Below are positions 1-64,000 of a stretch of 64,000 bases of DNA, one piece after another. The notes under the pieces are model-generated. The model was not told where the DNA came from and did not search any database. It saw nothing but the letters and a program-made list of their open reading frames with translations. How positions within the stretch are numbered: position 1 is the stretch's first letter; each line of letters begins with the position of its first letter. The position numbers and the translations under genes are program-made. The stretch comes from Bacteroidota bacterium (lineage in GTDB: Bacteria > Bacteroidota > Bacteroidia > Bacteroidales > TTA-H9): positions 124,001 to 188,000 of the forward strand of contig QKGM01000038.1 of NCBI GenBank assembly GCA_003250395.1. Direction: 5' to 3'.

Positions 1-2
1 TT

Positions 3-566
3 ACCGGTGCGAAGATTATAAGCCATGAAAATGCCATAAAGGAAATTGAGAGCCAATGGCAAAACCCTGAAAAGGTGGCAATGAAACTGTCAGGAATTGT
101 TGATGAATATACACAGCAATTAAAGGAGTGTGACCGGGAATCAGCTGACTGGTACTCAATATTTATCAACAAATGCAAGTACGAGTATTGCTACGCGGAT
201 GCAAGCCACTTTGTGCCTGTAAGGCTACCGGATACATCTTTTTCGGATAGTCTGGTTCTTGATAAAGGAGATGTAAGCTTTGAAATGATTCATTTTGGAG
301 AAAGCCATTCGGCAAGTGATATTCTGATATGGGTACCTGAGATGAAACTATTGTTCACGGGTGATCTGTTTTTTCAATACGGCAGGCCGTCGTTCAATGC
401 AGACAATAATAATCAGGCAAAATGGTTAACGGCGATCAAATGGATAGAGGATCGTTTTGAGCAGATTGATGTGATTATTACCGGACATGGGCAATTGCTT
501 TCTGTTGATGATCTGGCGTCGTTTAATCGTATTGTCCATGGAAGAATAAAATCGGGGAGTAAATAG
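3..566 (+). CDS. MBL-fold metallo-hydrolase, C-terminal part (cut by window edge)
   Basis: The reading frame is open back to base 3, so the gene begins upstream of the window; the GTG at 75 and ATG at 81 are internal. The visible part carries the second half of a metallo-beta-lactamase fold: a histidine in HFGESHSASD, the bridging aspartate in LLFTGDLFF and the last metal-ligand histidine in IITGHGQ. The HxHxDH motif must lie before the window. Proteins with this pattern hydrolyse varied ester, thioester or phosphoester substrates, and the substrate cannot be told here. A second, unrelated-length MBL protein follows about 180 bases downstream on the same strand. The family call is firm; the function is open. 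Confidence 0.8.
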   Translation, partial: TGAKIISHENAIKEIESQWQNPEKVAMKLSGIVDEYTQQLKECDRESADWYSIFINKCKYEYCYADASHFVPVRLPDTSFSDSLVLDKGDVSFEMIHFGESHSASDILIWVPEMKLLFTGDLFFQYGRPSFNADNNNQAKWLTAIKWIEDRFEQIDVIITGHGQLLSVDDLASFNRIVHGRIKSGSK

Positions 567-742
567 TGATATCACCAACGGTTAGTAACATTTGTTTGGA
601 TTATTTCAGGATTAAGCACAATAATGATGAGTTGACCAGTTCAACTGACGGTTGTTTCTTCTATGTTTAATTATTATCGTGATGTAAGAAGAAATTGGTA
701 TTTCTCACCCGACATACAAAGGCTGATTTATAAGGATTGTAT

Positions 743-1453
743 ATGAAAGTCTGGATTACAGAAAACGGATATCAAATTCAGAGGATACTTGGCGGAAGAA
801 GTAATGTGTTTTTTATTTCAAATGGCAGCACCGGTATTTTGGTTGATTGCAGCCCGAGATTTATGTGGAAGAAACTGAAAAACAGGTTGACCAGTTTTGG
901 GGTATCTCATATTGATTATCTAATCCTGACCCATGCCCATTTTGATCATGCCGACAATGCTAGGCGGATTAAAGAACAGTATGGTGCGAGGATAATTCTC
1001 CACATTTCAGAGGCAGATCGTTTGAGAGGTTGTAAAATGGTAATTCCAAATGGATCAGGTCTCTTAGCTCGCATGATTGCAGGTCTCTTTGGCCCTTTTC
1101 TCTCGGCATATCTTGCTTGCGAATCGTGTGCCCCTGATATATTGATTGCTGACCGGTTTGAGTTACATGATTTTGGGTTCAATGCCTATATTCTTCACAC
1201 TCCAGGGCATTCTCCAGGGTCGTTGAGTGTGGTTGTAGATAATGAAGTAGCCCTTGTAGGTGATACCATGATTGGCGTTTTACCTGGGTCGGTTTATCCT
1301 CCATTTTTAGAGGATCCTGATCAATTGATCCAAAGTTGGGGTAAATTGCTTTCAACAGGTTGCTCATGGTTCATCCCTTCTCATGGATCAGCCAACAGCA
1401 GGTTACTGGTTGAAAAGTGCTATGAAAGGATAGTTAAGCCAACGATTCAATAA
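743..1453 (+). CDS. MBL-fold metallo-hydrolase
   Basis: A complete metallo-beta-lactamase-fold hydrolase of about 236 residues. All metal-ligand motifs are visible: THAHFDHADN (HxHxDH), HTPGHSPGS, the aspartate in ALVGDTMIG and the terminal histidine in FIPSHGS. This resembles the glyoxalase II-like and RNase Z-like hydrolase families, which bind two metal ions. I chose the ATG at 743 over the TTG at 737 because a purine-rich AAGGA lies six bases upstream of it. There is no signal peptide, so it is probably cytoplasmic. It may be cotranscribed with the preceding MBL gene. The substrate is unknown. Confidence 0.85.
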   Translation: MKVWITENGYQIQRILGGRSNVFFISNGSTGILVDCSPRFMWKKLKNRLTSFGVSHIDYLILTHAHFDHADNARRIKEQYGARIILHISEADRLRGCKMVIPNGSGLLARMIAGLFGPFLSAYLACESCAPDILIADRFELHDFGFNAYILHTPGHSPGSLSVVVDNEVALVGDTMIGVLPGSVYPPFLEDPDQLIQSWGKLLSTGCSWFIPSHGSANSRLLVEKCYERIVKPTIQ

Positions 1454-1566
1454 CTTTGTGAATTAGTATGAAGTCGATATCTGACAGGTGCTTAGAGTAT
1501 TTGCGCCATTCAGGGTCGCGACATTCTGGTAAGCCGTTGTATTATAAACAGCTAAGTTAGAAATAT

Positions 1567-1902
1567 ATGTTACGTCATTTGGTAATGTGGAAACTGAAGG
1601 ACTTCGCCGAGGGGAAGCATAAGAATGAAAATGCCCGACTATTAAAGGAAAAACTGGAGACACTCGATAATCTCATCCCGGGAGTGGTGGATATGGGCGT
1701 TGGCATTAATCTTGAGACATCGGAGTATTCAAATTTTGATGTTGTACTTGATATCTCATTCGATAATTATGAAGCTATGGTCAGTTACCAATTGCATGAT
1801 GATCATCAGAAAATCGTTGAATGGGTAAGGAAAGTGGCAGAGGCCAGGAGTTCGGTTGATTACTTTTCAGATAAGGGTGCGAAGCAGGCTGTTGAAGATT
1901 AA
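1567..1902 (+). CDS. Dabb (stress-responsive alpha/beta barrel) domain protein
   Basis: A 111-residue protein that begins MLRHLVMWKLKDFAEG and contains the pattern of the Dabb/ferredoxin-like dimeric barrel family: an N-terminal HLVMWKLK strand, a leucine-rich helix (LLKEKLETLDNLIPG), a central strand (FDVVLDISFDNYEAM) and the HDDHQKIVEWVRKVAE segment. These small dimeric proteins often have no assigned function; plant relatives respond to stress and some bacterial ones act as cyclases or monooxygenase-like barrels. The family assignment is good. The neighbours (MBL hydrolases, a lipoprotein) do not reveal a role. Confidence 0.8.
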   Translation: MLRHLVMWKLKDFAEGKHKNENARLLKEKLETLDNLIPGVVDMGVGINLETSEYSNFDVVLDISFDNYEAMVSYQLHDDHQKIVEWVRKVAEARSSVDYFSDKGAKQAVED

Positions 1903-2238
1903 TGTAATATTGCTGTTATGCTTCTGATTTTAATGATTTTATACCATAGTATTGTATAGAGAGATTCAGACCGGTTTTTCTTCAGCAGCGATACAATTTT
2001 GACTCAAATTAATATACATTTGTCATATTATTATGTTCTCGGTAAAGAAACCGACAATAGGCAGGATTAACAGGAGTGGTTGCTACAGGTTTGTTATATT
2101 TACCCGGGAATCATTGTAATATTTTTCATTACACAGGGCTTGGTTTTTTTCTTTCATTGAACCTGTTGTATTTACAATTTGTCTGAACAATTGACCAAAA
2201 AGTGCGGCGTCAGCACTTTAAACACTGACTTGAAGAAA
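1903..2238. other. Intergenic region, no gene seen
   Basis: A stretch of about 336 bases between the Dabb gene and the following lipoprotein gene. It is A+T-rich. The longer frame starting at a TTG at 2179 is an N-terminal over-extension of the lipoprotein gene. I see no RNA gene, convincing terminator or repeat. Confidence 0.5.
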
Positions 2239-2826
2239 ATGAAAAAGTTTTTCGTTCTGTTTTGTGCAATCGGTATGGTAGTATTCTCCGGATGTAAGAA
2301 GGATAAAGAGGAGGAAGCTGCAACCAGCCTCGACAACAAGGTTTTAATCAATGAGATTTTTAAAGCAGGAATGTCATGGAATCCCAACGGAGAGTCAGTG
2401 AAGTCGTCGGTGCCGATTAATATTCAGGTTGATAATACTGTATCCAGCCCAATCAGCGGGAATATTCATGTTCTGGGAAGTGTTACCGGTACCATGAATA
2501 TCGATGATGAATCGGGTGTTGTTCAGAGTGGCACATTGTTGCTCGGGCTCACCGAGACTATCAATGATTATGCCTTTAAATGCGACGATCAGACCTTTAT
2601 AATGAACGGAGCTCCATATCTGTCGCTAACAGGTACCTTTACCCTGGGTTATGGAGGTTCCTTCGGTACTGCTTCGAGCATGCAGTTTAGCGGAGGTCTG
2701 AGGGTTACCGGACCAGATTATGACCAAACAATCAATGTTCAGATTACCATAATCCTTAATCCTGGAGGTACAGGTGGTCATGTTAATGGAACAGTGGGAG
2801 GTGTCGCCCTGGATTATACGTTCTAA
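2239..2826 (+). CDS. Hypothetical lipoprotein
   Basis: About 195 residues. The ATG at 2239 gives a classical SPII signal, MKKFFVLFCAIGMVVFSGC, with the lipobox cysteine at residue 19 followed by KKDKEEE, so I prefer it to the TTG at 2179. The mature part is rich in Gly, Ser, Thr and Asn and predicted to be beta-strand. It contains repeated polar stretches (VLGSVTGTMNIDDESG, GTFTLGYGGSFGTASS) typical of Bacteroidota outer-membrane-attached beta-proteins of unknown function. I do not recognise a domain. A strong terminator follows directly, so the transcript ends here. Confidence 0.75.
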   Translation: MKKFFVLFCAIGMVVFSGCKKDKEEEAATSLDNKVLINEIFKAGMSWNPNGESVKSSVPINIQVDNTVSSPISGNIHVLGSVTGTMNIDDESGVVQSGTLLLGLTETINDYAFKCDDQTFIMNGAPYLSLTGTFTLGYGGSFGTASSMQFSGGLRVTGPDYDQTINVQITIILNPGGTGGHVNGTVGGVALDYTF

Positions 2827-2864
2827 TTTTGTCCAGTAGTTTCGCTTATAAGAATTACAGTTTT

Positions 2865-2911
2865 AAACGGCCATTCTTTTCTCAGTGATTGAGAAGGGAA
2901 TGGCTGTTTTT
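2865..2911 (+). terminator. Rho-independent terminator after the lipoprotein gene
   Basis: A 20-base left arm (2865-2884) pairs with a 20-base right arm (2890-2909) across a 5-base loop, with only G-U type mismatches, and ends in a run of T. It lies 39 bases after the lipoprotein stop codon. Confidence 0.85.
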
Positions 2912-3082
2912 GGGTGGTCGTACGTTTTCTGGTATTTAGAATCACTGTTAGTTGATCGTAAATCCTGGCAATATCTTAGGAGTTCCTTTCTAACAGAAAG
3001 AATGAACCCACAAGATATTACGAAAATTTGTATTAATCAGATGAGGGAAAGGCAAATCAAGACAAGAACAACAATCTTTTGA

Positions 3083-5146
3083 TTATTTTACCTCGCTGCC
3101 ATTTCCAAAAGCATCTTTAGGCTGTACGAAACAAAGTTTTCCGACAGCATTCTCAGCCATCAGTATCATCCCCTGGCTTTCGATGCCTTTCAGGTTTTTG
3201 GGAGCCAGGTTTACCAGCATGATTACCTGTTGCCCGATTATGGATTCCGGGGTATAATGTTCAGCAATACCAGAGATTACCGTACGCTGATCGATTCCGG
3301 TATCAACCTTCAGTTTCAGCAGTTTCTTTGTTTTGGCAACTTTTTCGGCTTCGAGGATGGTACCAACACGGAGGTCAAGCCTGGCAAAATCATCATAATC
3401 AACATTGGCTTTGGCAGGATTTACCGGGGAAGCAGCTATCAGGTTAGCCATACGGGAGGCTTCCAGCTTATCAAGTTGGCACTGTATAGCATCATCTTCA
3501 ATTTTCTCATAAAGGAACTCTGCCGCATTTAACTGGTGGCCGGTAGGTAACAGGTCGGTTTGTCCGGCTACATCCCATTTTGAAATACCGAGGTTCAGGA
3601 TATTGTTAAGCTTCGATGCTGTAAAAGGGAGGAAAGGTTCGCAAACGATGGCCAGGTTCGCACATATTTGCAAAGAGATGTTTAAAACAGTCTTTACCCT
3701 TTCAGTATCTGTCCTGAAGACTTTCCAGGGCTCATTATCGGTCAGGTATTTATTTCCGAGGCGAGCCATATTCATCATCTCACCCAGGCTTTCACGGAAG
3801 CGAAAAGCTTCGATACTGGAAGCAATTTTTGAAGGGAATTCAGATAACTGTTGAACTGTTTCTCTGTCAGCATCATTGAGCCCTGTAATTTCCGGTACAA
3901 CACCCTCAAAGTATTTATGGGTAAGGACAACTGTACGGTTTACGAAATTACCGAAAATGGCCAGTAATTCACTGTTGTTGCGTGTCTGAAAATCTTTCCA
4001 GGTAAAATCATTATCCTTTGTCTCAGGTGCATTTGCACAGAGTACATAACGCAATACATCTTGTTTACCGGGAAAATCTTCAAGGTATTCATGAAGCCAG
4101 ACTGCCCAGTTACGCGATGTACTAATTTTATCACCTTCCAGGTTCAGGAATTCGTTGGCAGGTACATTGTCAGGAAGAATGTAGCTCCCTTCACCCTTGA
4201 GCATTGCCGGAAAAATGATACAATGAAATACGATATTGTCTTTTCCTATGAAATGAACAAGACGGCTATCAGTTGATTTCCACCATGGTTTCCAATCTGT
4301 TCCTTTTGCTTCGGCCCATTCACGGGTAGCTGATATGTATCCGATGGGAGCATCAAACCATACATAAAGTACTTTTCCTTCAGATCCTTCTACCGGTACT
4401 TTTACTCCCCAGTCCAGGTCTCGTGTTACAGCCCTGGGTTGTAAACCCTGATCAAGCCATGACTTGCATTGTCCGTAAACATTGGTTTTCCAATCGTCTT
4501 TATGTCCTTCAAGAATCCAGTTTTTTAACCAACCCTCATACCGGTCAAGAGGAAGAAAGTAGTGGGAAGTATCAACAAGTAAAGGCGTGTTACCACTAAG
4601 AGCTGAACGGGGGTTAATAAGATCGGTTGCATTCAGGGTAGTGCCACATTTTTCGCATTGATCCCCGTATGCCTTTTCGTAGCCACAATGAGGGCATGTA
4701 CCAGTGATGTAACGGTCGGCTAAGAATTGTTTTGCTTCCTCATCATAGTATTGTTTGGTGGTTTGTTCAATAAAATCCCCCTGATCGTACATTTTACGAA
4801 AAAACTCTGAAGCGGTTTTATGATGAATTGGCGAAGATGTGCGTGAATATATATCGAAAGAAATGCCAAGTTCTTCGAACGATTTTTTGATGATGCCATG
4901 ATACTTGTCGACCACCTGCTGGGGGCTTACCCCTTCTTTTCGGGCCTTGATGGTGATAGGCACCCCATGTTCGTCGCTACCACCTATAAACAATACATCT
5001 TCTCCCCTGGAGCGGAGATAGCGGGCGTAAATGTCTGCAGGTACATAAACTCCCGCAAGATGACCTATATGAATAGGGCCATTAGCGTATGGCAATGCCG
5101 ATGTGATGGTGTAACGGCTGAATTTCTTTTTAATATCAGTTTCCAT
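3083..5146 (-). CDS. metG: Methionyl-tRNA synthetase
   Basis: A 687-residue class I aminoacyl-tRNA synthetase that charges tRNA-Met. The HIGH signature is at residues 26-29 (PIHIGHLAG) and the second signature appears as KISTS near residue 340, the usual variant in this group. A zinc-binding insertion has four cysteines in two knuckles ([18 protein letters not shown]). The C-terminal 110 residues, from about 578, form a Trbp111-like tRNA-binding OB-fold ([20 protein letters not shown]) found in dimeric MetRS enzymes. The length is normal. The gene stands alone on the minus strand. A TACCTTTG box at 5174-5181, about 28 bases upstream of the ATG, is a likely promoter element. Confidence 0.98.
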
Positions 5147-5173
5147 GGAATATAGGGCTTATAAAACAGGGGG

Positions 5174-5181
5174 CAAAGGTA
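5174..5181 (-). promoter_or_regulatory. Probable metG -7 promoter box
   Basis: On the minus strand this reads TACCTTTG, matching the Bacteroidota TAnnTTTG element. It is well placed for a short leader before metG. No clear -33 TTG box is visible at the right distance. Confidence 0.5.
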
Positions 5182-5778
5182 AGGAATTAAGAGGCTGGTT
5201 GCCGATATAAAAGTGTAAGCTACTTAACTGGTCAGATGAAGTTTGTTGTCGAAATTTTCATCCAATATGAAAAAAAAAGTTTGGTTAAAGGATTTCTATG
5301 TGCTCAGCGTCAGGGGTTCATGGGTAAATAAAGCCGGGGAAATTGAAATTTGTAAAAATTACAGACAGATATTCGTTTAAAGAGGATTAATTAACCAGAG
5401 ATTAATTCCCAGATATGCTGATAATCAAGAAAAAGATATGTCAAAGATATACCAATGATAAGGGGGTGTCGCCTTAATTATATCTTTTTATTGGATTATC
5501 AGTATGTTAGGATAGTATTTGGCAAAAGGTTTTATTAAGTAGAATTTCTGCAAGGGGGTAAATTGTAATAACCATGAAAGCTTGATTTAGAAATTTCTTT
5601 CGAACCGGACACGGATAAAAATAGGACACCGGAAGTAAAAAATAAGCAATATTAATGACATTAATCTCAGGAAGTTGCTTTACCTGTAACAAGATACCGT
5701 TATATGATTCGAATTACTTTCTCTATTTTTGCATAAATACCGGTGTCTCCAATAAATGATAGCTTTAACCAATCTGTT
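5182..5778. other. Intergenic region with one inverted repeat
   Basis: About 600 bases between the divergent metG and transglutaminase genes. A 9-base inverted repeat (AAAGATATA at 5443-5451, TATATCTTT at 5479-5487) encloses 27 bases. A TATTTTTG box at 5724-5731 may be the -7 element for the downstream lipoprotein gene. The only frame of note, about 61 codons on the minus strand (5507-5692), has no features of a real gene. Confidence 0.45.
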
Positions 5779-8382
5779 ATGAACCAACGACTCTTATCTT
5801 TTTTTGTTTTTTTATTGCTGTTTACTGCCTGTAATCAGCAGGAACCCCATTTTATTACTGATAGTACCTATCGTCGGCAGGTTGAAGCTGATTATGAGGT
5901 TGCCAGGCATCTCGCGGGTCCCCGCCAGGAAAAACTGTTTGGTGTGATGGATCAGGATCTGACAATTGAGGAAAGTGAAGCATTGAAGTTCCTGTTTGCT
6001 TACATGCCGCTTAACGACATGGCAGATTATGATGGTGTTTTTTTTCTGCGAAACGTAAGGCTTGCTTTCGCCGCGCGTGATACTTTTTCCTGGGGAAGAA
6101 CGATACCTGAGGATGTATTCCGTCACTTTGTCCTCCCGTACAGGGTAAATAATGAGAATCTTGATTCCGCGCGTGCTGTTTTTTTTCATGAGTTAACTCC
6201 CCGTCTTAAAAACTTAACAATGAAAGAGGCTGCACTGGAAGTGAATCACTGGTGTCATGAGAAGGTAAACTACCAGGGGACTGACAGTCGCACCATTTCT
6301 CCATTGGGGGCTATCTGTACAGCTTACGGTCGTTGTGGTGAGGAATCAACTTTTACTACAACTGCATTACGATCTGTCGGGATACCTGCCCGGCAGGTCT
6401 ATACGCCCCGATGGGCTCATGTTGATGATAATCATGCCTGGGTGGAGGTTTGGGTTGATGGGAAATGGCAATTTCTTGGAGCCTGCGAACCTGCACCGGA
6501 TTTGAATCAGGGTTGGTTTGCCGGACCGGCATTACGGACGATGATGGTTCACACAAATGCATTTGGCCGGTATCAGGGGACTGAAAAAGTATTGAAATCG
6601 TACGAAAAATATGCCCGTCTCAACCTCCTTGGAAATTATGCCCCCACCAGGCAGATAGCAGTTAAAGTTACCGGAAGAGACGGAAATCCAATCCAGGGTG
6701 CTACAGTCGATTTTGGCTTGTATAATTATGCTGAATTTTATACACTCCATCGTACTTTATCCGACGAAAACGGGATAGCACTTTTTGAGACAGGACTTGG
6801 TGATATTCAGATCTGGGCGTGCGATAAGAAGGGAAATTTTAACTTAAGCCGATTGACGGTTGAAGCTACTGATACACTTATTCTTCATCTCACCCGTAAA
6901 GCGGGTGATGAATTTGTATATGATTCTGACAATGTTCCACCCATCGTCAGAGAACCAGCAAGTATATCAGAATCAGGACAAAAGGAGAATGACCTAAGGC
7001 TGGCAATTGAGGATTCTGTTCGTAATGCATATATCGCTACTTTTATCAAAGAGGATGAAGCCAGGGCATTAGCTGCTTCATTGGGGCTTAATGCAGACAG
7101 GTTCTGGTCGGTAATGCAAAAAAGTCGTGGAAACTGGAAGGCTATCAGGTCATTTTTCGAAAAAACGGATAAAAATAACAGGCAACTTGCCCTGATACTG
7201 ACTGAAACCATTGCCGAGAAGGATTTGCACGATACCCCTGAGACTGTACTGACTGATCACCTCACCCGTTATATTGCAAATGGCGGTTCATTAGTCCCTG
7301 ATGAGCGGGAAATACTTTACGTACTCAATCCCAGAATCGATTTGGAGAAACTGACTCCGTACCGGTCGTTATTAGCTGATAGTTTGTCGTTTCTGAAGGG
7401 TGGTGATGATGCAGCTACTGCTGGTTCCATCGCTGCCTGGATAGACGAAAATATCGCAATTGACAGTGTTAACAATTATTACGGAATCAGGATAACTCCT
7501 CCGGGCATGTTTGGATTGAGGCGTTCAGATCCTTCAAATCGTGATCTGCTTTTTGTTGCCGTGTGCAGGTCGCTGGGCATTAGTGCACGATTGGAGCCTG
7601 CAACAAAAATACCGCAGTACTATACTGATGGTTGGGTCAATGTTTCTTTTGCTGCCGGAGAGGCTCAGGCATTCGTGATGGAAAAAGGCCGGATTAGTCT
7701 TATTTATGATCAGAAAGAAACTCCTGAACCCTTGTATTATATTCATTTCAGCCTTGCCCGGTTTGATGGAACTGCTATGAAGACCCTTGAATTTGATGAG
7801 ATGAAGCCTATTAGTCGATTTCCTGAAGAGATAGAATTAGAGCCTGGCTACTATAGGTTATTGACCGGCAATAGGTTGAGCGACGGAACAGTTTTGGTAA
7901 GACAGTTATTCTTCAATCTTGCCAAAGGCGAAAAAAGGTCTATAGACCTTGTTGTACGTCATGAACAGGCATCATTAACGGTAATTGCCCGTTGGGCTGA
8001 AAATCCGCTAAATCTTTCATCTGCAACTATTGTAGGATGGATTGATCCTGAAACAGAACCAGGGCGACATTTCCTTGTTGATATGGAGCCGGTAAAGGAA
8101 TCCTTTGAAAAGGCTGGTATCCGGATGCAAATTTTTACTGTTGACGAATCGAATGGTAATAAAATAAAAGGTCGTTTCCCTAAAGGAACAATTGTGAGAA
8201 CTGATGAAGGTTGGTCACTGGCGAGGTCATTTACCAGGATTACCGGGCTTAAGTCAGATGACGCTCTCCCTGTTTTTGTGGTATTGTCTGTTGATGGTGA
8301 TGTGGTTTATTATACTTCAGGATATCAGATTGGTACGGGAGAGCAGCTACTTAAAACTATGCAGCGGGCACTTCGGGAATAG
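5779..8382 (+). CDS. Transglutaminase-like domain lipoprotein
   Basis: About 867 residues. The ATG at 5779 starts an SPII signal, MNQRLLSFFVFLLLFTAC; the in-frame GTG at 5743 would only add a non-conserved leader. The transglutaminase-like core lies near residues 165-245: the cysteine at about 186 in AYGRCGEES, the histidine at about 219 in DDNHAWVEVW, and WQFLGACEP in place of the more usual Asp-containing LDPT. After it comes a carboxypeptidase-regulatory-like beta domain (VTGRDGNPIQGATVDFG) and long domains seen in Bacteroidota surface proteins. Such proteins may be proteases or peptide-modifying enzymes. It is predicted to be anchored in the cell envelope; the substrate is unknown. Confidence 0.85.
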   Translation: MNQRLLSFFVFLLLFTACNQQEPHFITDSTYRRQVEADYEVARHLAGPRQEKLFGVMDQDLTIEESEALKFLFAYMPLNDMADYDGVFFLRNVRLAFAARDTFSWGRTIPEDVFRHFVLPYRVNNENLDSARAVFFHELTPRLKNLTMKEAALEVNHWCHEKVNYQGTDSRTISPLGAICTAYGRCGEESTFTTTALRSVGIPARQVYTPRWAHVDDNHAWVEVWVDGKWQFLGACEPAPDLNQGWFAGPALRTMMVHTNAFGRYQGTEKVLKSYEKYARLNLLGNYAPTRQIAVKVTGRDGNPIQGATVDFGLYNYAEFYTLHRTLSDENGIALFETGLGDIQIWACDKKGNFNLSRLTVEATDTLILHLTRKAGDEFVYDSDNVPPIVREPASISESGQKENDLRLAIEDSVRNAYIATFIKEDEARALAASLGLNADRFWSVMQKSRGNWKAIRSFFEKTDKNNRQLALILTETIAEKDLHDTPETVLTDHLTRYIANGGSLVPDEREILYVLNPRIDLEKLTPYRSLLADSLSFLKGGDDAATAGSIAAWIDENIAIDSVNNYYGIRITPPGMFGLRRSDPSNRDLLFVAVCRSLGISARLEPATKIPQYYTDGWVNVSFAAGEAQAFVMEKGRISLIYDQKETPEPLYYIHFSLARFDGTAMKTLEFDEMKPISRFPEEIELEPGYYRLLTGNRLSDGTVLVRQLFFNLAKGEKRSIDLVVRHEQASLTVIARWAENPLNLSSATIVGWIDPETEPGRHFLVDMEPVKESFEKAGIRMQIFTVDESNGNKIKGRFPKGTIVRTDEGWSLARSFTRITGLKSDDALPVFVVLSVDGDVVYYTSGYQIGTGEQLLKTMQRALRE

Positions 8383-8568
8383 CAGGTATTTGTAATATTA
8401 TTGAAGGGGATATCCCGGGACGGAGTTTTGATGTCCCGATTAGGAGTGGATTATTTTCCAGACTTTTCAATGTATGTTATTTTTTACATATATTCGCCGG
8501 GTTGTTGTCTCAGGTTGATAATTGACAATTTATTTCGACAGGTTATCTGTAAATTAAAACATTATAAG

Positions 8569-9612
8569 ATGAAGGCTTCAAAATTAATTCGTTTCCGTCT
8601 CTTCATTGCTTTTCTTGTCCTTACATCAGGAATTTGGTTTTTATCCTCTTATAGCGGAGATAATACAGATTATCCGGGCGGATCACCGGCAGGTTATACC
8701 GGTTCTCCAGGTGATGGGAAAGATTGTGTTCAATGCCATGGTGGAACCAGTACTCCGGTGACGGACTGGATTACATCAGATATACCTGTTGAAGGATATA
8801 TACCGGGAAATACATATAACATTACTGTAACTCTGACCGGATCGGGTAAAAAAGGGTTCGAGGTTTCACCCCAGAATGCTTCCGGAGATTTGCTCGGAAC
8901 ACTTGTTGCCGGGACGGGGAGCAAACTAACCGGGAGTGGAAAATACATCACCCAGACTTCATCTACCAGTGCCAACCCGGCTACCTGGTCTTTTGGCTGG
9001 ATTGCTCCGCCATCTGGTACCGGGGACGTAACATTTTATGCGGCTTTTACCCTTAACAAACCGGTAACAAAAACATCCACCCTTACAGTACATGAGGCAG
9101 AACCGGTTTTTATTGTCGATATCCAAGGAACTTCATCTATTTGCCTGGGTGTATCAGTTGCTTTGACAGCTATTCCGACAAATGCTCCTGGTGAGGTGAC
9201 TTATGAATGGAGTTCTGATCCGGCAGGATTTACTTCGACATTACAAAGTCCTACGGTAACCCCTGAAGTAAGCACTACCTACATAGTTGTTGCCAACTCA
9301 GAAGGGCAGGAAGCAACAGATTCTTTAACAATAGAGGTTATGGATTGTACCGGAGTGCCTGAGTTTGATTCGCAATTAATTCTTAAGCTTTCACCCAATC
9401 CGGTCCATAATAACGTTAAAATAAACTGGCCGGAGACTGATGGTAAAACAGCATCCCTGAAGGTATTAATGTGTAATGGGGCCCCTATTGATAAAACGGA
9501 TAACATAGTACAGGGACAGATTATTCAAACCGGGCATTGGCCGAGAGGAGTATTATTAGTTTTTGTAACGACAGACCAACATGTCTATACAGGAAAGCTG
9601 CTTCTCCAATAG
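8569..9612 (+). CDS. Choice-of-anchor V domain protein with CxxCH motif and T9SS sorting domain
   Basis: About 347 residues from the ATG at 8569; the upstream in-frame sequence lacks a sensible signal. An N-terminal hydrophobic segment (FRLFIAFLVLTSGIWFL) is followed by a short GSPGDGKDCVQCHGG region with one CxxCH haem c attachment motif, then a beta-sandwich typical of the choice-of-anchor V family. A PKD/Ig-like stretch (SSICLGVSVALTAIPTNAPG) and a C-terminal T9SS type A-like domain (LKLSPNPVHNNVKINW) complete it. It is probably exported by Sec and delivered to the cell surface by T9SS. Whether haem is bound is inferred from the motif only. Confidence 0.85.
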   Translation: MKASKLIRFRLFIAFLVLTSGIWFLSSYSGDNTDYPGGSPAGYTGSPGDGKDCVQCHGGTSTPVTDWITSDIPVEGYIPGNTYNITVTLTGSGKKGFEVSPQNASGDLLGTLVAGTGSKLTGSGKYITQTSSTSANPATWSFGWIAPPSGTGDVTFYAAFTLNKPVTKTSTLTVHEAEPVFIVDIQGTSSICLGVSVALTAIPTNAPGEVTYEWSSDPAGFTSTLQSPTVTPEVSTTYIVVANSEGQEATDSLTIEVMDCTGVPEFDSQLILKLSPNPVHNNVKINWPETDGKTASLKVLMCNGAPIDKTDNIVQGQIIQTGHWPRGVLLVFVTTDQHVYTGKLLLQ

Positions 9613-9673
9613 CTATTTTATTTTATAACATTTATACTGAGCTATTTGAGAAACTGGTTTAGCAAACAGAATA

Positions 9674-11464
9674 TTACAAAGATTGCAGTAGCATCTCAGG
9701 AATAACTGTAAGCCGGCCGATCGGGTACACATTATGTCTGACGTCATAATAGGGCGTTTGGCGGTAGAACCAGTTTAATTGTTCCCATTGATTATTTTTA
9801 AGGTTTGGATTCTGATCCATGTAGCTTTGGAAGCGTGAAAGAAGGGTCGTGTCAGCTTGTATCATTTTACGGGCCATTTTTTCCATGACGTATGTCTCTG
9901 AGTATTCTTTCTGTTCAAAGAAGATATTGAAGAATCCCCATGAAACAAATGAATCCTGTGCATCAGGTTCCAGCAGGTGTGCGATAACCCTTGCACTTCT
10001 TTGATTTGTAAATACAATAGCAGACCCGATGGCAAAATTCATGGTCTGTATGACTGGTTCGGATTTAAACAAGGGCATTTGACGCCCTTCATTTGAAGAA
10101 TGGCGGAATGTTACATCGTAGAAATGATATGTGCTTACATCGAGAGTAAGCTCTTTTTTCAGGACCTTTACTTCGATACCATGGAGCTTCACCCTTTCGA
10201 TGATATCTGTGAATTCTGCCGGAATGATATAAGCCTGAGGAAGTTCGACCCAGGTGGTAACTACAGGTTTGTTATAGAAAGGGAGGATGAATTTTTCTGG
10301 TTTATTATCGTAGATAAACCATTCGCCTTCGGTAAGATCACTTTTAATACTGTGATAGCTGATTCCTCTGAAATCGACCATCAGGCTATCGGTTTTAGAC
10401 ACATCGAATTTTACAGCAATCTTTTGTTTGCGGGAAGCGGCACTTGCAGTTGCTTCATCGGCCTGAACGAACATCCGTTTCAGGTTTTCTGCTTCACGAT
10501 TGAGAATCCCGAGCGCTATCCGAATTACCTCCATTGTTGATTCTACCCTTGGTTTGTAGGGTTTTAGCATATGAGTCTCGATTAAAAGACCTGGTCGGTT
10601 ATGTGCTGCTACATACCCCTGCGATAACATTGGGGGAGCTGGTCGGCTTATAAGCCCGCTTCTTGGATTGTGCCATTGCCTGAAACTGACATAAGGAAAT
10701 ACGGGGAATCCCGCTGTTTCCATTTTTTGTTCAAATTCGGGAGTAAATTTTGTAGCCAACCATTCTCCGATTGCAGGATCAATATTGCCACGATCTTCAA
10801 GAGCATAGGTAACTACATATTCGTAATCAGCGCCATCTGTAGTATGTGTGTCGATAAAGAAATCGGGATTCCATGCGTTGTAGAGTTTCAGCCAGGCCTT
10901 CATCTCGGGGGCATCAGCTTTCATAAAGTCGCGGTTCAGATTTAGGTTCTGCATGGTGGTTCTCCAACCCATTTCTACTGGTCCGTTTTGGTTTATCCGG
11001 TTATAGGGTCCAAATCGTTCATGTCCATCAACATTAAAGATGGGGATAAACAGAATAGTCACATTATTGAGCAGACTCTGATCAATGTTTCTGAACGCGA
11101 TATTACGTATAAGCAGCAAGCCGGCATCTTTTCCTTCAGGTTCACCAGGATGAATACAAGCATTGATAAGCATAATCATATTACCCGATTTTCGTACACT
11201 TTCAGGGTCAAAATTACCATGAGCATCGATAATAAGAAGAGGTAGTTCTCTTCCCTGTGGACTGACACCGAATGAGGTATACTTAATCAGGGGTGAAGTC
11301 TCGGCCATCTTCCGGCAGAAATCAATGGTGGCATCGTAACGGGGAGTCTTTGTCCCCCCAGATCTTTCATAATCTGTATCCCAGTTGTCGGCATGAGTAT
11401 CTGTATTGGCAATAAGAAATATAAAGAGAAACAGTTGGATGAGAGAATGGTATTTCGTTGTCAT
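9674..11464 (-). CDS. Secreted M14-family zinc carboxypeptidase
   Basis: A 596-residue exported peptidase. The N-terminus has a signal peptide (LIQLFLFIFLIANTDTHA). The M14 zinc site is visible as H105 and E108 in IHPGEPEGKD and H207 in DTHTTDG; the catalytic glutamate is probably E296 in LLIETHM. The substrate-binding NLNRDF motif lies near residue 175. The family removes C-terminal amino acids or trims peptides; the long C-terminal half of about 250 residues is common in Bacteroidota members and of unclear role. It lies 92 bases after the symporter gene in the same direction, which suggests peptide digestion coupled to uptake, as an inference from context. Confidence 0.9.
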   Translation of the reverse strand: MTTKYHSLIQLFLFIFLIANTDTHADNWDTDYERSGGTKTPRYDATIDFCRKMAETSPLIKYTSFGVSPQGRELPLLIIDAHGNFDPESVRKSGNMIMLINACIHPGEPEGKDAGLLLIRNIAFRNIDQSLLNNVTILFIPIFNVDGHERFGPYNRINQNGPVEMGWRTTMQNLNLNRDFMKADAPEMKAWLKLYNAWNPDFFIDTHTTDGADYEYVVTYALEDRGNIDPAIGEWLATKFTPEFEQKMETAGFPVFPYVSFRQWHNPRSGLISRPAPPMLSQGYVAAHNRPGLLIETHMLKPYKPRVESTMEVIRIALGILNREAENLKRMFVQADEATASAASRKQKIAVKFDVSKTDSLMVDFRGISYHSIKSDLTEGEWFIYDNKPEKFILPFYNKPVVTTWVELPQAYIIPAEFTDIIERVKLHGIEVKVLKKELTLDVSTYHFYDVTFRHSSNEGRQMPLFKSEPVIQTMNFAIGSAIVFTNQRSARVIAHLLEPDAQDSFVSWGFFNIFFEQKEYSETYVMEKMARKMIQADTTLLSRFQSYMDQNPNLKNNQWEQLNWFYRQTPYYDVRHNVYPIGRLTVIPEMLLQSL

Positions 11465-11556
11465 ATGTGTAGCAATTTAAAATTTTACGCAGACTTCTTC
11501 GGGGGTAACACACCTTCAGAAGAAGAGGTTGGCTGGATGAACACTCAGGAAGAATA

Positions 11557-12804
11557 TTATACGATTACGGGATTAGTATTTCTAGATTTGCTGTCGTCAG
11601 GTTCGGAACGGGCAATAATTACAGCGGCACAGGTATCACCATAAACATTAAGTGCTGTGCGAAACATATCGAGTATTCTGTCAACTGCCAATATCAGTCC
11701 AATTCCTTCGAGTGGAAGACCCACAGCGGTCATCACTATGGCCATCATCACCATCCCAGCCATGGGGATTCCGGCAGAACCAATTGCTGCCAGTAAGGCT
11801 GTTGTAACAACTATTAGCTGCTTGCCAACTGATAGTTCGATACCGTATGCCTGGGCAATAAACATAACAGCTACACATTCGTATAAGGCAGTCCCATTCA
11901 TGTTGATAGTTGCCCCGAGAGGTAATGTGAACCCGCTAATAACAGGCGAAACACCCGATTTTGTTTCAATTTCACTAATGGTCAGAGGTAGGGTGGCGTT
12001 GCTTGATGAAGTTGAGAAAGCAGTTAACAGAACAGCGCTCATATTTCGAATGTGTTCAATAGGTTTAATGCCACCTAATACTTTAAGGGCAATTGACATT
12101 GTGATGAATCCATGAAAGAGGATACCAATGATAACTGTCAGCATATAGAGCCCTAGTCGTCCGGTCACAGCTAAAAGAGCATCCTGATCACCCGCCTGTT
12201 CACTGATAACTTTGGCTACTATTCCAAATATTCCGGCAGGGGTAAACCTGATGACAACCATTGTAATCTTCATCATTAAATCCGATAATGCTCCGAAAGC
12301 AGTTGTTAAAGATTTGGAATGGTTTTCATCCAGACGTGGAATGAAATATCCGAATATTATTGCAAAAAAGATGATAGGAAGCATATCGCCTCTCATCAGT
12401 GAAGCGAAAATATTGTCAGGGATAATACCCAAAACGGTTTCCAGAAAAGAATAACCGGCAACTCCAATCGTTTCCGGTTGCGCAGCAAGTCCAATTTCGG
12501 CTCCTATGCCTGGTGTAATAAGGTTCACCAGGACAAGCCCGGTAGTGATAGCAATCAGGCTGGTTATCAGGTAGAATAGCATTGTTTTTAGTCCTATCCT
12601 TCCCAGGTTTTCTACATTTCCAACGTTGGCAACTCCAGTTACAAGGGTACAAAATACCAGCGGGATTATGATCATTCTTAGCAAGCGAAGAAATAAGTCG
12701 CCAATCCATCCTACCCAAACGACTCCATCAGGGATAAAAAAGCCGAAAATTCCCCCGGCAAGAAGTGCAATAAGGATTTGCCAGTGTAAGGCAATGTGTT
12801 TCAT
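11557..12804 (-). CDS. Dicarboxylate/amino acid:cation symporter (DAACS family)
   Basis: A 415-residue integral membrane transporter of the SLC1/GltP/DctA family, which moves glutamate, aspartate or C4-dicarboxylates with Na+ or H+. The signature serine-rich hairpin FSTSSSNATLP and the transport-core motif LGATINMNGTALYE are both present, with multiple hydrophobic segments in the expected order. The length is normal. It cannot be separated into glutamate versus dicarboxylate specificity from sequence alone. It precedes the M14 carboxypeptidase gene on the minus strand and diverges from the NRPS gene. Confidence 0.93.
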   Translation of the reverse strand: MKHIALHWQILIALLAGGIFGFFIPDGVVWVGWIGDLFLRLLRMIIIPLVFCTLVTGVANVGNVENLGRIGLKTMLFYLITSLIAITTGLVLVNLITPGIGAEIGLAAQPETIGVAGYSFLETVLGIIPDNIFASLMRGDMLPIIFFAIIFGYFIPRLDENHSKSLTTAFGALSDLMMKITMVVIRFTPAGIFGIVAKVISEQAGDQDALLAVTGRLGLYMLTVIIGILFHGFITMSIALKVLGGIKPIEHIRNMSAVLLTAFSTSSSNATLPLTISEIETKSGVSPVISGFTLPLGATINMNGTALYECVAVMFIAQAYGIELSVGKQLIVVTTALLAAIGSAGIPMAGMVMMAIVMTAVGLPLEGIGLILAVDRILDMFRTALNVYGDTCAAVIIARSEPDDSKSRNTNPVIV

Positions 12805-13080
12805 CAGGTTATTTTCTTAATTTAATTAAACGCAATATTAAGAAAAATCTAACGACACAGGAAGATCAGAAGTACAGAATGAGGTCACTTGTCTAATATT
12901 TGGAATTTAGTGTATCTTTTGGTCAATTTGCCACCTTGATCGATTTAGATTCTATTTCTATTTGGTTAACTTCGCCTCGTGATATCCAAATAGTTAAATC
13001 CTCCAAGATGAATAGTAGTATATGAAATCCAACATTTGTACGTAATTTGTGAGAGTTAAACATCAAATATCAACTACTCA

Positions 13081-16000
13081 ATGCCAAAGATGTTTGCAGG
13101 TCAAACGTTAACTTCACTGGTTGACAGAAGTGCTAACCAGTTTCCCGATCGACTGGCTGTTGTATCAAACGATGAAGCCATTACATATAGTGATTTAATG
13201 GAACGCAGCCGAATGTTGAGTCGATGGCTAATAGCTCAGGGTCTGCGTTCTGAGGAGATGGTTGTTTTGATTCATAACCGAAGTGTTCAAATGGTGGTCG
13301 ACCTGATAGCTATACTATTAGCTGGAGGAGCCTGGGTTCCGATATCGCCTCAACAACCTCTGGGACGTATACAACAGATACTTGGACAAGTTAATCCGCG
13401 TTTTATTCTTTCTGATGTTGACGATCCTTTGGTAATTGGTTTAACCTGGATTGGCCCTACAAAAAAGGAGAAGATCAACCTTGGAGAGCATCCTGATTAT
13501 TCTTTACCGGAAATTGATCCGGGACAACTGGCTTATGTACTCTTTACCTCAGGATCAACAGGTGTTCCCAAGGGAGTTATGGTTGAGCACCGCTCGGTGG
13601 TTGCCATGCTTAATGGTTTTGAAAGAATAGCTCCAATAGAAGGCCCTTTTAAAGGTTTAAGTGTTTGTTCATATGTGTTTGATGTATCGGTTTGGGAATT
13701 CTTTTCGGCTTTGGGTTTTGGAGGAACGCTATATTTGGCTGAACCGGATAGCCTGCTTGATACAGATTCATTTTGCAGTCTTCTCAATAAAAATACTATC
13801 AATAGTGGCTATTTCCCTCCCGGGGTTCTCGTTCCTTTAGGGAATGAACTATTGAAGGCTGAATATTCTGTTCCGTTAAAAAGAATGCTCGTGGGTGTTG
13901 AACCAATACTTGGTGAGACGCTTTCTCGTTTTTCGAAATTGCCATCTAATCCTGAAATCATTAATGGGTATGGGCCAACTGAAGCAACCATCTGTGCTAC
14001 ATTTCATAAATATTCGGAAAATGACAAACCAAAAGCACGCGTTCCAATAGGAAGGGCATTGCCCGGATACGAGATAGTATTGCTTGATGAATCGTATCAA
14101 TTAGTCGAAAAAGGGCGAATTGGAGAGATTGCAATTGGTGGAGTAGGGCTTGCGAGGGGCTATCTTGGACTGGATGATCTGACAGAAAGATGTTTTATCA
14201 ATCATCCTTTAAAAGTAGGAGAAAGGCTTTATCTGACAGGTGATTATGCACATGAACTGCCTGATGGAAATTTTATTTTTCGGGGACGTGCTGATAACCA
14301 GGTTAAAATGCATGGATATCGGATAGAATTAGCTGAGATCGAGAAGAATCTGGAGTCAATGCCAAAGATTACAGCCTCTGCTGTTATCCATAAGAGCAAC
14401 AGCGACTGGCACCATACGCTCATATGTTATTATGAGACTGATGAAGGGCGTATTGTTAAGCCGGAAGAATTGCAGGAGTGGCTCAATTTACGTCTACCTG
14501 TTTTCATGATTCCTAATCGTTTTGTTCAGTTGAATATGCTGCCACGAACAGTTAACGGGAAAATTGACAGGGATAAATTATCATCTCTTGAATTTCAAAA
14601 TGTCGGTGTGAGTCATCCTCTTTTATCTGGTGTCAATGAAGTTGTCCAGAAAGTGTGGAGGACAGTATTAGGACACTGGCCCAGAGGTGAAAATGATGAC
14701 TTTTTTAAAGCAGGTGGGGATTCCCTAAGTGCCATGCATTTTGGGATGCTTATCGCGCAATCGGCAGGGATTAAGGTAACTGTTAAGACCATATTTGAAA
14801 ATTCAACTCCCAGGGCTTTATCCGATTATATGACTTTAAAGAAGCCTCAAAATCGGGTTTCCAAAGCAATGAACATACCTAAACCTGATGAACCCTTTCC
14901 TTTGGCATATACACAACAAAGGCCCTGGTTGCTATTCCGTTTGGGTGGTGATACTTCGATTTATAATCTGCCATTGGCATACAGGATAAAAGGTTTTGTT
15001 GATGAATCGGCACTTGAGAAAGCCCTTCGATCGATTGTTCAACGTCATGAATCCTTACGGCTATCATTTGGAGAGTCCAACGGTTTGGGTTATCAGATGG
15101 TTAATTCTTCTGTACCTTTAGCTTTGGTGAAAGAGTCTATTTCTCAATATGAAAACAGGGAAGAGTCATTAATTAAGTATCTTAATTCAGAGTCAGACAT
15201 TCCATTTGATTTGTCGCAACCACCACTATTCAGGGCTTCGTTATTAAAGATATCTGACAATGATCAAGTATTGTTTATAGTAACGCATCACTTGGTTTTG
15301 GATGGTTGGTCTTTGGGAATTCTTCACCGTGAATTGGAAGAAATCTATAAACACTTTTTAAATCAGCAGAGCGAGGAACTGACAGAACCTGTTAATGGCT
15401 GGACTAGATTTGTTGCAGAGCAGCAAATGCGGTTCAACAATAATGATTTCGATAATGGCCTACGTTTTATGGAACGTTATTTAAAAGGGGCTCCTCCTTT
15501 TTTACAACTACCATCATGGAACCAACGCCCGGCTTACCAGTCCTTTAAAGGGGAGTCAGTCTTCATTTATCCTGAGGCCGGATTAGTAGAAGCGATATCG
15601 GATACAGCGCATTTATATAACGTAAGTTCATTCATGCTCCTCATGGCTGCTTATAGTGTATGGCTGAATGGACTTACTGGAAGCGATGATTTTGTAGCAG
15701 GGACAATGACTGCTTCACGAAATAATCCTGAAAGCATTAATGTTATTGGCTTTTACAGTGAGAGTATTCCGATAAGGTTTACAATTCCTGATGGTCTTTC
15801 TTTTGGTGAATGGTTACTGAAGGTAAAAGATAACCTGCTTGAAGTGTTTGGTCGTCAGGATATTCCATTCGAGTTGTTGCTACAGAAGCTGAATCCGCCA
15901 AGAAATAACCAGTATAATCCTATATTTCAGGTTATGCTTGTACATCTCCGTGAAGGAGGAGATTCATTTTATTTGGGAGAAACTGAATGTAAGGCCCTTC

Positions 16001-19000
16001 ATCTCCCTTATCCGGGTTCCAAGCTGGATTTGACATTATACATTAATGAATATCCGGGAAAATTGATGATCATGGCCGAGTACAATGCTGAATTGTTTGA
16101 TTCTTCACTAATGCAGTCGATGCTGGATGGATATGTTAATATATTAAAGCAGTGTACAGCAGATCCTTCAGTTCCTTTGTCGAAGATTCATCTGGTAAAT
16201 GATCATTTGATTACGGAACTAAAGCATTCGAGTGGTGAAAGTGTAGAGGGGGCTCCTTATTTAGCAATTCCGGAAATGGTTTACAGGCGGGCAGCCATAC
16301 AACCAGAGGCCATTGCAATTATGGATAGGAGAATTAATTATTCTTATGGCTGGTTAAAGAATCGGGCTGAAAGTCTAACCGGGGAAATTCTTAGAAGAAA
16401 TCCTGAAAAAGGGGCAGTGGCATTACTTGCCGGTAGAAGCCATGAATCGGTAGCCGCTATGTTGGCAATAATGAGTTCGGGTTGTTTGTTGGTTCCTCTT
16501 TCAGCACATATTCCTTCATCAAGGATAGTCTATATCATGAATGACGCAGATGTCCGGTTGATTGTAGCTGATGGAAGTATTGATATTCCACAAGAGGTGA
16601 GTGTTTTGCCTGTTGTTGATTTGAATACGTCCATCGATTCTATACCGCTTTCTGTAGAAACTGTTTTAGAGGAGTGTCCTGCCTACTGTATTTATACGAG
16701 TGGTACATCCGGCAAACCCAAGGGAGTAGTTGTTTCGCATGGTAATTTAAGCAATTTTATACAAGCTGCCATTTCTTATTACGAAATATCGAATAAGGAC
16801 CGGGTACTACAGTTTGCTTCTTTTGCTTTCGATGCATCTGTTGAGGAAATATGGACGACATGGTGCGCTGGTGCCACCCTTGTTATTCGTGATGAAGAGA
16901 TGATCTCTTCTGCTCCCCGATTTATGCATCAATGCGATGAATATGGAATTACAGTCCTGGATCTTCCAACGGCCTATTTTCATCATTTGGCTGGTTCGGG
17001 TGAGACTGAATTATTTCAAATACCCCATGATCTGAGATTGGTGATATTGGGTGGGGAGGCTTTGCAACCTGCCATGGTATCAAGATGGCAGAAGATATCC
17101 GGAGGGACTCCCAGGCTGATAAATACCTATGGGCCTACTGAGGCAACAGTTGTGGCATTGTGGTCGGATGTAAATATATCTCAGGACCTTCATCAGGTAT
17201 TTATAGGAACACCTATCCCGGGTAATCAGGTGTATGTGGTTGACAAGCATTTAAGGCTTGTTCCACCGGGGGTAACAGGAGAATTACTGATCGGAGGGAA
17301 GGGTGTTGTATCTGGTTATTTAAATGATCCTTCGTTAACAGAAAGATCATTTATCAGATTGCCTTTTGCGCAGGAAAGGATTCTTTACCGAACCGGCGAT
17401 CTGGTAAGATATCATCAATCAGGTAGCATTGAGTTTCTGGGAAGGCTTGATGATCAGGTAAAGATAAGAGGTTTTAGGGTTGAGCCTTCGGAAGTAGAGT
17501 CAGTGATTGCCAGATGGCCCGGAATGCATGATGTCATAGTTGCTCCACATAAAAGTGCAGGCGAAGACCAGGTATTATGCTGCTGGTACCGCTCAGAAGA
17601 GGATATTGATCCGGAAGAGTTACGTAAGTGGCTTATATGGCAATTGCCAGAATATATGGTTCCTTCTGCCTGGGTAAGAATTGATGCTGTTCCGATGACC
17701 CTCTCAGGAAAGGTCGATAAATCCCGTTTACCCATTCCTTTGAATTATCGGGCAACCAGTCAGAATTTCCAGTATCCAGCCGATGAAATTCAGCAGGGTT
17801 TAATTTTAGTATGGAGTAGTGTTCTTGGATCCGGACCATTGGGACCTGATGAGAATTTCTTTTTGAGGGGTGGTCATTCGCTTCTCGCTGCAACATTACT
17901 TTCTAGAGTAAGGCAACGGTTTAAGGTAGAAATTCTGTTACGTGATTTTTTCCAGGTACCGACTTTCTCAGGATTGGAAAAATTAATCAGAAACCATACT
18001 GGGAATAAATATTTGACCGAACAGGTGATAATGCCGTTTCAATGGGAAGATAGAATTCCATTATCATCTTCGCAACATAGGATTTGGTTCCTGGAAAAAC
18101 TGGAGACGCTTGGTGCAGTATTCTCAATACCACTTTCTTTTCGCCTGCATGGTTTGTTAAAGCCCGATGTTCTTAATCTCGCTCTTAACAGGTTGATTGT
18201 AGCGCATCAAATGCTCAGAGCTTATGTCTTATCCGATTCTGAAGGAAATCCTGAGCTGGTCTTTATAGAGAACCCGGAGTATAAAATTGAGATAGCCGAT
18301 TTTTCATCTCTCCCGCCTGGGAGAAGGATCGCTGAAATGACCTCAAAGGTTCAACGAAATGAACGTCTTACTTTTGATCCGGCTATTTGGCCACTTTTCA
18401 GGGTGAGCCTTATTCAGTTGGCTCCTGATGACTGGTATCTACTCTTAAACTTCCATCATTTAATTGCGGATAGTCGTAGTATTGGCTTATTTGTAGAAGA
18501 ATTTGGGTCGCTATATAATCGTCTTCTGGTAGATCAGGGAGCTGTCGCTAAACCCGAAAGTCCTTGCTATACTGATTATATATTCTGGCAACAGCAATGG
18601 CTTGCTTCTGAAGAAGCTTCTAAGCAGATTGGTATATGGGTAGAGAAGTTAACCGGAGCATCCAGTATTCTTCGTTTACCAACTGATCGCCCCCGACCAT
18701 CAAAACAATCATTTGAAGGAGATGAAGTAACGATTAAATTATCGGCTGAATTGGTGCTTCGCTTGAAGGAAATTGCCGCTCATCGGGGAGCCAGTCTGAA
18801 TACTATCCTTCTGACTTGTTTTTCTCTGGTGCTAAGTCGATATACAGCCCAATACGATTTTGTTATAGGAGTACCTGTTGCGGGGAGAACTGCAGAGGGT
18901 ACAGCGCGTTTATTTGGGACAACGATCAATAACCTGCCAGTCAGGATTAATGTGGAAGGGAAAGAAGATTTTGCTTTATGGATTGAAGAGGTTAACAGGG

Positions 19001-22000
19001 CTATGCTTGATGCACTATCACTTCAGGAGATCCCTTTTGAGCGAATCGTCAAGTCGATGAAGCTTCATCCTGATATGAGTATTACACCTCTGTATCAGGT
19101 TATGTTTAATATGCTGAATGCCCATAACGAAGAATTACGGTTGAGGGGTTGTAAGGTCGACTTCATAGAACCTTCCAGCCACTCGGCTCAATATGACCTG
19201 ACGCTTATTTTAAAGGAAAGGGAACAGGAATTATGGATTACATTCGAATATTCGCGCCGCTTATTTGACCAGATTACAATCAGACATATGAGCCGGGCTT
19301 TATTGACTGTTACGGAATTTGTTGCCTTTAATCCGAACAGGAAAATAGGGCAGATAGGACTTCTCTTACCTGCTGATGAATATCATCCTTTAAGACGAAC
19401 TGCCTCAAGAGAGGTGTTTCCCCGGATACCTTTACCTGAATTATTTTTGAAAGCTGCTGAAAGATATAGCACGGCTACTGCCATTGTTGCTGGAAATGTG
19501 AAGTTGACATATGCTGATGCAGCTTCCAAAATGATTGCGATGGCGAATGTTCTTCATTCTGTTGGTTGTAATTCATCAAGACCGGTTGGAGTCCTTGTTG
19601 AGAGAAATGAGTGGTTGCCTCTGGCGCTTATTGCAGTGCAGAAGGCCGGAAGTTTTTATGTGCCACTTGATCCGGTGTACCCTTCAGAAAGATTGTCCGA
19701 AATTATCAGGGATGCTGGAATAGAATTGTTGCTTGTTTCTAAATCAACAGTTCGTTTTGTGCCCAATGGGAATTTTACAATAATTCATGTCGATGAACTG
19801 AAATTGGAACATATAACCGGGATTCAGGTTTTCCCTGAAGTTAAAATGTCTGCCCCGGCTTATCTGATTTATACTTCAGGTTCAACCGGTAAACCAAAAG
19901 GTGTTCAAATCAGTCATGCCTCATTATCTAATCTTCTTTGGAGTATTAAGAATGATCCCGGAATGAGTTGTGATGACAGACTTCTTGCCGTTACAACTGT
20001 TTCTTTCGACATTGCAGCACTTGAACTGTTTGTACCCCTTATAAGCGGGGCAACCCTGGTTATAGCATCTGAAGAAGAGCAGCAGGATGCATGGCTTCTT
20101 GGTGATTTAATTGAACAGAACAAAATAACCCTAATGCAGGCTACTCCTGTTACATGGCGGATGATGCTTCACGCAGGCTGGTTAGGTTCTTCTGATCTTA
20201 CCCTTCTCTGTGGTGGAGAAGCATTGCCCCGTGAGCTGGCCAGTCAGCTGATTCCCCGTTGTCGTAAGTTATATAACATGTATGGCCCTACAGAAACAAC
20301 TATCTGGAGTTCCGTGGAAAGAGTTGACCAGGTAGATGACAACACACCTTTTATCAGACTTGGGAAACCTATCGCCAACAATTTTTTGTATGTTACTGAC
20401 GAATTCCTGAATCCTGTTCCTCCCGGAGTGCCTGGCGAATTGCTTATCGGAGGTGAAGGAGTAGCTATTGGCTATCTGAACCGACCCGAATTAAACAGGG
20501 AAAAGTTTCTTCCTGATCCTTTCGACACTACACCAGGTGCCCGTGTGTACCGGACTGGTGATTTGGTAAAACTCAGAAACGATGGGACGTTTGATTTTTT
20601 GGGGCGGAATGATTATCAGATAAAACTTCGCGGGTTCAGAATTGAACCAGGAGAAATAGAATCTCTCCTGACCATGCATCCGGCAGTCAGGCAGGCTGTT
20701 GTTGTCATGCGGGAAGATTATGGAACTGTTAAACGTTTAGTTGCTTATTTGGAAGGAGAAAATTCTCAGTCAGTTAATGTTTCTTTCAGGGATTATTTAT
20801 CAGCTTATCTGCCAGGCTATATGATTCCTTCTGCTTTTGTCTGGGTGGATGAATTACCGTACACAGGTAATGGTAAAATTGACAGGAAATTACTTCCTGT
20901 TCCTGATACAATGGAAGTCGATACAAGTCAGCAGGACATAGCCCCTCAGAATTCAACCGAAGAGGCAATGCTTGAAATATGGAAGGAAATTTTGAAGTTA
21001 GAGCACATCTCAGTAACTGATGATTTTTTTGATCTTGGTGGTGATTCCCTGATGGCTGTAGGTCTAATGGCGAGAGTTGAGCTCAGGTTTAATATTCGGT
21101 TACCGCTGTCTACACTTTTCCATCACAGTACGCTAAGGGAGCTTTCGGCCAAAGTGTCGTTGAAAGAATCAGTTGTATCCTGGCGATCTTTAGTCGTTAT
21201 CAGGCCTATGGGGCATAAACCTCCTGTCTTCCTGATTCATGGTGCAGGTTTGAATGTATTACTTTATAATTCACTTGTTTTACATTTTCAAGCGGGTCAG
21301 CCAATCTATGCCTTACAGGCCAGGGGGCTTGATGGGAAAGAAAAGCCTCTCGAAACAATTGAGGAAATAGCGTCTCATTATATATCGGAAATTCGTAGTG
21401 TAAGTCAATTGGGACCTTTTGCTCTTGCAGGATTTAGTCTTGGAGGAATTATTGCTTTTGAAATAGCAAGGCAAATGAATGAAATGGGTTTGAAGACATT
21501 TTTTGTTGGCATGTTCGATACTGTTGCTTACACTTCTGAGGAGGATGTGCCGATTCTAAAGAGGAAATTAAATCACCTTATGTTTTACTCTCATCAGATT
21601 CTGTTTAATCTCAAGCTGATATTATTCGAAACGTCTAAACAACGTTCACGGTTTATCAGGCTAAAGATCAATAGTATTAAACAAATAATAGAGAGGGTTA
21701 AATTGAAATTAAAGGAGCAGAAAGCCTATCTGACTGGCGATAGGGACAAATTACAGTACTTTACCCTTCCTGTACATGAGATAAACAATCGTGCCGGAGA
21801 AAGATATCATTTGAAACCAACCGATATCCGGATAGATCTTTTCAAGGCCAGGCAGGCCACTTTTTATATTGCAGAACCAAAGTATTATGGCTGGAGTGAA
21901 TATGCTAAAAAGGGTGTGGATGTTCATGAGGTTCCGGGAGAGCATAATACGATTTTTCATCCTCCTCATGATAAACAATTTGCCATCACACTCCAGCGTT

Positions 22001-22047
22001 GTATAGATGAAGCATTTGACAGATATCAGAAGAAATCTGTTGGCTGA
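13081..22047 (+). CDS. Three-module non-ribosomal peptide synthetase (A-T-C-A-T-C-A-T-TE)
   Basis: A single 2988-residue NRPS. Domain order by residue: A1 about 1-500, T1 with phosphopantetheine serine S548 (AGGDSLSAM), C1 about 610-1050 with HHLVLDG at 736-742, A2 about 1065-1545 with YTSGTSGKPKG at 1205, T2 S1600 (RGGHSLLA), C2 about 1650-2080 with HHLIADS at 1792-1798, A3 about 2110-2600 with YTSGSTGKPKG at 2264, T3 S2656 (LGGDSLMA), and a type I thioesterase about 2715-2985 with GFSLGG (S2786), a likely Asp 2813 and His 2955 (PGEHNTIF). It starts with an A-T loading module and has no epimerase, methylase or reductase domain. The predicted product is a released or cyclised tripeptide. No MbtH, PPTase or export gene is adjacent. 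The 276 bases upstream show no clear promoter box. Confidence 0.97.
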   Translation: MPKMFAGQTLTSLVDRSANQFPDRLAVVSNDEAITYSDLMERSRMLSRWLIAQGLRSEEMVVLIHNRSVQMVVDLIAILLAGGAWVPISPQQPLGRIQQILGQVNPRFILSDVDDPLVIGLTWIGPTKKEKINLGEHPDYSLPEIDPGQLAYVLFTSGSTGVPKGVMVEHRSVVAMLNGFERIAPIEGPFKGLSVCSYVFDVSVWEFFSALGFGGTLYLAEPDSLLDTDSFCSLLNKNTINSGYFPPGVLVPLGNELLKAEYSVPLKRMLVGVEPILGETLSRFSKLPSNPEIINGYGPTEATICATFHKYSENDKPKARVPIGRALPGYEIVLLDESYQLVEKGRIGEIAIGGVGLARGYLGLDDLTERCFINHPLKVGERLYLTGDYAHELPDGNFIFRGRADNQVKMHGYRIELAEIEKNLESMPKITASAVIHKSNSDWHHTLICYYETDEGRIVKPEELQEWLNLRLPVFMIPNRFVQLNMLPRTVNGKIDRDKLSSLEFQNVGVSHPLLSGVNEVVQKVWRTVLGHWPRGENDDFFKAGGDSLSAMHFGMLIAQSAGIKVTVKTIFENSTPRALSDYMTLKKPQNRVSKAMNIPKPDEPFPLAYTQQRPWLLFRLGGDTSIYNLPLAYRIKGFVDESALEKALRSIVQRHESLRLSFGESNGLGYQMVNSSVPLALVKESISQYENREESLIKYLNSESDIPFDLSQPPLFRASLLKISDNDQVLFIVTHHLVLDGWSLGILHRELEEIYKHFLNQQSEELTEPVNGWTRFVAEQQMRFNNNDFDNGLRFMERYLKGAPPFLQLPSWNQRPAYQSFKGESVFIYPEAGLVEAISDTAHLYNVSSFMLLMAAYSVWLNGLTGSDDFVAGTMTASRNNPESINVIGFYSESIPIRFTIPDGLSFGEWLLKVKDNLLEVFGRQDIPFELLLQKLNPPRNNQYNPIFQVMLVHLREGGDSFYLGETECKALHLPYPGSKLDLTLYINEYPGKLMIMAEYNAELFDSSLMQSMLDGYVNILKQCTADPSVPLSKIHLVNDHLITELKHSSGESVEGAPYLAIPEMVYRRAAIQPEAIAIMDRRINYSYGWLKNRAESLTGEILRRNPEKGAVALLAGRSHESVAAMLAIMSSGCLLVPLSAHIPSSRIVYIMNDADVRLIVADGSIDIPQEVSVLPVVDLNTSIDSIPLSVETVLEECPAYCIYTSGTSGKPKGVVVSHGNLSNFIQAAISYYEISNKDRVLQFASFAFDASVEEIWTTWCAGATLVIRDEEMISSAPRFMHQCDEYGITVLDLPTAYFHHLAGSGETELFQIPHDLRLVILGGEALQPAMVSRWQKISGGTPRLINTYGPTEATVVALWSDVNISQDLHQVFIGTPIPGNQVYVVDKHLRLVPPGVTGELLIGGKGVVSGYLNDPSLTERSFIRLPFAQERILYRTGDLVRYHQSGSIEFLGRLDDQVKIRGFRVEPSEVESVIARWPGMHDVIVAPHKSAGEDQVLCCWYRSEEDIDPEELRKWLIWQLPEYMVPSAWVRIDAVPMTLSGKVDKSRLPIPLNYRATSQNFQYPADEIQQGLILVWSSVLGSGPLGPDENFFLRGGHSLLAATLLSRVRQRFKVEILLRDFFQVPTFSGLEKLIRNHTGNKYLTEQVIMPFQWEDRIPLSSSQHRIWFLEKLETLGAVFSIPLSFRLHGLLKPDVLNLALNRLIVAHQMLRAYVLSDSEGNPELVFIENPEYKIEIADFSSLPPGRRIAEMTSKVQRNERLTFDPAIWPLFRVSLIQLAPDDWYLLLNFHHLIADSRSIGLFVEEFGSLYNRLLVDQGAVAKPESPCYTDYIFWQQQWLASEEASKQIGIWVEKLTGASSILRLPTDRPRPSKQSFEGDEVTIKLSAELVLRLKEIAAHRGASLNTILLTCFSLVLSRYTAQYDFVIGVPVAGRTAEGTARLFGTTINNLPVRINVEGKEDFALWIEEVNRAMLDALSLQEIPFERIVKSMKLHPDMSITPLYQVMFNMLNAHNEELRLRGCKVDFIEPSSHSAQYDLTLILKEREQELWITFEYSRRLFDQITIRHMSRALLTVTEFVAFNPNRKIGQIGLLLPADEYHPLRRTASREVFPRIPLPELFLKAAERYSTATAIVAGNVKLTYADAASKMIAMANVLHSVGCNSSRPVGVLVERNEWLPLALIAVQKAGSFYVPLDPVYPSERLSEIIRDAGIELLLVSKSTVRFVPNGNFTIIHVDELKLEHITGIQVFPEVKMSAPAYLIYTSGSTGKPKGVQISHASLSNLLWSIKNDPGMSCDDRLLAVTTVSFDIAALELFVPLISGATLVIASEEEQQDAWLLGDLIEQNKITLMQATPVTWRMMLHAGWLGSSDLTLLCGGEALPRELASQLIPRCRKLYNMYGPTETTIWSSVERVDQVDDNTPFIRLGKPIANNFLYVTDEFLNPVPPGVPGELLIGGEGVAIGYLNRPELNREKFLPDPFDTTPGARVYRTGDLVKLRNDGTFDFLGRNDYQIKLRGFRIEPGEIESLLTMHPAVRQAVVVMREDYGTVKRLVAYLEGENSQSVNVSFRDYLSAYLPGYMIPSAFVWVDELPYTGNGKIDRKLLPVPDTMEVDTSQQDIAPQNSTEEAMLEIWKEILKLEHISVTDDFFDLGGDSLMAVGLMARVELRFNIRLPLSTLFHHSTLRELSAKVSLKESVVSWRSLVVIRPMGHKPPVFLIHGAGLNVLLYNSLVLHFQAGQPIYALQARGLDGKEKPLETIEEIASHYISEIRSVSQLGPFALAGFSLGGIIAFEIARQMNEMGLKTFFVGMFDTVAYTSEEDVPILKRKLNHLMFYSHQILFNLKLILFETSKQRSRFIRLKINSIKQIIERVKLKLKEQKAYLTGDRDKLQYFTLPVHEINNRAGERYHLKPTDIRIDLFKARQATFYIAEPKYYGWSEYAKKGVDVHEVPGEHNTIFHPPHDKQFAITLQRCIDEAFDRYQKKSVG

Positions 22048-22101
22048 TAGATGCATCGCAGTTAATAGTAAATGAGATTCATTTACGTACTGTTTTTATT
22101 T

Positions 22102-22109
22102 TACATTTG
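22102..22109 (+). promoter_or_regulatory. Probable -7 promoter box for the glycosyltransferase
   Basis: TACATTTG matches TAnnTTTG and lies 17 bases before the GTG start at 22127. It suggests the glycosyltransferase is transcribed separately from the NRPS. Confidence 0.4.
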
Positions 22110-22126
22110 CATTAAATTCTATACAA

Positions 22127-22855
22127 GTGGTTGATAGCATTGTAATAATTCCGACTTATAACGAAAAAGAAAATATCGAACAGATAATCAGGAAGGTATT
22201 TTCTTTATCCCATCCTTTCGATGTACTGATAATTGAAGATAACAGCCCCGATGGTACTGCAACTATCGTAAAGCGTTTGATGGAAGAGTTCCCTGGCAGG
22301 CTGTTTATAGAGGAAAGAAAGGGAAAACTAGGTTTGGGAACCGCTTACATTCATGGTTTCAAGTGGGCTTTGAAAAGGGATTATCCTTATATATTTGAGA
22401 TGGATGCTGACTTTTCCCATAATCCTGAAGATCTTCTTAAGCTCAGGGAAGCTGTCGCGGAGAAGGGAGCTGATGTCGCAATCGGGTCGAGATACATTAC
22501 TGGTGTTAATGTCGTGAACTGGCCTATGGGGCGTGTGCTGATGTCTTATTATGCTTCTGCTTATGTAAGGTTTATTACAGGAATGACTATCAGGGATACT
22601 ACTGCAGGATTTAAATGTTATTCCGCAAGTGTTCTCCGTACCATCGATCTTGATGCTATCAGCTTTGTAGGATATGCTTTTCAGATCGAAATGAAATATA
22701 CAGCATGGAAGTTGGGCTTTAATATTATGGAGGTGCCGATAATATTTACAGACCGCACTCTTGGTCAATCTAAAATGAGCAAGGGTATCTTTAAGGAGGC
22801 TATACTGGGTGTCATTAAACTAAGGTTTAAGCGTATCAGGAAAAAAGCTGTCTGA
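22127..22855 (+). CDS. DPM1-like polyprenol-phosphate glycosyltransferase (GT2)
   Basis: A 242-residue GT2 enzyme with the N-terminal IVIIPTYNEKENIEQII, the IIEDNSPDGTA motif and the metal-binding EMDADFSHNPEDL near residue 90. This is the polyprenol monophosphomannose synthase pattern: it transfers mannose or a related sugar from a nucleotide donor to a polyprenyl phosphate, giving a lipid-linked donor for envelope glycosylation. No C-terminal membrane domain is present, as in the soluble DPM1 type. The start is GTG, supported by the family's N-terminal motif lying just after it. The gap from the NRPS stop is 79 bases; a functional link to the peptide is not evident. Confidence 0.9.
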   Translation: MVDSIVIIPTYNEKENIEQIIRKVFSLSHPFDVLIIEDNSPDGTATIVKRLMEEFPGRLFIEERKGKLGLGTAYIHGFKWALKRDYPYIFEMDADFSHNPEDLLKLREAVAEKGADVAIGSRYITGVNVVNWPMGRVLMSYYASAYVRFITGMTIRDTTAGFKCYSASVLRTIDLDAISFVGYAFQIEMKYTAWKLGFNIMEVPIIFTDRTLGQSKMSKGIFKEAILGVIKLRFKRIRKKAV

Positions 22856-22882
22856 TATTCCGTTTACGCGTTCCGATTATCG

Positions 22883-22890
22883 TAATTTTG
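22883..22890 (+). promoter_or_regulatory. Probable pyrC -7 promoter box
   Basis: TAATTTTG matches TAnnTTTG. It argues that the real pyrC start is the ATG at 22946 and not the upstream ATG at 22898 or the in-frame codon at 22892. Confidence 0.45.
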
Positions 22891-22945
22891 CATGTGCATG
22901 CCAGTGAAATCAGGCTGCACATTTTTTTTGATAAAAATTTCTGAT

Positions 22946-24292
22946 ATGAAATATGAGAACTATCTGATTCGAAATGCCCGATTAATAAATGAAGGAGAGA
23001 TATTCAATGCTGATCTTTTGACAGAAGGGGCTTATATACGAAAGATAGCTTCAGGAGGAACTATTGATCCACCGGCAGGAACTATCATAGTTGAGGGGAG
23101 GGGAAAGCTTTTGCTTCCCGGTGTTATCGACGATCAGGTACATTTCAGGGAGCCGGGTCTTACCCATAAGGGTGATATTTATACGGAATCGAGAGCTGCC
23201 GTAGCAGGAGGGGTCACATCTTTCATGGAAATGCCCAATACGCAACCACAAACTTTGACCCAGGAGCTTCTTGAAGAAAAGTACCAGCGTGCGTCACAAG
23301 TATCAGCTGCTAATTATTCATTTTATATGGGAGCCTCAAACGATAACCTTGCCGAGGTGCTTCGTACTGATCCCCGTACAGTTTGCGGAATAAAGGTTTT
23401 TATGGGCGCAAGTACAGGAAACATGCTCGTTGATAATCCTGACACTCTACGGGGTATTTTCGCCGGTGCTCCCTGTCTTGTAGCGGTTCATTGTGAAGAT
23501 GAACCTACTGTCAGGAAGAATTTGGAGGAGGCAATAACCCGCTTTGGGGAAGACATTCCTGTAACGCTTCATCCTGAGATCAGAAGCCGTGAGGCTTGTT
23601 TGAAATCATCAACTCTCGCCATACAACTTGCTCGGGAATATGGAACACGTTTACACATTTTACACGTTAGCACTGCTGATGAACTGGCACTTTTTTCAAA
23701 TGCACCATTGAGCGAGAAAAAAATCACCGCCGAAGTTTGTGTTCATCATTTATGGTTTTCTTCAGAGGATTACAGGCTGTCGGGAAACCGGATTAAATGG
23801 AATCCGGCGGTTAAAGAGCCTGCAGACCGTGATGCGCTGCTTTCAGGTTTAAAAAACGGCCTGCTTGATGTTGTGGCGACTGATCATGCCCCTCACACGC
23901 TTCAGGAAAAATCACTTCCATATATTAAAGCACCGTCAGGCGGACCACTGGTACAACATTCCCTGGTGGCAATGCTCGAGATGTCGCTTCAGGGTAAGAT
24001 TGAAATAACTGAAGTGATCCGTAGGATGTGTCATATTCCTGCTGATCTGTTTAAAGTAGATAGAAGGGGTTATCTGCGTGAAGGTTTTTATGCAGATATG
24101 GTCTTAGTTGATCCTGTTACTGCCTGGACTGTAGCGCCAGAGAATATTTTATATAAATGTGGCTGGTCTCCTTTTGAAGGGACATCATTTCACCATCGCG
24201 TGGAAAGTACATTTGTAAACGGACAGCTGGTTTTTGACAATGGAAAGTTGACGGATTCGTTGAGTAGCATGAGGTTGATATTTAATAGATAA
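22946..24292 (+). CDS. pyrC: Dihydroorotase
   Basis: About 448 residues, amidohydrolase superfamily. It interconverts carbamoyl-aspartate and dihydroorotate in pyrimidine synthesis. Visible features are LPGVIDDQVHFREPG, the lysine in GIKVFMGAST, histidines in VAVHCEDE and LHILHVST, and the catalytic aspartate in ATDHAPHT. The first metal-ligand position of the usual HxH motif is glutamine (Q64-V-H66); I believe this also occurs in relatives within the phylum. The ATG at 22946 directly precedes the conserved ENYLIRNARLINEG start. Pyrimidine partner genes are not in the window. Confidence 0.93.
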   Translation: MKYENYLIRNARLINEGEIFNADLLTEGAYIRKIASGGTIDPPAGTIIVEGRGKLLLPGVIDDQVHFREPGLTHKGDIYTESRAAVAGGVTSFMEMPNTQPQTLTQELLEEKYQRASQVSAANYSFYMGASNDNLAEVLRTDPRTVCGIKVFMGASTGNMLVDNPDTLRGIFAGAPCLVAVHCEDEPTVRKNLEEAITRFGEDIPVTLHPEIRSREACLKSSTLAIQLAREYGTRLHILHVSTADELALFSNAPLSEKKITAEVCVHHLWFSSEDYRLSGNRIKWNPAVKEPADRDALLSGLKNGLLDVVATDHAPHTLQEKSLPYIKAPSGGPLVQHSLVAMLEMSLQGKIEITEVIRRMCHIPADLFKVDRRGYLREGFYADMVLVDPVTAWTVAPENILYKCGWSPFEGTSFHHRVESTFVNGQLVFDNGKLTDSLSSMRLIFNR

Positions 24293-24320
24293 TAGTTACT
24301 GGCATTAATCTTAAATAAAT

Positions 24321-24764
24321 ATGAAGTTACGTATTGCATCCACATTGTTGATGATTGTGGTATTCCTGGCCTGTAAGCCTCAGAACGGACAAATCGTTAT
24401 CGAACGATATGACGGGAATGCTCCTAAAGTGATGAAAGAATTTGAAATTAATAAAGGAGATACTACATTTACTAAGGAAATTCAGTTTTATCCCAATGGA
24501 CAGAAGCATCTTGAAGGATCACTTACCGATGGCAAACGGGATAGCACATGGACTACCTGGAGAGAGGATGGGAAGCTTTGGAGCCAGGCTACTTACAGGA
24601 ATGGGATAGAGCATGGCGTTTCAGTTGCCTACCACCCTACCGGAGCTAAATACTACGAAGGAAGTTTTTATAATGGCCGACGAGTGGGAGTATGGCATTT
24701 CTATGATGAGACAGGGAAGGAAGTTAATTCCATGGATTTTGGTAAAGTAAATGAGCAGGAATAA
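24321..24764 (+). CDS. MORN-repeat (YwqK-type) lipoprotein
   Basis: A 147-residue lipoprotein with SPII signal MKLRIASTLLMIVVFLAC. The mature part has tandem MORN-variant repeats of about 23 residues (FYPNGQKHLEGSLTDGKRD, YHPTGAKYYEGSFYNGRR), the pattern seen in proteins annotated as YwqK-family antitoxins. No toxin partner sits beside it, so the antitoxin label should not be taken literally; in Bacteroidota these repeats are common in envelope lipoproteins of unknown role. It follows pyrC by 28 bases and may be cotranscribed. Confidence 0.85.
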   Translation: MKLRIASTLLMIVVFLACKPQNGQIVIERYDGNAPKVMKEFEINKGDTTFTKEIQFYPNGQKHLEGSLTDGKRDSTWTTWREDGKLWSQATYRNGIEHGVSVAYHPTGAKYYEGSFYNGRRVGVWHFYDETGKEVNSMDFGKVNEQE

Positions 24765-25837
24765 TTCCCGGGAGGCGATTCCTTCCTTATTATCCCTGCT
24801 TCAACATCTTTAGCCAATAGAATTCTTTAGCCACAGATTATTAATAATTTACTTGACATGCTATGCGATCTCAGGTGGTGCAGGCATCTGTTGTATATTC
24901 CCTGGCCCATGTTTTATTTACAGGAAGAAAACCGATCGGCAGATTTCTGTATTGATTTGATTGAAATGTGACATGGGGCAGGCAGGGAGATATATGTTTG
25001 ACTGCATATCAGCGATCGTGTTGTGATGAATTCTTCGTGCTGGTTATACAAAGATTTTATCCTGTAAAGAGGGGTGTTGGGAGAATTTTTAATTGGTTAT
25101 TTAAATAAGTGACAGCACTTTACATAACCCAGCCATCGAACCTCAGCAAACCCGGCCAGATTTTAGTGAATACAGGAAAGGATAGGTGTATTGAATTCCT
25201 GCATCTGCAGGGTTGATGATTATGTGCTATTTCTGACTTTTAACCGTAGACTAACCGTAGATTAACCGTACCTTCATCGTAGATAGACCATGTGGCATTG
25301 GTCGGCTCACGATTAATGTTTGATTGAATTTTGATCTTTCCCCGTTCCAATTGCTTTTTGAGGCAGTGTGAAAGGAACCCCGAAACATAGGACTATATTT
25401 TCAGTTTGGTATGAAACCGACTAAACAAGCTTGATTTCAGATCGGGCTGCAATCATTGCGACAATACTTTTAACTTCTAGGATGCAATTAGTAAGCAAAT
25501 GAAAGAGAGTTTTAAAGACAATTCTTCATGCCACATGTCACAAATGATTCGTACTAGGGGTTGATCATAAGCATGATAGTTTTGTTTTGAAGGATTTTTT
25601 GCCTGGAATCAGGGGCTGCCGGTTGTTGAAGGTAGAGGAATGGTGTTGCTTTAGTATACCGCTTTTCTGTAGCAATATGTATCAAATGAAGATTTTTAAC
25701 GGAGGGTGGACATGGATACTAAAGAGGCCTGGCAAGAGATCTCCTCACGGGTTTTGGAATGGCACCGGGGAAGAGTTAAAATGTAAGCTGATGGTTGTTT
25801 TCGTGAAGTTGTGATTAATGCCGGCTGCCCGATAGGG
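24765..25837. other. Gene-poor region
   Basis: About 1.1 kb without a convincing gene. The longest frame (25587-25814, plus strand, 75 codons) has no recognisable domain, no signal and an unusual composition, so I do not call it. The stretch contains a four-unit 11-bp tandem array at 25241-25284. I see no tRNA or transposase remnant. Confidence 0.6.
25241..25284. repeat. 11-bp tandem array (four units)
   Basis: Three near-identical units of consensus TAACCGTAGAT (25241, 25252, 25263) are followed by a fourth degenerate unit (25274). The period is exactly 11 bases, about one helical turn. Confidence 0.8.
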
Positions 25838-25876
25838 AAAAGAAAAAGAGGATATGGCCCGTGAGCAATACCCTCT
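25838..25876 (-). terminator. Probable terminator of the LpxD-like gene
   Basis: On the minus strand a 9-bp stem (25868-25876 with 25847-25855, one G-U pair) with a 12-base loop is followed by a T-rich run at 25846-25838. It lies 28 bases after the LpxD-like stop codon. Confidence 0.6.
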
Positions 25877-25904
25877 TATTTTGTATAGATCCCTTTATAT
25901 TTGC

Positions 25905-26864
25905 TTATTGAGGTGAATCCTGATCAATATCCATACCATTCTGACGCGCGAGAAGATCAGGTAAATGCTTTAGGGCAACCAATTCACGCCAGCGTTTCCG
26001 GCTTTCGTCAACCGGAATACCGAAGTAGGTCTTTCCTCCTTCAATTGATTTATCAACACCGGATGTGGCAAGTACAATGGCTCCTTTTCCAATTACCAGG
26101 TCTTTATTGACAGAAACACGACCCCAGAGGATGACATCATCTTCAATACGTGTGACACCGGCAATTGCACAATGAGCCCCGATTAAGCAATGTTTTCCTA
26201 TATAGGTATCATGTCCCACCTGAATATGATTGTCCAGTTTAGTGTCGGTATCTATAGTCGTATCGCCTGTTACTCCACGATCGATTGAACAGAGGGCGCC
26301 AATTTCTACCTTATCACCAATAATTACCCGCCCGCATGATTCGAATTTGCGGAATTCACCATTTTTCTTCTGGAAATAAAATGCATCCGCTCCTATCACC
26401 GTGTTGGCATGGATAACAACATTGTCTCCCAGAACGCAATGATCATATATGCTGACGTTTGAATGGATAAGACAATCGCGTCCGATCACCACATGCTCTC
26501 CGATAAATGTGCCTGGTTGGATAATTGTACCTTCTCCGATGATTGCGGTGGATGAGACCACGGCAGTTGCCGGCACAAAAGGCCTGAACTTTCGGATGAT
26601 TGTCAGAAAGGCTGCAAAAGGATCAGGGTGTACCAACAGGGCTTTACCGGCCGGTGGGTCAACTTTCTTATTGATGAGAATTGTCGTGGCTTTGGAATTT
26701 AGAGCCTTATCGTAATATTTCGGGTGATCAACAAATGTAATGTCTCCGGGCTCAACCATATGAATTTCGTTGAGACCTGCTGTAAGATGATTCAGATCGC
26801 CTATGGCTTCCGACCCTGTTAGAGCAGCAAGAGATGTTAGCGACAGTGGTTCAGGGAATTTCAC
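25905..26864 (-). CDS. LpxD-like UDP-3-O-acylglucosamine N-acyltransferase
   Basis: A 319-residue left-handed beta-helix acyltransferase. The N-terminal LpxD uridine-binding-like domain is recognisable (EPGDITFVDHPKYYDKAL), followed by hexapeptide repeats (GEGTIIQPGTFIGEHVVIG) and the catalytic region LDNHIQVGHDTYIG with the expected histidine. LpxD adds a hydroxyacyl chain in lipid A synthesis using acyl-ACP. The C-terminus is shorter than canonical LpxD; this looks like the second paralogue that commonly lies next to efp in Bacteroidota, whose exact substrate is not established. It follows efp by 36 bases, with a terminator hairpin at the junction. Confidence 0.87.
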   Translation of the reverse strand: MKFPEPLSLTSLAALTGSEAIGDLNHLTAGLNEIHMVEPGDITFVDHPKYYDKALNSKATTILINKKVDPPAGKALLVHPDPFAAFLTIIRKFRPFVPATAVVSSTAIIGEGTIIQPGTFIGEHVVIGRDCLIHSNVSIYDHCVLGDNVVIHANTVIGADAFYFQKKNGEFRKFESCGRVIIGDKVEIGALCSIDRGVTGDTTIDTDTKLDNHIQVGHDTYIGKHCLIGAHCAIAGVTRIEDDVILWGRVSVNKDLVIGKGAIVLATSGVDKSIEGGKTYFGIPVDESRKRWRELVALKHLPDLLARQNGMDIDQDSPQ

Positions 26865-26885
26865 GAGATGTCGGTTTTAGAAATT

Positions 26886-26909
26886 AAAAAAGGGCTTCGA
26901 TTAGCCCTT
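26886..26909 (-). terminator. Terminator overlapping the efp stop codon
   Basis: Read on the minus strand, AAGGGCT pairs with AAGCCCTT around a short AATCG loop and is followed by six T. The TAA stop codon of efp (26901-26903) lies within the hairpin. It sits between efp and the LpxD-like gene. Confidence 0.75.
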
Positions 26910-27467
26910 AACTCTTTCTGAATACTCACCAGTTCGGGTATCTACTCTGATTTTTTCTCCCGATTCTATGAAAAGCGGAATTCTGACAATTGCACCTGTT
27001 TCCATAGTGGCCGGTTTAAGTGCATTGGTAGCTGTATTCCCTTTTTCGCCCGGTTCGCAATAGGTGATGGTGAGGTCTACAAATGGGGGTAGTTCGCAGA
27101 GTAACGGTTCTTCGTTAGCTGCCAGGAAAACGATTTCAACTGGTTGCCCTTCTTTCAAAAATTCAGGTGCGTTGATAAGGGTTTTCGGGATAAAAGTTTG
27201 TTCAAAGGTTTCATTGTTCATGAAATGATAGTCATCGCCCTCATTATAAAGGAATTGATAGGCGCGACGCTCTACTCTGATAATGTCGATTTTTACACCT
27301 GCATTGAAGGTGTTGGGGATAACCTTTCCATTACGCAGGTTCCTGAGTTTGGTGCGTACGAAGGCGCCACCTTTCCCCGGTTTCACATGTTGAAACTCTA
27401 TGATAGAACAAGGTTCACCGTTGAAATCGATGCAAAGGCCGTTTTTAAAATCTGCGGTTGTAGCCAT
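26901..27467 (-). CDS. efp: Translation elongation factor P
   Basis: A 188-residue EF-P with the three-domain KOW/OB/OB layout. EF-P binds between the P and E sites of the ribosome and relieves stalling at proline runs. The loop carrying the functional lysine reads KPGKGGAF, with K32 at the position of E. coli K34. The family C-terminus IRVDTRTGEYSERVKG is intact. No EpmA or EpmB gene is in the window, so the modification state is unknown; a deoxyhypusine-synthase-like gene lies about 2 kb away. A well-spaced promoter precedes it. Confidence 0.98.
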   Translation of the reverse strand: MATTADFKNGLCIDFNGEPCSIIEFQHVKPGKGGAFVRTKLRNLRNGKVIPNTFNAGVKIDIIRVERRAYQFLYNEGDDYHFMNNETFEQTFIPKTLINAPEFLKEGQPVEIVFLAANEEPLLCELPPFVDLTITYCEPGEKGNTATNALKPATMETGAIVRIPLFIESGEKIRVDTRTGEYSERVKG

Positions 27468-27504
27468 ACACTCGGTTTTTCTGTTTTCAATAAAATTAAG
27501 GGTG

Positions 27505-27534
27505 CAAAGATAGAGATAATGAGCAAACTGGCAA
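27505..27534 (-). promoter_or_regulatory. efp promoter
   Basis: On the minus strand a TTG (27534-27532) is followed after 19 bases by TATCTTTG (27512-27505). This matches the Bacteroidota -33/-7 consensus and its spacing, with a leader of about 30 bases to the efp ATG. Confidence 0.75.
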
Positions 27535-27537
27535 GTG

Positions 27538-28179
27538 TCAACGCCTGTTTATTGCGGGTTTATAATCTTCAACTACCAGTTGATCAATACAGAAATCGTA
27601 TTCAATTGTCTGGTGGTTTGAACAAACCACGACAACACGATCTTTTGTAAATTCTTCAATCAGCTTTCTGTACCATGTCATGGCATGATGATCAAGGTTT
27701 GATGTGGGCTCATCAAGTAAGAGTATTGGGGAGTCACTCAGGATCGCCAGTGCCAGTTTGGTTCTTTGTTTCATCCCTGAAGAGAAGTAGCGGATAGCTT
27801 TTTCGGCCGATCGTTCTAACTGCATGATCTCAATGGCTTGTCTGGCTGTAATATTTTGCTGAAATGATTTGTGCTCAAGGAAAAATTCTGTGAGTTCAAT
27901 CAGCGTGTATTCTTCTATAAGTTCAAGATAAGGGGCAGCCAGTGCTACTGATTTATAACAGTGCTCTGTCGGAATCAATACTCCCCCGTCGCCCTGGTAT
28001 ACAATTTCTCCTTCACTCAGCATCGAGCGAAGAGAAATAGCCTGCAATAAGGTAGATTTTCCTGAACCATTACTGCCTAAGATAACGGTTGCACGCTCCA
28101 CTGTGAAAACGTGGTTAATCCCTTTGAAAATCCATTCCCGGTTATATCTTTTGCCAGCTTCTTTTAATTCTATCTGCAT
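27538..28179 (-). CDS. ABC transporter ATP-binding protein
   Basis: About 213 residues from the ATG at 28179; a TATCTTTG box at 28203-28210 lies upstream of it and inside the longer frame, which rules out the earlier start. Walker A is LGSNGSGKST, the signature is YFSSGMKQR (a variant of LSGGQ), and Walker B is ILLLDEPTSNLD. This is a stand-alone ATPase of the CcmA-like type. No permease gene adjoins it, so its partner and substrate are not evident. It lies upstream of efp, separated by the efp promoter. Confidence 0.92.
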   Translation of the reverse strand: MQIELKEAGKRYNREWIFKGINHVFTVERATVILGSNGSGKSTLLQAISLRSMLSEGEIVYQGDGGVLIPTEHCYKSVALAAPYLELIEEYTLIELTEFFLEHKSFQQNITARQAIEIMQLERSAEKAIRYFSSGMKQRTKLALAILSDSPILLLDEPTSNLDHHAMTWYRKLIEEFTKDRVVVVCSNHQTIEYDFCIDQLVVEDYKPAINRR

Positions 28180-28532
28180 CAGAACACTTTCAGATTGGGC
28201 GACAAAGATATGAAATTTGAAGGTGCGCTGCTCTTTGGTTCGGTTCTTCATAAATCGGTTTGCTAAGCAACTTTTACCAAATTCTAAAGAGACCTGTTCT
28301 TTTAACAATCAATGATTCATAATTGTCTGTGATGGGATGTTGTTTTGATTCCGTTGATTTGTGTGAAGTAAGACGGTTGGATTTTTGATCCCTGAATATT
28401 GCAGAACTCATTGATTCTTCTGCCTTATTTCACTCTTATTTTGGTAATTCAGTTACCAGAGGTTGGCTTTTATGGAGGTTCGCATTTTTTCTACCTTTGT
28501 AAAGGAATTAAGCGAATTCTAAATTAATTGTT
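28180..28532. other. Divergent intergenic region with two -7 boxes
   Basis: About 353 bases between the ABC ATPase (minus) and nitroreductase (plus). It contains TATCTTTG on the minus strand at 28203-28210 and TACCTTTG on the plus strand at 28492-28499, both plausible -7 elements. Nothing else is evident. Confidence 0.5.
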
Positions 28533-29045
28533 ATGATACAAGATTTTATACGCCAGCGGCGATCTGTTCGTAAATATCTTGCCCGCCCGGTCGATATTGA
28601 GATCATTCACTCTATACTGGAAGCAGGAATGAGTGCTCCATCAGCGGGGAACCAAAGGCCATGGGATTTTATCGTTGTGACCGATCATGATGTGATAGAA
28701 CGGATGAGTAAGACAGGGCCAAACTCTTTGCCTGCAAAAGATGCACCGGTTGTAATTCTTATTACGGGTGATACGAGCCGGGAACGATACAAAGGATACT
28801 GGCCTGTAGATTGTGCAGCAGCTACAGAAAACATGCTGCTTGAAATTACCAGGCTTGGGTTGGGTGCAGTATGGTTGGGGGTACATCCTGTCGCTGAGCG
28901 AAAAGAATATTTGCAGAATCTGTTTCAACTGCCATCAGCAATACATCCTTTCGCGATGATCAGCCTGGGATATACGGACGTTGATTTGAATAATGAAAGG
29001 GAATCAAGGTATGATATGAGTCGGGTTCATTATAACCGATGGTAA
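28533..29045 (+). CDS. Nitroreductase family protein
   Basis: A 170-residue FMN-dependent nitroreductase-fold enzyme. It starts MIQDFIRQRRSVRKYLARP with the RRSVRKY FMN phosphate-binding motif, then APSAGNQRPWDFIVV and the C-terminal GLGAVWLGV segment that lines the flavin. These dimeric enzymes reduce nitro compounds, quinones or flavins with NAD(P)H; the physiological substrate cannot be assigned. It is a single-gene unit ended by a strong bidirectional terminator. Confidence 0.93.
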   Translation: MIQDFIRQRRSVRKYLARPVDIEIIHSILEAGMSAPSAGNQRPWDFIVVTDHDVIERMSKTGPNSLPAKDAPVVILITGDTSRERYKGYWPVDCAAATENMLLEITRLGLGAVWLGVHPVAERKEYLQNLFQLPSAIHPFAMISLGYTDVDLNNERESRYDMSRVHYNRW

Positions 29046-29057
29046 ACAATTTAGCTT

Positions 29058-29107
29058 CTGATCATAAAAAAACGGTCGGCATTTGCCGACCGTTTTTTTA
29101 TGATCAG
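29058..29107. terminator. Bidirectional terminator (perfect 23-bp inverted repeat)
   Basis: Arms 29058-29080 and 29085-29107 are perfectly complementary around a 4-base loop. A central GC-rich core (ACGGTCGGC) is flanked by A-run and T-run on either side, so it can end both the nitroreductase transcript and the converging deoxyhypusine-synthase-like transcript. Confidence 0.92.
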
Positions 29108-29113
29108 AATGGT

Positions 29114-30133
29114 TTACTTATTGAAAAGCTTGGTCCATTCACGCGGAGTACGTTTCTTCCACAGCCCTTTAACATACGCATAGTTGATGATAAGCGGAAC
29201 AACGGTCGTGGCTTCAGCATACACCATTTGTTCATAGATTGTGTCAACTTTACCCCATGAGGCAGCTTCTTTAAGCGTTGAGCTTGAGCAGGCTCCATCA
29301 CGAACATCAGCAACGGTAATCTGAATGGCATACTTATGCAGTGGGACGTCATATCCAAGAATTTCTGCGCAAACTACAGTATCCTGAGCAAAGTTCTTTG
29401 GTACACCACCGCCTACCATGAATAACCCTGTAGTTCCGGCGGCAATCTTCACCTGGGTAAGTTCATGGAAGTCTTTAACTGAATCGATAGATACATGTTT
29501 ACCGGGATTTTCCACCTGGTGTTTTACCAGACCGAAGCCGGCACTGCTATCGCTGAAGGCAGGGCAGAAGATCGGGACATTCTTCTCGTAACAGGCCAGA
29601 ATGAGTGAATCCTCTTTCTTGCCGTGTTTGCTGAGATAACGCCCCATTTCATAAATAAATTCGCGCGAACTGTATGGACGTGGTTCAAGCGTGTCGGCAA
29701 TTTCTTTAATGGTGGCATCACAATTCTGGAGTTCCTCCTCGTCGATGAAAGTATCGTAAATCCTGTCGATATACAGGCTGCGAAGTGTCTTGTCATCATA
29801 AGTAGCAGCTCCGCGGTAGTGTTTAAACCCTAATGCCTCGAAGAAATCCATATCCACAATCGAAGCCCCGGTTGCTACTACAGCATCAATCATATTGTTA
29901 CGTACCATATCAATATACACCTGCATGCATCCTCCGGCAGAAGTGCTTCCTGCTATCGTGAGCCACGGGCTGCATGACTGATCGTCAAGCATCAGGTTAA
30001 AAATATCGGCGGCAGTAGCTGTATCACGCGATGAGAACGACATGTCACGCATTGAATCAAGCAACGCAGAGGAATCAAATGATTTGATGTCGATGTGTTT
30101 AATCGTTTCTTTCAGTAGATCAGTCTTGTTCAT
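29114..30133 (-). CDS. Deoxyhypusine synthase-like protein (probable homospermidine synthase type)
   Basis: About 339 residues from the ATG at 30133. It has the DHS fold signatures: TGASIVDMDFFEALGF, the NAD-binding FMVGGGVPKNF, and the active-site lysine K295 in ASWGKVD. In eukaryotes DHS transfers the aminobutyl group of spermidine to eIF5A; bacterial relatives studied so far make homospermidine or related polyamines. It lies 70 bases downstream of an arginine decarboxylase gene, which supports a polyamine role. A TACCTTTG box at 30195-30202 may give it its own promoter. The family is firm; the reaction is inferred. Confidence 0.88.
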   Translation of the reverse strand: MNKTDLLKETIKHIDIKSFDSSALLDSMRDMSFSSRDTATAADIFNLMLDDQSCSPWLTIAGSTSAGGCMQVYIDMVRNNMIDAVVATGASIVDMDFFEALGFKHYRGAATYDDKTLRSLYIDRIYDTFIDEEELQNCDATIKEIADTLEPRPYSSREFIYEMGRYLSKHGKKEDSLILACYEKNVPIFCPAFSDSSAGFGLVKHQVENPGKHVSIDSVKDFHELTQVKIAAGTTGLFMVGGGVPKNFAQDTVVCAEILGYDVPLHKYAIQITVADVRDGACSSSTLKEAASWGKVDTIYEQMVYAEATTVVPLIINYAYVKGLWKKRTPREWTKLFNK

Positions 30134-30194
30134 GATTATATTTTTAAATTGTTGAGTGCAAAGAATAATCCTTTTTTGGGATGATTGAATAGTG

Positions 30195-30202
30195 CAAAGG
30201 TA
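30195..30202 (-). promoter_or_regulatory. Possible -7 box before the DHS-like gene
   Basis: TACCTTTG on the minus strand in the 70-base gap after speA, about 62 bases before the DHS-like ATG. No good -33 box is seen, so it may only supplement readthrough from speA. Confidence 0.4.
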
Positions 30203-30203
30203 G

Positions 30204-31598
30204 TTAGTATCCAAGAATTTTTAGCATCGACTTGTAGCTTTGCTCTTTGGCGAATAGCTTGGTAAAGTATTCGCCACTTTCATCAAGGTCGATGATAACA
30301 TGTTTTGGGGATGGTATCATACAGTGCTGAATGCCTCCGTAACCGCTCAACGATTCCTGATATGCACCTATATTAAACAATCCGATGAATTGCTCACGGC
30401 CATCTACAATTTTTGGTAGAAAGATAGCATTTGAATGGGCTTCTGCATTGTAGAAGTCCTGGCTGTCGCAGGTAAGCCCCCCAAGATGAACCCGTTGATA
30501 ATTGCTCCCCCAGTTATTTACTGCCAGCAAAACATAACGCTGACTTATTGCCCAGGTGTCGGGTAATGTTGTCATAAAAGAGCTGTCAATCATGTTCCAT
30601 AACTCACGATCGTTCTGTTGCTTCTGGTGAACAATCGAGTATAGCATGGCACCAGACTCTCCAACCGTGAAAGATCCAAATTCTGTGAAAATATCAGGTT
30701 CAGGAACATCATTCTGGACACATATCGCCTTGATTTGCGCGACGATCTCTTCGGCCATATATTCATAGTCGTAGTTGAACTCGAGCGAATTTTTTACAGG
30801 AAATCCTCCCCCGATATTCAAGCTATCGAGTTCCGGGCAGATTTTCTTCAATTCACAATACAGGTTGACCGCTTTCGATAGTTCGTTCCAGTAGTATGCA
30901 GTGTCTTTAATTCCGGTATTTATAAAGAAGTGGAGCATCTTCATCGAGAAAAGACTGTTATCCTTGATCTTTTCCAGGTAGTAAGGAATTATATCATTAT
31001 AGCGTATTCCAAGCCGGGAGGTGTAGAACTCAAATTTGGGTTCTTCTTCTGAAGCGATTCTGATTCCCAGGTTAAGGGGTCTGTCAAGACCTGCTTCTAT
31101 ATACTTATCAAGTTCATACTTGTTGTCAAGAACAGGGATTACGTTATTAAACCCTGATGCTACAAGTGAAACGATATTCTCAATATATGCCGGTCTTTTA
31201 AAACCATTACAAACGATGAAGCGGTCGTTCTTTAAGGCTCCGCTCTCCACGAGCGCTTCCAGCAGGTTAATGTCAAATGCTGATGAAGTCTCTATATGTG
31301 TGTCGTTTTTAAGAACCTCTTCCAGGACAAACGAGAAATGAGAGCTCTTTGTACAGTAACAATAGTGGTAATCGGCATTGTAATTAGTTTTAGCCATGGC
31401 TACATTAAACATAATCTTTGCCTTCTGTATCTGATTACTGATTCTTGGCAGATAGGTAAGCCGTAAAGGTGTTCCGTACTGTTTGATGATATCCATCAGG
31501 GGGATTTCATTCCAGTAGAGATCGTCATCTACTACCTTATACTCATCAGTTGGAAACTCAAAAGTTTGTTCAATCAGATCAATATACTTGTTTTTCAT
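30204..31598 (-). CDS. speA: Arginine decarboxylase (fold III, PLP-dependent)
   Basis: A 464-residue PLP enzyme of the alanine-racemase/ornithine decarboxylase fold. The Schiff-base lysine is K84 in YCYCTKSSHFSF; HIETSSAFDINLLEAL, SLNIGGGFPV and the C-terminal LFNIGAYQESLSGYGG follow in order. It is shorter than E. coli SpeA (658 residues) and matches the compact form annotated as arginine decarboxylase in Bacteroidota. It would convert arginine to agmatine, the first step to putrescine. Substrate choice (arginine against another basic or diamino acid) is inferred from family. It sits just upstream of a DHS-like gene; no agmatinase gene is in the window. Confidence 0.87.
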   Translation of the reverse strand: MKNKYIDLIEQTFEFPTDEYKVVDDDLYWNEIPLMDIIKQYGTPLRLTYLPRISNQIQKAKIMFNVAMAKTNYNADYHYCYCTKSSHFSFVLEEVLKNDTHIETSSAFDINLLEALVESGALKNDRFIVCNGFKRPAYIENIVSLVASGFNNVIPVLDNKYELDKYIEAGLDRPLNLGIRIASEEEPKFEFYTSRLGIRYNDIIPYYLEKIKDNSLFSMKMLHFFINTGIKDTAYYWNELSKAVNLYCELKKICPELDSLNIGGGFPVKNSLEFNYDYEYMAEEIVAQIKAICVQNDVPEPDIFTEFGSFTVGESGAMLYSIVHQKQQNDRELWNMIDSSFMTTLPDTWAISQRYVLLAVNNWGSNYQRVHLGGLTCDSQDFYNAEAHSNAIFLPKIVDGREQFIGLFNIGAYQESLSGYGGIQHCMIPSPKHVIIDLDESGEYFTKLFAKEQSYKSMLKILGY

Positions 31599-31667
31599 CG
31601 AGCGATTTAGCTAAGTCAGATTAACATTTTTTCTCTTATCCGAATTCTTTACATTTTAACTGGGTGG

Positions 31668-31675
31668 CAAAAGTA
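31668..31675 (-). promoter_or_regulatory. Probable speA -7 box
   Basis: Minus-strand TACTTTTG, matching TAnnTTTG, about 70 bases upstream of the speA ATG. No clear -33 box. Confidence 0.4.
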
Positions 31676-31821
31676 AGCATAATTCTTTTACATTCTGTGG
31701 TTTGTGAATATTTTTATGAAAATGCATTTATCAGTATATTTATTGATAAACAGCATGTTGCGTTTTACAAATTGTTGTAATTTTATTTAAGGCAGGATGT
31801 TTCTTTTGAAAAAACTGCCAC

Positions 31822-31849
31822 AAAAAGGCAATCCAGGGTAGTTGGATTG
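31822..31849 (-). terminator. Probable terminator of ald
   Basis: On the minus strand a perfect 7-bp stem (CAATCCA with TGGATTG, 7-base loop) is followed by CC and five T. It lies about 30 bases after the ald stop codon. Confidence 0.6.
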
Positions 31850-31879
31850 GTCGTTTTGTTAGTAAGTATTTAAATCGGA

Positions 31880-33106
31880 TTAATGGAAAGCGGCTAATAA
31901 TAAATCAAGATCCTGCGAAGGGAGTTGATACATGTCAGCGAGGAATCGATTGGTGAAAATTCCATTGTAGATATATACGCCGGCTCTTGTTCCTGGATCT
32001 TCGCGTAACATACTGCCAAATCCCCCTTCTTCACCAATGCGTAAAAGCACTGGTGTAAACAGGTTGCTTAAAGCATAACTGGCAGTATGTGGTACCCGGG
32101 AAGCGATATTTGGAACACAGTAATGCGTGACGCCGTGTTTTACGAATACAGGATTTGCATGATTGGTATGACTGGAAGTTTCAACGCAACCTCCCTGATC
32201 AATACTGATATCGATGATAACGGAACCCTTTTTCATCTGTCCAACCATCTCTTCAGTAACAACAACCGGTGTACGTCCGTTTTTCGTATGGATAGCACCT
32301 ATAAGGACATCGGCTGTCTTTAACGATTTTAATAAGACCTGTGGTTGAAGGATGGATGTGAATATACGGGAATTCAGATTGTGCTGTATGGATCTCAGTT
32401 TGTATATATTGTTATCAAACACTTTTATCAAAGCACCCATTCCAATTGCTGTACGTGCTGCATATTCACCCACGGTACCTGCCCCAAGAATAACAACTTC
32501 TGAGGGATTAATTCCCGGAAAACCACCCAGCATGGTACCTCTGCCATAATCGGGATGGCTCAGGTATTCTGCAGCAACAAGAACACCAGTAGTACCGGCT
32601 ATTTCGCTCATTGCCCTGAGAACCGGGAATGCATCAGAACCGTCTTTCAGATGTTCAAATGCTACGGCAGTAATCTTTCGGCTAATCAGCTTGCGGAAAT
32701 AATCTTTGCAATGCGAGAAAGCCTGTACTGAGGAGAAAAGAATTTGACGGGGGCGCAGGTATTCCATTTCTTTGTCGGTAGGAGAGGCTATTTTCAGGAC
32801 GATATCCGCCTGATAAACCTCTTCTGCGGTTGACACAATCCGGGCTCCTGCACTGGCATACTCTTCATCAGAAAAGTTTGCCCGGGCTCCGGCTCCCTTT
32901 TGCATATATACCGTATGTCCATTCTCTGTCAACAGGCTGACGGCTGATGGTACTATCACGATGCGCTTCTCGTTTGGACTTGCTTCAGTTGGCAAGCCAA
33001 TAGAATGCCTGATTGGTGGACGGTTTGTTTCCAGTAACTCTTCTTTGGGAAGGAAGATCTCAGCCACCCCTGGCCTGTTAACGGGTTTTTGAATCGAATC
33101 CATCAC
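31880..33106 (-). CDS. ald: Alanine dehydrogenase
   Basis: A 408-residue protein of the alanine dehydrogenase/transhydrogenase alpha family. The N-terminal domain reads SIGLPTEASPNEKRIVIVPS, where canonical enzymes have a KEI(K) motif. The Rossmann motif is VVILGAGTVGEYAARTA, and VIIDISIDQGGCVETS and HYCVPNIASRVPHTAS are the well-conserved C-terminal blocks. It would catalyse NAD-linked deamination of L-alanine to pyruvate and ammonia. The N-terminus extends about 35 residues beyond short homologues. A TTG-N21-TAAATTTG promoter lies upstream. Confidence 0.9.
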   Translation of the reverse strand: MMDSIQKPVNRPGVAEIFLPKEELLETNRPPIRHSIGLPTEASPNEKRIVIVPSAVSLLTENGHTVYMQKGAGARANFSDEEYASAGARIVSTAEEVYQADIVLKIASPTDKEMEYLRPRQILFSSVQAFSHCKDYFRKLISRKITAVAFEHLKDGSDAFPVLRAMSEIAGTTGVLVAAEYLSHPDYGRGTMLGGFPGINPSEVVILGAGTVGEYAARTAIGMGALIKVFDNNIYKLRSIQHNLNSRIFTSILQPQVLLKSLKTADVLIGAIHTKNGRTPVVVTEEMVGQMKKGSVIIDISIDQGGCVETSSHTNHANPVFVKHGVTHYCVPNIASRVPHTASYALSNLFTPVLLRIGEEGGFGSMLREDPGTRAGVYIYNGIFTNRFLADMYQLPSQDLDLLLAAFH

Positions 33107-33170
33107 GCGCTTTTCCCTTTAAATTTTCTGTTTATAAGCAACTTTTAAGCAGAACTGTTTTCCTCCGATA

Positions 33171-33202
33171 CAAATTTACTAAAGATTACATACTTTGAGC
33201 AA
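33171..33202 (-). promoter_or_regulatory. Probable ald promoter
   Basis: Minus-strand TTG (33202-33200), 21-base spacer, then TAAATTTG (33178-33171). It matches the Bacteroidota -33/-7 pattern, with a leader of about 60 bases. Confidence 0.6.
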
Positions 33203-33252
33203 GTAATCTGTACAGTTCTTAACCAAAACCGAGATAGAATCTGCAGAAGTAA

Positions 33253-33705
33253 TCAATCTGCAGATACAGTCATACTGGCTCCGATATATATGATCCGTTC
33301 GTTCTCTCCATTTCCCGGAAGAATTGAAATATGGATTGTATCTTCAGGTAGTATTTCCGGAGCAATTTCGGGCCATTCTATAAAACAATAACTTCCGCCA
33401 GATAGATAGTCAGCAGCGCCTGTGTCGAATGCTTCCCTCGCATTTTTCAACCGGTAAAAGTCAAAGTGATAAACGTTGAATCCCCTGGTTGATGCATATT
33501 CATTAATGATTGTAAAAGTTGGACTACATACAGCAGCACCTGCACCCAACTGGTTGCAAATGCTTTTGATAAGTGTAGTTTTTCCGGCACCCATTGAACC
33601 GTGAAATGCAAAAACACGATTTCCCGGGTAGTTATTGAGAATCTGCAAAGCCACTGCATCCAGTGATGTTACACTTTTTACGATGATCTTGTTTTCCGGC
33701 GTCAT
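33253..33705 (-). CDS. tsaE: tRNA threonylcarbamoyladenosine biosynthesis ATPase TsaE
   Basis: A 150-residue P-loop ATPase. Walker A is HGSMGAGKTTLIKSI near residues 35-48, followed by the conserved SPTFTIINEY and HFDFYRLKN motifs and IEWPEIAPEILP. TsaE works with TsaB and TsaD to place the t6A37 modification on ANN-reading tRNAs and is essential in many bacteria. The length is normal. TsaB and TsaD are not in the window. Confidence 0.96.
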   Translation of the reverse strand: MTPENKIIVKSVTSLDAVALQILNNYPGNRVFAFHGSMGAGKTTLIKSICNQLGAGAAVCSPTFTIINEYASTRGFNVYHFDFYRLKNAREAFDTGAADYLSGGSYCFIEWPEIAPEILPEDTIHISILPGNGENERIIYIGASMTVSAD

Positions 33706-34110
33706 ATATATACTATCAAGTTGTCTGAATAATAAGAGAAAAAGTCTGTCTGATAAATCCTTATGATTAGTCTAGGATTTGTGGGAAATAATGGCATCCA
33801 GTTTTTTATCCGCAGGTCAGACGAACTCTTCCTGTTTGGAAAGATCGAACAGAAAATGGCTGGCAAATATAAATAAGGTTTCCGGCCGTCGATTATTTAG
33901 ATATATATGTCCAGACCAGGCGTTCTGACTCGTCTTTTCCTTTGCAAAGGTACTGGTTTTAACTATATAGCCTTTAAATAAGGTGTCAATACTGGAAGTT
34001 TTATAATATCCGGGGTACTATTTTGTCTTTTTTTTGGAAGGTATTATTGTTTATCTTTGCTGGTTTAATAATAGGCAGTAAATCAGCATATACACCAAAA
34101 AATTATTTCT
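33706..34110. other. Divergent intergenic region with two -7 boxes
   Basis: About 400 bases between tsaE (minus) and rocD (plus). TATCTTTG at 34052-34059 is a likely rocD -7 box. TACCTTTG on the minus strand at 33945-33952 could serve tsaE with a long leader. No other structure is evident. Confidence 0.5.
34052..34059 (+). promoter_or_regulatory. Probable rocD -7 box
   Basis: TATCTTTG, an exact TAnnTTTG match, 51 bases before the rocD ATG. The best upstream TTTG (34033-34036) is spaced a little short at 15 bases. Confidence 0.55.
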
Positions 34111-35334
34111 ATGTCAGTAAAACTTAGTTCTCCGCAAATTATGGAGCTTGAACACCATTACGGTGCTCATAATTATCATCCGCTACCAGTTGTGTTAAGC
34201 AAAGGCGAAGGTCCGCTGGTATGGGATGTTGAAGGAAAAGAGTATTATGATTTCCTTTCAGCTTATAGTGCAGTAAACCAGGGACATTGTCACCCGGCAA
34301 TTGTTGATGCTATGGTTGAACAGGCCCGCAGGATTACACTGACCTCACGGGCATTTTTTAATGATCAACTGGGGCCCTATGAGAAATTTGTGACAGAGTA
34401 TTTTGGCTATGAAAAAGTACTTCCGATGAATAGCGGGGCAGAAGCAGATGAAACCGCCCTTAAGCTTTGCCGTCGTTGGGCTTATGATAAGAAAGGTGTT
34501 CCCGAAGACCAGGCCAAAATTATTTGTTGCGAGGGTAACTTCCATGGCCGTACAATTACCATCGTTTCAATGTCGAACGATCCGGATAGCTATGCAGGAT
34601 TTGGGCCTTTTACCCCTGGTTTCGAAAAGATACCTTACAACGATATTGATGCTCTGGCTGAAGCTTTAAAGGATCCCAACGTTGCTGGTTTTCTTGTTGA
34701 ACCTATTCAGGGAGAAGCTGGTGTTTTTGTCCCCGATGATGGATACCTAAAGAAAGCTTATGATCTGTGTAAGGCAAATAACGTTTTATTTATTGCCGAT
34801 GAAGTACAAACAGGTATTGCACGTACCGGTAAACTTCTTGCATGCGATCATGAAGGTGTCCGTCCAGATATACTGATTCTCGGGAAAGCCCTGAGTGGTG
34901 GTGTTTTTCCTGTTTCCGCGGTATTGGCTGATAATGAAATTATGCTAACCATTAAACCAGGTGAACACGGATCTACTTTTGGAGGTAACCCGATAGCCTG
35001 CAGGGTAGCTATTGCTGCTCTGACAGTTGTTAAAGAAGAAAAGTTAGCCGAACGTGCAGAATATCTTGGAAAGATTTTCCGCGATGAAATGAATGCATTC
35101 AATTCCGATATGGTAGAACTGGTTCGGGGCAAAGGTCTTCTTAATGCTGTAATTATTCGTCCAAAGAATGGTAAACAGGCCTGGGATGTTTGTTTGAAGA
35201 TGGCTGAAAATGGAGTTCTGGCAAAGCCCACTCACCAGCACATCATCCGGTTTGCTCCTCCTCTTGTTATCACTGAAGCTCAACTGCGTGATGCTATCGA
35301 AAGGATAAAGAAATCTATTCTTTCGTTCGAATAA
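34111..35334 (+). CDS. rocD: Ornithine--oxo-acid transaminase
   Basis: A 407-residue class III PLP aminotransferase. It has the ornithine aminotransferase N-terminus ([20 protein letters not shown]), [25 protein letters not shown], the aspartate in [14 protein letters not shown] and the PLP lysine K259 in [10 protein letters not shown]. It converts ornithine and 2-oxoglutarate to glutamate semialdehyde and glutamate, linking arginine breakdown to proline and glutamate. The C-terminal [11 protein letters not shown] motif is intact. It is a single-gene unit with its own promoter box and terminator. Confidence 0.96.
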
Positions 35335-35355
35335 ATTTTGTTTTCCTTAATAAAT

Positions 35356-35387
35356 AAAAGGCCGTCAGAGTTATCTGGCGGCCTTTT
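35356..35387 (+). terminator. Terminator after rocD
   Basis: AAAAGGCCG(T)CAGA and TCTG(G)CGGCCTTTT form a 14-bp stem with one G-U pair around a 4-base loop, 21 bases after the rocD stop. The flanking A and T runs could also let it act on the converging minus-strand gene. Confidence 0.85.
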
Positions 35388-35423
35388 CCGTTCCCTCAAA
35401 TTCCGGCATATTTTAACTTCAGA

Positions 35424-36227
35424 TCAATTTGAAGTTGCCTGGGTTTTCTGTCGATTTGGTCTGTTATGATAAAGAATGGATGCACCAATAAAACGGGCTG
35501 ATAATGGCGTACTCATTTCCGGGTTAGAAAGCAACCTCTCCGGGTGCCATTGGACAGCCATAAGGAAGCCTTTATAACCATCAGGTGTTGATTCAATTGC
35601 TTCCGGAATGTTGTCGTGGCTGTATGCTGTGATGCTCAGATCTCTTCCTAGCCGGTCAATAGCCTGATGATGGTTAGTGTTGACAGTTCCGTTTTTAATG
35701 CCGGTGATAATATAAAGCATGCTGGATGTGTCAGTTTTAACTTCATGAAAGCAACTCTTCCAATCAGTACAACGATGTGAAATATTACTTGCATGTCTCG
35801 AGGGAATGTCTGGGATCAGTGTTCCCCCTGCCTGAATATTTATCATCTGCAGGCCACGGCATATTCCAAAAATGGGCATTTCCAGTTCCCTGGCAACTTT
35901 TATTACTGCAAGTTCAAGAGAGTCGCGGAACAGGTCAGGTCTTTCACATAAAGTGGTATCAGCTTCCTGCAAATAGAGCCCCGGGTATATATCTTCACCA
36001 CCGGTTAACAGGAGGCCGTCGCATTCCTTTAATGCCCTGCAGGCCGAATCAACAGGCAAATCGTACAGATTTACGAATTTCAGTGTTGAGTCTTCTGATA
36101 ATAACCATTGGATGTAGTTATCGCCTGCTTTGGAGATCGCGATTGTAAGTGGTCTGTTGCTGGTTTCTGAACATGCAGCGAATAGCAATAGCATTGAAAC
36201 AATGACAATAGTAAACAGATTTCTCAT
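35424..36227 (-). CDS. Class I glutamine amidotransferase (C26, gamma-glutamyl hydrolase-like) lipoprotein
   Basis: A 267-residue lipoprotein with SPII signal ending LLLFAAC at residue 19. The catalytic domain is the C26 gamma-glutamyl hydrolase/PuuD type: LLLTGGEDIYP, the nucleophile C123 in FGICRGLQMI, GTVNTNHHQAI and the His/Glu pair in VQWHPERL. Relatives hydrolyse gamma-glutamyl bonds such as gamma-glutamyl-GABA or gamma-glutamyl peptides. The lipid anchor puts this one in the envelope, which fits peptide scavenging more than cytosolic putrescine breakdown; that reading is inferred. Confidence 0.88.
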   Translation of the reverse strand: MRNLFTIVIVSMLLLFAACSETSNRPLTIAISKAGDNYIQWLLSEDSTLKFVNLYDLPVDSACRALKECDGLLLTGGEDIYPGLYLQEADTTLCERPDLFRDSLELAVIKVARELEMPIFGICRGLQMINIQAGGTLIPDIPSRHASNISHRCTDWKSCFHEVKTDTSSMLYIITGIKNGTVNTNHHQAIDRLGRDLSITAYSHDNIPEAIESTPDGYKGFLMAVQWHPERLLSNPEMSTPLSARFIGASILYHNRPNRQKTQATSN

Positions 36228-36296
36228 GCAGTCAATATATTTTGATTTCGGTTATCATCCTGAATTATTCATGCCACTGAAGGCGAATATATTATA

Positions 36297-37043
36297 TCAT
36301 CGCCAAACAATTTCACTGGTAAAGATAAGTTTCTGATCTGTCTTGCGACGTCCTCCGATTTTCATAACCGGGAATCCGGCGGAGGAACTGCACAATAATT
36401 CTATCTCATCTCCCTCAAAAGCTTCAGCCAGATAATTGATGCAAAACTGTGAAGGTTCAGCATCCCGGAACTGTTTTACAGGGAATGCATCCATTGCCAT
36501 TCGAACATAGTTGGCATTATTGACATGCCCATGCTGGTCAACGTCACTTGCTCTTACTTTATGAAAGCCGAACGATTCAGTTTGTTCGGGCATCATAATT
36601 CTGGGTGCTTCACCCCCGAGGGTTTGTTCCTGATTAACCCAGGTATTAAACTCTTTTAGTCTTTCGTCTTTTCTTGGTCGGCGTGTTTCAGCGTCAAGAA
36701 TCATCCATGAAGATGTGGCCAGTCCTATGGTCGTTCCATCTGGTTTGTGGATTCGGAACTCACGATAGGCTGTCAGTCCTTCCGATCCTCGGGGCCATGT
36801 ATCAATAAGAAAGGGTTCTTCCCAACGCGGGAAATAATCCATTTTAACCAAAAGGCGAACGAGTACCCATACTTGTTTGCTTTCTGTAAAACTCTCAAAG
36901 CCAAACCCGATGTGGTTTGCATGATGCCAGGCAGTTTCCTGCATAGCACCGAATAGTCCTGGAAGGCTAAGCCTGCCTCCAGCATCAGAATCACTCCAGT
37001 TGACCCTGTATGTATCTGTCCAGATACGTTTTAATTCATTCAT
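36297..37043 (-). CDS. Acyl-ACP thioesterase
   Basis: About 248 residues, two fused hot-dog domains of the acyl-ACP thioesterase family. N-terminal motifs are YRVNWSDSDAGGRLSLP and WVLVRLLVKMDYFPRWEEP; the C-terminal catalytic region has DVDQHGHVNNANYVRMAMD with the expected Asp/Asn/His residues. It releases free fatty acids from acyl-ACP. A TACTTTTG box on the minus strand at 37065-37072 overlaps the alternative TTG start at 37067, so the ATG at 37043 is preferred. Confidence 0.92.
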   Translation of the reverse strand: MNELKRIWTDTYRVNWSDSDAGGRLSLPGLFGAMQETAWHHANHIGFGFESFTESKQVWVLVRLLVKMDYFPRWEEPFLIDTWPRGSEGLTAYREFRIHKPDGTTIGLATSSWMILDAETRRPRKDERLKEFNTWVNQEQTLGGEAPRIMMPEQTESFGFHKVRASDVDQHGHVNNANYVRMAMDAFPVKQFRDAEPSQFCINYLAEAFEGDEIELLCSSSAGFPVMKIGGRRKTDQKLIFTSEIVWR

Positions 37044-37064
37044 AGATTCATAGGTTTCCTGAAT

Positions 37065-37072
37065 CAAAAGTA
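37065..37072 (-). promoter_or_regulatory. -7 box that sets the acyl-ACP thioesterase start
   Basis: Minus-strand TACTTTTG, 21 bases before the ATG at 37043. Because it overlaps the upstream in-frame TTG codon, it decides the start. Confidence 0.5.
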
Positions 37073-37255
37073 AGAAACATATTCAAACTTCTGCCTTTTG
37101 AATCGGCAGGTATGTTCAAATCATGAATGAATTGCATGGGTTCAGCCATCAATCTTTCCAGCGGTTTTTCATCTCTGGAGCCAGCCGTTAGAAAGATTAT
37201 TGCTACCTTAGCGGTGGTTTAATCTTGATTTATAAATCACCAATAAGAGATTTGA

Positions 37256-38278
37256 ATGGATAACAATGTAGATTGGGGTAAGTTACCCTTCGGTTATTTT
37301 AAAACCGATTATAATGTGCGCTGCTACTTCAGAAATGGCGAATGGGGTAAGATTGAAGTCAGCTCATCTGAGTATATTAACATCCATATAGCCTCCACAG
37401 CTTTGCATTATGGACAGGAGGCATTCGAAGGGATGAAGGCTTTCAGGGGGCGCGACGGAAAGATTCGTATATTCCGTTGGCAGGAAAATTCTAAACGGTT
37501 GCAGTCTTCAGCCCGTGGTGTTATGATGGCTGAGGTTCCCGATGAATTATTTAAAGAGGCAATCTGGCAGGTTGTTAAGTTAAACGAGCGGTTTGTCCCA
37601 CCATACGGTACCGGAGCTTCTCTTTATCTTCGTCCTCTGTTGATAGGTTCCGGGCCACAGGTTGGAGTAAAACCAGCGAATGAATACCTTTTCATGGTAT
37701 TTGCCGGCCCTGTTGGCCCCTATTTCAAAGAAGGCTTCAAACCTGTCAAGATTCAGATTGCCCGTGATTTTGATCGTGCCGCTCCTCTTGGTACCGGTAC
37801 CCTTAAAGTTGGAGGAAACTATGCCGCCAGTCTTCGTGCCGGCGAACGTGCTCATGCTGAAGGTTATTCAGCTGTTCTGTTCCTCGACGCCCGTGAAAAG
37901 AAATATATCGATGAAGCAGGCCCTGCCAACTTCTTCGGAATAAAGAACAATACATACGTAACACCCAAATCTTCATCCATTCTTCCTTCAATTACCAATA
38001 TGAGTCTGAGACAACTGGCTGGTGACTTGGGGCTGACTGTCGAGCAACGTCCGATTCCTGTTGAAGAACTTGCTACATTCGACGAAGTGGGTGCCTGTGG
38101 AACCGCGGCTGTTATTTCGCCTATTTGCGCGATAGAAGATCGTGATAGCCATACTATTTACCGTTACTGTAAAGATGGGCAGGCTGGACCGGTTAGTACG
38201 GCTCTCTATAAACGGCTTCAGGCAATTCAATTTGGTGAAGAGCCCGATCCATATGGATGGGTTGAAATCGTCGAATGA
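37256..38278 (+). CDS. ilvE: Branched-chain amino acid aminotransferase
   Basis: A 340-residue class IV PLP aminotransferase. HYGQEAFEGMKAFRG, GASLYLRPLLIGSG, the PLP lysine K184 in GTLKVGGNYAASL and EVGACGTAAVISPI are all present. It catalyses the last step of leucine, isoleucine and valine synthesis and the first step of their breakdown. The length fits the eukaryote-like BCAT group. It is a single-gene unit ended by a hairpin terminator. Confidence 0.96.
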   Translation: MDNNVDWGKLPFGYFKTDYNVRCYFRNGEWGKIEVSSSEYINIHIASTALHYGQEAFEGMKAFRGRDGKIRIFRWQENSKRLQSSARGVMMAEVPDELFKEAIWQVVKLNERFVPPYGTGASLYLRPLLIGSGPQVGVKPANEYLFMVFAGPVGPYFKEGFKPVKIQIARDFDRAAPLGTGTLKVGGNYAASLRAGERAHAEGYSAVLFLDAREKKYIDEAGPANFFGIKNNTYVTPKSSSILPSITNMSLRQLAGDLGLTVEQRPIPVEELATFDEVGACGTAAVISPICAIEDRDSHTIYRYCKDGQAGPVSTALYKRLQAIQFGEEPDPYGWVEIVE

Positions 38279-38298
38279 ATTGGATAAAACCTTATGTG

Positions 38299-38333
38299 AA
38301 AAGCTTCCAAAATCGTTTGGAGGCTTTTTTTTT
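38299..38333 (+). terminator. Terminator after ilvE
   Basis: AAAGCTTCCAAA and TTTGGAGGCTTT pair over 12 bp with one G-U and a 4-base loop, followed by a run of nine T. It begins 21 bases after the ilvE stop. Confidence 0.88.
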
Positions 38334-38378
38334 ATATTTCCATGTTTGTATTTTTAATTTTGTTGAAAGTATTCTTTT

Positions 38379-39167
38379 ATGTCTGATCATCATTTTTTCC
38401 ATGTTGACGCTTTTACGGGCAAACCCTTCAGTGGAAATCCCGCGGCAGTTGTACTTCTGAAGGAGTGGCTCCCCGATAGTTACCTTCAGCAACTAGCATC
38501 TGAATTCTTCCTTCCTGAAACAGCATTCGTCGTACCTGTTGATGGCGGTAACAGGTTTCATCTTCGATGGTTTACACCGGAACTCGAAATGGATTTGTGT
38601 GGACATGCCACGCTGGCCACGGCCCATGTTCTTTTTAACGAGTTGAACTATAACTTCGGTAAACTATTTTTTCAATCGGTAAGTGGTGTTTTAAGTGTTG
38701 AGCGGCGCGGCGATCTCCTCTGGCTTGATTTTCCATCAAGGCCGGGTCAGATTGTGAAATGTCCCCCTGTCTTGGAAACAGGACTTGGTGAAATACCTGA
38801 AGCGGTTTTTCTGGGCCGCGACTATATGTTGGTATTCCGTGATGAAACGATAATACGAAGCCTGCAACCAGATCATGTAATATTGAATCAGCTTAGCCTC
38901 GGTCAGGGTGGAATTATCGTGACAGCACCCGGCAATAACGTAGACTTTGTTTCCAGGTTCTTTACTCCCGGAGCATCTATTTTCGAGGATCCGGTTACCG
39001 GCTCAGCCCATTGTACGTTGATTCCATACTGGAGCAACCGGCTTCAAAAGAAGGAAATGCTGGCGTATCAACTTAGCCCCAGGGGCGGTGAAATCAGTTG
39101 TATTAATTATGGTGAGAGGGTCGGAATCGGGGGGAAAGCAGTTACTGTATTCCGGGGTACACTGTAA
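38379..39167 (+). CDS. PhzF-family isomerase/epimerase
   Basis: A 262-residue protein of the PhzF/diaminopimelate epimerase-like fold. HVDAFTGKPFSGNPAAVV, the catalytic glutamate E47 in FLPETAFV, LRWFTPELEMDLCGHATLA and IFEDPVTGSAHC are all family landmarks. PhzF itself isomerises a dihydroanthranilate in phenazine synthesis, but most bacterial homologues are outside phenazine clusters and have unknown substrates. No other phenazine gene is near, so only the family name is given. Confidence 0.92.
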   Translation: MSDHHFFHVDAFTGKPFSGNPAAVVLLKEWLPDSYLQQLASEFFLPETAFVVPVDGGNRFHLRWFTPELEMDLCGHATLATAHVLFNELNYNFGKLFFQSVSGVLSVERRGDLLWLDFPSRPGQIVKCPPVLETGLGEIPEAVFLGRDYMLVFRDETIIRSLQPDHVILNQLSLGQGGIIVTAPGNNVDFVSRFFTPGASIFEDPVTGSAHCTLIPYWSNRLQKKEMLAYQLSPRGGEISCINYGERVGIGGKAVTVFRGTL

Positions 39168-40219
39168 TAGGGAATATTATCCGCCTGGCTCAACTCCTGT
39201 TTCAGACTCATCATTGTTTGGGCTTAGCACTGATTAACTGTGGACGGATAGTCAGAAGTTTTGCGATTTGATTTTTGTATAAAAGTGATTGAATGAACTT
39301 CGACTGTTAACATTTGAATAAGATCAAATCCTGTATAAATGAAAAAACCAGCTGGCTGGTTTGATCCCTGTTAGGTTGAATAATGGGTTTGTAACATATC
39401 AACAACTGATTGTATCTGCATAGCCCTGATCGGGTTAATTTCTCTTTTTATCTGTTTAGTATCGACGGATCAGCTTATTGCCTGGCAATTCCCTGCCTTT
39501 ATAAATCTATTAATTCCCGAAACATTTCATTTTTCCTGTGGACACACTGAAATCAGATGACTCCTGATATGGATGATCTGTATCTGTCCTTTATCAGGAA
39601 GTAATACTCTCGGGCTCCCGTTGGCCTTATAAGGTTTTGGTGTTTAAATCGGATATTCCGGTTTAAAGAGGACTAAAGATAGCATCGATGCGAATCGACT
39701 TTGTTAATGTTTCGTTTCGGGTTCGTGAAAAAACGAAAAGACAACGAAAACGTATCGAAGCTGCTTCGAAGCTACTTCGAAGCGATAACGAACCGTTACT
39801 ATGTTTAGTTGCTGTTATTCAGTAGTTTGGTTAAAACCACAATTGTGGTAGAATAGTGTGGTTTTTTCAGGCGTTTTGGTTAAGGTTGACAATAGATTCT
39901 GATAGATGTGGTTGTCTGAGTTTGGAGTCAGGGGGAAAAGTAATACCGGGTTATGCGAAGTATTGGTAAATATTGCTACACATTAAAAGAGGCGAAATAC
40001 TGATCCGTTGCAGTATAAGTAAGGTTACTTCAGATGGCATTGTGGTTTGAGTATTCTGTAGGTGACTTCCAGATTATTACAGGTTGCAGTAGATTTATTG
40101 TTACCGAATAACAGTTTTTATAAGTAAGAAATTCTGATTCAGGGCGATAAATTGGTCATTTCGTTTTTTAGGCTTATTATTGCGTTCTATTCTAACCTAT
40201 TCTATCCTATTGTCTGTAT
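39168..40219. other. Gene-free region
   Basis: Just over 1 kb with no open frame worth calling on either strand and no recognisable RNA gene. It contains the six-unit 11-bp phased array at 39732-39797. The last 40 bases before the sulfotransferase contain repeated CTATTCTA-like words of unknown meaning. Confidence 0.6.
39732..39797. repeat. 11-bp phased array (six units)
   Basis: The word CGAA recurs at 39734, 39745, 39756, 39767, 39778 and 39789, exactly every 11 bases. The flanking bases are partly conserved; the central units follow TTCGAAGCTAC. The array lies in a gene-free region. Confidence 0.82.
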
Positions 40220-41293
40220 ATGAAAACTTCTTCTCCCAACCCTTTCCTGTTTATAACGGGACGTCCCCGTTCTGGAACTACGCTGCTGCGAATGCTGCTT
40301 GACGCCCATCCTAATGTAATAATCCCGACTGAATGCCAGTTTGTTGTTAATCTGTACGGAAAGTATGGGCATCGGAAGATTTGGCAACCCCATCATGTTG
40401 AATCATTTCTGCGTGATTTGAAACTTCAGTGGAAATTCGATATGTGGCAAATAGATATGGAGCAACTGAAACAATCTTTGTTGGACCTGGGGATTGATTG
40501 TACTTTTGCTGATATCTGCCGGACAGTCTATTATAGTTATAAATCAATTTTCCCGAAAACAGATATAAATCTTCTGGCCGATAAAAATCCCGGATATGCT
40601 ATCTATACTAAAAGAATCTGCAAAATTTTCCCGGAATCGAGGTTTATATATATCAACAGGGATTATCGCGATAATTACGTATCGATTAAAGAAGTAGGGT
40701 TTGATTTACCGATCCCGTCTTTATCAGCCCAAAAGTGGAAATATTTTTACCGCACTTTTAAGAATTGTGCCAGGAGAAAGCCGGGGAAGTATTTATACCT
40801 CCGTTATGAAGATCTGGTAACGCGGCCACAAGAGGTCATGCAACAGGTATGTAGTTTTGCAGGTATTCCCTATGATGAAAAGATGTTTTCATTTCATGAA
40901 CGACAAACAGACTTCTCTCGCTTGTATAATCCGTTTGTACTTTCAAATATTCATCGTCAAATCTCGATGCCCATTAATCAAAGCAGGCTTGGAATCTGGA
41001 AGGAAAAGCTTACCTCGCGAGAAATAAGCCTGCTGGATACTACAGTTGGTGGAATGGCCTCTGAGGCTGGATATGAGCGAGCCCCTGGAAATGTAACCTT
41101 GTTAATGAATCTTGCTGCTCTACCTGGACGGATATTGGCTGCTGCACTTTATGTTGCGACGAAAATTGTTGATCGGTTACCTGTTGGGCTGAGGATGAAT
41201 ATACTCAGCAAGTGGCCGAGAAAGCTGGGCATGTTTGTGATTTCTGTTGTTAATAAAGAGCGATATAAACAACTAAAGCAAAAAAGGAGATAG
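40220..41293 (+). CDS. Sulfotransferase family protein
   Basis: A 357-residue PAPS-dependent sulfotransferase. The 5'-phosphosulfate loop is FITGRPRSGTTLLRMLLD near residues 12-29, and the 3'-phosphate site is FIYINRDYRDNYVSIKE. The LYLRYEDLVTRPQEVMQQVCSF-type segment is also typical; it is split here as YLRYEDLVTRP and EVMQQVCSFAGIP. The acceptor could be a glycan, lipid or protein; nothing in the neighbourhood decides. The C-terminus carries a hydrophobic stretch (NLAALPGRILAAALYVA) that might contact the membrane. It is flanked by long noncoding regions and stands alone. Confidence 0.88.
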   Translation: MKTSSPNPFLFITGRPRSGTTLLRMLLDAHPNVIIPTECQFVVNLYGKYGHRKIWQPHHVESFLRDLKLQWKFDMWQIDMEQLKQSLLDLGIDCTFADICRTVYYSYKSIFPKTDINLLADKNPGYAIYTKRICKIFPESRFIYINRDYRDNYVSIKEVGFDLPIPSLSAQKWKYFYRTFKNCARRKPGKYLYLRYEDLVTRPQEVMQQVCSFAGIPYDEKMFSFHERQTDFSRLYNPFVLSNIHRQISMPINQSRLGIWKEKLTSREISLLDTTVGGMASEAGYERAPGNVTLLMNLAALPGRILAAALYVATKIVDRLPVGLRMNILSKWPRKLGMFVISVVNKERYKQLKQKRR

Positions 41294-41533
41294 TAATTCT
41301 TTCCCGGGAAAAATTATGTATTGATTCGATTCGGATTTTTCGGTGTGTTTTTTGATAGAGAAATGACCCATTAGATTTATTATCAGCGGTTTTTATCCGG
41401 TCGGCGTATGGGTATATTAATGTTCTTGATCGCTATTAGCCTGTTGGTAAAGTTCGTTGAATTGGGATGCAGGAATAATTTAATACTATTGATCAGAAAT
41501 TTTGTACTGACAGACTTCTGTAATTATAAGCAT

Positions 41534-41541
41534 TATCTTTG
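41534..41541 (+). promoter_or_regulatory. Probable sdaA -7 box
   Basis: TATCTTTG, an exact TAnnTTTG match, 17 bases before the sdaA ATG. It probably drives the sdaA-mutS2 pair. Confidence 0.55.
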
Positions 41542-41558
41542 CAGACTTTTTACCGACT

Positions 41559-42776
41559 ATGGAATCAATCCGTGAAATTTATAAAATCGGCCGGGGACCT
41601 TCATCCAGTCATACGATGGGTCCGAGAAAGGCGGCTGATATATTTTGCCAGCGCAATTCTGAAGCAGCTTCTTATAAGGTTACCCTCTACGGTAGCCTGG
41701 CGGCAACAGGAGTAGGTCATCAAACTGATCTGACAATCATGGAGGCTTTTAACCCGAAGAACTGCCTGATTGAATGGAAACCACAGGTATTTCTGCCGCA
41801 ACACCCGAATGGTTTACGGTTTGAAGCATTTGATGCAGAAGGAAAGCCGATTGACGAATGGCTTACATTCAGTATTGGCGGAGGTGATATCAGCGACACG
41901 GGTGAAAGAGAGTCGCGTGAAATGGTTTACCCGTTCAGCCGGATGAACGAGGTGCTTGAATGGACGCAGAAAAATGGCCGGAATATATGGGAATTGGTCA
42001 ATGTGCATGAGGATTCCTCGATTTGGGATTATCTTGAGGAGGTTTGGAAAGTGATGAAAGAGGCCGTTGAGCGTGGCATTGATGCTGAAGGTGCCTTGCC
42101 CGGGGGACTCAATTACCCGCGTAAAGCTGCCTCTTATTATACCAAATTGAATAGCCATAAGGAGAGTCTTCGCAGGCGCCATATGGTCTTTGCCTATGCA
42201 CTTGCAGTGGCGGAAGAGAATGCCGCCGGTGGACGGGTAGTTACAGCACCGACATGTGGCTCATCGGGAGTGGTGCCTGGGGTGCTTTATCTTTTGCAAT
42301 CCAATAACAATCTCTCTGATAAGAAAATTTTAAGGGCATTGGCGACCGCCGGATTAATTGGAAATCTCGTTAAAACCAATGCCTCTATTTCAGGTGCAAT
42401 GGTAGGGTGCCAGGGCGAAATAGGGACAGCCTGCAGTATGGCCTCAGGAGCTGCTGCACAGTTATATGGCAGTACCCCGGCGCAGATAGAATATGCTGCT
42501 TCTATGGGACTTGAGCATTTTCTTGGACTGACCTGCGATCCTGTAGCCGGTTTGGTTCAGGTTCCGTGTATCGAGCGAAATGCCGTTGCAGCATCCCGTG
42601 CCATCGATGCTAACGTGTATGCGACACTTTCAGATGGCCGGCACATGGTCAGCTTCGATAAGGTGGTCAGAGCGATGAATCTTACAGGCCACGATATTCC
42701 AAGTATTTATAAAGAGACTTCAGAAGGAGGCCTGGCACTGGTAACCCGAAAGCGTTCTTCTTCAAAATCAAAGTAA
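41559..42776 (+). CDS. sdaA: L-serine ammonia-lyase (single-chain, iron-sulfur type)
   Basis: A 405-residue fused-chain L-serine dehydratase. The N-terminal beta domain has IGRGPSSSHTMGPRKAAD; the alpha domain carries the iron-sulfur cysteines in APTCGSSGVVPG, GAMVGCQGEIGTAC and GLTCDPVAGLVQVPC. The enzyme converts L-serine to pyruvate and ammonia with an oxygen-sensitive [4Fe-4S] cluster. The length is slightly short of the E. coli enzyme (454). The stop codon is 3 bases from the mutS2 GTG, so the two are probably translationally coupled. Confidence 0.95.
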   Translation: MESIREIYKIGRGPSSSHTMGPRKAADIFCQRNSEAASYKVTLYGSLAATGVGHQTDLTIMEAFNPKNCLIEWKPQVFLPQHPNGLRFEAFDAEGKPIDEWLTFSIGGGDISDTGERESREMVYPFSRMNEVLEWTQKNGRNIWELVNVHEDSSIWDYLEEVWKVMKEAVERGIDAEGALPGGLNYPRKAASYYTKLNSHKESLRRRHMVFAYALAVAEENAAGGRVVTAPTCGSSGVVPGVLYLLQSNNNLSDKKILRALATAGLIGNLVKTNASISGAMVGCQGEIGTACSMASGAAAQLYGSTPAQIEYAASMGLEHFLGLTCDPVAGLVQVPCIERNAVAASRAIDANVYATLSDGRHMVSFDKVVRAMNLTGHDIPSIYKETSEGGLALVTRKRSSSKSK

Positions 42777-42779
42777 CGC

Positions 42780-45203
42780 GTGATTTATCCTGAGAATTTT
42801 GAGCAAAAGATTGGTTTTGACCGCATAAGAGGGATGGTAGCTGAGGCTTGCACCAATCCTCTCGGTGTTGATTTATCGGCCTCCATGTCGTTTTCGTCAG
42901 ATTTCAGTATTGTTGAAGAGCAGCTCAGGCAGACAGAAGAGATGCGGAATCTGCTTACTGATGAAGCCGGTTACCCTTCAACCGATATTGTGGATATTAC
43001 AAATGAACTTCTCCGGGTAAGAACTCCCGGGACCTTCATCGAACCCGAATTTCTTTCCGACTTACGTCATACAATGCAGATAATTGCTGATATTATAAAG
43101 TATTTCAATGATATACGTCAGCAAAAATATCCGCGGTTAGCGGCGATTGCTTTTTCAGCGCCGGTAGACAGCGCGATATTGATCGCCCTTAATAAGATAG
43201 TCGATGAAAAGGGTGGTATTCGTGATGGAGCATCTGCAGAATTGGCCAGAATAAGAAAAGAGATTAAAAAGAAAGAGTCTTCGGTGAGGGGAAAGCTTGA
43301 GGCTACCCTAAGTGAAGCGCGAAAAGCTGGTTTTACACCTGAGAATTCAGAGCCTACCTTACGGAATGGTCGATTGGTAATTCCTGTTTTAAGTAACTTT
43401 AAAAGGCGTATCAGAGGATTTGTCCACGATGAGTCTGCAACAGGTCAGACTGCATTTATTGAACCTGAAGCGGTATTTGAAACAAATAACCAGATCAGAG
43501 AACTTGAGACAGAAGAGGTCAGGGAAATAATACGTATCCTGACAATCTTTACCAACCTGATCAGGCCTGATCTTCCGGGACTGCGCGACGCCTTACATAT
43601 GACTGCAAGGTTAGACTTCATCAAAGCAAGAGCCCGGGTAGCATTGAAATTGGGGGCATCACTTCCGGTATTGAATAACAAACCTGTTATAGATTGGCTG
43701 GATGCAGTTCACCCTTTGCTTTATCTGACACTTGCAGCCCAGCATAAACCTGTTGAACCCCTGAGTGTAAAGTTATCAGGCCAGGAACGGATACTTATAA
43801 TCAGCGGACCAAATGCAGGGGGCAAGTCTGTTTGCCTGAAGACTGTCGGGTTGCTTCAGTACATGTTGCAGTGTGGTTTGCTTGTCCCAATGAAGCACAC
43901 TTCCGAGACAGGAATTTTTACGAAAATCTTTATAGATATCGGTGATGAGCAATCGCTCGACAACGATTTGTCGACATATAGTTCTCACCTGATGGCGATG
44001 AAGCATTTTGTCGAAAATGCTGATGGAGAGACGCTTTTCCTGTCGGATGAGATGGGTACGGGGACTGAACCGAGACTTGGGGGGGCAATAGCTGAGGCCA
44101 TTATCGAGAAGTTGAGCAGTGCAGAGTCAATAGGATTGATTACAACGCATTATGCCAGTTTGAAATTATTAGGCGGTAGAATACCAGGCGTTATCAACGG
44201 AGCCATGCTTTTTGATACGCGGCGGATGCAGCCATTGTTCAGATTGCTGACCGGAATGCCAGGCAGTTCTTTTACTTATGAGATAGCCAGAAAAATAGGT
44301 TTCCCATCTTATATTATCGAGTCAGCAACTGCAAAATCAGGAAATGATCAATTGAGTTTTGAGGAACAGCTTCAACAACTGGATGTTGAAAAACAAGAGC
44401 TGGACAAGAAAAGACGACAGATAGAAATTGCCGACAATTTGTTGTCAGAGACTTTGCAGAAATATGCCAAACTTCATACAGAGATTGAAACCGCCCGTGG
44501 TGAGATTTTAAAAAAGGCAAAGCGAGAGGCGTTGGATATACTGGAGGGAGCCAATAAGCTGATTGAAAATACTGTAAGTGAGATCAAATCGGTTAAAGCT
44601 GACAAGAAACAAACCATTGATATCAGGAAGAAGCTTCATCAACAAATTGAGCAGATCAGGCAGGCGCCGGAAGTTCCTCCTTCATCGCTGCCGGTTATGC
44701 CAAAAGCTTTGCAGAAAACAGAGAAGCCTGCTGTGGAAAAGCCCCTGGAAGTGGGCGATTTTGTGAAAATTGGTGTACAGGATACCATAGGACAGATAGC
44801 TGCTATTAAAGGAAATGATGCAACTGTAATGTTCGATCAGGTGAAATTGCATACCGAGCTTCGTAAGCTTCGCAGGGTAAATGAAAGTGAACAAAAGAAG
44901 GTTCGGGCCAAAGCCTCAAGAAACCTGTTGAATACTGACCTTGAGCGTTCGATGGCTTCATTTCAGCTGACACTCGATGTTCGTGGGAAGAGTGGTGAGG
45001 AAGCTGTTCAGTCTGTATTGCATTTCATTGATGAAGCTATGTTGCTTCATATTAGGGAGGTTCGGATTTTACATGGTAAGGGAAATGGTATTTTACGTTC
45101 GATGGTACGTGATTATTTGCGAACACGGAGTGATGTAAGATCATGGCGGGATGATAATCCCGATCAGGCAGGAGCAGGAGTTACAATGGTAACTTTAAAG
45201 TAA
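42780..45203 (+). CDS. mutS2: MutS2 family ATPase/nuclease
   Basis: An 807-residue MutS2. It starts at GTG with MIYPENFEQKIGFDRIR, the usual N-terminus in this phylum. Walker A is GPNAGGKSVCLKT (residues 343 on), the Walker B/D-loop region is LSDEMGTGTEPRLGG, a coiled coil follows at about 525-640, and a C-terminal Smr nuclease domain lies near 730-805 (LDVRGKSGEEAVQSV and LHGKGNGILR). MutS2 lacks the mismatch-recognition domain; in other bacteria it suppresses recombination or rescues collided ribosomes. It is the second gene of the sdaA-mutS2 pair. Confidence 0.96.
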   Translation: MIYPENFEQKIGFDRIRGMVAEACTNPLGVDLSASMSFSSDFSIVEEQLRQTEEMRNLLTDEAGYPSTDIVDITNELLRVRTPGTFIEPEFLSDLRHTMQIIADIIKYFNDIRQQKYPRLAAIAFSAPVDSAILIALNKIVDEKGGIRDGASAELARIRKEIKKKESSVRGKLEATLSEARKAGFTPENSEPTLRNGRLVIPVLSNFKRRIRGFVHDESATGQTAFIEPEAVFETNNQIRELETEEVREIIRILTIFTNLIRPDLPGLRDALHMTARLDFIKARARVALKLGASLPVLNNKPVIDWLDAVHPLLYLTLAAQHKPVEPLSVKLSGQERILIISGPNAGGKSVCLKTVGLLQYMLQCGLLVPMKHTSETGIFTKIFIDIGDEQSLDNDLSTYSSHLMAMKHFVENADGETLFLSDEMGTGTEPRLGGAIAEAIIEKLSSAESIGLITTHYASLKLLGGRIPGVINGAMLFDTRRMQPLFRLLTGMPGSSFTYEIARKIGFPSYIIESATAKSGNDQLSFEEQLQQLDVEKQELDKKRRQIEIADNLLSETLQKYAKLHTEIETARGEILKKAKREALDILEGANKLIENTVSEIKSVKADKKQTIDIRKKLHQQIEQIRQAPEVPPSSLPVMPKALQKTEKPAVEKPLEVGDFVKIGVQDTIGQIAAIKGNDATVMFDQVKLHTELRKLRRVNESEQKKVRAKASRNLLNTDLERSMASFQLTLDVRGKSGEEAVQSVLHFIDEAMLLHIREVRILHGKGNGILRSMVRDYLRTRSDVRSWRDDNPDQAGAGVTMVTLK

Positions 45204-45375
45204 CCACCTTCCGGTACAGTGATGAACATTAGTTATCTGATCGTTGGGTATACTTCGTGTTGATTATCTTTTGGTATGTTTATTATTAATCAGGGTTAAC
45301 GGGGTCATTACTATCTGTATTTTTCTCTTCAGATTATTTGTTTTAAACTACTTTTATCAAAAAATTCTGGAATTT

Positions 45376-45966
45376 ATGTATGCAGGTGGGCATCTTCTTA
45401 CATCGGCACTTGCCGGTACGAAAATCTGGGGAAAGACTAATCTGACATTTCCAACTACCATAGCATTGATGTTAGCTGCAAATGTCATTGACTTTGATCA
45501 TTTATTGCGTTATCAGTTTGATGACGGAACTGCAAATTCACTTTCGTTACATTGGTTGCATGTAAACTCAGGGGTCATTTTTCTGGGGTTGTTTTCATTG
45601 GCATTTTTTGTACCCAGGTGGCGATGGCAGGCACTGGTACTGGGGGCAGGACTGGCACTTCATTTCGCCATGGATGCGTTGGCTTATTTGTTTAGCTATA
45701 ACATTTTATATCTTGGAGCCATCGATCTGGTAATGCTGGTAGGCTTGCTAGTAATATCATTTCGATCAGAGTTGCCCGTGAACCGCTGGCGTTTAACTTT
45801 ATTCTATGTAGTTTCCTGGATTTTTGTAAATGGAATACAAGGTGGGCTTCATTTCATCGGAGGTTATAAACCTGAAATGAATGGCTGGATTTATGCTCTT
45901 TCTCCGTTAATGTTAGGAATTGCCTCATTCATGTTTTACCTTTTCTTTCGTAAACGGGTTATCTGA
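45376..45966 (+). CDS. Integral membrane protein of YdjM/DUF6122-like type
   Basis: About 196 residues starting at the ATG at 45376, which opens MYAGGHLLTSALAG; the longer frame from 45244 adds a leader of uncertain value. Around five hydrophobic segments are visible. Histidine and aspartate residues at the membrane edge (GGHLLTS, NVIDFDHLLRY, LSLHWLHVN, LHFAMDAL) match the metal-dependent hydrolase-like membrane family that includes YdjM. The assignment is by motif and is tentative. A bidirectional terminator separates it from korB. Confidence 0.65.
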   Translation: MYAGGHLLTSALAGTKIWGKTNLTFPTTIALMLAANVIDFDHLLRYQFDDGTANSLSLHWLHVNSGVIFLGLFSLAFFVPRWRWQALVLGAGLALHFAMDALAYLFSYNILYLGAIDLVMLVGLLVISFRSELPVNRWRLTLFYVVSWIFVNGIQGGLHFIGGYKPEMNGWIYALSPLMLGIASFMFYLFFRKRVI

Positions 45967-45988
45967 TCTATTTACGACTGTAAAACAG

Positions 45989-46021
45989 AAAGGGCTGGAA
46001 CGGTAGGTTCCAGCCCTTTTT
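45989..46021. terminator. Bidirectional terminator between the membrane protein and korB
   Basis: A perfect 13-bp stem (AAAGGGCTGGAAC with GTTCCAGCCCTTT, 5-base loop) and T runs on the plus strand. It lies 22 bases after one stop and 20 bases before the korB stop, so it can serve both. Confidence 0.9.
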
Positions 46022-46041
46022 CTTATTGTAGATCAATAGGA

Positions 46042-47082
46042 TTAAACGGTCCAGGTATCTCCACTCATCAAAAGGTCATCCATGCAGCGAATCTTGCTTT
46101 TAGCACTTATTTCTGCAATTTGTTCCTCCATGAGGTCATCATAGGTTGGGTAACATTTAGCAGAACGGATAACACCCAGGGCGACAGGGAAATCAGGGCC
46201 GCTCATTTTTGCCAGCATCAGATGAATTCCAGGATCAGCCTGGTATGGATCATGAACAAGGAGGTCATCTTCTGTGATTCCATCCTGCCCAATTGTAACT
46301 ACTTCAAGACTTGTTCCTTTCAAATGAAGGCCTTTGTCCCGGTTGATCCCGAAGATCATTTTTTCACCGGCCCGCAGTACGATTGTCCGATCATCACGAA
46401 CCGATTTGTCGGTAATATCATCGTAAGCACCATCATTGAATATTACACAGTTTTGAAGGACTTCCACTACTGAGGTTCCATCGTGGCGTGCTGCTTCAAA
46501 CATTATTTCGGTCATTAATTTCGGATTAACATCGAGTGCACGGGCATAGAATGTGCCCTGAGCTCCAAGAACAAGTTCTCCCGGATTGAATGGATGTTCA
46601 ATTGTGCCATATGGAGATGTTTTTGTTATAGATCCCAATGGAGAGGTTGGAGAGTATTGTCCTTTGGTCAGTCCGTAAATCCGGTTATTAAGCAATAATA
46701 TATTAACATCAATATTACGCCTGATGATATGGATAAAGTGATTACCCCCGATTGCCATTGAATCGCCATCACCGGTAACTATCCATACGCTTAGTTTAGG
46801 ATTAGCAATTTTAACACCGGAAGCGATAGGGGTGGCACGGCCATGAATGCTGTGGAATCCATATGTATTGACATAATAAGGGAACCGGGAAGAGCAACCG
46901 ATACCTGAAACGAATACGAAATTCTCTTTTTTATACCCGATTTCCGGAAAGACCTTAGATACTGATGCTAAAATAGCATGGTCACCACATCCCGGGCACC
47001 ATTTAACCATTTGGTCGCTTACAAAATCTTCGCGGGTTAATTTTACCGGCGATTTTTCTATAGTATTATTTATTTCAGTCAT
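46042..47082 (-). CDS. korB: 2-oxoacid:ferredoxin oxidoreductase, beta subunit (2-oxoglutarate type)
   Basis: A 346-residue TPP-binding beta subunit. WCPGCGDHAILASV and GIGCSSRFPYYVNTYGFH contribute to cofactor binding, and the TPP motif is VTGDGDSMAIGGNHFIH with NNRIYGLTKGQYSPTS. With KorA it oxidises a 2-oxoacid, most likely 2-oxoglutarate, to the acyl-CoA and reduces ferredoxin. It ends the minus-strand korAB operon, with a 2-base gap after korA. There is no separate delta ferredoxin subunit in the operon, but a ferredoxin gene lies divergently upstream. Confidence 0.94.
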   Translation of the reverse strand: MTEINNTIEKSPVKLTREDFVSDQMVKWCPGCGDHAILASVSKVFPEIGYKKENFVFVSGIGCSSRFPYYVNTYGFHSIHGRATPIASGVKIANPKLSVWIVTGDGDSMAIGGNHFIHIIRRNIDVNILLLNNRIYGLTKGQYSPTSPLGSITKTSPYGTIEHPFNPGELVLGAQGTFYARALDVNPKLMTEIMFEAARHDGTSVVEVLQNCVIFNDGAYDDITDKSVRDDRTIVLRAGEKMIFGINRDKGLHLKGTSLEVVTIGQDGITEDDLLVHDPYQADPGIHLMLAKMSGPDFPVALGVIRSAKCYPTYDDLMEEQIAEISAKSKIRCMDDLLMSGDTWTV

Positions 47083-47084
47083 GG

Positions 47085-48932
47085 TTATGCCTCCTGAATC
47101 ATTTGGGTAATTTTTTCTGTAAGTTCGATAACAGTGAAGGGTTGTCCCTGCATCTTGTTGAATTGGTTCAGTGGAATTTCAGGGAAGTTTGTCCTTAGGT
47201 AATTTGCAAATTGACCAGCATTTAACTCGCATACCAGCACTCGTTTGTATGCTGAGAGTACTTGCCTGGTGTTTTTTGGCAATGGCATAATGTACCTGAA
47301 ATGAGCATGACCCACTTTGTGGCCGGCTTTTTGCATCTTTTCAACAGCAGAACGGACGAAGCCTTTTGTTCCCCCCCAACTTACTACCAGAAGATCACCT
47401 TCAGGTGCACCAACAATTTCCTGATCAGGAAGACGGTTAGCGATACGCATCACTTTTTCATGTCGCAGGTAGGTCATCCTTTCATGGTTAAGGCCATCTG
47501 TTGAAACCTGACCAAATATATCGGTCTTTTCCAATCCGCCAATTCGATGCCTGAGGCCTTCTGTCCCTGGAAGAGCCCACTGGCGGGCGAGTGTCTCCGG
47601 ATCACGGGCATAAGGTTTGAAATCTGAATTAGGTGCAGCGATAGGTGGCTTAATCTCAGGGAAATCGGACATCTTTGGGATCTTAAAGAGTTCAGAACCA
47701 AATCCGATATAACCATCTGTAAGCAGAATAGCAGGAGTCATGTGTTCAAGGGCTATCTGAGCCGTTTCGAAAGCAGCATAGAAACAATCGACGGGAGAAG
47801 AAGCAGCCATAACAAACATTGGGGCTTCACCATTTCGTCCATAGAGTGCCTGATTCAGATCAGCCTGTTCACTCTTTGTAGGAAGGCCTGTTGAAGGACC
47901 TCCCCGTTGAACGTTTACAACAATTAATGGAAGTTCAGTAATTACTGCAAGACCGAGTGCCTCAGATTTCAAAGACAGGCCAGGGCCTGAGGTGCTGGTA
48001 ACGCCCATACTACCTGCAAAACAGGCTCCGATAGCTGAAGTGACACCAGCAATTTCATCTTCAGCCTGAAAGGTTTTAACACCCAGGTTGCGGTGCTTGG
48101 ATAATTCCATTAAAATATCGGTAGCAGGAGTAATAGGATAAGATCCCAGAAAGATTTTCCTTCCTGATTTTTCACTGGCAGCCATCAAACCCCATGCAGT
48201 TGCAATGTTACCTGTAATATTGCGATAGGTTCCCTTTTCTATGTTAGCTGGCGGAACTGAAATGGTCGATTTGATAGCCTCGACATTTTCACCGTAAATA
48301 TAGCCAGCCTTGAGAACCAGTTTATTTGCTTCAACAACAAGTGGTTTTTTAGCAAATTTCTTTTCAAGAAAAAGGATGGTGTGTTCAAGCTCTTTATTGA
48401 ACATGTAAAACAGGAGTCCAAGAGCAAACATGTTTTTTGACTTGTCGGCAGTCTTTGTATCAAGCCCTAATTCAGCTACTGCTTCACGGGTGAGCCTCCT
48501 GATGGGAGCTTTAATGATTGTATAATCGCTTAGAGAACCGTCTTCAAGTGGATTGGCGGCGAAACCTGCTTTTTCAAGAATTTTGGGCTCGTAATTATCA
48601 ATGTCGGTAATAATTGTGGCTCCTTTTTTAGCATGTTTAAGATTCGATTTCAGTGCAGCCGGATTAGAGGCTACCAATACATCACATAAGTCGCCGCTCG
48701 TGTGAATTTTTGTACTTCCAAAGTGAAGCTGAAAGCCTGAAACTCCCGCTATGGTGTTCTGAGGAGCCCTGATCTCAGCAGGGAAATCGGGAAACGTTGA
48801 TAAGTCATTACCAGAGAGCGCTGCAGTATCAGAAAAGAGCGTTCCGGTAAGTTGCATTCCATCGCCCGAATCACCGGTAAATCGAATTACAACTTCTTCC
48901 ATCTCAACAACATTAATGTCTTTTGCTGCCAT
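47085..48932 (-). CDS. korA: 2-oxoacid:ferredoxin oxidoreductase, gamma-alpha fused subunit
   Basis: A 615-residue fusion of the gamma (POR) domain, about residues 10-190 (IRFTGDSGDGMQLTGTLFSD), with the alpha pyrimidine-binding domain (GSYPITPATDILMELSK, SAIGACFAGSMGVTSTSGPG) and the C-terminal transketolase-like domain (LLVVSWGGTKGFVRSAV). This is the two-gene KorAB architecture. It is the first gene of the operon. A minus-strand TACCTTTG box at 48961-48968 sits about 30 bases upstream of its ATG. It diverges from the ferredoxin gene. Confidence 0.94.
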   Translation of the reverse strand: MAAKDINVVEMEEVVIRFTGDSGDGMQLTGTLFSDTAALSGNDLSTFPDFPAEIRAPQNTIAGVSGFQLHFGSTKIHTSGDLCDVLVASNPAALKSNLKHAKKGATIITDIDNYEPKILEKAGFAANPLEDGSLSDYTIIKAPIRRLTREAVAELGLDTKTADKSKNMFALGLLFYMFNKELEHTILFLEKKFAKKPLVVEANKLVLKAGYIYGENVEAIKSTISVPPANIEKGTYRNITGNIATAWGLMAASEKSGRKIFLGSYPITPATDILMELSKHRNLGVKTFQAEDEIAGVTSAIGACFAGSMGVTSTSGPGLSLKSEALGLAVITELPLIVVNVQRGGPSTGLPTKSEQADLNQALYGRNGEAPMFVMAASSPVDCFYAAFETAQIALEHMTPAILLTDGYIGFGSELFKIPKMSDFPEIKPPIAAPNSDFKPYARDPETLARQWALPGTEGLRHRIGGLEKTDIFGQVSTDGLNHERMTYLRHEKVMRIANRLPDQEIVGAPEGDLLVVSWGGTKGFVRSAVEKMQKAGHKVGHAHFRYIMPLPKNTRQVLSAYKRVLVCELNAGQFANYLRTNFPEIPLNQFNKMQGQPFTVIELTEKITQMIQEA

Positions 48933-48960
48933 AATTTTATGGATTAAAAAATAATACCGG

Positions 48961-48968
48961 CAAAGGTA
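48961..48968 (-). promoter_or_regulatory. Probable korAB -7 box
   Basis: Minus-strand TACCTTTG, about 29 bases before the korA ATG. No clear -33 TTG is seen. Confidence 0.5.
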
Positions 48969-49095
48969 TGGTTTTTTCTATGTCTCATCTCATTCCCCAT
49001 ATATGAAAATGTGTTCATCTTTAGTTTTTTAATTTAGATTGATTTTAAATTTTCGTATCTTTTTCGTTCTAATGATTTTGAATGTTGAAAAGTCA

Positions 49096-49103
49096 TATTT
49101 TTG
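49096..49103 (+). promoter_or_regulatory. Probable ferredoxin -7 box
   Basis: TATTTTTG matches TAnnTTTG, 39 bases before the ferredoxin ATG, with a TTTG at 49077-49080 upstream at a short 15-base spacing. Confidence 0.45.
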
Positions 49104-49142
49104 TTGCCCCATTAAACTTGTAAACCTAAATAAATCATTATT

Positions 49143-49313
49143 ATGGCATATGTAATTAGTGAAGAATGCGTCGCCTGTGGCACTTGCATCGACGAATGTC
49201 CGGTTGAAGCTATCAGCGAAGGTGAAATCTATAAAATTGATGCCGATGTTTGTACCGACTGTGGCTCATGTGCCGCCGTTTGCCCAACAGAGGCCATTCA
49301 TCCTGCTGAATAA
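49143..49313 (+). CDS. 2[4Fe-4S] ferredoxin
   Basis: A 56-residue clostridial-type ferredoxin. Two complete CxxCxxCxxxCP cluster motifs are visible: ECVACGTCIDECP (C9, C12, C15, C19) and VCTDCGSCAAVCP (C37, C40, C43, C47). It carries low-potential electrons in the cytoplasm. It is divergent from korAB by about 210 bases, so it is a natural electron acceptor for that enzyme, though other partners are possible. A strong terminator follows, making it a single-gene transcript. Confidence 0.97.
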   Translation: MAYVISEECVACGTCIDECPVEAISEGEIYKIDADVCTDCGSCAAVCPTEAIHPAE

Positions 49314-49724
49314 TTTTTGGCACTAGAACAACCTGTAAGAAGCAGGGGTAGTAATCATAACTACCCCTGCTTTTTTTATCGCCAATATGTTGAAAAAACC
49401 GATAGTTTTAGCAGGGTTAGTAGTTATTTGATTACAAACAGTGTTATTAAGGAAGCTGTGATGAAAATTGGTTTTGAAGCTAAAATTCTGTATTATTTAG
49501 TGTGACAAAATATATACCTGAGTTGAAATACTTTCTGGCCACCTTTTTAGATTAGATTTCATTGGTAAATTTTTACTCAACCGGTGTAATGGCTGAACAA
49601 AATCAGCAAGATAAGGTTGGTTCAAACCAGATACCGGCAAATTGTATTATAAAATCACTATCTTTAAGGTGAACCTTTTCGCATGATTGCTGTAACTTTA
49701 TAAAAACACCATCATCTCCTGTCA
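49314..49724. other. Intergenic region holding the ferredoxin terminator
   Basis: About 410 bases between the ferredoxin and sucA. It holds the terminator at 49341-49377; the rest shows no gene and no convincing -7 box for sucA. A 62-codon frame starting at 49317 runs across the hairpin and is not a gene. Confidence 0.5.
49341..49377 (+). terminator. Terminator after the ferredoxin gene
   Basis: A perfect 12-bp stem (AGCAGGGGTAGT with ACTACCCCTGCT, 7-base loop) followed by a run of T, starting 28 bases after the stop. Confidence 0.92.
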
Positions 49725-52529
49725 ATGGATAAGCTATCATTTTTAAGCGCCAATGATTCGCAGGTCATAGAATCGTTGTACCGGATCTGGATAGAATCAC
49801 CCGAAGATCTGGATTCCGGCTGGCGAAACTTTTTCGACGGATATAGTTTTGCACGTTCAAATTACGGCGACGAAAAGGCCGTGCTGATGCCTAACGAATT
49901 TAACGTTATCAACCTGATTACGGCATATCGTCAACGAGGTCATCTGTTTACTCAGACTAATCCTGTTCGCAAGCGCAGGCAATATTCACCCACACTTGAT
50001 ATTAGCAATTTTGGCCTTTCTGAATCCGATCTGGGTAAAACTTTTGAGGCAGGGAAAGCGATAGGACTGGGAGCAGTACCATTATCGGTTATCATTGATC
50101 ATTTGAAGACAACCTACTGCCGGTCGGTAGGTGCAGAGTTTTTTCATATACGCAATCCAGAGATGGTCGAATGGCTTAGAGAGCGAATGGAAGGATCTCG
50201 AAATTTACCTGTCTTCTCTTTAGATCAGAAACATCGGATTCTAAATAAACTAAGTGAAGCTGTTCTTTTTGAGAAATTTATCCATAAAAAATTTCCAGGA
50301 CAAAAACGTTTTTCTCTTGAAGGTGCGGAAACACTTATTCCAGCGCTCGATGCTGTAATTGAAACAGGTGCCGAACTTGGTAATGAAGAATTTGTAATAG
50401 GGATGTCACACAGAGGAAGGCTTAATGTTCTGGCCAACATACTTGGTAAATCAATCCGTGATATTTTTACCGAATTTCAGGGTCTTGAATACGATGATGA
50501 ATTGCTACTCGGTGATGTTAAGTACCATTTGGGTTACACAACTGATATAATGAGTAAAGGGGGGAAAAAGGTCAGGTTGACCTTGTCGCCTAATCCTTCT
50601 CATCTGGAGACAGTTAACCCGGTAGTTGAAGGTATAGTAAGGGCCCGGTTGGATTCCCGATACAAAAGCAATCAGCAGCGTATCACCCCCATTCTGATTC
50701 ATGGTGATGCTGCCATTGCTGGACAAGGTATAGTATATGAGGTGGTACAGATGTCGGAATTGCCTGGTTTTACTACTGGTGGAACAGTACATATAGTTGT
50801 AAATAATCAGGTAGGGTTTACTACTAATTATCTGGACTCCAGAACATCAATTTATTGTACGGACGTTGCTAAAGTGATACAATCGCCAGTATTTCACGTG
50901 AATGGCGATGATGTTGAAGCTGTGGTATACACCATGAAGCTTGCAATGGAGTTTCGCGAGCGTTGGCATCGTAATGTGTTTGTAGATTTACTCTGTTATC
51001 GCAAATATGGACACAATGAGAGTGATGAGCCCCGGTTTACACAGCCGACTCTTTACAAAATAATTGAAAATCATCCTAATCCGCGGGACATCTATGCAAT
51101 GGAACTCCTGAACAACCAGTTGCTTACCAAGGAGGAACTTAACCAGGGTGATGAAGATATTAATAACAGGTTGGAAGTTTGCCTGCTAAAATCAAAAGAG
51201 GCTGATAAGGCACAAATTACGAATTTTCTGGCAGATGATTGGAAAGCCATCAGGAGATCAAAACCAGAAGATTTTATATATTCGCCTGAAACTGCGATTT
51301 CGCTTGATACACTGCATCGGATTACCAGAGCAATAACAACACTGCCTGAAGGAAAGAAATTCTTTCGAAAAATTGAGAAACTGATGGCCGACAGGTCTGA
51401 ATCGGTTTTTAATACTGGAAAAATTGATTGGGGAATGGCCGAATTACTTGCCTATGCCTCAATTGCTGATGAAGGGCACACTGTTCGTCTTACAGGTCAG
51501 GATGTAGAACGAGGGACTTTTTCACATCGTCATGCTGTTCTTACTATGGATGAGACGGATGAGAAATATAATATTTTAAGTGATATTGGTAAGGAACAGG
51601 GCGCTGTGTACATTTATAACTCTTCCCTTAGTGAATATGGGGTGTTGGGGTTTGAATACGGTTATGCCCTTGCTCAGCCTGATGCTCTAACTATCTGGGA
51701 GGCACAATTCGGAGATTTTTCAAATGGTGCACAGATAATACTGGATCAGTTTATCAGCAGTGCTGAAGATAAGTGGAATGTGATGAATGGTCTGGTTATG
51801 CTTTTGCCTCATGGATATGAGGGGCAGGGACCCGAGCATTCGAGTGCAAGGCTGGAGCGCTATCTTACATTATGCGCCGAGTATAATTTTCAGGTGGCTA
51901 ACTGCACAACTCCTGCGAATTTTTTCCACTTGCTAAGAAGGCAATTGCATCGGGATTTCCGTAAACCATTGGTTGTATTCACACCTAAGAGTCTTCTCAG
52001 ACATCAGGATTGTGTTTCTCGTCCTGAGGATTTCACGCTGGGTGGTTTTCGTGAAGTGATTGATGATGCGGCAGCTGATCCCGAAAAAGTAACGCGTGTA
52101 GTTTTATGTAGCGGGAAGGTATTTTATGATTTATTAGCCGAAAAGAAAAAGACAGAGCGTGAGGATATTGCTTTGATACGGCTTGAACAGATCCATCCAT
52201 TGCCTAAAGAACAACTTCTTAAGATCAGGAAAAAATATAATAGGGAAGTTCGTTGGTTATGGGTACAGGAGGAACCTGCCAATATGGGTGCCTGGTCATT
52301 CCTTCGTCTTAATTTACCGGAAATTGATTTAAAACTGATCTCACGTCCTGCTTCCGGGAGTCCAGCAACGGGCTCAAGTAAGTTCCATTTTATTCAGCAA
52401 AGGAAGATTGTCGATAAAGCTTTCCACCAGTGCCAGTGTCCTCGCCTCGATATTGAATGCCGAATGGTATGCATTGGTAACCAATGGAAGAGTTTCGAGA
52501 AAGGATTAGAAAATGAAAAAAAGAGTTAA
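49725..52529 (+). CDS. sucA: 2-oxoglutarate dehydrogenase E1 component
   Basis: A 934-residue TPP-dependent decarboxylase, a normal length for E1o. The N-terminal LSANDSQVIESLYRIW helps bind the core; the TPP region includes SHRGRLNVLANILGK and IHGDAAIAGQGIVYEVVQM; the C-terminal transketolase-like domain has LTGQDVERGTFSHRHAVL and PHGYEGQGPEHSSARLERY. It decarboxylates 2-oxoglutarate in the TCA cycle. It is 11 bases from sucB. The E3 (lpd) and sucCD genes are not in the window. Confidence 0.97.
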   Translation: MDKLSFLSANDSQVIESLYRIWIESPEDLDSGWRNFFDGYSFARSNYGDEKAVLMPNEFNVINLITAYRQRGHLFTQTNPVRKRRQYSPTLDISNFGLSESDLGKTFEAGKAIGLGAVPLSVIIDHLKTTYCRSVGAEFFHIRNPEMVEWLRERMEGSRNLPVFSLDQKHRILNKLSEAVLFEKFIHKKFPGQKRFSLEGAETLIPALDAVIETGAELGNEEFVIGMSHRGRLNVLANILGKSIRDIFTEFQGLEYDDELLLGDVKYHLGYTTDIMSKGGKKVRLTLSPNPSHLETVNPVVEGIVRARLDSRYKSNQQRITPILIHGDAAIAGQGIVYEVVQMSELPGFTTGGTVHIVVNNQVGFTTNYLDSRTSIYCTDVAKVIQSPVFHVNGDDVEAVVYTMKLAMEFRERWHRNVFVDLLCYRKYGHNESDEPRFTQPTLYKIIENHPNPRDIYAMELLNNQLLTKEELNQGDEDINNRLEVCLLKSKEADKAQITNFLADDWKAIRRSKPEDFIYSPETAISLDTLHRITRAITTLPEGKKFFRKIEKLMADRSESVFNTGKIDWGMAELLAYASIADEGHTVRLTGQDVERGTFSHRHAVLTMDETDEKYNILSDIGKEQGAVYIYNSSLSEYGVLGFEYGYALAQPDALTIWEAQFGDFSNGAQIILDQFISSAEDKWNVMNGLVMLLPHGYEGQGPEHSSARLERYLTLCAEYNFQVANCTTPANFFHLLRRQLHRDFRKPLVVFTPKSLLRHQDCVSRPEDFTLGGFREVIDDAAADPEKVTRVVLCSGKVFYDLLAEKKKTEREDIALIRLEQIHPLPKEQLLKIRKKYNREVRWLWVQEEPANMGAWSFLRLNLPEIDLKLISRPASGSPATGSSKFHFIQQRKIVDKAFHQCQCPRLDIECRMVCIGNQWKSFEKGLENEKKS

Positions 52530-52540
52530 AGATCAGAAAC

Positions 52541-53803
52541 ATGAGAATAGAGATTAAAATACCCAGTCCTGGTGAGTCAATCACACAGGTACAGGTTGCC
52601 TCCTGGTTAGTGGCCGATGGTGAGCTGGTTGAAAAAGATCAGGAAATTGTTGAAATCGATAGCGATAAAGCGACTTTGTCAATCAGTGCGCCTGAGTCAG
52701 GTAAACTGAGGCAGGAAATCTCAGCTGGGCAATCGGCAGATGTAGGTGCAGTAATTGCCACCCTTGATTCAGAAGCCCGGTCTGTAAATAAGGATGCAGC
52801 AAAGTTGCAACCCATTTCTGAAGATGTTTCATTACAAAGCCATGCTGAAGAAGAGAAGGTGAAAGATGGCGAAGAAAAACCTATAAGGGTTGCTGTTACC
52901 CCGGTAGCCAGAAGAATGATGGAGATTCATAATATTGATGAAAATTCACTGAGAGATTTCTTTATTCACTACCATCTTTCGCGGGGAGATGTAGAGTTCT
53001 ATTTAAAGCATAAAGAGGAAGCCCAAAAACATAATCTGCCTGAAACCCGGATTTCATCTGAAACCAAAGCTTTACGCCTCGAAGAAAGGCAACAGATGAG
53101 TCCTTTGAGGCGGAAGTTAGCTGAACGTCTTGTCGGGGTTAAAAATCAGACGGCAATGCTGACTACTTTCAATGAAATTAATATGACACCAGTAATGGAA
53201 CTCAGGGCTAAATATAAAGATGCCTTTCAGAAAAAGCATGGAGTCGGACTTGGATTCATGTCATTCTTCACCCGCGCCTGTGCATTGGCCCTTAAGAGTT
53301 TCCCTCAGGTAAATGCTTCAATTGAGAAAGAAGAGATTGTTTTTCATCACTTCAGCGACATAGGCATTGCAGTCAGCACACCTAAAGGATTGATGGTTCC
53401 TGTTGTTCGTGATGCTGAGACAAGGTCTCTTGCTGATATTGAACATAAAATCAAAGAACTTGCTTTAAAAGCCAGAGATAAAAAGTTGACACTTGACGAG
53501 ATGAGTGGAGGTACGTTTACCATTACAAACGGAGGGATGTTTGGGTCTCTGCTCAGCACACCCATTATTAATCCTCCACAAAGTGCAATTCTTGGGATGC
53601 ATAATATTGTTGAACGACCAATTGCTGTAAAAGGAAAAGTCGAGATACATCCTATGATGTATGTTGCGTTGTCGTATGACCACAGAATTATAGACGGGCG
53701 TGAATCAGTTAGTTTTCTTGTGAAAGTAAAACAATTGCTTGAGAATCCTATTCACATGATCTCCGAAGTGGGTGATGCCGAAGCCGAATTGCTGGGACTG
53801 TAA
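52541..53803 (+). CDS. sucB: 2-oxoglutarate dehydrogenase E2 (dihydrolipoyl succinyltransferase)
   Basis: A 420-residue E2. A single lipoyl domain carries the lipoyl lysine K43 in EIDSDKATLSI. A peripheral-subunit-binding domain follows (VAVTPVARRMMEIHNID), then the catalytic domain with HFSDIGIAVSTPKGLMVPV, TFTITNGGMFGSL and the catalytic H381 in LSYDHRIIDG. It transfers succinyl from E1 to CoA. It forms a two-gene operon with sucA. Confidence 0.96.
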   Translation: MRIEIKIPSPGESITQVQVASWLVADGELVEKDQEIVEIDSDKATLSISAPESGKLRQEISAGQSADVGAVIATLDSEARSVNKDAAKLQPISEDVSLQSHAEEEKVKDGEEKPIRVAVTPVARRMMEIHNIDENSLRDFFIHYHLSRGDVEFYLKHKEEAQKHNLPETRISSETKALRLEERQQMSPLRRKLAERLVGVKNQTAMLTTFNEINMTPVMELRAKYKDAFQKKHGVGLGFMSFFTRACALALKSFPQVNASIEKEEIVFHHFSDIGIAVSTPKGLMVPVVRDAETRSLADIEHKIKELALKARDKKLTLDEMSGGTFTITNGGMFGSLLSTPIINPPQSAILGMHNIVERPIAVKGKVEIHPMMYVALSYDHRIIDGRESVSFLVKVKQLLENPIHMISEVGDAEAELLGL

Positions 53804-54117
53804 TGGTGCTTGAGGTAGATTTAATTTCAGGGCTGGTTTATTCCTTTTTCCAACTATAATTATTTATCCCTTTCGGGAAAGGAAAATAGTTGTATCTTTA
53901 TCGCCCTTTCCTGAGAGGGGGGGAGGTTGCTAAAATCTTGTTTATAAGATGTTTTGGGGGATATTGGAAAAATTAATCAACAATTAATCTTTGTCTTCAT
54001 TTCTTTCTGGACAAGCAAGTTATCTTTGCTGTATCATTATTAATCAGAGGGTTTACATCAAGAATGTTAAAGATATATAGATGATTCGCGGATTTATTCA
54101 TTTAATTGTTTACTTGT
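53804..54117. other. Intergenic region upstream of a T9SS protein
   Basis: About 314 bases. TATCTTTG at 54021-54028 is a -7 box about 90 bases before the next gene. A compact hairpin-like CCCTTTCGGGAAAGG (53868-53882) lacks a T run, so it is not called a terminator. Confidence 0.45.
54021..54028 (+). promoter_or_regulatory. Probable -7 box for the T9SS LTD/PKD protein
   Basis: TATCTTTG, an exact TAnnTTTG match. It implies a leader of roughly 80 bases. Confidence 0.5.
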
Positions 54118-56361
54118 ATGAAAAAAAGCTACTTATTTGTTAAAATGCTGATCGTGGCGATTATAGCCTTTGGCTTCTCTGTCGCTAGCTTATCTGCACA
54201 GGTTATTACTTTATGGGATTTTGACCTCGAAACCCTGACGCCCACAACGGGGACAGGTACAGCTACTTTAATTGGCGGCACTTCTTCATCATGGGCAGGG
54301 GGATTACCTTCATCTGGAAGGGGATGGAATACATCCACGTATCCGGCTCAAGGGACTGCTTCAGGAACTGCAGGTACCCAGTTCAATGTGTCTACAGTTG
54401 GCTGGAATCAGATCATTGTATCCTGGGATCAGCGACATAGTAACACATCAGCGAATAGGATTCGTCTCCAATATACTATTAATGGGACAACCTGGGTTGA
54501 TTTTGTTGCTACTGATGGAAATGCTACAAATATTAATACAACAACAACAACTACAGCTGGATTTGATAACGGTCGATTTGTTGCAGATGATGGTGACAAG
54601 TGGTTTAACAGGTCAGCTAATCTTAGTTCAATTACAGGAGTAAATAATAATGCAGCATTCGCATTCCGTATCGTGAGTGAGTTTTTCGATGGTGTAAATT
54701 ATGCGGCTGCCAAGTCTACGAGTACCTATGGTGTGTCAGGTACATGGAGATTTGATAATGTTACGATTAGCGGAACTCCAGCAGGACCCGGTCTTCCAGA
54801 AGTAACTACAAGTTCCGTAACTAACATAACTTATAACAGTGCTACCGGTGGTGGTAATGTTACAAGTACCGGTGGCGCTACAATTACTGCCAGAGGTGTA
54901 TGCTGGAGTACTTCTCCCAGCCCGACAATTACAGAGGCTCATACTACCGAAACTGGTACTACCGGCACTTTTACAAGTGAGATGACCAATCTTGATTACA
55001 ATACGCAATATTATGTTCGTGCCTATGCAACAAACGCGCAAGGGACTGGTTACGGTGTAGATGTTACTTTTACGACAAGTGTCCCTCCATTTGCTCCTGA
55101 AGTTGACTTTGAAGCATCCAACCTTGAAATAGTCGTAGGCCAGTCGATTGATTTTACGGACCTTTCAACCAATGTTCCTACTGGTTGGAATTGGTCTTTT
55201 AATGGTGCTAATCCAATGACTTCAAATGATCAGAATCCTCAGGGTATTCAGTATAATTTTGCAGGAGATTATACTGTTTGCCTTACAGCCAGTAATGCTT
55301 TTGGTAGTAATACTGTATGTAAAGATGCATATATCAGCGTTGTTGAGCCAGTTGATGCTCAAATTGTGATTACTGAAATTATGTACAATCCCCCTGAATC
55401 AGGTACTGACAGTTTAGAGTATATTGAGTTGTATAATAATGGTTCAGAAGCTGTTAATCTGGAGAATTTCTACATGAGTTCAGGAGTTGAATTCACATTC
55501 CCTGCTGTAACCATTAACAGTGGAGATTACCTACTGCTTGCCGTAAATGCACAGGCAATACAGAATACTTTTGGTAAAGCTGCTTTGGAATGGACTAGCG
55601 GAGCCCTTAGTAATGGAGGTGAGGCACTTGCGTTAAAGGATAATTATGGCGTTCTTGTTGATTCATTGTTTTTCGACGATGTTTTACCTTGGGATACTTT
55701 AGCTGATGGATGGGGTTATTCATTAGTTCTGTGCGATCCGGATTTAGATAATTCTCTTGGGGAAAATTGGGGACATGATACAACTCTTATCGCTATCAAT
55801 GCTGCAGGTGATAGTATCTGGGGAAATCCGGGAGCAGGCTGTCCTCAGGCAGGTGATCCCCCGGTTGCAGACTTTGCAGGGACACCTACCACCATCTCAC
55901 AAGGTTCTACTGTTCAATTTACCGATCTTTCTACTGGTAATCCTTCTACATATCTTTGGACTTTTGAAGGAGGAACACCGTCTACCTGGAACACTGCTGA
56001 GCCTCCTGTTATTACATACAGCACGGCAGGCGTGTTTGATGTAACTTTAGAGGTATCCAACGAATGGGGATCTTCAACGGAAGTTAAAGCTGATTACATT
56101 GATGTTCTTGTGGGTATTGATGGACGTGAAAGCCGCGGTTTCAACGTTTATCCAAATCCTTCCACCGGAGTGTTCAATATTGATATCAAATCAGAGGCAA
56201 CTTTAAAGGTGTATTCCCTGCTAGGCGATGTTTTAACTATTATATCTACTGAGAATAATAGTTACAAACTTAATATTAGTTATTTTGAGAAAGGAATGTA
56301 CCTGCTTGAGGTTGAATACGCTGACGGATCAAAACACACTCAACGATTGGTTATAAAGTAG
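54118..56361 (+). CDS. T9SS-secreted protein with lamin-tail and PKD domains
   Basis: About 747 residues from the ATG at 54118 (MKKSYLFVKMLIVAIIAFGF), a Sec signal ending near SLSAQ. In order: a beta-rich N-terminal domain (DFDLETLTPTTGTGTATL), a fibronectin-like region (TYNSATGGGNVTSTGG, LDYNTQYYVRAYATNAQG), a PKD domain (GQSIDFTDLSTNVPTGWNW), a lamin-tail domain (IVITEIMYNPPESGTDSLEY), a second PKD domain, and a T9SS type A sorting domain (NVYPNPSTGVFNIDI to MYLLEVEY). It should be secreted or surface-attached by T9SS. No catalytic motif is seen; a binding or adhesive role is an inference. Confidence 0.9.
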   Translation: MKKSYLFVKMLIVAIIAFGFSVASLSAQVITLWDFDLETLTPTTGTGTATLIGGTSSSWAGGLPSSGRGWNTSTYPAQGTASGTAGTQFNVSTVGWNQIIVSWDQRHSNTSANRIRLQYTINGTTWVDFVATDGNATNINTTTTTTAGFDNGRFVADDGDKWFNRSANLSSITGVNNNAAFAFRIVSEFFDGVNYAAAKSTSTYGVSGTWRFDNVTISGTPAGPGLPEVTTSSVTNITYNSATGGGNVTSTGGATITARGVCWSTSPSPTITEAHTTETGTTGTFTSEMTNLDYNTQYYVRAYATNAQGTGYGVDVTFTTSVPPFAPEVDFEASNLEIVVGQSIDFTDLSTNVPTGWNWSFNGANPMTSNDQNPQGIQYNFAGDYTVCLTASNAFGSNTVCKDAYISVVEPVDAQIVITEIMYNPPESGTDSLEYIELYNNGSEAVNLENFYMSSGVEFTFPAVTINSGDYLLLAVNAQAIQNTFGKAALEWTSGALSNGGEALALKDNYGVLVDSLFFDDVLPWDTLADGWGYSLVLCDPDLDNSLGENWGHDTTLIAINAAGDSIWGNPGAGCPQAGDPPVADFAGTPTTISQGSTVQFTDLSTGNPSTYLWTFEGGTPSTWNTAEPPVITYSTAGVFDVTLEVSNEWGSSTEVKADYIDVLVGIDGRESRGFNVYPNPSTGVFNIDIKSEATLKVYSLLGDVLTIISTENNSYKLNISYFEKGMYLLEVEYADGSKHTQRLVIK

Positions 56362-56382
56362 TTTAATTATTTTTGACATAAC

Positions 56383-56417
56383 AAGAGAGTGAACAGCTTG
56401 TTTCGCTCTCTTTTTTT
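56383..56417 (+). terminator. Terminator after the LTD/PKD protein
   Basis: An 11-bp stem (56383-56393 with 56402-56412, one G-U) and an 8-base loop, leading into a run of T. It starts 21 bases after the stop. Confidence 0.8.
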
Positions 56418-56600
56418 GTCTATTTTGCTACTTAATGATTATTGAATTATATCCTGTCAGTTTGTAATTAACCAGAATATGATTAATAGGTTAATATCAT
56501 GAAACCGGATATCTGTACCGATAAAGTCATTCCTTTATAAGCCTGATGTGAATTATTAGTAAATTCTTGTGGTTGATTTATGTAAGGGGTAGGTTTTTAG

Positions 56601-56608
56601 TATCTTTG
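56601..56608 (+). promoter_or_regulatory. Probable -7 box for the choice-of-anchor J protein
   Basis: TATCTTTG, an exact TAnnTTTG match, 60 bases before the ATG at 56669. Confidence 0.5.
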
Positions 56609-56668
56609 CATATAATTCCAATAAAAGATTATTCGTTATAAATATAAGTCACTTTAAACTAAAATTTT

Positions 56669-58273
56669 ATGAAAAAATTCTTTACCTTTTTATTCAGTCT
56701 GACTCTTCTGGGGCTGGGTCATGTTATGGCTCAGGGTATGGAGGATTTTACCAATTTTCCTGAAACCAGTTCTTCCTATGTCTCAGGTACCTTTGTAGGG
56801 AATGATGGCTCTACATGGACTTACACCAATTGTAGTGGTAATACTCAGGTTCCTATTACGGCACCATCACCTGTTTTGGGGAAAGGGAAGACACCAGATG
56901 CAGCTGTTGAATCGGGTGAGCTTCAAGGTGGAATAGGTACATTGAGTTTTGACTACATGCAGCCATACACAACAAATGTCAACCTGAATGTATACGTTAA
57001 CGATATTCTTGTTGCTACTGTTACCTCAGAAGCCCAACAAAATGTTGTGCTGAATAGTGGCCCGATTACAGTAAATGCTTCAGGTGCTTGTATTATTAAA
57101 CTTGTTCAGTCAAGTGGAACTTCCGGTCAGGTTACTATTGACAATATTGCATGGACAGCTAATGGTGGTGGTCCATTGCCCGAACCTTCAGAATATCCTT
57201 CTAGCTTTGCTGCTGAAGCTGGAATTGGTCAGGCTATCATAACCTGGGTTGATGCTGCTGGTGCTCAACCACCACAGAAATATCTTATTTTGGTTAGTAC
57301 ACAAAACAATATTCAGGCTCCTGTTGATGGTGTCGCTGTTGCCGATGATTTGGATATCAGTGACGGACAGGGAGCAAAGAATGTTGCTCAGGGGTTAGGC
57401 ACTTATACATTTTCTGGTTTAAGTAATAATCAGGTTTATTATTTTGCTATTTACCCATATACAAATGGCGGTAGCGATATTAACTACAAAACCGATGGTA
57501 CAGCTCCCTCTGCAAACACAACCACGCCCAACATTGAGGTTATTCATTCACAATCGTTCGATGGAGGAAGCCTCGCTCCTTGGACTCAATATAGCGTTAC
57601 TGGTACCCAGGTGTGGACATATAGCGATATCTATGGTGTAAATGATGGTCCTTGTGCCAAGATGACAGGTTATGAAGGTTCTCCTTTTGAGAACGAAGAC
57701 TGGCTGATTTCTCCGGCTCTTAATCTCTCAAACTATACATTGGAGTCATTCATATTCCAGACGGCTAAAAATTATACTGGGAATGCTCTTGAAGTATTTG
57801 TATCAGGTGATTATACTGGTGCAGGCGATCCCAATGCTGCTACCTGGAGTCCGCTTTCTGCCACTTTGTCGGCTGGTAGTTGGGCATGGACTTCATCCGG
57901 ATATATTGACATTTCCAGTTATGGAGAAAACATATACCTCGCTTTTAAGTTTACTTCTACAGCAACCGAATCTGCTACATGGGAGGTTGACGAAATTCAG
58001 GTACTTGGGAAATTAGGAACCGGTATTTCTGAGGTCAACACAACAACAAGTAAAGTATATCCTTCTCCGACTTCTGATAACGTTCATGTTGTTTTCAATG
58101 GTATTGGTCAGGCTGAAGTAAGACTATATGACCTTACAGGATCAGTAGTATTGCGTACTATGGTCAATTCAGGTGATAATACAATAAACGTGCACGGACT
58201 CAATAGTGGAATGTACCTGTTGCAGATTGAAGGTAATTCTCAAATTTTTACTCATAAATTGATTGTTCGATAA
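56669..58273 (+). CDS. T9SS-secreted choice-of-anchor J protein
   Basis: A 534-residue secreted protein with signal MKKFFTFLFSLTLLGLGHVM followed by AQG. An N-terminal beta-sandwich (YVSGTFVGNDGSTWTYTN to VTIDNIAW) is followed by a fibronectin type III-like segment (IITWVDAAGAQPPQKYLIL), a choice-of-anchor J domain (IHSQSFDGGSLAPWTQYSV to NEDWLISPALNLSNY), and a T9SS type A sorting domain (VYPSPTSDNVHVVF). It is probably a surface or secreted non-catalytic protein. It has its own promoter box and a perfect terminator. The adjacent T9SS gene upstream suggests a small secreted-protein cluster. Confidence 0.9.
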   Translation: MKKFFTFLFSLTLLGLGHVMAQGMEDFTNFPETSSSYVSGTFVGNDGSTWTYTNCSGNTQVPITAPSPVLGKGKTPDAAVESGELQGGIGTLSFDYMQPYTTNVNLNVYVNDILVATVTSEAQQNVVLNSGPITVNASGACIIKLVQSSGTSGQVTIDNIAWTANGGGPLPEPSEYPSSFAAEAGIGQAIITWVDAAGAQPPQKYLILVSTQNNIQAPVDGVAVADDLDISDGQGAKNVAQGLGTYTFSGLSNNQVYYFAIYPYTNGGSDINYKTDGTAPSANTTTPNIEVIHSQSFDGGSLAPWTQYSVTGTQVWTYSDIYGVNDGPCAKMTGYEGSPFENEDWLISPALNLSNYTLESFIFQTAKNYTGNALEVFVSGDYTGAGDPNAATWSPLSATLSAGSWAWTSSGYIDISSYGENIYLAFKFTSTATESATWEVDEIQVLGKLGTGISEVNTTTSKVYPSPTSDNVHVVFNGIGQAEVRLYDLTGSVVLRTMVNSGDNTINVHGLNSGMYLLQIEGNSQIFTHKLIVR

Positions 58274-58296
58274 CTCAATCTGGTTTAATTGAATAT

Positions 58297-58333
58297 ATGC
58301 CAGACAGGGAGACCTGTCTGGCATTTCTTTTTT
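58297..58333 (+). terminator. Terminator after the choice-of-anchor J protein
   Basis: A perfect 12-bp stem (ATGCCAGACAGG with CCTGTCTGGCAT, 4-base loop) followed by a T-rich tail. Confidence 0.93.
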
Positions 58334-58359
58334 GGGATACAACTTATAGCTTATCTTTG
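58332..58359 (+). promoter_or_regulatory. Probable promoter of the zinc-ribbon membrane protein
   Basis: TTG at 58332-58334, a 17-base spacer and TATCTTTG at 58352-58359. The placement makes the ATG at 58372 too close to the transcript start, favouring the ATG at 58396. Confidence 0.5.
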
Positions 58360-58395
58360 CTGGTCTGTTAAATGAGGTTAATAAACCAAAGTTAC

Positions 58396-58686
58396 ATGGA
58401 TCTCATATTATTAATAATTGTCTATATACTCGCCTCAATAATTATTTCTATTCTGGCGTTCCGTAAGCACCTTAACTGGCTTAGAGCACTTCTGTTATCA
58501 GTCGTCCTTACTCCTTTTGCGGGTGCTATTTATCTAAATCGTAGTCGTGTACATTTTTGGTATGAGCCCAGGTATAAATGTCCACGGTGCGATTTTAGCT
58601 TTACTGAACCTATGGAAGAATGTCCACATTGTAAATCTGAAGGACAAAAGGTAATCCTTAAAAAGACTTTGGCAAAAATGACTTGA
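58396..58686 (+). CDS. Small membrane protein with zinc ribbon
   Basis: About 96 residues from the ATG at 58396 (MDLILLIIVYILASIIISIL); an in-frame ATG at 58372 is nearly at the predicted transcript start. Two hydrophobic segments are followed by a C-terminal zinc ribbon with paired knuckles (YKCPRCDFSF and EECPHCKSEG). It is probably an inner-membrane protein with the ribbon in the cytoplasm. The function is unknown. It sits between a T9SS protein and a GH2 enzyme with no clear link to either. Confidence 0.75.
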   Translation: MDLILLIIVYILASIIISILAFRKHLNWLRALLLSVVLTPFAGAIYLNRSRVHFWYEPRYKCPRCDFSFTEPMEECPHCKSEGQKVILKKTLAKMT

Positions 58687-58737
58687 GCTACCACGTTCAG
58701 GTCTAAATTATTAACTTAGCCGGAAATTCGTTTTATT

Positions 58738-61293
58738 ATGAGGCGTTTCCGGCTTTTTGTTGGGTTTGATATATTGTTCGCTACTATACTCTGTTGTCAT
58801 ACAGTTTATTGCCAGTCTTCTTACATCGAATTGAATGACTTTGAATTTAGCAGTACAATAGATGGTGTCTGGCAGACTGCCAGAGTACCCGGAACAATCC
58901 ATCTGGACTTACTTGCGCATCAACAGATTCCGGATCCATACCTTGGAGAAAATGAAAATATGGTTCAATGGGTTGAGCGCAAAACATGGCAATACAGAAC
59001 GACTTTTGACTGCCGTCCGCTAACTAATTTTAGACATCTTGAATTGATTCTTGATGGTATTGACACCCATTCAGAAATATATATTGATGGCGAAAAAGTC
59101 CTTTCAACCCGTAATATGTTTCATCCAGTCTTTATTCCGATCAAAGACAACTGGAGAAATGGCTTCCACGAGTTGAAAATTGTATTCCGGCCAGCTACAC
59201 TTCAAGATTCACTGGCTTCTATAGCTTATCAGACAAAGTTGCCTGATAATCGTACATTTAGCAGGAAACCAGGTTACCAGTATGGTTGGGATTGGGGGCC
59301 AAAGCTTATCACATGCGGGATTACAGCTCCGGTCAGAATACATGGCTGGAATGATTTGAAGTTAATCAATGGGTGTGTTATAACACGAAAGATAATCCCT
59401 GGTAAAGCTTACCTGGAGGCAGTTCTTGAATTACATTCAAGCCGGGTGATGACAACCTCCATTGAATATTTTATATCGAAAGCAGGCATTAGGGCGAAAA
59501 CAAGCGTCAGGTTGGATACGGGACGTAATGAGGTCAGAATTCCAATTCAAATTGACAACGCAAAACTTTGGTGGCCAAATGGATATGGAGAGTCATTTTT
59601 ATATAATCTTGAAGTGCAATCTGATTCGTTTGAATCGCCTGTAACTATTCCTTTTGGAATCAGACAGGTTGAATTGCTACAGGAGCCTGACTCGTCAGGG
59701 GTTTCTTTTGCTTTTCGGATAAATGGTCAACCTGTATTTGCCAGGGGTGCAAATTATATTCCACAGGATAATTTTATAACCAGACCGGATGATAACAAGT
59801 ACAGACAACTTCTGTCGCGAGCAGCTGGCCAGGGATTTAATATGCTGCGTGTATGGGGTGGTGGTATATACGAGAAAGATCTCTTTTACCATCTTTGTGA
59901 TTCTCTTGGATTGATGGTTTGGCAGGATTTTATGTTTGCATGCTATTTCCCCCCTGCAACTCCTGATATGGTAGATGAGGTAAGAAATGAGGCCACCTGG
60001 CAGGTACAACGTTTAAGGATACATCCTTCCATAGTACTCTGGTGTGGAAATAATGAGATAGATGAAGCCTGGCATAATTGGGGCTACCAAAAGGTATTTG
60101 GTTATAGCAGAGAAGATTCAGCAAAAGTCTGGGGTGATTATAAGCGGTTGTTTGATACTATTCTGCCCGGAGTACTTGCTGTGAATGATACTACCCGTCC
60201 CTGGTGGCCATCTTCCCCATCTATAGGCTGGGGCAGGAAAGAGAGTCTGAGGCAGGGTGACATGCATTATTGGGGCGTTTGGTGGGGTAATGAACCTTTT
60301 GAGATATACAAGAACAAGACCGGGCGTTTTATGAGCGAATTCGGGTTTCAGAGCTATCCTCATCCCGCTACTGTAAGTTATTGGGCTGGTGGGCGTGATT
60401 CCCTTTCTTTTTCCAGCCCGGTGATGAAAAGTCATCAAAAGCATGCAACTGGAGGCGAAACCATTGAAGCATACCTGAAGAGAGATTTTGATGTTCCTGG
60501 CGACTTTGATCAGTATATATATTTAAGTCAGGTAAATCAGGCTATTGGAATAGGATTGGCAATTGAATCTCACAGGTTAGCCATGCCCCGGTGCATGGGT
60601 ACATTGTATTGGCAACTCAATGATTGCTGGCCAGTCACTTCCTGGTCGTCAGTTGACTATTTTAGCAGGCCTAAAGCACTCTTTTATCATACTAAGCGGC
60701 TATTTGCCCCTACTCTGATGGCCGCATCGGTTAAAATGGATACTATCTGGATTGAAGTAGTTACTGAGGCTAACCTTACTGAAGATTTGAATCTGAAGGT
60801 TAGCTGCATTTCTTTTTCTGGTAAAAATATCTCTTCCTATAGCAAGAAAGTTAATCTGGAGATTGGTCGCGGGCAAATAATAGATAAAATTGCGACAAAA
60901 GATCTCGTGAAGGGTTATGAAAGCAAGAATTGTTTTGTTTCGGCTTTTCTTACATCAGATGAAAATGTGGATATTGCCAGATGTAGAACCACCTTAATCC
61001 GACCGGCAGATTTAAACCTGATGGATCCCGGGATCAGCTATTCTCTTCGAAATAGTGGAAGTGGTAAGTATGAACTTATCCTGGATTCCAAATATCCGGC
61101 TTTCGATGTATTTGTAAGGTTTGAAAACGATCCTGATGCCTTTTTCTCCGACAACTTCTCTGACCTTATTCCAGGTCAGCCGAAGGTTATCATTATTGAA
61201 AGTGGTAAATCGGCCAGTGAATTACAAGGGGGCCTGAGGGTAAGAAGCTGGTATGGTGCAACGATCCCTGAAAGGAATTACAGGCTACATTGA
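58738..61293 (+). CDS. Beta-mannosidase (GH2)
   Basis: An 851-residue glycoside hydrolase family 2 enzyme with an N-terminal signal (FDILFATILCCHTVYCQ). The sugar-binding domain reads ARVPGTIHLDLLAHQQIPD, as in beta-mannosidases; the catalytic barrel has the acid/base E440 in WCGNNEIDEAW and the nucleophile E534 in MSEFGFQSYP. It would remove terminal beta-linked mannose from mannans or N-glycans outside the cytoplasm, probably in the periplasm. No SusCD or other glycan genes adjoin it. Mannosidase is the best call; a related GH2 specificity is possible. Confidence 0.92.
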   Translation: MRRFRLFVGFDILFATILCCHTVYCQSSYIELNDFEFSSTIDGVWQTARVPGTIHLDLLAHQQIPDPYLGENENMVQWVERKTWQYRTTFDCRPLTNFRHLELILDGIDTHSEIYIDGEKVLSTRNMFHPVFIPIKDNWRNGFHELKIVFRPATLQDSLASIAYQTKLPDNRTFSRKPGYQYGWDWGPKLITCGITAPVRIHGWNDLKLINGCVITRKIIPGKAYLEAVLELHSSRVMTTSIEYFISKAGIRAKTSVRLDTGRNEVRIPIQIDNAKLWWPNGYGESFLYNLEVQSDSFESPVTIPFGIRQVELLQEPDSSGVSFAFRINGQPVFARGANYIPQDNFITRPDDNKYRQLLSRAAGQGFNMLRVWGGGIYEKDLFYHLCDSLGLMVWQDFMFACYFPPATPDMVDEVRNEATWQVQRLRIHPSIVLWCGNNEIDEAWHNWGYQKVFGYSREDSAKVWGDYKRLFDTILPGVLAVNDTTRPWWPSSPSIGWGRKESLRQGDMHYWGVWWGNEPFEIYKNKTGRFMSEFGFQSYPHPATVSYWAGGRDSLSFSSPVMKSHQKHATGGETIEAYLKRDFDVPGDFDQYIYLSQVNQAIGIGLAIESHRLAMPRCMGTLYWQLNDCWPVTSWSSVDYFSRPKALFYHTKRLFAPTLMAASVKMDTIWIEVVTEANLTEDLNLKVSCISFSGKNISSYSKKVNLEIGRGQIIDKIATKDLVKGYESKNCFVSAFLTSDENVDIARCRTTLIRPADLNLMDPGISYSLRNSGSGKYELILDSKYPAFDVFVRFENDPDAFFSDNFSDLIPGQPKVIIIESGKSASELQGGLRVRSWYGATIPERNYRLH

Positions 61294-61380
61294 ATCATTT
61301 TACTTGGCTCCGGTTAAGTGCAATGTTTTTTGAAATATCCCGTTACTACCGCGTCCCATGAATTAAATTTATAATGCCTG

Positions 61381-63381
61381 ATGCTAAAATTTCTGCTTCG
61401 TTGTCTCCTGATTAATTTAATCACGATTTATAGTATTGTAAGTGTAAAGGCCCAGGTTAACATACCCCATTTTGTTTTCAGCGGTATGCAATTCATGTCG
61501 GATGGAAAATTCAACGAAGCCATCCGTAATTTTAATGTTGTTATATATAATGCCCCGGAGATGTATGAACCCTGGTTTTATCGTGGTATCGCGAAGTATA
61601 ATCTGGGTGATTACAAAGGAAGTGAGGCAGATTTTAACCGTTGTCTTGAGATACATCCATTGTTCTCGCCAGCGTTGCATTACAGGGCAATTACCCGTGA
61701 TCGTCTTAGAGATGTCACCAAGGCGATGAAAGATTATGCTGCCGCGTTACGAATCGATCCGCTTAACCCTGACATTTATGTGAACCGTGGTATCTCGAGA
61801 TTTCAGAATAAGGATTACAGATTGGCTCTTGCTGACCTTGATTCCGCACTCCGGCTTGATAAGGATCATTCACTCGCCTATCTGATGCGCGGGATGGTGC
61901 GCAATTCGTTGAAAGATATTAAAGGAGCATTGGCTGATCTTGATAAAGCAACCCATCTGAATATTTTTTACACCGAAGGGTATATCCGCAGGGGACAGAT
62001 ACGTTACGACAGTGCTGATTATGCTGGTGCTATTGACGATTATAATACCGCGTTAAGGATAGAACCTGATGATCCTGCCGTTTATTTTAGTCGTGCCATG
62101 GCATACAATAAGCTCGGTAAAAGTGACCTGATGTTTGATGACCTCAATAAAGTACTTGAACTTGACCCCCATAACGCGCTGACATTATATAACAGAGCCC
62201 TGATTTTTTCGGAACGTAAAGATTATAAAAAGGCGCTGGAAGATTATGACCAGGTCTTACAGCTAAGTCCGGATAATGTGTTGGCTACCTTCAACAGAGC
62301 AATTATTAAACATCTGACCAGAGATTACAAAGGTGCAATTGAGGATTATTCGAAGGCAATAAACCTATTTCCGGATTTCGCGAAAGCTTGGATGAACCGG
62401 TCAGATGCTTGGCGGCAGCTTGGTAATGAAAAGGAAGCGTTGACTGATTATAATAAGGCAACTCTTATTATGTATAATGTTGAGCACAGTGGTGATTCCA
62501 CCCTGGCAAACTATGCAGATAGTGCCTATCTTGCCCGTATCATTGAATTTGATGCTGATTTCAGAAATACTTCTGCTGTCGATGGCCGTATTCAGTACAA
62601 ACCGGTATACGTGGATCTAGAGCGTAACTTCTTCATTACCTATTTGTATAATGATTCTGTCTATATCAAGCAAAAGAAGGGTGCATACTGGATTTCCGCA
62701 ATGTCGGAATTTAACCGGCAAAATGCCTATCGATTGAATTTTGGTCTCACAAACCATGAAAATACCCTTACAGCCGACGAGGTTTCTCAATACATCGGGA
62801 GTGTTGACAGCAGCCTGCGAATGAATCCGACCGACCCCCTGGCTTACTTCTTTATTGGTGTACTGAATGGTATGATTCAGAATTATAACAGTGCAATAAC
62901 CGCTTACGACAGGGCTATTGAACTTGACCCGGGTTTTGCCTTTGCCTACCTTAACAGAGCAAACACCAGGCTTCAGGTAATTGAGGAAACAACAGGGGAG
63001 AATGATTACATCAACACCATTTCGATCGGCAATACAACCCCCGTGAAGGCCCAGCCACTTAATGATGATCAGTCTCAGGTTTTCAGGAAGGTTCTTAATG
63101 ATTACAATATGGTAATAAAATTAAATCCCGATCTAAGCTTTGCATGGTTTAACAGGGCTAATGTGAAGGCCAGGCAGGGAAAATACAAGGAAGCATTGAA
63201 TGATTACAACCGGGCTATTGATCTTGATGACAAGCTTGCTGAGGCCCACTTTAACCGTGCCCTGATACTCATCTTCTTAAAACGAAATGAAGTTGCCTGT
63301 AAGGACTTAAGCCGGGCCGGAGAATTGGGACTGATTAATGCCTACAACCTGATTAAGCGTTATTGCAATCAAACCGAGTAA
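61381..63381 (+). CDS. Secreted TPR-repeat protein
   Basis: A 666-residue exported protein with signal MLKFLLRCLLINLITIYSIV followed by SVKAQ. At least nine tetratricopeptide repeats are visible before residue 380 (for example YEPWFYRGIAKYNLGDYKG, AVYFSRAMAYNKLGKSD, NALTLYNRALIFSERKDYK), then a non-repeat insert of about 110 residues, then three more TPRs at the C-terminus (FAWFNRANVKARQGKYKE type). TPRs mediate protein-protein contacts, so it is probably a periplasmic or outer-membrane scaffold. The target is unknown. Confidence 0.9.
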   Translation: MLKFLLRCLLINLITIYSIVSVKAQVNIPHFVFSGMQFMSDGKFNEAIRNFNVVIYNAPEMYEPWFYRGIAKYNLGDYKGSEADFNRCLEIHPLFSPALHYRAITRDRLRDVTKAMKDYAAALRIDPLNPDIYVNRGISRFQNKDYRLALADLDSALRLDKDHSLAYLMRGMVRNSLKDIKGALADLDKATHLNIFYTEGYIRRGQIRYDSADYAGAIDDYNTALRIEPDDPAVYFSRAMAYNKLGKSDLMFDDLNKVLELDPHNALTLYNRALIFSERKDYKKALEDYDQVLQLSPDNVLATFNRAIIKHLTRDYKGAIEDYSKAINLFPDFAKAWMNRSDAWRQLGNEKEALTDYNKATLIMYNVEHSGDSTLANYADSAYLARIIEFDADFRNTSAVDGRIQYKPVYVDLERNFFITYLYNDSVYIKQKKGAYWISAMSEFNRQNAYRLNFGLTNHENTLTADEVSQYIGSVDSSLRMNPTDPLAYFFIGVLNGMIQNYNSAITAYDRAIELDPGFAFAYLNRANTRLQVIEETTGENDYINTISIGNTTPVKAQPLNDDQSQVFRKVLNDYNMVIKLNPDLSFAWFNRANVKARQGKYKEALNDYNRAIDLDDKLAEAHFNRALILIFLKRNEVACKDLSRAGELGLINAYNLIKRYCNQTE

Positions 63382-64000
63382 TAATACCTGATGTATAGTT
63401 ACCGGCTTCACCTGGTTTTTAACCGAACTATTTCGAATATCTGTTTAAAACGCGAGATTGAATTAAGTTACGTTCTTTGTGACTGAATACCATATACTTT
63501 TATTACCATCGATCCTTTTTTAAAATTTGCTGTTTGCGGGCAGATCCCCCGCATATTGAATTTACATGGGATAAATACCTGTTGCGAGGGGTTTACTGAA
63601 ATTATGCAATGAATTAAATAAAGTTATCTTGTTTTCATTTGTATGTTATTTAAATGTTACTACAACCATAGACTTTTCGTAAGAAAACAGATCTTTGATA
63701 TATCCTAGGAGTGAGTAAGAGCAAATTTGGAATGTAAGTGTAACTTAATCAATTATTTAAAAGATCTGTTTTTGGTTTATGTAATTTCTAAACCAGGAGA
63801 AAAAGAATTACAATATTGTTTGCCGGGTATAGAATCAGATGCAAAAACGAGAGAAAGGGCTGGTTAGCTTGAAACCAAATGAAAGCGTAAAACAAATTCC
63901 GAGATTCAGTGATGCAATCTATTCACGAGCAGGGAGACTCGATTGTCTATACTAGATAGGGGGTTTTCTTTCAGTAGAAATTAATCAGTTTTGAAGGTTA
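63382..64000. other. Noncoding end of the window
   Basis: About 620 bases without an open frame. A 13-bp perfect inverted repeat (63684-63696 and 63760-63772) flanks a 63-base stretch that contains a GATCTTTGATATA word. I see nothing else that can be named. Confidence 0.5.
63684..63772. repeat. 13-bp inverted repeat
   Basis: AAAACAGATCTTT at 63684-63696 and its exact reverse complement AAAGATCTGTTTT at 63760-63772. The spacer is 63 bases. The role is unknown. Confidence 0.75.

Follow-up and report, generated by a model that had tools for sequence, protein, structure and literature searches.

Relationship of the synthetase to described systems

The described systems closest to the locus reported here are type I modular non-ribosomal peptide synthetases (NRPSs) with a terminal thioesterase (TE) domain, represented by EntF, SrfA-C, and LgrA-like enzymes. 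The NRPS encoded in the window (the whole stretch of 64,000 nucleotides that was analyzed, derived from a Bacteroidales metagenome-assembled genome, MAG) shares with them the domain types, the domain order, and the catalytic motifs; with its repeated condensation–adenylation–carrier (C–A–T) modules, carrier serines, and adenylation core motifs, it is a member of this well-known class, brings no new mechanism, and operates like any linear NRPS. In contrast to those systems, the window NRPS contains the whole pathway in one gene, without a starter C domain, a tailoring domain, a linked cluster, or an epimerization (E) domain, for which the Pfam scan of the protein was negative. The closest solved A domains are found in LgrA (linear gramicidin synthase), and for the TE, the nearest matches among solved structures are ABBFA_003403 (4zxh) and an NRPS4 TE (7crn). 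Against the product-specific NCBIfam models for AusA, MxcG, SolG, and EntF, the protein reaches 40–57% of the cut-offs, thus falling below all of them, and the structure and NCBIfam model comparisons revealed no close characterized counterpart.

Across 600 surveyed Bacteroidetes genomes, the class Bacteroidia proved poor in biosynthetic gene clusters, with 1.15 per strain, and only 12 of 306 cluster families were tied to known products (PMC9248904). Almost no natural products are known from the lineage of the window. Among 99 sampled genomes of the order, a condensation domain is present in 14, seven of which belong to the family of the window genome, in agreement with the scarcity of NRPS genes assumed in a preliminary description of this DNA. 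Our literature search retrieved no paper on a tripeptide made by a Bacteroidales NRPS; the product is undescribed in the literature searched, and the novelty of product and role lies solely in their lack of characterization.

Domain architecture and catalytic residues

The NRPS gene (13081..22047, plus strand) is a single open reading frame of 2988 residues, which starts with ATG and is free of internal stop codons. Pfam identifies three AMP-binding, two Condensation, three PP-binding, three AMP-binding_C, and one Thioesterase domains, with E-values from 1e-217 to 1e-22, and the motif positions give the order A1–T1–C1–A2–T2–C2–A3–T3–TE. The complete three-module assembly line in one 9-kb gene, as first described, is thereby borne out by reading frame, Pfam, and motif order alike. 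A frameshift artifact was considered and rejected on the basis of the uninterrupted frame and of intact full-length homologs of 2983–2991 residues in four independent assemblies. The two C domains of this protein are the only ones in the MAG (3.0 Mb, estimated to be 76% complete), of which it is the sole NRPS.

Module 1 consists of the A1 domain (13105..14595, plus strand, as are all domains) and the T1 carrier domain (14638..14835; FFKAGGDS). It is followed by the C1 domain (14902..16215), the A2 domain (16264..17748), and the T2 domain (17776..17976; FFLRGGHS), and then by the C2 domain (18043..19380), the A3 domain (19438..20898), the T3 domain (20962..21156; FFDLGGDS, Pfam and motif), and the TE domain (21214..22005; Pfam and conserved triad motifs). 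All three A domains contain the TSG(S/T)(T/S)G and YGPTE motifs, Asp235, and the A10 lysine (Lys517). The phosphopantetheine-accepting GGxS serine is found in each of the three T domains and the TE carries an intact GFSLGG motif, as the preliminary description had it; the serine of this motif, the aspartate of GMFDTV, and the histidine of PGEHNT form the TE triad, which is invariant in seven sequences. The core of C1 (HHLVLDG) fits the HHxxxDG consensus, whereas that of C2 (HHLIADS), a detail missed in the earlier account, retains HHxxxD but has the final Gly replaced by Ser. On inspection of their N-terminal motifs, both C domains look LCL-type. A structure model of the TE has a mean pLDDT of 64, which is too weak to tell hydrolysis from cyclization.

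Conservation in the family and genomic context

The NRPS is carried by seven of the nine family genomes, including that of the window; five of the seven carriers have the complete three-module layout, one (G008) has the gene split over two contigs, and one (G006) has a four-module version. Full-length identity to the window NRPS decreases from 71% in G001, which is of the same genus, through 53% (G002) and 40% (G005) to 38% (G004). The two NRPS-free genomes both come from one other genus (g2). The GC content of the gene (41.9%) equals that of its flanks, and dN/dS relative to G001 is about 0.12, a rough value as dS is about 1.6 and thus near saturation. The family-wide conservation, flank-like GC content, and low dN/dS together point to vertical inheritance of the gene under constraint. 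Recent horizontal transfer was rejected, since the GC content is like that of the flanks, and both synteny and the order of divergence track the family.

The chromosomal site is likewise fixed. In all seven carriers, the NRPS adjoins the same divergently oriented SDF-family (Glu/Asp-type) symporter gene (11557..12804, minus strand; Pfam and synteny) and a gene for a probable M14-type zinc carboxypeptidase (9674..11464, minus strand; family assigned from the appearance of the sequence), so that the synteny to be looked for in relatives was indeed found; in G002, the symporter gene spans a contig break, with its remainder and the peptidase gene on the next contig. Within the genus and in G006, the NRPS gene is followed by the same family 2 glycosyltransferase gene (22127..22855, plus strand; Pfam and synteny), which is not a neighbor in G004 and G005, and by the housekeeping dihydroorotase gene pyrC (22892..24292, plus strand; profile match and synteny). 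A clean empty site was not found in the NRPS-less genus, where the peptidase gene has different neighbors. A close ortholog of the symporter is absent from the two non-carriers. A functional link between symporter and NRPS was nevertheless rejected, because orthologs with 49–61% identity are common in genomes without an NRPS; the symporter is probably a mere neighbor.

The surroundings contain no export or resistance gene linked to the NRPS and, as had been claimed, no adjacent tailoring or regulatory gene. A search for the Bacteroidota-type promoter pattern gave no match near the NRPS, and its matches across the window were not above chance; scanning the window for Rfam families and tRNAs also gave no matches. 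Two further proteins encoded nearby are conserved among the relatives: an 879-residue protein with a transglutaminase-like core (window positions 5743–8382), which is 80% identical in G001, and a 147-residue MORN_2-repeat protein (24321–24764), located downstream of the dihydroorotase gene and kept in G001 and G006.

Phosphopantetheinyl transferases and MbtH

No phosphopantetheinyl transferase (PPTase) gene occurs in the NRPS neighborhood, and to that extent the absence stated in the preliminary description holds; the genome does contain two ACPS-superfamily genes elsewhere, the second of which co-occurs with the NRPS. All seven NRPS carriers of the family have two such genes, in contrast to one in each of the two non-carriers. 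In the phylogenetic tree, a housekeeping PPTase clade is represented in all nine family genomes, and the extra copies fall outside it; that of the window genome is G000:C6 (L003:1390–2151, minus strand), and that of G006 lies on a long branch. In other Bacteroidota, genes for relatives of the extra PPTase immediately follow NRPS genes. In the order-wide sample of 99 genomes, two or more PPTases are present in 14 of 14 genomes with C domains versus 10 of 85 without (Fisher p = 5e-11, the genomes not being phylogenetically independent). From this co-occurrence, their sole link, we infer that the second, Sfp-type PPTase arms the three carrier domains.

An MbtH-like protein, already reported missing from the locus, was found in none of the nine family genomes by a search that was positive in the controls, Escherichia coli and Bacillus subtilis, and in which the MAG of the window is 76% complete and seven of the other eight family genomes are 92–97% complete. 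The term orphan, as first applied to the gene, is thus apt insofar as the NRPS is self-contained and has no linked cluster, but not in that the NRPS is a trait of the family, fixed in position and accompanied by an unlinked PPTase.

Substrate codes and predicted product

The substrate codes were read from an alignment of all A domains, in which two independent position maps (for A1 and A3) coincide in the alignment columns. In a survey of 2051 A domains, the A1 code, DVWYLGGICK, is Met-incorporating, and the A3 code, DILQLGMIWK, is a code reported for Gly (PMC12283262). The A2 code, DAEDIGTVVK, had no exact published counterpart in the literature searched; compared with the codes discussed in the same study, it shares 8 of 10 positions with the Arg consensus and likewise 8 of 10 with DGEDHGTVVK of the Lys set, so that Lys and Arg (or Orn) are not separable. 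The codes are almost invariant among the orthologs, being DVWYLGG(I/V)(C/S)K for A1, D(A/T)EDIGTVVK for A2, and DILQLG(M/L/V)(I/V)WK for A3, even though overall identity drops to 38%. Because of these code matches, the best prediction for the product is L-Met–L-(Lys/Arg)–Gly, which may be released in a linear, cyclic, or oligomeric form.

In the proposed mechanism, the second Sfp-type PPTase encoded elsewhere would modify the three carrier domains. A1 would then load L-Met, whose amine would stay free as there is no starter C domain, while L-Lys or L-Arg would be the basic amino acid loaded by A2, and Gly the residue loaded by A3; C1 and C2 would form two peptide bonds of the L,L-type, and the TE would release the linear tripeptide or a cyclized or oligomerized form thereof. 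Taken as a whole, it appears likely that the gene encodes a functional type I NRPS, which has been kept vertically in an uncultured Bacteroidales family, makes Met–(Lys/Arg)–Gly, and is armed by the unlinked second PPTase.

An active synthetase making a different peptide is the less probable reading, to which we still give appreciable weight: A1 might accept Leu or some other hydrophobic residue, A2 might accept Orn or a further basic amino acid, or the product might be tailored by an unlinked enzyme. Code-based prediction is imprecise, the Met assignment of A1 depends on the curation of one paper, the A2 code is also close to Orn and Lys codes, and the A1 code of G006 differs (DVHYLGGVFK). 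On the other hand, the A1 code of the window NRPS is identical to the published Met code, the G006 variant itself agrees at 9 of 10 positions with another Met code, DVFYLGGVFK (PMC12283262), and the Gly code of A3 is canonical. Very little probability is given to a gene in decay or without a product, whose C2 would be disabled by the altered core. Besides the Ser in place of Gly in that core, such decay could be read from T1, the least conserved domain among the orthologs (24–64%), and from the absence of the gene in relatives of genus g2. Yet HHxxxD(S/N) is kept in C2 of every ortholog, including the matching domain of G006, which argues against simple decay; the other catalytic residues are intact, a frame of ~9 kb is open in five genomes, and the dN/dS value is that of a constrained gene.

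For an NRPS that is minimal, conserved, and free of tailoring, and whose codes can be read, the product prediction is directly testable. We further suggest, tentatively and with rather less than even confidence, that the NRPS represents a conserved small-molecule trait, in which an unmodified Met–(Lys/Arg)–Gly or its cyclic oligomer would have a physiological or signaling rather than an antibiotic role, and gains or losses of entire modules at the single chromosomal site would alter the peptide length.

Module gain or loss and related NRPSs in Bacteroidota

The NRPS of G006 (4598 residues; L035:3631–17427) occupies the same chromosomal site as the window NRPS and consists of four modules, of which modules 1, 3, and 4 correspond to modules 1, 2, and 3 of the window protein (41–49% identity between A domains). 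The extra module 2 comprises a degenerate formyltransferase-like region with relatives in NRPSs from Prolixibacteraceae (E-values down to 1e-19) and a second A domain for a basic residue. The two versions differ cleanly by one whole module, gained or lost, and the predicted product of the G006 enzyme is Met–basic–basic–Gly. A fixed locus with three- and four-module versions is thus a clean natural case of such gain or loss.

In a tree of TE domains, those of the family cluster together with moderate support (80/93); the placement of the paralogs L039 and L040, which had been cut at the end of the reading frame instead of at the TE, was disregarded. TE domains that are ~40% related occur in NRPSs from Prolixibacteraceae and further Bacteroidota that contain a formyltransferase (L060, L062, L063, L065, L067, and L069), which also share the code DAEDIGTVVK and have a PPTase gene directly downstream. 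Unlike the window NRPS, these proteins have one or two modules and a formyltransferase domain, and several are encoded in an apparent glycosyltransferase cluster. Single-module formyltransferase–A–T–TE proteins are found in Prolixibacteraceae and relatives (L063:6557–10852, L065:6563–10852, L067:6557–10852, L069:6560–10858, and L066:7691–12001). The code DAEDIGTVVK was read in the first four of them. In all five, the PPTase gene comes directly after the NRPS gene, amid apparent glycosyltransferase and sugar-nucleotide genes. The product of these five proteins is possibly a formylated basic amino acid joined to a polysaccharide.

A second NRPS, with two modules bearing the codes DGWFSGVVYK and then DILQLGMIWK (Gly), was observed in two genomes of the family (L039, G002:C101; L040, G006:C78), and the reading frame of L039/L070 runs ~340 residues past the TE match. 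The code DGWFSGVVYK also occurs in two-module NRPSs of other Bacteroidota (L060:3449–10849 and L062:3395–11887), where it precedes a formyltransferase domain and the code DAEDIGTVVK; two thioesterase matches were obtained in L062.
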